Assembly (NCBI GenBank): GCA_006515835.1
Contig: VFBG01000014.1
Coordinates: 1-32,827, forward strand
From: a bacterium
Lineage (GTDB): Bacteria; Pseudomonadota; Alphaproteobacteria; Caulobacterales; Caulobacteraceae
DNA: 32,827 nt
Reading direction: 5' to 3'
Shown here: piece after piece, positions 1 through 32,827 of the stretch
Numbering within the stretch: the stretch's first letter is position 1
Layout of the letters: every line of letters begins with the position of its first letter
Notes under the pieces: generated by a model
What the model saw: only the letters and a program-made list of their open reading frames with translations
Told to the model about the DNA's origin: nothing
Database searches by the model: none
Made by a program: the position numbers and the translations under genes

Positions 1-1155
1 ACCCTGTTCCTGTTCTGCGACGTGCTGAACCCCGACACCGGCGAGCCCTACAACCGCGACAGCCGCTCGATGGCCAAGAAGGCCCTGGCCTATGTCCAGT
101 CCTCTGGCGTGGGCGACACCGTCTTCTTCGGCCCGGAAGCCGAGTTCTTCATCTTCGACGACGTTCGCTGGAGCACGGCCCCGCACGACACGGGCTACAC
201 CTACGATTCGATCGAGCTGCCGGCCAATACGGGCGCGGAGTATTCCGAAGGCAACATGGGGCACCGCCCCGGGCCCAAGGGCGGCTATTTCCCGGTCAAC
301 CCGACCGACAGCGCCCAGGACCTGCGCGGTGAGATGCTGGGCGTGATGCGCGACCTGGGCATGCAGCCCGAGAAACATCACCACGAGGTTGCCCCGGCCC
401 AGCACGAACTGGGCCTGAAGTTCAGCGACCTGCTGACCATGGCCGACCGGCTCCAGCTCTACAAATACGTCATCCACAACGTCGCGGCCGCCTACGGCAA
501 GTCGGCCACCTTCATGGCCAAGCCGACCTTCGGCGACAACGGCTCGGGCATGCATGTCCACCAGTCGATCTGGCGTGACGGCAAGCCTCTGTTCGCGGGC
601 GACAAATACGCCGGCCTGTCGGACCTTTGTCTTTGGTACATCGGCGGCATCATCAAACACGCCAAGGCCATCAACGCCTTCGCCAACTCGACGACCAACT
701 CCTACAAGCGGCTGGTCCCCGGCTACGAAGCGCCGGTCAAACTGGCCTATTCGTCGCGCAACCGCTCGGCGTCGATCCGCATCCCGTTCGTCAACTCGCC
801 CAAGGCCAAGCGCATCGAAGCCCGCTTCCCCGATCCGATGGGCAACCCCTATCTGACCTTCGTGGCCCTGCTGATGGCTGGCCTCGACGGCATCGAAAAC
901 CGCATCGATCCGGGCGCGCCCGCCGACAAGAACCTCTACGATCTGCCGCCCGAAGAGCGCGGCTCCATCCCCGAAGTCTGCGGCTCGCTGAAAGAGGCGC
1001 TGGACGCCCTCGACCAGGACCGCGCCTTCCTCAAGAAGGGCGGCGTCATGGATGACGACTTCATCGACAGCTACATCGAGCTGAAGATGGAAGAGGTGAT
1101 GCGCCTGCAACTGCACCCGCACCCGGTCGAATTCGACATGTACTACAGCTGCTGA
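1..1155 (+). CDS. glnA: Glutamine synthetase type I, 5' truncated by the window edge
   Basis: Frame is open from base 1 ([22 protein letters not shown]...). GS motifs present: [29 protein letters not shown], and the C-terminal [13 protein letters not shown]. Confidence 0.97.
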
Positions 1156-1184
1156 TCGACAAGACGGTCTGCTGATCGCCAGAA

Positions 1185-1216
1185 GGGGCCGGACGGGCGA
1201 CCGACCGGCCCTTTTT
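1185..1216 (+). terminator. Rho-independent terminator after glnA
   Basis: GGGCCGG-A-CGG [GCGA] CCG-A-CCGGCCC followed by TTTTT. Confidence 0.85.
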
Positions 1217-1255
1217 GCTGCCACCAAAGCTTGGCTTTGGCTTTGAGGTGGCAGG

Positions 1256-2689
1256 ATGAGCAGAAGATTGGTGTTCGGGGTGCTGGCAGCCGGTTTGTCT
1301 CTGGCGCTTGCGGGCTCGGCCGTGGCGCAGACCCTTCCGGATCGACTGCAGGCCGAGGCCGGTTCTGTGGGCCGCCGCATCGATGGCGAAGTGGTGCCTG
1401 AGGGCTGGACCCTTAGCCAATCGTTGAGCCCGGCCGTCTTCGGTGTGGCCGTCGAACCGGGCCGGACGAAGGAAGTCTGCTTTTTCTCGGGCGAGAACGT
1501 ACTTTGCCGTACTCTGTCGAGCGGTCAGATCCATGACTTGGTCATCAGCTACGAAGGCGTCGACTACCCGACCCGGATCGAAGCGGTCCAGCCCCCGGCG
1601 GTTTTCGACGCCGCCTATCAGGATGAATACCGGGGTCGGACGACGATCCTGATTCCCGAAGTCTACGAGTTGGTGAACATCGCCATCGCCCTGACGCCTT
1701 CGGCCCTGGCCAACCCGGGCCTGGCGTACCGCGATACGCCCTACTACGGCGAGGTGATGTCGCACTTCGAGCGCTTCAAGGATGATCCGCTGATCATCGC
1801 TCTGGATGCGGAGTTGAAACAGGACGCCTTGAAATATTTCCGCCTGAAGATGAACGGCTACGCCTTCGAGTATGACGATTCAGGTCATATCGTGCGCAGC
1901 CAGATCTACGATCGTACAGGGTTCGTCATCGATGCGGTCAACACGTTAGCGCCCTACCACGCGCTGCTTCAGGCCTTCTCGGACCGGAGCGGATTTCGGG
2001 ACTTCTACATCGCCCACCGCCCGCTCTATGACGAGCAGATCGCATATCTCAGGGACGAGATAGATGTCGCGGGTGCGACGGAATGGCTGCAAGGCAATTT
2101 CCCGGCGGTCAGGCCCTATGACGCCACGAAGATCATTTTCTCACCCCTCGTAGGCGCGAACCAGTCGTTGACTACATTCGATAGCAATGGCTTCCGCGAA
2201 CTTCAGCCCCACGTCAATTTTCCCTATTCGCGTCCGGGTCTGGAACATCTGACTCCAAACGATCTCGCGCTGGTTCGGGGCACGATCCTGTTCACCGAGA
2301 TGAACCATGGCTTCATCAAGGCTACGCCCGAGCTGCGCTCCGATATCGAGAAGGTTTTTGCTGATCGCGCATTCTGGACCAAGGCAGGCAGTGCGGGCGA
2401 CCTCTATTCGGCGCCCGAGTCCTTGTTCAATGAATATATGAACTGGGCGCTCGTGAGCCTCTACTATCACGACAAGGCGGATGCTGTTGATCGTGACGAA
2501 CTGGTCGAACGGGTCAATCCGGTCATGGAGCGCCGCGGTTTCACACAGTTCACTGCCTTCAACTGCTACCTGCTGGATCTCTATGCGAACCGGCCTGAAG
2601 GCGCGACACTGGCGGATCTTTATCCGCAGATCGTCGCGTGGACGGTGGCCTATCAGGCCGCGCCTCGACCGTCGCAACCCGTGCAATGA
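1256..2689 (+). CDS. Secreted protein of unknown function, possibly DUF4932-like
   Basis: 477-aa ORF with an N-terminal signal peptide (MSRRLVFGVLAAGLSLALAGSAVAQ). The segment ILFTEMNHGFIKATPE resembles a metallopeptidase-type E-x-N-H motif; family assignment is from memory. Confidence 0.7.
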   Translation: MSRRLVFGVLAAGLSLALAGSAVAQTLPDRLQAEAGSVGRRIDGEVVPEGWTLSQSLSPAVFGVAVEPGRTKEVCFFSGENVLCRTLSSGQIHDLVISYEGVDYPTRIEAVQPPAVFDAAYQDEYRGRTTILIPEVYELVNIAIALTPSALANPGLAYRDTPYYGEVMSHFERFKDDPLIIALDAELKQDALKYFRLKMNGYAFEYDDSGHIVRSQIYDRTGFVIDAVNTLAPYHALLQAFSDRSGFRDFYIAHRPLYDEQIAYLRDEIDVAGATEWLQGNFPAVRPYDATKIIFSPLVGANQSLTTFDSNGFRELQPHVNFPYSRPGLEHLTPNDLALVRGTILFTEMNHGFIKATPELRSDIEKVFADRAFWTKAGSAGDLYSAPESLFNEYMNWALVSLYYHDKADAVDRDELVERVNPVMERRGFTQFTAFNCYLLDLYANRPEGATLADLYPQIVAWTVAYQAAPRPSQPVQ

Positions 2690-2698
2690 CGGAAAGGG

Positions 2699-2725
2699 AG
2701 CCGGACGGGCAACCGTCCGGCTTTT
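2699..2725 (+). terminator. Rho-independent terminator
   Basis: Perfect 10-bp stem AGCCGGACGG [GCAA] CCGTCCGGCT, then T run. Confidence 0.88.
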
Positions 2726-2740
2726 GACCTTCCGCGGGTT

Positions 2741-3016
2741 CTAGCGGTTGGTTGTCTCGACCTCGATGCCGTTGCGGCCTGCGCGGACCGTCGTGCTGTC
2801 GCCGTCGCGGCGATCCTCGATGACGACAGGCGGGGCGGGAACCTGAACCTCACGCTCGACGACCACAGGAGCGGCGGGGACCTCGCGCTCGATGATCGTC
2901 GTCGTATGAGTCTCGCGGTCGGCGTCCGCGGTTTCAGCTGCGGGGGTGCAGGCGGCGGTTGCGAAGGCGATGGCGCTGACAGCAGCGACGGCGGTGAGCG
3001 TGTGGCGGATGGTCAT
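2741..3016 (-). CDS. Small putative lipoprotein
   Basis: MTIRHTLTAVAAVSAIAFATAACTPAAET: signal peptide with lipobox (ATAAC), then a low-complexity VVVEREVQVPAPP region. Confidence 0.65.
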   Translation of the reverse strand: MTIRHTLTAVAAVSAIAFATAACTPAAETADADRETHTTTIIEREVPAAPVVVEREVQVPAPPVVIEDRRDGDSTTVRAGRNGIEVETTNR

Positions 3017-3073
3017 GGGCGAACTCCTGAATGGTAACCCCCTGCTAACGGCCACGCTCGACCGTTGTTCCGC

Positions 3074-4120
3074 CTAGTGCAGGCTGACCGCCACGGGGTT
3101 CCAGCTCTCTACCGGCTGGATCTCGGCCGGGAAGGTGATGCGCACGCCGCCCCCGCCGCCGCCCGGTGCGCCGCGGGTAATCAGCAGCCGTCCGCCCAGT
3201 TGTTCGGTGATCGCTTCGAACAGGGGGATATTGTCGGGCGCAGGCCCTTCGCCCTCGGTCACCGCCAGATTCAGGAACCTGTCCCGGCCGTCCTCGTCGA
3301 GGGTGATCGCTAGGGCGACCGAGGCGCGCTGGGCTTTCAGGGTGTTCAGATATTCCAGCAGGACCAGCCCCAGCGAGGTCGCCTGCTCCAGCGGGATGTC
3401 GCGCGCGCCGCCTGAGATGCGGACGCGATCGGACGGCACCCCGCCCCTGGCCGCGGCGACCTCGACCAGTTTGCGGGCGAAGGCCTCGAACGGAATGCGA
3501 CGGTCGACCCCTCCGGTGAACTCCCGGTGGGTTCGTGAGATAACCAGAGTGCGCGAGGCGGCGTTGCTCAACACCCGCGAAACGACCGGATCGGCTTCCT
3601 CACGGGCCCGCAGCTGCAGGATGGCGGAGATCAACTGCAGATGATCGGTCGTACGCTGGGCGTGGTCGCGGAACAGCTCGGCCTGCCCCATGGCCAGGGC
3701 TTCGACCTGGGCGTGTTTGGTGGTCAGTGTGTTGAGCCGGGCGCGGATCGTGCTGAGCACATGGATCAGCAACAGCGATGAGACGAGGAAGAAGCCCAGG
3801 GCGACCATGGCCCTGCCGTCGGTCGGGAAGGAGAAGGGCGTCGGTCCCATGAAATTATAGACGATCACGGTCGATAGCCCTGCCGCCATAAGCCCGGGCC
3901 GCGCGCCCAACCAGTAGGCGGACAGGATCACGCCCGGATAGAAGCAGGTGTAGCCGTAGCCGCTCGCAAGATAGGGCGAGAGCAGCACCCGCACCCAGAG
4001 CGAGATCAGCACCAGACCGGCTGCGGCCCAGTACCGGGCGCCGGGAATGCGCCTGAGTCGCGTCACCAGGGCGGCGATCAGGGCGGGTGGCGGCATCAGG
4101 AAAATGGGTGGCGAAACCAT
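3074..4120 (-). CDS. Membrane sensor histidine-kinase-like protein (DUF4118-type membrane domain plus HisKA_2/HWE-like region)
   Basis: Several N-terminal TM segments with YPGVILSAYWLGARPGL and FSFPTDGRAMVALGFFL. H-box-like HAQRTTDHLQLISAILQLRAR and C-terminal EQLGGRL...VRITFPA. Confidence 0.75.
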   Translation of the reverse strand: MVSPPIFLMPPPALIAALVTRLRRIPGARYWAAAGLVLISLWVRVLLSPYLASGYGYTCFYPGVILSAYWLGARPGLMAAGLSTVIVYNFMGPTPFSFPTDGRAMVALGFFLVSSLLLIHVLSTIRARLNTLTTKHAQVEALAMGQAELFRDHAQRTTDHLQLISAILQLRAREEADPVVSRVLSNAASRTLVISRTHREFTGGVDRRIPFEAFARKLVEVAAARGGVPSDRVRISGGARDIPLEQATSLGLVLLEYLNTLKAQRASVALAITLDEDGRDRFLNLAVTEGEGPAPDNIPLFEAITEQLGGRLLITRGAPGGGGGGVRITFPAEIQPVESWNPVAVSLH

Positions 4121-4160
4121 CTCGTCTCCCTAGCACAGCGGGCGCCTGGCGTCGCCCGGA

Positions 4161-5045
4161 TCAGGCCAGGCCCTCGGCGGTATCCGCCTTCTTCCGGCGG
4201 AACTCGATCAGCCGGACGCACCAGATCGAAATCTCGTAGAGCAGCACCAGTGGGACGGCGAGCATGATCTGGCTGATCGGATCGGGCGGGGTGACGACGG
4301 CGGCGACGACGACCACGGCCATGATGGCGTAGCGGCGACCCTCGGCCATGACCTTCGACGAAATGATCCCGGCGAGGCCCAGCAGGGTCATCACCACGGG
4401 CAGCTGGAAGCACAGGCCGAAGGCCAGCAGCAGGGCGGTGACCAGGTTCAGATAGTCCGACACCTTGGGCAGAAGGGCCGCCGAGACGCCGCCGCCGGTG
4501 ATCTGCTGGCTCAGAGAGAACCACATGACGAACGGCAGCATGACGAAATAGACCAGCGCCGCGCCCAGCATGAACAGCAGCGGGGCGGCGATCAGGAAGG
4601 GCAGGAAGGCGCCCTTTTCGTTGCGGTACAGACCGGGAGCCACAAAGCGGTACAGCTGCCAGGCCAGGACCGGGAAGGCCACGACGATGGCGCCGAAGCC
4701 CGCCAGCTTCATCTTGGTGAAGAGGATTTCCAGCGGCGCCGTATAGATCAGATTGACCGTCTGGCCGTCGACGCCGGGCAGGGGCTTGAGGCCTGCCGTC
4801 CCCATGATGAGGTCCAGCGGCGACACATGGCCGTGCGGTCCGACCGACTGATGGAAGGCCGCCGCGGTCGCGAACGGCTTGACCAGGAAGATGTACAGCG
4901 GCTCGGCGAAATAGAAGCAGCCGATGAAGCCGATGATGAAGGCGATCACGCAGATCACCAGCCGTCCGCGCAGCTCGATCAGATGATCCATAAGGGGCGC
5001 GCGCGACGCCTCGATCTCATCCTCGTCGGTCTCGAGCCGGCTCAC
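4161..5045 (-). CDS. tatC: Sec-independent protein translocase TatC
   Basis: MDHLIELRGRLVICVIAF, multi-TM, FPVLAWQLYRFVAPGLYRNEKGAFLPF. Confidence 0.96.
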   Translation of the reverse strand: MSRLETDEDEIEASRAPLMDHLIELRGRLVICVIAFIIGFIGCFYFAEPLYIFLVKPFATAAAFHQSVGPHGHVSPLDLIMGTAGLKPLPGVDGQTVNLIYTAPLEILFTKMKLAGFGAIVVAFPVLAWQLYRFVAPGLYRNEKGAFLPFLIAAPLLFMLGAALVYFVMLPFVMWFSLSQQITGGGVSAALLPKVSDYLNLVTALLLAFGLCFQLPVVMTLLGLAGIISSKVMAEGRRYAIMAVVVVAAVVTPPDPISQIMLAVPLVLLYEISIWCVRLIEFRRKKADTAEGLA

Positions 5046-5560
5046 AGGTCTACCTTCTTCGCGCGGATCGGCCGGGACTTGCCGCTGGCGGTCTTGATCG
5101 AGGCCACGGGCGCGGCGGCCTTGGTCGGCGTCTTGCGGGCTTTGGGCGCAGCCTTCGCCTTTGCCTTCGGCGCTGTCGCCGGCTCAGCCTCAAGCGGGGT
5201 CATCACCGGCGGGCTGTCGGGCCATTCGTCCGGTGCGGCCAGCATGACCGGCTGGTCCAGCGGCCGGTTCAGATCATCGCGGATCTCGCGGAAGGCGGCG
5301 TCAGCCTCGGCCCCCAGAGGTACCATGCCCTGACCCGTCCGCAGCGCCTGGACCTCCTTGCGCAGCTCGTCCAGCTCGGACTGGCGCGCCATCTCGTCGA
5401 AGCTTGAGCGGAACTCATTGGCCATGGCGCGGGCGCGGGCCATCACCTTGCCGATCTTGCGCATCAGCAACGGCAAATCCTTTGGCCCCACCACAAGCAG
5501 GGCCACGATGCCGATCACGAGGATTTCAAAGCCGCCGATACCGGGGCCGAGGCCACCCAT
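5042..5560 (-). CDS. tatB: Sec-independent translocase subunit TatB
   Basis: MGGLGPGIGGFEILVIGIVALLVVGPKDLPLLMRKIGK; overlaps tatC start by 4 nt. Confidence 0.92.
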   Translation of the reverse strand: MGGLGPGIGGFEILVIGIVALLVVGPKDLPLLMRKIGKVMARARAMANEFRSSFDEMARQSELDELRKEVQALRTGQGMVPLGAEADAAFREIRDDLNRPLDQPVMLAAPDEWPDSPPVMTPLEAEPATAPKAKAKAAPKARKTPTKAAAPVASIKTASGKSRPIRAKKVDL

Positions 5561-5589
5561 CCGTCAGGTCTCCGACGTCAATGCGGGGC

Positions 5590-5808
5590 TTACGATTTCA
5601 GGTCTTCTTTTTCGGCGTCGGTGCGAGGCAGGGCGCCCGCGCGCTCGTCCGAAGGCTTGTCCGAATCGGTGTCCTTCAGGCCTTCGCGGAAGGCCTTGAT
5701 GCCCTTGGCCGCGTCGCCCATCAGGCCCGACAGCTTGCCGCGCCCGCCGAACAACAGCAGGGCGACGATCGCGACGATGGCCCAGTGCCAGATGCCGAAA
5801 GTACCCAC
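5590..5808 (-). CDS. tatA: Twin-arginine translocase subunit TatA
   Basis: [44 protein letters not shown]. Confidence 0.95.
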
Positions 5809-5912
5809 GAACCGTCTCCTCGTTCGGGCCGATGCGCGGCCCGCTCAAACACTTGTGCCGCATATAGGCGCTTCAGTGGCGCGACGCCAAGCGAACCTGT
5901 TAGGAGGCGCGC

Positions 5913-6353
5913 ATGAGTCACGTGATCATCCACACCGACGGTGCCTGCAAGGGCAATCCCGGCCCTGGCGGCTGGGGTGCCATTCTCCAGACCGGTGGCG
6001 GTCATGAGAAGGAGCTGTGCGGCGGCGAGCCCCTGACCACCAACAACCGCATGGAACTGATGGGCGCCATCATGGCGCTGGAGGCCCTGTCCCGGCCTTG
6101 CCGCGTCGATCTGCACACCGACAGCAAATACGTCATGACCGGGATCACCGAATGGATCCACGGCTGGAAGGCGCGCGGCTGGAAGACTGCGGACAAGAAG
6201 CCGGTCAAGAACGAGGACCTTTGGAAGCGCCTCGACGTCGCCCGCGCGCGTCACGAGGTCAAATGGCACTGGGTCAAGGGCCATGCCGGCCATGAGCTGA
6301 ACGAACGCGCCGACGGTCTGGCCAACCGCGGGATCGAGGATATGCGGGGCTAG
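5913..6353 (+). CDS. rnhA: Ribonuclease HI
   Basis: [70 protein letters not shown]. Confidence 0.97.
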
Positions 6354-6369
6354 GGTGTCTTTCTCTTTC

Positions 6370-6501
6370 CGCTCATCCCCGCGAACGCGGGGACCCGGTC
6401 CTGTCCAGCTTGACGCTGGCATTTCAGGACAAGCGTATCAGCCCCGGCCGCCTGGACCGATCACCCAAAACACCGGGTCCCCGCTTTCGCGGGGATGAGC
6501 G
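6370..6501. repeat. Inverted pair of REP-like palindromes between convergent rnhA and nfeD
   Basis: 6370-6399 CGCTCATCCCCGCGAACGCGGGGACCCGGT is the reverse complement of 6472-6501 with 1 mismatch in 30. Each arm is itself a hairpin (CCCCGC-4nt-GCGGGG). Confidence 0.9.
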
Positions 6502-6509
6502 GACTATAC

Positions 6510-6968
6510 TCAAGCCGCCCGAACCCGCAGCTTCGGTCCGTCCATGCCCTCGACGATGACGCTCTCGCCGGCGAGGGGCGCAGCGCCCTCGATCTCGGCG
6601 ACCCATTCGGCACCCGAGACGAACACCCGGCCGCGGCCGTCGACGAAGCCCTGGACCACCTGGGCCCTCTGGCCGATCAGCCGGACGTCGCGGGCGTTGA
6701 TGTCGGGCGCGTCGGACGGATTGACCCGCTGGATCAGCCGTCTGGACAGAAGGGTGGCGACTACGGTGAGGGCGGCGAACAGGGCCACCTCTCCAGCGAA
6801 TCCCAACGGCAGGCCGAGCGCGGTGACCACCGCCACCACCCCCGCCGACACCGCCGGCCAAAGCAGCCATTCGGTCGAGAAGGCGGCTTCCACCGCCAGC
6901 AGCAGCACGCCCAGAGCCAGCCAGATCCAGAACGGCTGGGCCGCGTGCAGGTCAGTCAGGGCTTCCAT
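6510..6968 (-). CDS. NfeD family membrane protein
   Basis: TM-rich N-terminus and OB-fold-like C-terminus (INARDVRLIGQRAQVVQGFVDGRGRVFVSGAEWVAEI), adjacent to an SPFH gene. Confidence 0.88.
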   Translation of the reverse strand: MEALTDLHAAQPFWIWLALGVLLLAVEAAFSTEWLLWPAVSAGVVAVVTALGLPLGFAGEVALFAALTVVATLLSRRLIQRVNPSDAPDINARDVRLIGQRAQVVQGFVDGRGRVFVSGAEWVAEIEGAAPLAGESVIVEGMDGPKLRVRAA

Positions 6969-6971
6969 GGA

Positions 6972-7981
6972 TCAGGTCCTCGGAACGGAGGGGCGGGGCG
7001 GGCGCGGCGGCGTCACGCGAGCAGGAGCAGGCGGCGGAGGCGGGGCGTCGCGGCGAACATCGCTGCGGCCCTGCTGCTGTTCCTTCGCCAGGCCGACCAG
7101 TTCGCCGAGGCCGGCGATGGTGCCGACGAGGCCGGACATCTCAGCCGGCACGATGACCGTCTTGGCCGTCGGGTTGCGCGCCAGTTCGGCGAAGGCCTCG
7201 ACGTATTTCTGGGCGACGAAATAGTTGATGGCGTTCACGTCACCGGCCGCGATGGCCTGGGACACCATGGCGGTCGCCTTGGCCTCGGCCTCGGCTTCGC
7301 GTTCGCGGGCTTCGGCGTCGCGGAAGGCGGCTTCACGGCGGCCTTCGGCTTCCAGAATGGCGGCCTGCTTGGCGCCTTCAGCGCGGGCGATCGCGGCCTG
7401 TTTCTCGCCGTCGGCCTCGGTGATGACGGCGCGGCGTTCGCGCTCGGCCTTCATCTGGCGCGCCATGGCGTTGGTAATGTCGGCCGGCGGGGTCAGGTCC
7501 TTGATCTCGATCCGGTTGACCTTGACGCCCCACGGCTCGGTCGCCGCGTCGATTACGGTCAGCAGGCGCGAGTTGATCGAGTCGCGCTGGAACAGCACCT
7601 CGTCCAGCTCCATCGAACCGACCACGGTGCGCAGATTGGTCGAGCACAGCTGGGTGATGGCGTAGGGCAGGTTCTCGATCCGATAGGCGGCGGCCGAGGC
7701 CTCCATCACCTGGATGAAGACGATGGCGTCGACCTTCACCATGGCTTGGTGATGACCTCTTGTTGAGGCACATCAAGAACCTGTTCCATCATGTTCATGC
7801 GTCGGCCGATGCGCTCGACGAATGGCGTCAGGATGCTGATGCCGGGTGCGAGGGTGCGCGTGTATTTGCCGAACCGTTCGACGGTCATTTCGCGGCCCTG
7901 GGGCACGATCTTGACCACGCTGAAGAGCAGCACAAAGGCCAGCACCACCAGTGCGACGGTGAATAGAAGCGACGTGTCCAT
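6972..7981 (-). pseudogene. SPFH/stomatin-like protein, reading frame interrupted near 7744
   Basis: N-terminal ORF 7736-7981 ends ...[17 protein letters not shown]-terminal ORF 6972-7742 begins [32 protein letters not shown]. Family sequence normally reads continuously ...ITKDNA(M)VKVDA.... Confidence 0.85.
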
Positions 7982-8075
7982 AATATCTCCCTGTCCCGAT
8001 CAGGTTAGCACCCTGTGGCCACCGCGCCACAGAAACCGGACACGGCGAAGATGACATCCGCGTAATCGTGCTCGT

Positions 8076-8486
8076 TCAACGCGCGTCGGCGGCCATCCGG
8101 ATGATCCGCCGCGTCTCGGACCAGTCGATCAACGATTCGACTTCGTTGAGCGCCACGAACCGCGCCTCGGCGGCGTCGTCGCCGGCGACCGGCTCGCCCG
8201 ACCGCCAGCGCGCGGCATAGTCGATCAGCACATAGTGCCGCCCCGCCTCGGGGAAGAGGCCGTCGACCACGTCGATCAGGCCGGTGATCTCCGCCTCGAC
8301 CCCCGTCTCCTCGCGCAGTTCCCGCAGGGCGGCGTCCATCGCCCGCTCGCCGGGTTCGATCCGCCCGCCGGGCAGGCTCCACTCGCCCTGCCGGGGCGGC
8401 GTTCCGCGCCGGATCAGCAGCACCGAATCGCCCCTCAGACAGACGACGCCGACGGCGGGAACGGGAGCGGGCAGGGAGACGGACAT
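8076..8486 (-). CDS. NUDIX hydrolase
   Basis: Nudix box GGRIEPGERAMDAALRELREETGVEAE. Start placed at MSVSLPAPVPAVGVV (ORF is open further upstream). Confidence 0.92.
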   Translation of the reverse strand: MSVSLPAPVPAVGVVCLRGDSVLLIRRGTPPRQGEWSLPGGRIEPGERAMDAALRELREETGVEAEITGLIDVVDGLFPEAGRHYVLIDYAARWRSGEPVAGDDAAEARFVALNEVESLIDWSETRRIIRMAADAR

Positions 8487-8542
8487 CCGCCAACCCTGAC
8501 ACGGCCCTTTCGCCGCGCCCACGACTTTGAGACAAGGGCGGC

Positions 8543-9961
8543 ATGACCACTCCATCCCCTGCCGCCCTCGCTGCCCTGAAATCCGCCATCGGCGACGGTG
8601 GCTGGACCGACGATCCCGCGGAAATCGCCCCCTGGCTGACCGAGTGGCGCAACCGCTGGCAGGGCCACTCGCCGCTGATGCTGACACCCCGCTCGACCGC
8701 CCAGGTCGCCGCCGCCGTCCGCGTCTGCGCTGAACACCGCATCGCCATCGTGCCGCAGGGCGGAGATACGGGGCTGGTCGGCGGCCAGATTCCCCATGGC
8801 GAGGTCCTGCTTTCGACCCGAAAGCTGCGCGCCGTCCGGGACGTCACGCCCCTGGACGACGCCATGACCGTGGAGGCCGGAGTTACCCTTCTGGAGGCCC
8901 AGCAGGCCGCCGCCGCCGCCGATCGCCTTTTCCCGCTCAGCCTCGCGGCCGAAGGCACGGCCACCATCGGCGGCGTCATCTCGACCAATGCCGGAGGCAC
9001 CGCCGTGCTCCGCTACGGCATGATGCGCGATCTGGTGCTGGGCATTGAGGCGGTGATGCCGGACGGGGAGATTTTCAACGGCCTCAAACGCCTGCGCAAG
9101 GACAACACGGGCTACGACCTGAAACAGCTGCTGATCGGCGCCGAGGGCACGCTCGGCGTGGTCACCGCCGCGACCCTGAAACTGTTCCCCGTCATGCGCA
9201 GCCGCGCTACCGCCATGGTCGGCCTCGACGCGCCCGCTGCCGCCATTGAACTGCTGGCCCGCGCCAAGGCCGAGACCGGCGGCGGGGTCGAGGCTTTCGA
9301 GCTGATGAAGCGGCTCGGCATGGGCTTTGTCCTCGCCAACATTCCCGACACGCGCGAGCCGCTGGACAGCACGCCCCCCTGGTACGTCCTGATCGAACTG
9401 GTCTCCGGCGAGCCCGGCGCCGCCGATGCGGCCATGGAGCGGCTGCTGACCCACGCCTTCGAGACCGGCCTGATCAACGACGCAGCCATCGCCCAGAACG
9501 ATGCCCAGCGCGCCGCCTTCTGGAAGGTGCGCGAGGAACAGTCTGGTGCCCAGAGGCCCGAGGGCGGCGGCTGGAAACACGACGTCTCCGTCCCGCTCTC
9601 CCGCATCGCCGACTTTCTCGATGAGGCGACCACCGCCGTCGAACGCTTTCACCCTGGCGCGCGGGTCAGCGCCTTCGGCCACGTCGGCGACGGCAACCTC
9701 CACTATGATGTCCTGTGCCCCGCCAGGGAAATGGCCTCCGGTGACCTGAAAGCCTTCCTCGCCCGCTGGGAGGAAGGTTCGAAGATCGTCCACGACATCG
9801 TTGCCCGCTACGACGGCTCCATCTCCGCCGAGCACGGCCTCGGCCGGCTGAAGACCGAGGAGGCGCGTCGCTACAAGTCGCCGCTGGAAATCCGCACCAT
9901 GCAGGCCGTCCGCGCCGCCATCGACCCGCACCGGATCATGAACCCGGCGGTGCTGTTCTAG
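8543..9961 (+). CDS. FAD-binding oxidase / GlcD-type D-2-hydroxyacid dehydrogenase
   Basis: VPQGGDTGLVGGQIPHGEVLLSTRKL, FAD-site region TIGGVISTNAGGTAVLRYGMMRDLVLG, C-terminal SAEHGLGRLK. Confidence 0.93.
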   Translation: MTTPSPAALAALKSAIGDGGWTDDPAEIAPWLTEWRNRWQGHSPLMLTPRSTAQVAAAVRVCAEHRIAIVPQGGDTGLVGGQIPHGEVLLSTRKLRAVRDVTPLDDAMTVEAGVTLLEAQQAAAAADRLFPLSLAAEGTATIGGVISTNAGGTAVLRYGMMRDLVLGIEAVMPDGEIFNGLKRLRKDNTGYDLKQLLIGAEGTLGVVTAATLKLFPVMRSRATAMVGLDAPAAAIELLARAKAETGGGVEAFELMKRLGMGFVLANIPDTREPLDSTPPWYVLIELVSGEPGAADAAMERLLTHAFETGLINDAAIAQNDAQRAAFWKVREEQSGAQRPEGGGWKHDVSVPLSRIADFLDEATTAVERFHPGARVSAFGHVGDGNLHYDVLCPAREMASGDLKAFLARWEEGSKIVHDIVARYDGSISAEHGLGRLKTEEARRYKSPLEIRTMQAVRAAIDPHRIMNPAVLF

Positions 9962-10031
9962 GGCCCGGCTTGCCCCCTCCGCCTGATCGTCCTACCCCTC
10001 CGGCTCGATTCAATCCTGCCGGAGACCCGAC

Positions 10032-10979
10032 ATGACCCTCGCCCTGCTGTTCCCCGGACAAGGCAGCCAGTCGGTCGGCATGGGAGCGGCGCTCGCCGAC
10101 GCCTTCGCCTCGGCGCGGGAGGTCTATGCCGAGATCGACGAGGCCCTGGGCCAGAAGCTGTCGGTCCTGATGCGCGAGGGGCCCGAAGACCAACTGACCC
10201 TGACCGAGAACGCCCAGCCGGCCCTCATGGCCGTGTCCTTGGCCGCCGCCCGCGTCCTCAAGGTCGAGTTCGGCGTCGACGTCAGCCGCGCCGGCTTCGT
10301 CGCCGGCCATTCGCTCGGCGAATATTCCGCCCTGTGCGCCGCCGGTTCGATCACGTTGGCCGACACCGCCCGGCTGTTGAAACTGCGCGGTCAGGCCATG
10401 CAGCGCGCCGTGCCGGTGGGCAAAGGTGCCATGGCCTCGCTGATCGGGCCGAAGACCGACCTGGCACTCGCAGAGGCCGCCGCCGCCGCGGGCTCAGAGG
10501 TCGGCGTCTGCGTCGTCGCCAACGACAACAACGCCGGCAACATCGTCATTTCAGGCGACAAGGCCGCCGTTGATCGGGCCATCGAAAAGGCCAAGGAACT
10601 GGGTGCCCGCGCCATTCCACTGAACGTCTCGGCGCCCTTCCACTGCCCGCTGATGCAGCCCGCCGCCGAAGAGATGGCCACGGCCCTTGCCGGCGCGAAC
10701 ATCGTCGCCCCCTCGGTCGCGGTCGTCGCCAATGTCACCGCCCGCCCGGAGCACGACCCCGAAGTCCTGCGCCGCCTGCTGGTCGAACAGGTCACCGGCC
10801 GCGTCCGCTGGCGCGAGAGCATGGAATGGATGGCAGGAGAGGGTGGCGTCACCCGTTTCGTCGAGATCGGCTCGGGCAAGGTGCTGGCCGGCATGGCCAA
10901 ACGGATTGCGCCCGAAGCCGAGAGCCTGTCGTTGAACACGCCGGAAGACCTGGAAGCGTTCGCGAAGTCGTTCGGTTAG
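10032..10979 (+). CDS. fabD: Malonyl-CoA:ACP transacylase
   Basis: LLFPGQGSQSVGMG, GHSLGEYSALCAAG (nucleophile GHSxG), VSAPFHCPLM. Confidence 0.97.
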   Translation: MTLALLFPGQGSQSVGMGAALADAFASAREVYAEIDEALGQKLSVLMREGPEDQLTLTENAQPALMAVSLAAARVLKVEFGVDVSRAGFVAGHSLGEYSALCAAGSITLADTARLLKLRGQAMQRAVPVGKGAMASLIGPKTDLALAEAAAAAGSEVGVCVVANDNNAGNIVISGDKAAVDRAIEKAKELGARAIPLNVSAPFHCPLMQPAAEEMATALAGANIVAPSVAVVANVTARPEHDPEVLRRLLVEQVTGRVRWRESMEWMAGEGGVTRFVEIGSGKVLAGMAKRIAPEAESLSLNTPEDLEAFAKSFG

Positions 10980-10983
10980 GCCC

Positions 10984-11325
10984 GTGCGCTGGCCGAGCGT
11001 CTACTGCTGGGGCTGGTTCATGGGCATCCCCGGCCTGCTGCTTTGCTTCGTGGGATCTCTTGCGGTGGCCGCAGGCGAGTTGACCCTGGTCGCGCGCCTG
11101 ACCGGTTCGACGGCCATCCCCTTCGGCGTGTATTTTGGGGTAACTTTCATCGTCCTGGGGCTCGCAGCCTACAAGCTCGTCGATTGCCCGCGTTGTGGCG
11201 TAAGCGCCTACTGGCACTCAGGGAAACGCTGGAGCAATGCGTGGCCTGAAAAGCAATGCTCGAAGTGTGACCTCGATCTTCGTAAGTATCACCCCTTCGA
11301 TTCCCGAGCCAAGCGAGGCACATGA
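10984..11325 (+). CDS. Small two-TM protein with zinc-ribbon-like CxxC pairs
   Basis: Two hydrophobic segments then CPRC...CSKC; stop overlaps the fabG start. Confidence 0.6.
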   Translation: MRWPSVYCWGWFMGIPGLLLCFVGSLAVAAGELTLVARLTGSTAIPFGVYFGVTFIVLGLAAYKLVDCPRCGVSAYWHSGKRWSNAWPEKQCSKCDLDLRKYHPFDSRAKRGT

Positions 11326-12065
11326 TGTTCAATCTCACCGGCAAGACCGCCCTCGTTACCGGCGCGACCGGCGGCATCGGCGGGGCTATCGCCCGGGCCT
11401 TGCACGCCCAGGGCGCGACCGTCGTCCTGTCCGGCACCCGCGAGGCAGTGTTGCAGGATCTGGCCGGAGAGCTGGGCGAGCGCGCCTTCGCCGCCGCGGC
11501 CAATCTGTCGGACGCTGAATCGGTCGACGGCCTGCTGGCCCGGGCCGAGGAAGCCGCGGGAAATCCGCTCGATATCCTCGTCGCCAACGCCGGCATCACC
11601 AAGGACGGCCTGCTGATGCGGATGAAGGACGAGGATTTCCAGGACGTCATTCGGGTCAATCTCGAGAGCTATTTCCGCCTGTCGCGCGCGGCGATGAAGG
11701 GGATGATGAAGCGCCGTTCGGGCCGGATCATCGGCATTACCTCGGTCGTCGGCGTCACCGGCAACCCCGGCCAGACCAACTATGCCGCCTCCAAGGCCGG
11801 CATGATCGGCTTCTCCAAATCGCTGGCCCAGGAAGTCGGCTCGCGCGGCATCACGGTAAACTGCATCGCCCCGGGCTTCATCGCCTCGCCCATGACGGAT
11901 GTCCTGAACGACACCCAGCGCGAGACCATCCTCAAGAACATTCCCGCCGGCCGCCTCGGCACGGGCGACGAGATCGCCGCCGCCGCCGTCTATCTGTCCT
12001 CGGACGAAGCCGCCTACGTCACGGGGCAGACCCTGCATGTGAACGGCGGCATGGCGATGATCTGA
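11322..12065 (+). CDS. fabG: 3-oxoacyl-ACP reductase
   Basis: SDR motifs TGATGGIG, NAGITKD, YAASKAGMIGFSKSLAQEV, C-terminal GQTLHVNGGMAMI. Confidence 0.96.
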   Translation: MMFNLTGKTALVTGATGGIGGAIARALHAQGATVVLSGTREAVLQDLAGELGERAFAAAANLSDAESVDGLLARAEEAAGNPLDILVANAGITKDGLLMRMKDEDFQDVIRVNLESYFRLSRAAMKGMMKRRSGRIIGITSVVGVTGNPGQTNYAASKAGMIGFSKSLAQEVGSRGITVNCIAPGFIASPMTDVLNDTQRETILKNIPAGRLGTGDEIAAAAVYLSSDEAAYVTGQTLHVNGGMAMI

Positions 12066-12070
12066 TCTCG

Positions 12071-12272
12071 TTCGTCATCCTCCGGCAAGGCGCGCAGCGC
12101 CGCAGACCGGGGGACCCAGCGGCGCGCGGGAGCGCGAAGCTGTCGCGGACCGGAACGTCAGACGTTGTGCGTGAACAGATTGCCTTCGGCGCCGCTGGGT
12201 CCCCCGGTCTCGCGGAGCCTGTCCTTGGGCCGGGCAAAGCTCGGACGAGAGGGCTCGCCGGCGGATGACGAA
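12071..12272. repeat. Imperfect inverted repeat element between fabG and the next ORF
   Basis: Outer ends 12071-12086 TTCGTCATCCTCCGGC vs reverse complement of 12257-12272 (1 mismatch in 16). Inner block 12104-12125 AGACCGGGGGACCCAGCGGCGC is the exact reverse complement of 12189-12210. Confidence 0.88.
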
Positions 12273-12285
12273 AGGACCAGAACCC

Positions 12286-12486
12286 ATGAAACTTCTCCGC
12301 ATACTCGCCACCATCCTCAGCGGCCCCATGCTGCTGATCGGGATCATCTGGGTGCTGCAGGGGCTGAACATCCTGCCGGGCAGCTTCATGACCGGCCAGA
12401 TCATCTGGGCGATCTACGGCGCGCCCCTGGCCCTGGCAGGCGGCGGGCTGGTCTGGTGGGTGAACCGGGGCGTTCAATCCCGGTAA
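12286..12486 (+). CDS. Small membrane protein (two predicted TM segments)
   Basis: MKLLRILATILSGPMLLIGIIWVLQGLNILPGSFMTGQIIWAIYGAPLALAGGGLVWW with upstream AAAGGACC; the earlier ATG at 12265 lies inside the repeat arm. Confidence 0.6.
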   Translation: MKLLRILATILSGPMLLIGIIWVLQGLNILPGSFMTGQIIWAIYGAPLALAGGGLVWWVNRGVQSR

Positions 12487-12635
12487 CGGGCTATTTCCCG
12501 CCCGCGCCGCCGTGCTAAAGCGTCCGCATCCGGTTTGCGTGAGTCTGCGTTCAAGGCTTGCGTCGCCGTCGCCGTCGTCATACGGCAGGATTTGAGACAA
12601 CAGCCGCTGCGGCGGCCCTGAAAGCAGAGACACCC

Positions 12636-12875
12636 ATGTCCGACACCCTGGAACGCGTCCGCAAGATCGTCATCGACCACCTGGACGCCGATCCGGAAAA
12701 GGTCGTTGAAAAGGCCAGCTTCATCGACGACCTGGGCGCTGACTCGCTCGACAACGTCGAACTGGTCATGGCCTTCGAGGAAGAATTCGACATCGAGATC
12801 CCGGACGATGCCGCCGAACACATCCAGACGGTCGGCGACGCCGTGAAGTTCATCGACGAGAAGCTGGCCGGCTGA
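12636..12875 (+). CDS. acpP: Acyl carrier protein
   Basis: [16 protein letters not shown]...[21 protein letters not shown] (DSL phosphopantetheine site). Confidence 0.97.
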
Positions 12876-12982
12876 TCGCCGCCCTTTTCGAACGGCATTG
12901 ATGGCCGCCGAGGCGCGCCCCTAGCGGGGCCGCCCGGCGGCCATTACTGTTTGTGGTCTGGATTCTGTAACGAGGAGCGCTC

Positions 12983-14241
12983 ATGCGCCGCGTCGTCGTC
13001 ACCGGCCTCGGTCTGCTCACCCCGCTCGGCTGGGGCGTGGAGCATAACTGGAAGGGCATCCTCGAGGGTCGCTCGGGCATCGGCCCGATCACCAATTTCG
13101 ACACCGAGGGCTATGGCTGCACCATCGCGGGCGAGATCCCGTCGGTCGACGGCCGCGGCGGCGGCGCGCCCGGCCAGCCGGGCGTGTTCGACCATGAGAA
13201 GGTCATGTCGCCCAAGGACCGCAAGCGGGTCGACGACTTTATCGTCTACGCCATCGCGACGCCGGCTGGAAGCCGGAGACCGAGGAACAGCGGGAACGCA
13301 CCGGCGTCATGGTTGGCTCCGGCATCGGCGGCCTGGGTCCTGTCGCCGACACCGCCATCATCCTGAAGGAACAGGGACCGCGCCGGGTCAGCCCCTTCTT
13401 CATCCCCTCGGCGCTGATCAATCTGGCGTCGGGTCAGATATCGATCCGTCACGGCCTGAAAGGCCCGAACCATTCGGTCGTCACTGCTTGCGCCACCGGA
13501 GCCCACGCCATCGGCGATGCGGCGCGGATGATCGCCTGCGACGACGCCGACGTCATGGTGGCCGGTGGGGCCGAGAGTTCCATCATCCCTTTGGGCATCG
13601 CCGGCTTCCTCGCCTGCAAGGCCCTGTGCACCGCCTATAACGACGCGCCCGAAAAGGCCTCGCGGCCGTGGGACAAGGACCATTCCGGCTTCGTCATGGG
13701 CGAGGGCGCCGGCATTGTGGTGCTGGAAGAGTACGAGCACGCGAAAGCGCGCGGCGCGACCATCCATGCCGAAGTTGTCGGCTACGGCATGAGCGGCGAC
13801 GCCTACCACATCACCGCCCCGGCCGAGGACGGGAATGGGGGATATCGGGCCATGCAGATGGCCATCAAGCGCGCCGGGATCGACGTCTCGGACATCGACT
13901 ACGTCAACGCCCACGGCACCTCGACCATGGCCGACTGGATCGAGGCCGGCGCCATCGAGAAACTGATGGGCGACCATGCCCCCAACGTTGCCCTGTCCTC
14001 GACCAAGTCCATGACTGGCCACCTGCTGGGTGCCGCCGGGGCCATCGAGGCCATCTTCTGCATCCTGGCCATTCGTGACCAGATCGCCCCGCCGACGATC
14101 AATCTCGACAATCCCGAGCGCGAGACGACCCTGAACATGGTGCGCGACAAGGGCCAGCCGATGGAGATCGACGTGGCCATGTCCAACAGCTTCGGCTTCG
14201 GCGGCACCAACGCCTCGGTCATCTTCCGGAAGGTCGGCTGA
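12983..14241 (+). pseudogene. fabF: Beta-ketoacyl-ACP synthase II, reading frame interrupted near 13257 (true lesion or assembly error)
   Basis: MRRVVVTGLGLLTPLGWGVE...KDRKRVDDFIVYAIA, then frame shift; downstream frame continues DAGWKPETEEQRERTGVMVGSGIGGLGP...VTACATGAHAIGDAARMI...VNAHGTSTMADWIE...NSFGFGGTNASVIFR. Confidence 0.92.
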
Positions 14242-15362
14242 TGTCGGTAGAGCCGCGATCGGGCCGGAAGACCGCCTTTCTGGCTGCCACAGCGACGTTC
14301 AGCACCTTCCTGATCATCGCCCTCATCGCCGCCTGGAGCGTCTTCTACGCGCCCGGCCCCGCGGCCCGTGAGGGCGAGTCGACCATCGTAAGTCTGCCCA
14401 GCGGCGCGGGCGTCAGCGCCATCGCCGCGACGCTGAAGTCCGCGGGCGTGATCCGCTCGACCGACATGTTCAAGGCCGCCGCCACCCTGACCGGTGCCGA
14501 CCGCAAGCTGCGCGCCGGCGAATATGAGGTGCCGAGCAAGGCCTCGCTTCGATCGGTCCTCGTCCTGCTGGTTGAGGGCCGGGTGGTCCGCCACTACGTC
14601 ACCCTGCCTGAAGGCTGGTCTTCGGCCCAGGCGGTCGAGATCCTGAACAAGCAGGCCATTCTGACCGGGACGATCGACGCCATTCCTGCAGAAGCCACTC
14701 TCTGGCCTGACACCTATGAGGTCAGCCGCGGCGAGACTCGCGCCTCGGTCATCGCCCGCATGCGCCGCGCTCGTGACGAGAACCTGGCTCGCCTTTGGGC
14801 CGCTCGCAGCCCCGCCACCGTCGCACGCTCGCCGGAGGAAGCCATGATCCTGGCTTCCATCGTCGAGAAGGAGACAGGCGTCGCCGCCGAACGTCCACGC
14901 GTCGCCGCCATCTTCACCAACCGTCTGCGGTCCGGCATGCGGCTGGAAAGCGATCCCACCATTGAATACGGCATCACCAAAGGGGTGCCGCTGCGCCGGG
15001 GCCTCAGGCGGTCCGAGCTCGACCGGCCCAACCCGTGGAACACCTATCAGATCGACGGCCTGCCCCCGACGGCCATCGCCAACCCGGGCCGGGACGCCGT
15101 CGCCGCCGTGCTCAATCCGCCTTCGACGGCCGACCTGTTCTTCGTCGCCGACGGCTCGGGCGGCCACGCCTTCGCCCGGACATATGAGGAGCATCTCGCC
15201 AACGTCGCCCGCTGGCGTGAGGTCGAACGTCGTCGGGCCGGTCTGCCGCCCGCCGCCCCCGAACCGGCTGCTGCCGCTCCTGAATCGGCAGTCCCCCCAG
15301 GCGTCACCGTTCCTCCCGGCGCCCGCGTGATCACCATTCCCGCCCCGACGCCTGCGGGATGA
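14241..15362 (+). CDS. mltG: Endolytic murein transglycosylase MltG (YceG family)
   Basis: VSLPSGAGVSAIAATLKSAGVI, AEATLWPDTYEVSRGE, EEAMILASIVEKETGVAAERPRVAAIFTNRL, GLPPTAIANPGRDAV. Confidence 0.95.
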   Translation: MSVEPRSGRKTAFLAATATFSTFLIIALIAAWSVFYAPGPAAREGESTIVSLPSGAGVSAIAATLKSAGVIRSTDMFKAAATLTGADRKLRAGEYEVPSKASLRSVLVLLVEGRVVRHYVTLPEGWSSAQAVEILNKQAILTGTIDAIPAEATLWPDTYEVSRGETRASVIARMRRARDENLARLWAARSPATVARSPEEAMILASIVEKETGVAAERPRVAAIFTNRLRSGMRLESDPTIEYGITKGVPLRRGLRRSELDRPNPWNTYQIDGLPPTAIANPGRDAVAAVLNPPSTADLFFVADGSGGHAFARTYEEHLANVARWREVERRRAGLPPAAPEPAAAAPESAVPPGVTVPPGARVITIPAPTPAG

Positions 15363-16243
15363 GCGCCATCTCGGGCATGACCGGCTTCGGCCGGGCCGAC
15401 GGTGCGTCAGGCGACTGGACCTGGTCGGTCGAGGCCCGCTCGGTCAACGGCCGCAATCTGGAGGTCCGCTTCCGCGGCCCGCCCGGCTTCGACAGTCTCG
15501 AGCGTCATGCCAAGACGGCTGCCCAAGCCCGGCTGAGTCGCGGTCAGGTCACCCTCGGCATCCAGGCCAAGCGCTCCGACCCCGGCGCTGCGTCCCTGAA
15601 GGTCAATCAGGACATCCTCGCCCGCTACCTGACCCTCGCCAATCAACTGGCGGAGGAAGGGGCCACACCGCCATCGGCCGACGGTCTGCTTTCCCTGCGC
15701 GGCGTTCTCGAAGCCCCTGAGGAGGTCGACGACCCCGAGGCCCGCGCCGCCGTCGAGGCCGCCATGGCCGCCTCGATCGACCAGGCGCTCGACGCCCTGA
15801 ATCTCTCGCGCGACCGCGAGGGCTCGCAGTTGCTGCCGCTTGTCGTTGACTTCATCGACCGCATCGCCGCTCTCGTCTCTCAGGCCGAAGCGGGCGCGAC
15901 GGCCCAGACCGACGCCATCCGCGAGCGTTTCGCCCGGCGAATGACAGAGCTGGCCCCCGACGCGCCGGGCCTGGAGGACCGCATCTTCCTCGAAGCCGCC
16001 TCGCTGGCGACCAAGGCCGACGTCCGTGAGGAACTGGACCGGCTGACCGCCCACGTCGCCTCCGCCCGCACCCTGTTGCAGCAACCCCCCGCCGGCCGGA
16101 AACTCGACTTCCTGATGCAGGAATTCATGAGGGAGGCGAACACCCTCTGTTCGAAATCGGCTACGACCGCGCTCACCGGAATCGGCCTGGAGCTCAAGGC
16201 CGTGATCGAACAGCTGCGTGAACAGGTCCAGAATGTTGAATGA
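15359..16243 (+). CDS. YicC family protein
   Basis: MSAISGMTGFGRADG at the N-terminus; C-terminal GRKLDFLMQEFMREANTLCSKSATTALTGIGLELKAVIEQLREQVQNVE. Confidence 0.95.
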   Translation: MSAISGMTGFGRADGASGDWTWSVEARSVNGRNLEVRFRGPPGFDSLERHAKTAAQARLSRGQVTLGIQAKRSDPGAASLKVNQDILARYLTLANQLAEEGATPPSADGLLSLRGVLEAPEEVDDPEARAAVEAAMAASIDQALDALNLSRDREGSQLLPLVVDFIDRIAALVSQAEAGATAQTDAIRERFARRMTELAPDAPGLEDRIFLEAASLATKADVREELDRLTAHVASARTLLQQPPAGRKLDFLMQEFMREANTLCSKSATTALTGIGLELKAVIEQLREQVQNVE

Positions 16244-16874
16244 ACGCCATCCCCGCCGCGGCGTCCTGCTGATCGTCGCCAGCCCGTCGGGCGCCGGCAA
16301 GACCAGCCTGTGCCGTCGCCTGATGGCCGATCATGGCGGGCTTGAGCTGTCCATCTCCATGACCACCCGCGGCATCCGCCCGGGCGAGGTCGCGGACCGC
16401 GACTATCATTTCGTTGACGACGCCGAGTTCCAGCGCCTGATCGACGCCGACGCCTTCCTCGAATGGGCCGACGTCCACGGTGCCCGTTACGGCAGCCCCC
16501 GCGCCCCGATCGACCGGGCCCTGTCCGAGGGCCGTGACGTCCTATTCGACATCGACTGGCAGGGTGCCCGTGACATCGCCGACAAATGCCCCGAGGACGC
16601 CGTCCGCGTCTTCATCCTGCCACCCAGCCTCGAGGAACTCCGCCGCCGCCTCGTCACCCGTTCCCAAGACGCCGACGATGTCATCGAACGCCGAATCCAG
16701 AACGCCAAGGGCGAGATCGAGCACTGCGGCCAGTTCGACTACGTCTTCGTCAACGACGACTTCGACCGCAGCTACGCCGAACTGGCTCACATCTACCACG
16801 CCGAGCGATCGAAGCGGTTCCGCAACATCTGGATCGAAACCTACAAGGACGCCCTGCTGAACGAGGCGGTCTGA
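16233..16874 (+). CDS. gmk: Guanylate kinase
   Basis: LLIVASPSGAGKTSLCRRL, SISMTTRGIRPGEVADRDYHFV, DVLFDIDWQGA. ORF is open from 16218. Confidence 0.96.
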   Translation: MLNERHPRRGVLLIVASPSGAGKTSLCRRLMADHGGLELSISMTTRGIRPGEVADRDYHFVDDAEFQRLIDADAFLEWADVHGARYGSPRAPIDRALSEGRDVLFDIDWQGARDIADKCPEDAVRVFILPPSLEELRRRLVTRSQDADDVIERRIQNAKGEIEHCGQFDYVFVNDDFDRSYAELAHIYHAERSKRFRNIWIETYKDALLNEAV

Positions 16875-16888
16875 ACCGGCACCATCAA

Positions 16889-16917
16889 AAAGGCCGCTCC
16901 TGTCCGGAGCGGCCTTT
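16889..16917. terminator. Terminator between convergent gmk and host-attachment-like gene
   Basis: Perfect 12-bp stem AAAGGCCGCTCC-TGTCC-GGAGCGGCCTTT, U/A-flanked on both sides so potentially bidirectional. Confidence 0.85.
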
Positions 16918-16940
16918 CTGCTTTGGAGGGTCCGTAGGCG

Positions 16941-17339
16941 TTACGCCTTCCCGATCGCCGCCGCGATCTGATCCGTCGAATGGCCCGTCAGGTCCTTGGC
17001 GATCTCGCCGACAATCCGTGCGGACGTCTCCTTGTGCCAGCCCTTTCGCAGCTGCCCCATGGTCTTGGGCGCCGCGATGACCAGCAGCTGTTCGACCTTG
17101 TGGTCCAACACCATCTTGTTCAGCACCTCGGCCACACCCATCGCGAAACCATCCTCCGCCTGGGTGTCATTGTCGGGATTGGCCTCGCTGGAGATACGAC
17201 CTGCGGCGCCTGAGACGCGCTCGGCGATTTCCGGCGTCGGCTGGGGCGTGAGCTCGACCGACTGATGCCCCGTGTTGTGGAACAACGCCAGTTTCTCGCC
17301 GTCGACCACGGCCACGAGGGTGCCTGCTGCAAGTATCAT
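16941..17339 (-). CDS. Host attachment protein family
   Basis: MILAAGTLVAVVDGEKLALFHNTG...FAMGVAEVLNKMVLDHKVEQLLVIAAPKTMGQLRKGWH. Confidence 0.8.
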   Translation of the reverse strand: MILAAGTLVAVVDGEKLALFHNTGHQSVELTPQPTPEIAERVSGAAGRISSEANPDNDTQAEDGFAMGVAEVLNKMVLDHKVEQLLVIAAPKTMGQLRKGWHKETSARIVGEIAKDLTGHSTDQIAAAIGKA

Positions 17340-17488
17340 CTGGTGGTCTCCGATGTTGTGGGGGCTTGGCTAACGCCTCGCATGCGGCACGGTTGCCAGC
17401 GCTTCTCTGGGCCGCCCAGCCCGCCGGGGCCTTGATTGAGAGCAATGCCGACACATTTAGCCGGGTCAGCGAGCTGACCGGATGAGGC

Positions 17489-18367
17489 TCAGCTCCGCTT
17501 GCGCCGCATCATCGTCGCCCCGCCATCGACCGGTGTGGTCGGTTGGGCCTCACCCGTCACGGCGCGCGCCAGGCGCAGGAAGCCGGCCAGATCAATGACC
17601 TCGGCCCGATCCTCGGGACTCAAGCCCGCAGCCTCGCACAGGTCCGCCCCGCCCAGCGGCTTCAGACTGGATCGCAGCATCTTGCGCCTTTGGCCGAACG
17701 CCGCGGCGGTGACCCGCTCCAGCGCTGCCAGCAAAGCCCGTTCCGGACGTTCGGCGCGAGGGATCAGATGCACGACCGCGCTGGCGACCTTGGGCGGCGG
17801 TGTGAAGGCGGCGGCGGGCAGGTGCATGACCAGTTTCGCCTCGCATACTGCCTGGGCGATCACCGCCAGCCGGCCATAGGCATCGTCTCCGGGGGCGGCC
17901 GTGATCCGCTCGGCGACTTCCTTCTGGAACATCAGCGTCAGGGCGTATGGGGTCCACGGCCCGGTCAGCCATTTGATCAGCAGCGGCGTGCCGACGTTGT
18001 AGGGCAGGTTGGAGACGATGTGCGTCGGCCCCTCGACCAGTTCTGCCTCGTGTACCTTGAGCGCGTCCGCCTCGACCACGACCAGTCGACCAGAGCCGTC
18101 ATCGAGCTCGGCCAGCAGCGGAAGGAAGCGGGGGTCCTTCTCGACCAGCACCACCTTGCCCGCATCGCTCTCCAGCAGGGCGCGGGTCAGGCCGCCGGGG
18201 CCGGGACCGACCTCAATCACGGCCCGCCCGTCGAACGGTCCGGCCAGCCGCACGATCTTGCGGGTCACGTTCAGGTCCAGCAGGAAATGCTGGCCGAAGC
18301 TCTTCTTCGCCAGCAGGCCGTGGGCGTCGAGCGTTTCGCGAAGGGAGGGCAGGTCGGAGGGGGTCAC
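17489..18367 (-). CDS. rsmA: 16S rRNA (adenine1518-N6/1519-N6)-dimethyltransferase
   Basis: KKSFGQHFLLDLNVTRKIV, VIEVGPGPGGLTRALL, VSNLPYNVGTPLL. GTG start (VTPSDLPSL) proposed; ORF is open upstream to 18550. Confidence 0.94.
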   Translation of the reverse strand: MTPSDLPSLRETLDAHGLLAKKSFGQHFLLDLNVTRKIVRLAGPFDGRAVIEVGPGPGGLTRALLESDAGKVVLVEKDPRFLPLLAELDDGSGRLVVVEADALKVHEAELVEGPTHIVSNLPYNVGTPLLIKWLTGPWTPYALTLMFQKEVAERITAAPGDDAYGRLAVIAQAVCEAKLVMHLPAAAFTPPPKVASAVVHLIPRAERPERALLAALERVTAAAFGQRRKMLRSSLKPLGGADLCEAAGLSPEDRAEVIDLAGFLRLARAVTGEAQPTTPVDGGATMMRRKRS

Positions 18368-18387
18368 CGGCGTTTCATAGGGCAGAG

Positions 18388-18490
18388 TGGTGATTGGTGG
18401 TTGGCCGATGCCGGGGCCTGTGGCGCGGCTTGAGCCGGCTTTCCGCAGGCCATGAGGCCGCATCCACCAATCACCAACCACCAACCACCC
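18388..18490. repeat. Inverted repeat with TTGGTGGTTGGTGATTGGTGG-type arms between pdxA and rsmA
   Basis: 18388-18400 TGGTGATTGGTGG is the reverse complement of 18464-18476 CCACCAATCACCA. Interior has nested complementarity (GGCCTG...CAGGCC). Confidence 0.75.
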
Positions 18491-19481
18491 GCTTCCCCGC
18501 CATCTCCCCTGCCAGCCTGATCGCGGCCACAAGGCTGTCGGCCCGCGCAACGCCTTTCCCGGCGATGTCGAATCCCGTGCCGTGGTCAGGCGAGGTGCGG
18601 ATCACCGGCAGGCCCAGGGTCGTGTTCACACCGCCCCAGAAGTCCAGCGTCTTGACCGGGATCAGCGCCTGGTCGTGGTACAGGCACAGGACGGCGTCAT
18701 AGGTCGCCCGGGCTTCGTCATGGAACAGGGTGTCGGCCGGCAGGGGGTCGGTGATCGTGATGCCCTCGGCGCGCAGGGACGCTGCAGCCGGAATGAGTAC
18801 CTCGATCTCTTCCAGCCCGATCGACCCGCTTTCACCGGCGTGCGGGTTGAGCGCCGCCAGAGCCAGCCGCGGCGCGGGGATGCCGAAGTCGCGCTTCATC
18901 GCTTCATGCACCACGCGGGCGGTGCGGCAGACCCGCTCGGCGGTGACCAGTTCCGGGACCTCGGCCAGAGGCGCGTGTATGGTCACCAGACAGGCGCGCA
19001 GGTCTTTTGCCGTCAGCATCATCACCGGACCGCGCGTCCCGGCAAAAGGGACGTCCGCGGTCAGTTCGGCGATGAATTCCGTATGGCCGGGGAAGCGGAA
19101 ACCCGCGGCGTAGAGCGGGGCCTTGGCGATGGGGGCGGTAACGACGCCCGAGGCCTCGCCGGACAGCGCCAGATTGACCGCCTGTTCGATCCAGTCCGCT
19201 ACGGCTCCTGCGTTGGCTGGTTCGGGACGGCCGGGCGTGACGGGGGCGGGCAGGGGATGATCCAGCACGGGAATGGCCCGGCGGAAGACACCCACGGCGT
19301 CAGCGGCGGCCAGAACCGGTTCGACCGGCTGGCCCTGGAGGCGCAGAAGACCTGCATCGCCGATGACGACGAAGGCCGGTCCGTCGGCCCGAAGAGCGGC
19401 CCAGGCGGCGGCGATGATCTCCGGCCCCACGCCCGCTGGTTCGCCCATGGACAGGGCCAGCGGCGCGGGCGCGGCGGTCAC
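18471..19481 (-). CDS. pdxA: 4-hydroxythreonine-4-phosphate dehydrogenase
   Basis: LALSMGEPAGVGPEI, GHTEFIAELT, LNPHAGESGSIGLEE, YHDQALIPVKTLDFWGGVNTTLGLPVIRTSPDHGTGFDIAG. GTG start overlapping the surA stop. Confidence 0.96.
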   Translation of the reverse strand: MTAAPAPLALSMGEPAGVGPEIIAAAWAALRADGPAFVVIGDAGLLRLQGQPVEPVLAAADAVGVFRRAIPVLDHPLPAPVTPGRPEPANAGAVADWIEQAVNLALSGEASGVVTAPIAKAPLYAAGFRFPGHTEFIAELTADVPFAGTRGPVMMLTAKDLRACLVTIHAPLAEVPELVTAERVCRTARVVHEAMKRDFGIPAPRLALAALNPHAGESGSIGLEEIEVLIPAAASLRAEGITITDPLPADTLFHDEARATYDAVLCLYHDQALIPVKTLDFWGGVNTTLGLPVIRTSPDHGTGFDIAGKGVARADSLVAAIRLAGEMAGKRVVGGW

Positions 19482-20818
19482 TACCGGTACTCGATGAGTG
19501 CGTCCTCGCGCAGGTCGCGCATGTAGCGGCGGCCGAGGGTGGCGAGGTTCTGGCGGAACAGGGTGTTCTCGACTTCCTGCGGATTGGGGGCCTCCGTACC
19601 GCCGACGCGACGGCCGCAGACGCCCAGCAGGTGGACGCCCAGCGGGGTTCGCACCGGCGTGCTGACCGAGCCGACTTCCGCAGACCGGGCGACCTGCTGG
19701 AACTGCGGGGCCAGGTTCTGGACATCGGCTTCGCCCAGATCAGCGCCGAGCAGCCCCTGCTCGGACGTGGCCCTCGTCAGCATGGTGTCGCAGGTCAGTT
19801 GCGGACGAAGGGCCTCCAGCCGCTGGGTCGCCGCCGCGACATCCGCGTCGGTGGCCGTATCCGGCAGTTCGATCATCACCTGCTTGATCGTCACGAGGCT
19901 GGCAGACGCACCGTCCCGCTTGTCGCGCATGTAGACGATATAGACGCCGCCATCGACCGGGATCGGCCGCGAGAGCTGCCCGACCTGAAGCTGGTCCAGC
20001 GCCTGCTGGAGGGCCGGTTGCATGGTGCCTTCGACGACCCAGCCGGCGTCGCCGCCGCGGGTTGCGGAAGGAGCCGCGGAGAACTGCTGGGCCACGGCCT
20101 GGAACGGCGCGCCCTGGACCATCTGCTGCACCAGCTGATTCGCACCGTTCAGCGCCGCCTGCTGGCCACCGACCCGGGCGGACTCGATGTAGATCTCGCC
20201 GATCAGGTACTGCTTTTTGACAGCGGCTTCGGAGACCTGGCGCATCGCGGCGGCCACGGCGGACCGGCTGACGCGGGCGCGGCTCTGGAACCGCCCGCCG
20301 ACCAGTTGTGACCAGCCGATCTGGGTCCGCAGCTGTTCGCGCAAGGTGCTCGGCCGGATGCCGCCCTGGGCGAGGAAGTCCACATAGGCCTGGGGCGCAG
20401 CGCCCACTTCCTGGGCCATGGACGTGATTTCCTGCTCCACCTGTTCGTCGGAGACGACCAGGTCCTCGTAATTCCTCAGCTCCTGGGTCTGCAGGCGCTC
20501 ATCGATCAGGGCGTTCAGGGCCTGCTGCTGGATGGCGGGAATGTTCTCGGGCGTCGGCTGAACCTGGGTCATGGCGATCAGCAGCAGCATGCGCTGGCGC
20601 AAGTCGAACCCGGTGATGACGCTGTCGTTCACCGTGGCCAGGATGCCGTCTGACATCTGGAACGCGGGCGCAGCCGGTGGCGCGACCGGCGCGGCCTCAG
20701 CCGCTGGATTCAGATTGCCGGCGGCTGCCGGCTGTGCCGGAGGCGCGGTCTGGGCCATGGCCGAACCGGCCAGGAGGGCGGCGATCGCCACGCCCGTCAT
20801 GTAACGCTGCAAACCCAT
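19481..20818 (-). CDS. surA: Periplasmic peptidyl-prolyl isomerase, SurA-like
   Basis: Signal peptide; N-domain ILATVNDSVITGFDLRQRM; parvulin-like SAAPSATRGGDAGWVVEGTM...GQLSRPIPVDGGVYIVYM. Confidence 0.88.
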   Translation of the reverse strand: MGLQRYMTGVAIAALLAGSAMAQTAPPAQPAAAGNLNPAAEAAPVAPPAAPAFQMSDGILATVNDSVITGFDLRQRMLLLIAMTQVQPTPENIPAIQQQALNALIDERLQTQELRNYEDLVVSDEQVEQEITSMAQEVGAAPQAYVDFLAQGGIRPSTLREQLRTQIGWSQLVGGRFQSRARVSRSAVAAAMRQVSEAAVKKQYLIGEIYIESARVGGQQAALNGANQLVQQMVQGAPFQAVAQQFSAAPSATRGGDAGWVVEGTMQPALQQALDQLQVGQLSRPIPVDGGVYIVYMRDKRDGASASLVTIKQVMIELPDTATDADVAAATQRLEALRPQLTCDTMLTRATSEQGLLGADLGEADVQNLAPQFQQVARSAEVGSVSTPVRTPLGVHLLGVCGRRVGGTEAPNPQEVENTLFRQNLATLGRRYMRDLREDALIEYR

Positions 20819-20917
20819 GTCAGTCCGTATTCCTCAAGCGGCGCTGGTCCGGTTTTCGTCCCGGATTTGCGAACCGCGCACCCCCGGGCCGCGCGGCCGT
20901 CAGCGCCCGTCGCTGCG

Positions 20918-23347
20918 TCAATACCCTGTACCGCCGAAAGTGGCGAGGTTTAGGCGCACATAGACGCCTTCGGACGGTCCGGTCGGGCGTACGCGGGTGT
21001 TGTCGCGCCGATAGCCGATCTCGAACCTGAAACAGTCGTCGTCGAACAGCAGGCCGACTTCGGAGCGGGTGATGATGTCCCGCTCCAGATCGGCGATGCC
21101 GGATGCCGCCACGCCCCAGTTGCCATAGACGAACTGCTGACCCGACACCTGCACGAATTCATAGTTTCGGTTCAGGGGGCCGGCCAACGGATTCGAGCGG
21201 TCGATGATGTAGCTGACGGACGCCAGATTGCGTTTGCCCCAACGCCCGTCCACTGCCGTCTCCGCCCGCCGGATCTCACCGGAGGCGTCGATCGTGGCAT
21301 GGCCCCAGCCGCGAATCCGGTCCGACGGCGAGAAGCTGCCCTGCACCACCCAGTCCGACGTCTGGGAAGCCAGGCCGCTCGGACCATAGAGCTGGGCCGG
21401 CAGATCCGGGACCGGCGTCAGGAAGGCAGGCTCATCATCGGCGCGATAGCTGCGGCCGATGAACAGGCTGGCCTGCCGTCCCTCGTTCCAGCGCAGGGTC
21501 GCACGCGTACCGATCGTCAGCCGGAGTCCGCCCTCGTACAGATCGTAGCCGGGGAAGCGATCGGTCCGGAACAGCGAGCTTTCGTCCAGTTCCAGCGTCT
21601 GGCTGTCCTCGATCGGGATCCGCGGATCGAGGTCTGACGTCGTCGAGGCCGACAGCTGGGCCATCGGCTCCAGAATCAGGTCGGCGCCGGGGCCGACGCT
21701 ACGGAACAGCGGATAGCTGATGTCGAGGCCAGCGGTGGCGCGGCCCCGTGAGATCGCCTCTTCCTCCAGCCCCAGCATGGGCGGCAGGTCGCCAACGGAA
21801 TAGAAGTCGGCGCGCACATCGACGAAGGGTTCCCACCGCACGCCAAGCGGCGAGATCAGGGTGCGCCGCCATTCGGCCTGGCCCGAAATCCGCCGGCTGT
21901 CGACGCCGGGCAGGTCCGGCGTCAGCACGGCGGGGATGATCTGTGGCCGCAGCACGGGGCCGCCGACATAGTCGTCGCGATACAGCGACACAGCCGACCC
22001 CCGCAGCCGCAGACGGCCGCCCAGAACCGGCCCTGACGGCTCCCATCGCGCCTCGACCAGCGGTGCCACCACCGGCAGGGCTCCGTCCGCTTCGAACTCG
22101 TTCAATGCGGGCGTGACCGGATCAAACCGGGTGACCCGCAGGCTCTGCAGGTCGAAGGCCGCGATCGACAGGTAGGAGCGTGCGGTCTGCCGCTCGGCGA
22201 ACAGCTGGCTGATCAGCCGCCGCTGGTCGCCGTAGTAGAGTCCATTGTCCTGATAGGGGGCGCGAATGTCGTAGCGATCAAACAGGGTCTTGTCTGAAAC
22301 ACGCTCGAGCGTGAAGCCCCAGCGCCATGGGCCCATGGGATCGAATCGGCCATGACCAAGGAAGTAGCTGCGGCTCGTCCGGTCGCCGTATTTGACGTTG
22401 CTCTCGGCGTCGCCGTCGCCGTCGAGGTCGAAGTCTCCGAAGCTGCGCTCATAGGTATAGCCGCCGCGCGCGACGATCATCCCGTCGGCGAACCGGCGAC
22501 GCCATTGAAGGTTCAGCAGGGGAGCCACGTCGGTGTTGAACTGCGGGCTGATCAGCCAGTCTTCGGACGGCGACACCACACGAAGATAGGGCACCTCGAG
22601 GCTCAGGCCGCGGCCCTCGTCATAGCTGGGGATCGGCACGAGGAAGCCTGAGGCCCGTTCGACGGTCGGATCAGGATGGGCGAAGAACGGCAGATAGAAG
22701 ACAGGAACGCCGCCGACGCGGAACACGGCATTGCGATACAGGATCGCACGCAGTTCCTCGTCCTGCACGACCTTCTCCGCCTGGATGGAGATGCTGGGTT
22801 CCTTCGGATTTCCGTCGGCGTCGCAGATCGGGCAGGGCGTAAAGAGGGCGTAGTTGAGCTCGTTGACGTTCTCGCTCCGGCGAACCGCCGTCGCCGCCAT
22901 CAGGCTGGCACCGTTGCGAAGGCGGGTGGCGAAATCGACGGCCACGCCCGCCTTCAGATCCGAGTCGAGCTCCAGATAGCTGGCGAAGACGACATTGCCC
23001 TCGGGGTCACTGAACTCGACTTGGCGGTCAGCCGTGGCGATACCGGCACCGAGGTCGTAGGTGACAGCGCCTGCTCTCAGCGTCGCGCCGCGGAACCGGG
23101 CCAGCACACGGTCGGCGCCGGCTGCCTCTGCGGTAATCACGTCGCCCGCCCGACCGGCCGAATCCGCTTCGATATAGACAGCGTCGGGAGGCAGCCCGTC
23201 CGCGCCGGACGGCGGCGGGGCAATCGCAACGGGCGCCTGCTGCGCCTCGGCGGCCCCCGCCAGTGACGTCAGCGCGATTGCGGCCGCACCGGCCAGAAGC
23301 CGGTAGCGCAAGGCTCCCCAATCGGGCGCGCGGCGGTCACGCTGCAT
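20918..23347 (-). CDS. lptD: LPS-assembly outer-membrane protein LptD
   Basis: Signal peptide, OstA-like N-domain (YIEADSAGRAGDVITAEAAGADRVLARFRGATLRAGAVTYD), CPICDADG, long beta-barrel, placed next to lptG/lptF. Confidence 0.94.
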   Translation of the reverse strand: MQRDRRAPDWGALRYRLLAGAAAIALTSLAGAAEAQQAPVAIAPPPSGADGLPPDAVYIEADSAGRAGDVITAEAAGADRVLARFRGATLRAGAVTYDLGAGIATADRQVEFSDPEGNVVFASYLELDSDLKAGVAVDFATRLRNGASLMAATAVRRSENVNELNYALFTPCPICDADGNPKEPSISIQAEKVVQDEELRAILYRNAVFRVGGVPVFYLPFFAHPDPTVERASGFLVPIPSYDEGRGLSLEVPYLRVVSPSEDWLISPQFNTDVAPLLNLQWRRRFADGMIVARGGYTYERSFGDFDLDGDGDAESNVKYGDRTSRSYFLGHGRFDPMGPWRWGFTLERVSDKTLFDRYDIRAPYQDNGLYYGDQRRLISQLFAERQTARSYLSIAAFDLQSLRVTRFDPVTPALNEFEADGALPVVAPLVEARWEPSGPVLGGRLRLRGSAVSLYRDDYVGGPVLRPQIIPAVLTPDLPGVDSRRISGQAEWRRTLISPLGVRWEPFVDVRADFYSVGDLPPMLGLEEEAISRGRATAGLDISYPLFRSVGPGADLILEPMAQLSASTTSDLDPRIPIEDSQTLELDESSLFRTDRFPGYDLYEGGLRLTIGTRATLRWNEGRQASLFIGRSYRADDEPAFLTPVPDLPAQLYGPSGLASQTSDWVVQGSFSPSDRIRGWGHATIDASGEIRRAETAVDGRWGKRNLASVSYIIDRSNPLAGPLNRNYEFVQVSGQQFVYGNWGVAASGIADLERDIITRSEVGLLFDDDCFRFEIGYRRDNTRVRPTGPSEGVYVRLNLATFGGTGY

Positions 23348-23405
23348 GCAAGAATTCACTCTGAAGTGCGGACGGTCCGGCAAGCCGGATGGCAGGCCGG
23401 ATCGC

Positions 23406-24536
23406 TTAGCCGTCTTCGGTATAGAACAGCAAGGTGAAGGCGGCGAGCGCTGTCAGCAATGGCGGAAGCCAGGCCGCCAGCCAGGGCGGGATCACTTCCG
23501 CCGAACCGAAGGCGGACGCCGCCTGATTGACGAAGAAGAAGCCGAAACCCAACACCACCGCCGCCACGCTCATCCGCGCCAGATCGCCCAGTCGCATCAG
23601 CCGCAGCGAGAAGGCCGCTGCCAGGATCGACATGGCCGCGAACATGAGCGGCGTCGCCAGCAACTGCTGCAGCCGCAGCCGGTAGGCCGTCGACGAGAAG
23701 CCCGCGGCCTCGACCCGGTTGATCTGGGCCGGCAAGGACCAGAAAGACGTCGCCTGAGGCCGGGCGAACCGTTCGAACGCCTCTTCGTCGGCGAGGCTTG
23801 AGGGCAGATCGAGGGTTGCGTAGCGGACCGCGCGCTGGCCGATCTCCGCCCCTATCGCATTGACCAGCCGCCAGCTGCCGTTCGACAGGGAGGCCGAGTC
23901 GGCGTCGATCCGCTCGGAGAAGGTCCGCATGCCTTCGGCGTCGTTTGTGTAGATGAAGAAGGTGACGTCCAGCAGCCGCGCGCTGGACCGGTCCTGACGC
24001 TCGGCCCGGATGACCATCTGCCGGGTGTCGTCGCCTTCGCGGATCCAGACGGTGGGGCGGGCCTCGGCACCGGCCGCAGATCCCGACAGTCGCGCCCGCT
24101 CGCGTTGGAACAGGCCGTCCGCGGACGCCGCCAAGGGTCCGAGGGCCGCGACGGTCAGCACGCCGAACATCAGCGCCGCGCCCGCCGCAGGCAGCACGAA
24201 TCGCCAGGCGGACACGCCGGCCGCCCGCATCGCTATCAGCTCGCTGCGCCGGTTCAGGCCGACAAACGCTGCCAGGGTCCCGAACAGGAACACGAACGGA
24301 AGCAGCTGGATGATCACCTGCGGCGACTTCAGGAACATCAGCCCCAGGATGCGCATGCCCGACAGGTCGACGTCGGAGCCCACTCCGCGGGAAATCTCCA
24401 CAAAATCGATCAGCATGATCAGGGCGGCGATGACGCCCAGCGCAATGCCCAAGGACCGCGTCTGCTGGACCAGCACATAACGTTCGATGCGGCCCAGCCT
24501 CAGCCAGGGGACGGGCAGGGAGGTGCGGCTGATCAT
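23406..24536 (-). CDS. lptG: LPS export ABC transporter permease LptG
   Basis: RIERYVLVQQTRSLGIALGVIAALIMLIDFVE...ELIAMRAAGVSAWRF...PLMFAAMSILAAAFSLRL. Confidence 0.92.
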   Translation of the reverse strand: MISRTSLPVPWLRLGRIERYVLVQQTRSLGIALGVIAALIMLIDFVEISRGVGSDVDLSGMRILGLMFLKSPQVIIQLLPFVFLFGTLAAFVGLNRRSELIAMRAAGVSAWRFVLPAAGAALMFGVLTVAALGPLAASADGLFQRERARLSGSAAGAEARPTVWIREGDDTRQMVIRAERQDRSSARLLDVTFFIYTNDAEGMRTFSERIDADSASLSNGSWRLVNAIGAEIGQRAVRYATLDLPSSLADEEAFERFARPQATSFWSLPAQINRVEAAGFSSTAYRLRLQQLLATPLMFAAMSILAAAFSLRLMRLGDLARMSVAAVVLGFGFFFVNQAASAFGSAEVIPPWLAAWLPPLLTALAAFTLLFYTEDG

Positions 24537-25666
24537 GCGAAACGCGCCTTCAGCCGCTCATAGGCCGGCCAGACGGGGCGCCGTCGGGGCTTCAGGGCCC
24601 GGAACAGCAGCCTCAGGGCGACGACGGTCGCGACGATCGGCAGCAGATACTGAAAAATGTTCAGCCAGCCGTTCCAGGCGCTTGCGGAGACCACACCATA
24701 GCCGGCAATGCGGACCAGCAGGAACACGCTCGCGACCTTGGCAATTCGCAGACTGTAGCCCGTCCGGCTGAACGGCCCGCCGAGGATCGCCGTCAGCGCC
24801 ATGGCCATGGCCATCAGGGCGTAGAGTGGCGCTGATAGCCGGGAATGCCCCTCGGCCATGAGTTCGCCCGCCGATCCGACCCGTTCGAGGTCCGCCGGCG
24901 ACGGATTGAACAGCTGCGTCAGGTAAAGGTCCGACGGCTTGTAGCGGACCCGGTCAGTCATGGCCGTATAGGGCGACAGGTCGACCACGGTCTGGGCGAA
25001 CGAGGCGTAGGTCAGCACGCCCCGGCTGGAATAGCGGGTAGTCGACGCATTCTTCATGGTCACGACCGGCAGGCCGTCGATGCGGCCAAACCGCGCCTCG
25101 GCGGCATCCCATGTCACCGCGTCATCGCCGTCCCGCATGTAGACGAACAGGTTTTTCAGCAGGCCGTTCTGCTCGATCTGCTGGACATAGACCGTCAGCC
25201 CGTTGGGCCCCTGGACGAACTGCCCTTCCTCGACCAGCAGGGCGGCCAGATCGGTCCTGACGGCGAAGGCCTCGGCTCGCGCCTGACGTTGCGCCCATGG
25301 CTGGCCCACCGTGGTGACCACGAGTGTCAGCAGGGCCGCGATCGCCGCGATCCGCACCGCCGGCCGGATCGCCGACCAGCGGGTGACGCCCGAGGCGAAC
25401 ACCGCCGTCAGCTCCTGCTCCCGCTGCAGCCGCGTCAGGGCGATCAGGGCACCGACGAACAGGCTGATGGGAATGATGACCGCCAGCAGCTGCGGCACGG
25501 CCAGCAGGGTCAGCTTGACCATGACCCATACGCTCTGGCCCCGTTCGACGATGACCTCCAGCTGGTCGAGGCTCTGGCTCAGGATACCGATTCCAGCCAG
25601 CGCGGCGCAGGCAGCCACCACAGGGCGCCCGATCTGACGGAAAAGGTAGCCTTGAATCAGTGTCAT
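24533..25666 (-). CDS. lptF: LPS export ABC transporter permease LptF
   Basis: MTLIQGYLFRQIGRPVVAACAALAGIGILSQSLDQLEVIVERGQS...RLQREQELTAVFASGVTRWSAIRP...LSAPLYALMAMAMALTAIL. Start set inside the longer ORF (to 25891). Confidence 0.9.
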   Translation of the reverse strand: MTLIQGYLFRQIGRPVVAACAALAGIGILSQSLDQLEVIVERGQSVWVMVKLTLLAVPQLLAVIIPISLFVGALIALTRLQREQELTAVFASGVTRWSAIRPAVRIAAIAALLTLVVTTVGQPWAQRQARAEAFAVRTDLAALLVEEGQFVQGPNGLTVYVQQIEQNGLLKNLFVYMRDGDDAVTWDAAEARFGRIDGLPVVTMKNASTTRYSSRGVLTYASFAQTVVDLSPYTAMTDRVRYKPSDLYLTQLFNPSPADLERVGSAGELMAEGHSRLSAPLYALMAMAMALTAILGGPFSRTGYSLRIAKVASVFLLVRIAGYGVVSASAWNGWLNIFQYLLPIVATVVALRLLFRALKPRRRPVWPAYERLKARFA

Positions 25667-25800
25667 GTTTCGAAGGAAATCGCGCATTGCGGGCGGCGGC
25701 GAGCGGGAGCATCTAATACACACCCGAACGCGCCGGTGAAACCGCGTGCGCTCATCCCATCGACACAGAGCCGGGGCGTACGACCCGGCGGGAGTAGTAA

Positions 25801-27254
25801 ATGAAGATCGAATTCGTCGCGTCTGCGGGCGCCGCCGAGGTTCTGGCCGTCCTGGTCTACGAAGGCCGGCTCCTCTCAGGCATGGGCCCACAGCTCGACA
25901 CGGCGACCTCCGGCGCCTTGACGAAGGCTATGTCGGCGGGTCGCTTCAACGGCGGTTCGAACAGCACACTGACGATCGCCGCTCCGGCCGGGGTCGAGGC
26001 CGGGACCATCCTGCTCAGCGGCGCAGGCGAATCCGGAAAGTTTGACGACCTCGCGCTCGAGGCCGCCGCCGGCGCCGCCTATCACGCGGTGAAACTGTCG
26101 GGCGCTGCCGCCCTGACCATCGACGCGACGCACCTGTCCGCCGATCAGGCGGCGCGTGCGGCCTTCGCCGCTCGTCTGGCCGCGTACCGCTTCCTCAAAT
26201 ACCGCACCACGCTGAAGCCCGAGAAGACGCCTTCGATCGAAGCGATTCGCGTCGTCGCCGCCGACCCTAAGGCCGCCGAGGCCGCCTATGCGGCTCTTGC
26301 CGCGGTCGCCACGGCCGTCGAGTTCGCCCGCGACCTCGTGGCCGAACCGGCCAACGTCCTCTACCCGGAAGAATATGCGAAGCGTGTGAAGGCGCTCGAG
26401 AAGCTTGGCCTGGAGGTCGAGGTCCTCGGCGAGAAAGAGCTTGAGAAGCTCGGCTTCCGCACCCTGCTGGCCGTCGGTAGGTCGTCATCATGAAGTGGAA
26501 CGGCGGCAAGAAGGGCGACCAGCCGATCGCCTTCGTCGGCAAGGGTGTGACATTCGACACCGGCGGCATCTCGATCAAGCCGGCGGATGGTATGGAAGAC
26601 ATGAAGTGGGACATGGGCGGCTCGGCCGCCGTGGTCGGCCTCATGCACGCGCTCGCCGGCCGCAAGGCGAAGGTCAATGCGATCGGCGTCATCGGCCTGG
26701 TCGAGAACATGCCGGATGGAAACGCCCAGCGTCCGGGCGACGTGGTCATGTCACTGTCGGGCCAGTCGGTCGAGATCCTGAACACAGACGCCGAGGGCCG
26801 CCTCGTTCTGGCGGACTGCCTCTGGTACACCCAGGACCGGTTCAAGCCGAAATTCATGCTCGATCTCGCGACCCTGACCGGTGCCATGATCGTCGCCCTC
26901 GGGCTCGAATACGCGGGCGTGTTCTCCAACTCGGACGAACTGGCGAACAACTTCCTCACCGCGGGTCCCAAGGTTGGCGAGAACGCCTGGCGGATGCCGC
27001 TCCCGGCCTTTTACGAGCGCCACATCGACACCCCGATTGCCGATGTGAAGAACACCGGTAACGGCCGCGCCGGTGGCTCCATCACCGCCGCCCTGTTCCT
27101 GCAGCGCTTCACCAACGGCGTGCCCTGGGCCCACATCGACATCGCCCCGACGGCCTGGGTCAAGGATAGCCGCAATCCGACCGTTCCGGACGGCGCTGTC
27201 GGCTGGGGCGTGCGCACGCTCGACCGGATGGTCCAGGATTCGTACGAGGCCTAG
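25801..27254 (+). pseudogene. pepA: Leucyl aminopeptidase, reading frame interrupted near 26478 (true lesion or assembly error)
   Basis: ORF 25801-26493 ends ...[14 protein letters not shown]; the downstream frame continues [47 protein letters not shown]...[14 protein letters not shown]. Confidence 0.93.
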
Positions 27255-27260
27255 GCCGGA

Positions 27261-27716
27261 ATGACGACCACCACAGTCCCTTCCCCCCTTGCGGGGGAAG
27301 GTGGCCGGCGAAGCCGGACGGATGGGGGGTGGGCGTCTGCTCGTCGTGGACGCAAGAAGCCGACGCGGGCCGAGAAGGCGTTGTGGATTCACATCCGCAA
27401 CCGTGGAATCGATGGTCTGCGATTCCGACGCCAAATGCCGCTCGGTCCCTATGTCGCTGACTTCTGCTGCCCAGCCATCAAGCTCGTCATCGAAGCGGAT
27501 GGCGGGGTTCATGCGTTGCGAGAGGTGGAAGACAAGGTCCGGGACGACTGGCTGCGGTCCCAAGGTTTCGTCGTCCTTCGCTTTCCGAACCAGACCATCC
27601 TCGGACGGCCGGACATCGTCATCGGAAGTATCCGGGCGCATGCCGCCAAGGCCGGTGTACCCACCCCCCATCCGTCTCGCTCCGCGAGCCACCTTCCCCC
27701 GCAAGGGGGGAAGGGG
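27261..27716 (+). CDS. DUF559 endonuclease-like (Vsr/PD-(D/E)XK-like) ORF, no own stop codon, in frame with downstream holC
   Basis: PTRAEKALWIHIRNRGIDGLRFRRQMPLGPYVADFCCPAIKLVIEADGGVHALREVEDKVRDDWLRSQGFVVLRFPNQTILGRPDIVIGSI matches the DUF559 pattern. Confidence 0.9.
27278..27333 (+). repeat. Left arm of inverted REP-like pair flanking DUF559
   Basis: CCCTTCCCCCCTTGCGGGGGAAGGTGG CCGGCGAAGCCGG ACGGATGGGGGGTGGG; 56 nt with two hairpins. Confidence 0.96.
27660..27715 (-). repeat. Right arm of inverted REP-like pair flanking DUF559
   Basis: Reverse complement is CCCTTCCCCCCTTGCGGGGGAAGGTGG CTCGCGGAGCGAG ACGGATGGGGGGTGGG; identical to the left arm except within the second hairpin. Confidence 0.96.
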
Positions 27717-28175
27717 ATGAGTGATGGTCCGGAAATCTGGTTCTACCACCTTGAGCGGTCAACCCTGGAACAGGTGCTGCCCGGCCTGATGGAGAAGACG
27801 CGCGAGCGGGGCTGGCGGGCGCTCGTGCGCGCCGCCGACGCCCGTTTGCTCGACGATATCGATGAGCGTTTTTGGACGTATCGAGACGACAGCTTCCTGG
27901 CGCATGGCAGGGCGTCCGGGGCGGAAGCAGCGCGGCAGCCCATACTGCTGACCGAATCGCTTGAGAACCCGAACGGCGCTCAGGCGCTGTTCATTGTGGA
28001 CGGCTCAGAACTGGGCGACACGAAAGGTTTCGAGCGATGCTTCATCATCTTCGACGGACGCGACGAGACGGCGCTGACGGGCGCGCGCGTCCGGTGGAAG
28101 TCGCTGAAGGATGCGGGCGCGGCGCTGGCCTACTGGAAGCAATCTCCGGAAGGACGCTGGGAAAAGGCGGCCTGA
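27717..28175 (+). CDS. holC: DNA polymerase III chi subunit
   Basis: EIWFYHLERSTLEQVLPGLMEKTRERGWRALVRAADARLLDDIDERFWTYRDDSFLAHGR...QPILLTESLENPNGAQALFIVDG. ATG abuts the right repeat arm. Confidence 0.93.
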   Translation: MSDGPEIWFYHLERSTLEQVLPGLMEKTRERGWRALVRAADARLLDDIDERFWTYRDDSFLAHGRASGAEAARQPILLTESLENPNGAQALFIVDGSELGDTKGFERCFIIFDGRDETALTGARVRWKSLKDAGAALAYWKQSPEGRWEKAA

Positions 28176-28486
28176 TCGCCGTGCTGGCGTTGGCGGCGTG
28201 CGCCGCGCCGGCCTCCGAGGCCCTGGCACCCCGCACCATCGAGGAAGCCCAGATCAACCAGCCGACCGGCTCGCGCCCGTCGAATCCCACCGCTGACATG
28301 TGCCGGGCGGGTGAACTTCAATGGCTCGTCGGGAAACCGAAGACCGATATCCCCGTTCCCGTTGATGTGGTGAACCGACGCGTCACCTGCACGACATGCC
28401 CGGTCACCGAGGACTATTCGCCGACCCGCCTGAACATCTTCTTCAACGAGCAGACCGAAGTCGTCGAACAGGTTCGCTGCGGTTGA
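28094..28486 (+). CDS. I78-like (peptidase inhibitor family) putative lipoprotein, copy 1; start uncertain
   Basis: LIAVLALAAC lipobox-like; MCRAGELQWLVGK...VTCTTCPVTEDYSPTRLNIFFNEQTEVVEQVRCG. Only in-frame starts are GTG 28094 or ATG 28037, both inside holC. Confidence 0.7.
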   Translation: MEVAEGCGRGAGLLEAISGRTLGKGGLIAVLALAACAAPASEALAPRTIEEAQINQPTGSRPSNPTADMCRAGELQWLVGKPKTDIPVPVDVVNRRVTCTTCPVTEDYSPTRLNIFFNEQTEVVEQVRCG

Positions 28487-28508
28487 GCCCCTCACAGGAG
28501 ACGAGCCG

Positions 28509-28805
28509 ATGAAACTCCAGGCCCTCAGCCTTGCCGCAGCGGCGCTGCTGATCGCATCCTGCGCACCCGTCGACGCCGGCGATCCGGCGCCGATGCCGCC
28601 CGACGACGGTCCGACCCAGTGCAAGGCGGACCAGTATCAGCGCTATGTCGGCCGCAACCGATCCGAACTGCCGGCGCGCCCGGCCGGGGAGGTCTGGCGC
28701 GTGACCTGCACCACCTGCCCCGTGACGATGGACTACAGCCCGCGGCGCCTGAACATCCTGTTCGATGAAGCAACCGGGGTGATCCGCGAGGTCAAATGCG
28801 GATGA
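28509..28805 (+). CDS. I78-like putative lipoprotein, copy 2
   Basis: MKLQALSLAAAALLIASCAPVDAG; QCKADQYQRYVGRNRSELP...VTCTTCPVTMDYSPRRLNILFDEATGVIREVKCG. Good SD (CAGGAGACGAG). Confidence 0.82.
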   Translation: MKLQALSLAAAALLIASCAPVDAGDPAPMPPDDGPTQCKADQYQRYVGRNRSELPARPAGEVWRVTCTTCPVTMDYSPRRLNILFDEATGVIREVKCG

Positions 28806-29074
28806 AGTGGGCGATAGCCGCTGCGGGCCTTGCGCTCGTGGCCTGCGCACCTGTCGCGCCGTCTCCGGACACGACCCCGATTCCGCAGCGTTGCGACGCG
28901 GCGGCCGCCCGGTCGCTGATCGGTTCGCATATCGGCGCGGTTTCTTTCCCGCAGGGCGCCAATGTCCGGATCGTCTGCACGACCTGCCCGACGACGAAGG
29001 ACCTGCGGCCGGACCGGCTCAACATCCGCTTCGTAGAGGCCACCGGTATCATCGAGAGCGTGGACTGCGGCTGA
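28796..29074 (+). CDS. I78-like putative lipoprotein, copy 3
   Basis: MRMKWAIAAAGLALVACAPV; RCDAAAARSLIGSHIGAVSFPQGANVRIVCTTCPTTKDLRPDRLNIRFVEATGIIESVDCG. Start overlaps the copy 2 stop. Confidence 0.82.
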   Translation: MRMKWAIAAAGLALVACAPVAPSPDTTPIPQRCDAAAARSLIGSHIGAVSFPQGANVRIVCTTCPTTKDLRPDRLNIRFVEATGIIESVDCG

Positions 29075-29139
29075 GCAGGCCCTTGGCGATTCCGCCCTTT
29101 CCCGACAAGGTACCCATGAGGGCAGGGGAGGCCCCGATC

Positions 29140-30837
29140 ATGCGCACACTCTTGCTGGCCGGCGTCGCCCTGACTGTTTCGCTGATCGGCCCTGCCGCCG
29201 TTGCTGATGCAACGACCGAACGGGCCATGCTGGACCGGATCGAACGGCCCCAGGTCTGTGGGCCTGCCGTCTCGGCCAACACCGGCACGCCGGTCGCGAA
29301 CATGGTCATGGTCGACGGTTTCGGAACCGGTGGATTCGCAGTCGATACGACCGTCCCCGAAGCCCAGGCCTGGTTCAACCACGGCGTCCGGCTTCGCTGG
29401 GCATTCGAGCACAAGGAGTCGGTCCGGGCCTTCCGTAAGGCGCGCCTGCTCGACCCGACCTGCGGTATGTGCGCCTGGGGCGAGGCCTGGGCGCTGGGCC
29501 CCAATCTTAATGGCGGCGGCAACGACGACGATAGCCAGTCCGCCGCCCTCAAGGCCGCGCGCGAAGCCCGCCGGCTGGCGCGGCGCGCCACACCCATGCA
29601 GCGCCAGATGATCGACGCTCTCGTTCAGCGCTATTCGGGCCTGAAGGGCTCACGTGACCGGCGCTTCGCCCGGGCCATGGACCGGATCGCCCGTCGCAAC
29701 CCCTCCGACATCACTGTGGCGGCCATCACCGCCGACGCCTGGATGCTCAAGGCCGACGAATGGTGGGATGATGACGGCAAGGCGAAGGACCCCGGCATCA
29801 CACGGGCCATGGAAATTCTGGAGCTGACGCTTGCCGCGGCACCGAATGATCCCGGAGCCATTCACCTCTACATCCACCTGACCGAATGGTCAGACGATCC
29901 GCACAAGGCCATTCCCTACGGAGAGCGGCTGGCCATGCTGGCACCCGGGGCCAGCCACCTGGTGCATATGCCGTCCCACACCTTCTATCGCGTCGGCCGC
30001 TATCGCGACGCCATGATGTCGAACGTCAACGCCGTGGCGCTGGACCTCAAATACGACAGCCTTGCGCGCCCGCCGGGCGGTGTGCCCGGCATGCCGCTGC
30101 ACGGTCACAACATTCATTTCGGCATGGGCGGGGCGCTGATGGCCGGCGGGGCTGATGAGGGCCTGACGCTTGCGGGCTGGTTCCTGTCCACCTACCCGGA
30201 CATCCCGGCTGACAACACGTGGCGGCAGGCCATGGCCAATAATGCCTACGCCCTCTACGGCCGGTTCGGTTCTGCGGAACAGGTCGAGGGCCTCACCGAG
30301 CCGCCCGAAACCCATCCGATGCTGCGCGTCAGCTGGCGCGTCGCCCGAGGGGAGGCGGCAGCGCGCGCCGGGGACGCTGCGGCGGTCCGGGCCGAGGCCG
30401 CGGCGATCGCCGAAATCCGCTCGCAGACCGGCTTCGCCACCGGCCCCAATGGCGAGATGCGCAACGAGTTCACGGAGGTCTCCCAACGCGTGCTTGAGGG
30501 TCGCGCCGCAATGATCGCGGGCGATGCCGATGCCGCCATCGCGGCCTTTACCCGTGCGGCCGCAATCCAGGGGCAGGGCGAGGAAGGCGGCGACCCGCCG
30601 ATCATCTGGTATCCGACCCGCCGCAGCCTTGCCGCCGCCCTGCTGCTGAAAGGCGACGCGGCCGGTGCCCGGGCAAAGGTGCTGGAACTGATCGCGGACT
30701 GGCCGAACGACCCCTACAGCTATTTCGTGCTGGCCGAGGCCGAAGCGGCCCTGGGCGACGCGACCGCCGCCGCCGAGGCGCGCCGCCGGTCGCGCATCGA
30801 ATGGATCGGTGGTGCCATGGACCTGAATCTGGCCTGA
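29140..30837 (+). CDS. Secreted TPR-repeat protein of unknown function
   Basis: MRTLLLAGVALTVSLIGPAAVADA signal peptide; FNHGVRLRWAFEHKESVRAFRKARLLDPTCGMCAWGEAWALGPNLN; TPR-like helices. Alternative ATG at 29116. Confidence 0.82.
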   Translation: MRTLLLAGVALTVSLIGPAAVADATTERAMLDRIERPQVCGPAVSANTGTPVANMVMVDGFGTGGFAVDTTVPEAQAWFNHGVRLRWAFEHKESVRAFRKARLLDPTCGMCAWGEAWALGPNLNGGGNDDDSQSAALKAAREARRLARRATPMQRQMIDALVQRYSGLKGSRDRRFARAMDRIARRNPSDITVAAITADAWMLKADEWWDDDGKAKDPGITRAMEILELTLAAAPNDPGAIHLYIHLTEWSDDPHKAIPYGERLAMLAPGASHLVHMPSHTFYRVGRYRDAMMSNVNAVALDLKYDSLARPPGGVPGMPLHGHNIHFGMGGALMAGGADEGLTLAGWFLSTYPDIPADNTWRQAMANNAYALYGRFGSAEQVEGLTEPPETHPMLRVSWRVARGEAAARAGDAAAVRAEAAAIAEIRSQTGFATGPNGEMRNEFTEVSQRVLEGRAAMIAGDADAAIAAFTRAAAIQGQGEEGGDPPIIWYPTRRSLAAALLLKGDAAGARAKVLELIADWPNDPYSYFVLAEAEAALGDATAAAEARRRSRIEWIGGAMDLNLA

Positions 30838-30843
30838 GCCGGA

Positions 30844-31716
30844 TCAGGCCGGCCCGGCGACCGCCATATTGTCGATCAGCCTGGTGCGCCCCAGCCAGGC
30901 GGCGATCAGAATGCGGCCCGGGGCGTCGACCCGACCGGCCTCGAACCCGGCCAGATCGTCAGAGCGGCGGACGGCGACATAGTCGACATGGCTGAATCCG
31001 GCCCGCAGCAGGGCCTCCCGAGCGTCCTGCTCGACAGAATCCAGAGCCGCCCCGGACGCCGCCGCCAGTCCGGCCTCCGCGAGCACGCCGTTCAGCTGAC
31101 GGGCGATCGCAAGCTCGGCTTCCGTGAGGTACGCATTGCGTGACGACAGTGCCAGGCCGTGGCCGTCCCTCATGGTCGGCGACCCGACGACTTCGGTTGG
31201 AATATCCAGATCGCGCACCAGCCGCCGCACGACCATCAACTGCTGCCAATCCTTCTCGCCGAACACGGCGACGTCCGGCTGGACCTGGTTCAGCAGTTTG
31301 GCGACCACAAGCGCAACGCCGCCGAACATCTGCGGACGGAAATCGCCCTCCAGTCCCTCGGCCGGTCCGCCGACGCTGATCGTGGTCGTCGCACCCGCCG
31401 GATACATCTCCTCGACTGACGGCGCGAAAAGCAGGTGGCAGCCCGCCCCCGCCAGCAGTTCAGCGTCCTTCGCCTCCTGCCGGGGATAGGTCCCCAGGTC
31501 TTCGTGGGCGGCGAACTGGGTCGGATTGACGAAGACGCTGGCCACGACGCGGTCCGCCCTCTGACCCGCTTCCCGCACCAGTGTCAGATGGCCTTCGTGC
31601 AGGGCACCCATGGTCGGCACGAAGCCGATCGTGAACCCTTGCCGCCGCCAGCCGCTTACAGTTTCACGCAGCGCCGCGATGCCGCGAACCACGGGGAGGG
31701 CGTCAGTCTCGGCCAT
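30844..31716 (-). CDS. panC: Pantothenate synthetase
   Basis: TIGFVPTMGALHEGHLTLVREA, SVFVNPTQFAAHEDLGTYPR, VFGEKDWQQLMVVRRLVRDL, GLALSSRNAYL. Start inside a longer ORF. Confidence 0.96.
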   Translation of the reverse strand: MAETDALPVVRGIAALRETVSGWRRQGFTIGFVPTMGALHEGHLTLVREAGQRADRVVASVFVNPTQFAAHEDLGTYPRQEAKDAELLAGAGCHLLFAPSVEEMYPAGATTTISVGGPAEGLEGDFRPQMFGGVALVVAKLLNQVQPDVAVFGEKDWQQLMVVRRLVRDLDIPTEVVGSPTMRDGHGLALSSRNAYLTEAELAIARQLNGVLAEAGLAAASGAALDSVEQDAREALLRAGFSHVDYVAVRRSDDLAGFEAGRVDAPGRILIAAWLGRTRLIDNMAVAGPA

Positions 31717-31791
31717 GATGAACGGATTAACCTTTCGGCTTAAGCCTGCTTGTGAACCGGGCGGCAAATCTTGCCGTGCCAGTGTCGGCTT

Positions 31792-32496
31792 ATGACGCCC
31801 AGCCTTATCATTCGTCCAGTCGTGGTCCTCGTTTCGGCCGTCGCCCTGAACGCCTGCGGCATGATCGACAGCGATCCCCATCGCTTCGAGAACCTTGCCA
31901 ATTCGGTCGCGGCCATCGACGTGGGCGGCAAGCGCGCCGCAGCCGCGCCGCCACGCACCGCCGCCGATGCGGGCTTGCGTCCGGCGCTGCGCGTCGAGGT
32001 AATGGACCCGCACGCGCTCTGGGATGCTCGCGACGGTCTTGAAGGTGCTGTTGAACGCGCGGCCCCTCAGCTGGTGGCAGCCGCTGCCCCTGCCGTGGCC
32101 GACGCCGTGGTTCAACAGGTGTCCTCTCGTATCGACGCCGCTTCGGCCCGCGCCGGCCTGCGTCCTGCCCTGCCGAGTCCCCGTGCGGCCGCCCTGCGCG
32201 CCAACCGGGGCCTCGTCCAGCTCGGCGCATATTCCAGCGAGGCCGCCGCCCGTTCGGCCTGGGCCCGCCTCAAGTCCGGCGAGGCCGCCTGGGCCCTGAA
32301 CGGCCTGTCGCCGGTCTATGAGGGCGTCGAGGTCGGCGGCCGTCGCCTGACCCGGCTCTGTCTGCGCAGCCGCCGGAATCGACGATCCCTGGTGCAATCG
32401 GGTCGCCTGACCCGCGCATCCACAGCCGCCGTCCATCGGATCGTTGACGTCCGCAGCCTTGGACGCGATTCTGTGGAACTGCGGTCGCGCGTCTGA
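31792..32496 (+). CDS. SPOR-domain lipoprotein; C-terminal frame uncertain after about 32360
   Basis: MTPSLIIRPVVVLVSAVALNACGMID lipobox; GLVQLGAYSSEAAARSAWARLKSGEAAWALNGLSPVYEGVEVGGRRLTRL SPOR repeat. Confidence 0.72.
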   Translation: MTPSLIIRPVVVLVSAVALNACGMIDSDPHRFENLANSVAAIDVGGKRAAAAPPRTAADAGLRPALRVEVMDPHALWDARDGLEGAVERAAPQLVAAAAPAVADAVVQQVSSRIDAASARAGLRPALPSPRAAALRANRGLVQLGAYSSEAAARSAWARLKSGEAAWALNGLSPVYEGVEVGGRRLTRLCLRSRRNRRSLVQSGRLTRASTAAVHRIVDVRSLGRDSVELRSRV

Positions 32497-32527
32497 GTCG
32501 GCGGCCGCCAACGGGGCGTGAACATCC

Positions 32528-32827
32528 ATGGCTGACCCTTCGGTCATCGTCGTCGGCAACGAAAAGGGTGGGGCGGGCAAGTCCACCCTCGCCATCCACA
32601 TCGTCTGCGGCCTGCTTCACGCGGGCCGGCGCGTGGCCATCATCGATCTGGACCTGCGCCAGCGCTCGATGGCCAAATTCTTTGCCAATCGCGCCGCCTG
32701 GATGGCCGGCAACAAGCAGGTCCTGCCGATGCCGATCGAGCCCGACATGGGCGACGGCAAGGCGCTGGCCAAGGCCGACGAGACGGAACAGATGGCCCGC
32801 TTCGAGGCTGCGATGGCCCGGGCCCGC
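32528..32827 (+). CDS. mipZ: ParA-like ATPase, division-plane positioning protein MipZ, 3' truncated (absent from the supplied ORF track because no stop is reached)
   Basis: MADPSVIVVGNEKGGAGKSTLAIHIVCGLLHAGRRVAIIDLDLRQRSMAKFFANRAAW: deviant Walker A KGGAGKST and MipZ-like DLDLRQR. Confidence 0.9.
   Translation, partial: MADPSVIVVGNEKGGAGKSTLAIHIVCGLLHAGRRVAIIDLDLRQRSMAKFFANRAAWMAGNKQVLPMPIEPDMGDGKALAKADETEQMARFEAAMARAR

Follow-up and report, generated by a model that had tools for sequence, protein, structure and literature searches.

A DUF559 nuclease gene between inverted triplex-type repeat arms at the pepA-holC junction of a Brevundimonas genome: a candidate nuclease-associated mobile repeat family

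A small gene of the DUF559 nuclease family lies between two inverted, structured repeat arms at the junction of pepA and holC in a Brevundimonas genome, on a stretch of 32,827 nt that was analysed as a whole (the window). On present evidence, this locus probably belongs to a mobile repeat family of REPIN/RAYT-like organisation served by a Vsr-like nuclease, with the segment 27278-27715 as its gene-bearing form; neither movement nor cleavage was observed. A bolder version, which we regard as a real possibility but are not yet ready to back, is that this is bacterial mobile DNA of a new kind, in which a solitary Vsr/EDxHD-type nuclease reads a triple helix at the ends of the element and moves arm pairs without a gene as well as its own gene, and that such nucleases, including YcjD of E. 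coli, are the enzyme so far missing for the BoxC/PIT repeats.

The source of the window is a Brevundimonas MAG of 2.7 Mb in 324 contigs, 82% complete. The two arms, at 27278-27333 on the forward strand and 27660-27715 on the reverse strand, are 56 nt long each, 91% complementary and separated by 326 nt; no further arm of this type was detected in the rest of the window, nor in 20 shuffled windows. Between them, at 27336-27638 on the forward strand, lies a PF04480 (DUF559) domain (E 2.5e-33; 112.9 bits against a Pfam cut-off of 20.6). PF04480 is the only family matched by the enclosed gene, and its membership of DUF559 is certain. The arrangement reported in an earlier note on this DNA, a DUF559 ORF between inverted 56-nt arms, is therefore real. 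The frame that starts at the ATG at 27261 is free of stops through the left arm, the DUF559 domain, the right arm and HolC as far as 28175 (forward strand, 304 aa), with PF04480 at residues 26-126 and the HolC domain PF04364 at residues 158-289. Since the HolC coding region (DNA polymerase III chi; 27718-28175, forward strand), downstream of the element, has its own ATG directly 3' of the right arm, the DUF559-HolC fusion is an open frame only, and its product is uncertain. Upstream of the element, the 3' part of a pepA-like gene (26490-27254, forward strand) was recognised from the M17 signature NTDAEGRL in its translation, without a family model. Several other DUF559 matches of relatives also lie within very long open frames, of up to 791 aa, so that read-through into the downstream gene may recur.

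Both arms fold as previously described, into a 9-bp stem, a small second stem of 5 bp and a G-rich tail. In the left arm, the outer hairpin CCTTCCCCC-CTTGC-GGGGGAAGG occupies 27279-27301, the inner hairpin approximately 27305-27317 and the tail GGATGGGGG 27320-27328; in the inverted right arm, the corresponding parts lie at 27714-27692, approximately 27688-27676 and 27673-27665. The arm plan thus consists of a 9-bp pyrimidine/purine outer hairpin, an inner hairpin of variable sequence and a G-rich tail; the inner hairpin is absent from many other arm classes, with a spacing of only 2-3 nt between hairpin and tail. The tail mirrors the purine strand of the outer hairpin and does not complement it: GGATGGGGG is the exact mirror of GGGGGAAGG when A is read as A or T, at 9 of 9 positions in both arms. 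Other classes display mirror pairs of their own, namely GGGGAGAAGG with GGATGAGGGG, GGGAGAGGG with GGGTGTGGG or GGGTGAGGG, and GGGGGAAGGG with GGGATGGGGG. Among 102 arms of relatives, 82 are mirrored perfectly by their own tail, compared to 1.6% for the tails of other classes and 17 for a copy in the same direction, and class permutation of these arms gave 0 in 1000. The tail base facing an A of the stem is A in 106 cases, T in 89 and another base in 5. In strongly asymmetric stems, where mirror and copy can be distinguished, the tail is a mirror in 39 of 42 cases and a direct copy in none, which rules out the tail as a direct copy of the stem.

Comparison of 28 arms of the same type, 2 of them from the window, showed the structure to be conserved in 99.5% of cells, with the pairing of the inner hairpin held through two-sided changes (48 cells altered on both sides; covariation score of 0.303, versus 0.069 in shuffled controls and no more than 0.055 in slid ones). 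Columns 6/18 of alignment A2, which form a stem pair, co-vary with tail column 47, T-A going with A in the common class and C-G with G in the window. The mirror tail and its A/T tolerance follow the rules of purine-motif intrastrand triplexes (G*G:C, A*A:T and T*A:T, antiparallel). By their letters, the arms have the design of an intrastrand DNA triplex, and formation of such a triplex by the window arms in vivo is inferred.

This anatomy assigns the arms to the triplex-forming BoxC/PIT type of repeat and not, as the earlier note had it, to REP-like sequences. Knowledge of BoxC/PIT repeats in E. coli dates back to the 1990s, and intrastrand triplex repeats were reportedly the subject of earlier work by Hoyne and Maher. 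E. coli MG1655 carries 23 copies of these repeats, also termed TM, and over 260 genomes contain them; CD and NMR have demonstrated that the E. coli motif forms a triplex in vitro (Holder et al. 2015, PMC4666352). No association with transposons was found in that study, the flanking genes showed no functional correlation, and no partner gene was reported, with nuclease, ycjD and Vsr all unmentioned (PMC4666352). Like the window arms, BoxC/PIT repeats combine a pyrimidine/purine hairpin with a mirror third strand; they are intergenic, sometimes arranged as inverted pairs, and strain-variable in E. coli. They differ in that Holder et al. allow a loop of 1-6 nt, whereas the loop between stem and tail in the window is 18 nt long and holds the inner hairpin. 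The canonical letters CCCTCTCCC..GGGAGAGGG..GGGTGAGGG are not met by those of the window, CCTTCCCCC..GGGGGAAGG..GGATGGGGG; they are present at other DUF559 loci of the same genome and class. Many classes of the window type thus depart from BoxC/PIT in their letters, in the extra inner hairpin and in their tie to DUF559. Literature mentioning DUF559 or ycjD yielded nothing concerning repeats, as far as titles, abstracts or passages go and with subscription journals largely outside the search. BoxC/PIT arms and DUF559 were each known already, and no link between the two turned up in the literature searched. BoxC/PIT repeats have so far lacked a partner gene or an account of their spread; DUF559 is a candidate partner, and the link makes the origin, spread and function of these repeats directly testable, including in E. 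coli K-12.

The placement of DUF559 in a Vsr/PD-(D/E)XK-like nuclease family, stated in the earlier note, is supported by structure. An AlphaFold2 model of the protein (pLDDT 88.8) was closest in Foldseek to 3hrl (NGO0050), followed by the catalytic domain of I-Bth0305I (3r3p) and by Vsr (1vsr), and E14, R33-Q34, D43, E54, D56-G57 and R70 are invariant in 56 DUF559 sequences. By predicted fold and conserved acidic residues, the window protein meets the description of a PD-(D/E)XK nuclease of Vsr/EDxHD-like type; DNA cleavage is inferred. YcjD had already been placed near Vsr as a predicted PD-(D/E)XK nuclease (PMC1189080). The domain, fold and conserved residues are those of the DUF559/YcjD family (PF04480; 3hrl, NGO0050), which was previously without a link to repeats. 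The EDxHD/Vsr-like homing endonuclease I-Bth0305I (3r3p) has a similar catalytic-domain fold and is likewise a nuclease of mobile DNA, but it homes to one allelic site, whereas the DUF559 element occupies many sites and has structured arms. The Vsr mismatch endonuclease (1vsr, 1cw0) and Caulobacter VsrA, which carries DUF559, have a related fold; they differ in acting in mismatch repair linked to a methyltransferase, and no arms are described for them in the portion of the source at hand (PMC12907096). VsrA (CCNA_02930) triggers the SOS response in cells without the methyltransferase ScmA (PMC12907096), an effect consistent with DNA cutting in vivo. If the reading proposed here is true, it provides a function for DUF559, a widespread and uncharacterised family of small nucleases.

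The linkage of arms to DUF559 genes was surveyed in 41 genomes of the genus and order, with 111 DUF559 matches and with 26 HolC loci as a control whose top score, 30, served as the cut-off. Inverted flanks scoring above 30 are present at 73 of the 111 DUF559 loci and at none of the 26 HolC loci, an enrichment that the idea of a nuclease-tied repeat had implied. Scores of at least 50 were reached at 61/111 loci, compared to 5% of cross-locus pairs, a baseline that itself contains shared arm families; detectable inverted arms are missing at 38/111 loci of relatives, and related sequences in these counts are not independent. The genome of the window has 5 DUF559 genes, 4 with clear arm pairs of differing letters and 1 with a one-sided arm. 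In genomes with several arm loci, 58 of 59 right arms find their best partner in the left arm of the same locus (22 expected), and arm similarity climbs from approximately 0.30 to 0.68 with protein identity (Mantel 0/999, overall Spearman 0.16). When each Alphaproteobacterial family was represented by one genome, 13 of 28 DUF559 loci reached a score of at least 40 (cross-locus 95th percentile 39), obvious arms being missing at about half of the loci in this class sample. DUF559 loci with arms are also evident in non-alpha Pseudomonadota, in Deinococcus and in Phycisphaerales.

Repeats and gene also occur together across genomes. A BoxC-class pattern was found in 23 of 114 Alphaproteobacterial genomes, 22 of which have DUF559, and a reversed control pattern gave no match. 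Taking one genome per Alphaproteobacterial family and strong domain matches, DUF559 is present in 20/21 genomes with repeats and in 8/91 without (p=9e-15; p=2e-12 when restricted to genomes of at least 1.8 Mb). The corresponding figures for other Pseudomonadota are 15/22 and 5/114 (p=6e-11); the 7/22 repeat-bearing genomes outside Alphaproteobacteria without detected DUF559 have to be seen alongside a first-look detector that misses some genes, including ycjD in the E. coli control. The genus members without DUF559 (G013 and G024) have no arms of class A or B, and G007 has 73. Within the genus, arm copies, counted genome-wide by pattern matching, are only modestly more numerous with a DUF559 gene of the same class than without (p=0.02).

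Arms were also found elsewhere in the genome, where the window class recurs as inverted pairs of 146-148 bp without a gene. Forty gene-less pairs from 4 relatives (L265-L304) measure mostly 144-153 and 166-173 bp, with one of 124 bp. These length clusters (about 146 and 168 bp, and the single 124 bp) differ by about 21-22 bp, i.e. roughly two helical turns. The base directly outside the arm is T in 46 and C in 27 of 80 cases (73/80 T or C). No target-site duplication was detected among the 40 gene-less pairs (in-register identity averaging 0.275 nt, against 0.26 after shuffling), so that this mark of a classical insertion sequence is lacking. A phage origin (one distant phage match only) and a defence system (no PADLOC match) were rejected. 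The sites of gene-less pairs are empty in close relatives. One-hairpin remnants where relatives hold a pair, in G012 (L209) and in E. coli strains (L344, L345), look by their sequence as if the middle between two palindromes had been deleted.

The proposal that the element inserted between pepA and holC holds in part. The junction lacks DUF559 in most of 61 genus genomes, and empty sites were found in G012 (HolC 97% identical) and G014 (89%). As these are between-species comparisons with diverged intergenic DNA, the exact boundaries of the element are uncertain. A simple single insertion is not supported: in G018, which carries a related DUF559-holC arrangement, the left neighbour is not pepA, so that the history of the site must be more complex and a rearrangement at the left arm is possible. 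DUF559 lies beside holC in several Brevundimonas species (G000, G018, G015, G366, G346), and DUF559 loci elsewhere are mostly scattered.

The likeness to REPIN/RAYT systems consists in a solitary gene flanked by inverted structured arms and in dispersed gene-less inverted pairs of near-fixed size. The difference lies in the enzyme, HUH/Y1 there and PD-(D/E)XK here, and in the arms, which are of triplex type and not REPs tagged with GTAG or CGTC. RAYT (Y1_Tnp, PF01797) is absent from the genome of the window and from 38 of 41 genomes searched (found in 1/25 genus genomes and 3/41 overall), and no GTAG or CGTC tag was found at the hairpin base in the arms inspected. With both Y1 enzyme and REP tag sought and absent, the element is not a member of REPIN/RAYT. 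The suggestion of an analogue in which a nuclease takes the place of the Y1 transposase is consequently supported as regards the gene-arm association and the absence of RAYT; active mobilisation by the nuclease is inferred only, as are its binding and cutting of the arms. None of the three conditions that the earlier note named as refuting it applies: DUF559 genes are enriched between cognate arms, the arms recur elsewhere in the genome, and close relatives have empty sites at pepA-holC. A possible scheme is as follows. The arms would fold on one strand into a hairpin with a third strand, as an intrastrand purine-motif triplex, and what DUF559 would most likely recognise is its own cognate arms in this folded state, probably on DNA that is single-stranded during replication. 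It may then nick the pyrimidine-rich outer edge of the arm (T/C before CCTTC), so that the arm pair, whether or not it encloses the gene, could be excised or copied and enter new intergenic sites without target duplication. The short elements scattered through the genome, about 146 or 168 bp long, would be the same arms without a gene. Such a scheme would be functionally analogous to RAYT/REPIN, with unrelated enzyme and ends, and, if true, would represent a means of dispersing repeats whose evolution was independent of RAYT.

The main rival to a nuclease-served mobile repeat is genome maintenance, in which the nuclease removes or resolves triplex or hairpin blocks at replication forks and persists beside its own substrate without mobilising it. 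This is consistent with the Vsr-like fold, with the genome instability to which triplex repeats are tied in E. coli (PMC4666352) and with internal deletions leaving one hairpin in E. coli strains and at one Brevundimonas site. It leaves unexplained why the gene lies between its own cognate inverted arms (58/59) and why gene-less pairs of near-constant size are dispersed, and we consider it unlikely, if still to be reckoned with. DUF559 could also be a passenger, its genes picked up by arms that an unknown other enzyme mobilises, given that its catalysis is unproven and that arm-less DUF559 genes exist. We find this improbable in view of the co-occurrence of repeats and DUF559 across families, the parallel divergence of arms and protein, the lack of RAYT and the absence of any other gene from the elements.

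Little remains for the other readings. The proposal made for Caulobacter VsrA (CCNA_02930), a Vsr-type partner in mismatch repair for a cytosine methyltransferase, draws on the functional link of a DUF559 protein to ScmA (PMC12907096). Applied here, it sits poorly with genomes that have several divergent DUF559 copies, all with arms of their own, and with pepA and holC as neighbours at the window locus, and is very doubtful. A reading of the arms as ordinary terminators of transcription, or as regulatory hairpins, that flank small genes by chance would suit intergenic hairpins beside genes, yet the HolC control loci lack arms, and we give it scarcely any credence. We also know of no role of mirror tails in termination. 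Earlier work found neither promoter nor terminator activity for PIT elements, as reviewed in PMC4666352. Least credible of all are REP sequences moved in trans by a RAYT (Y1) transposase: the arrangement does resemble REPIN/BIME, but the arms have no GTAG/CGTC tag and the rarity of Y1_Tnp noted above would have to be an artefact of genes hidden in the 18% of the MAG that is missing and in missing parts of the other genomes.

In E. coli K-12, the DUF559 gene is ycjD, and BoxC copy 9 (TM_ECO no. 9; 1,351,204-1,351,239) lies approximately 170 bp from its end. A long further palindrome, CACCTCATTCTGACAA...TTGTCAGAATGAGGTG, is apparent upstream of ycjD (MG1655 1348500-1353500, L246). E. coli strains vary in their inverted BoxC pairs: at hrpB-mrcB, some have no pair and others retain only one hairpin of it. 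In a spread sample, the median number of other repeat places is 19 in 37 records with ycjD and 3 in 22 without (p=2e-8). This difference is confounded by phylogroup: without ycjD, strains of O157 type retain about 13 repeat places, compared to 1-3 in other strains lacking the gene. The fabI-sapF interval was rejected as a clean empty site for ycjD, because strains without the gene carry the operon eefRABCD there, a location already known in E. coli (PMC12817139).

Some arm-less DUF559 genes occupy defence-like contexts. On cyanobacterial plasmids, DUF559 genes without clear arms lie beside a BREX-type pglX (Synechocystis, L254) or a DUF1156 gene (PCC 7002, L260), neighbours which suggest a separate, defence-linked branch of DUF559. 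In Sinorhizobium meliloti Ak57 (L257), each flank of DUF559 is a seemingly complete arm-pair element, the two in inverted orientation, with an ISRm16 transposase gene nearby; a nested insertion is possible. Two DUF559 elements of differing arm classes lie approximately 2.5 kb apart on one Brevundimonas contig (G000 C193, L174). A DUF559 gene is annotated within the pnt (NAD(P) transhydrogenase) cluster of a Sphingomonas parapaucimobilis plasmid (L256), and another contig of the same Brevundimonas genome (C211, L004) apparently has one in its pnt cluster too, as read off the sequence and untested, so that this cluster is a possible insertion hot spot, or the site of an old insertion, for DUF559.
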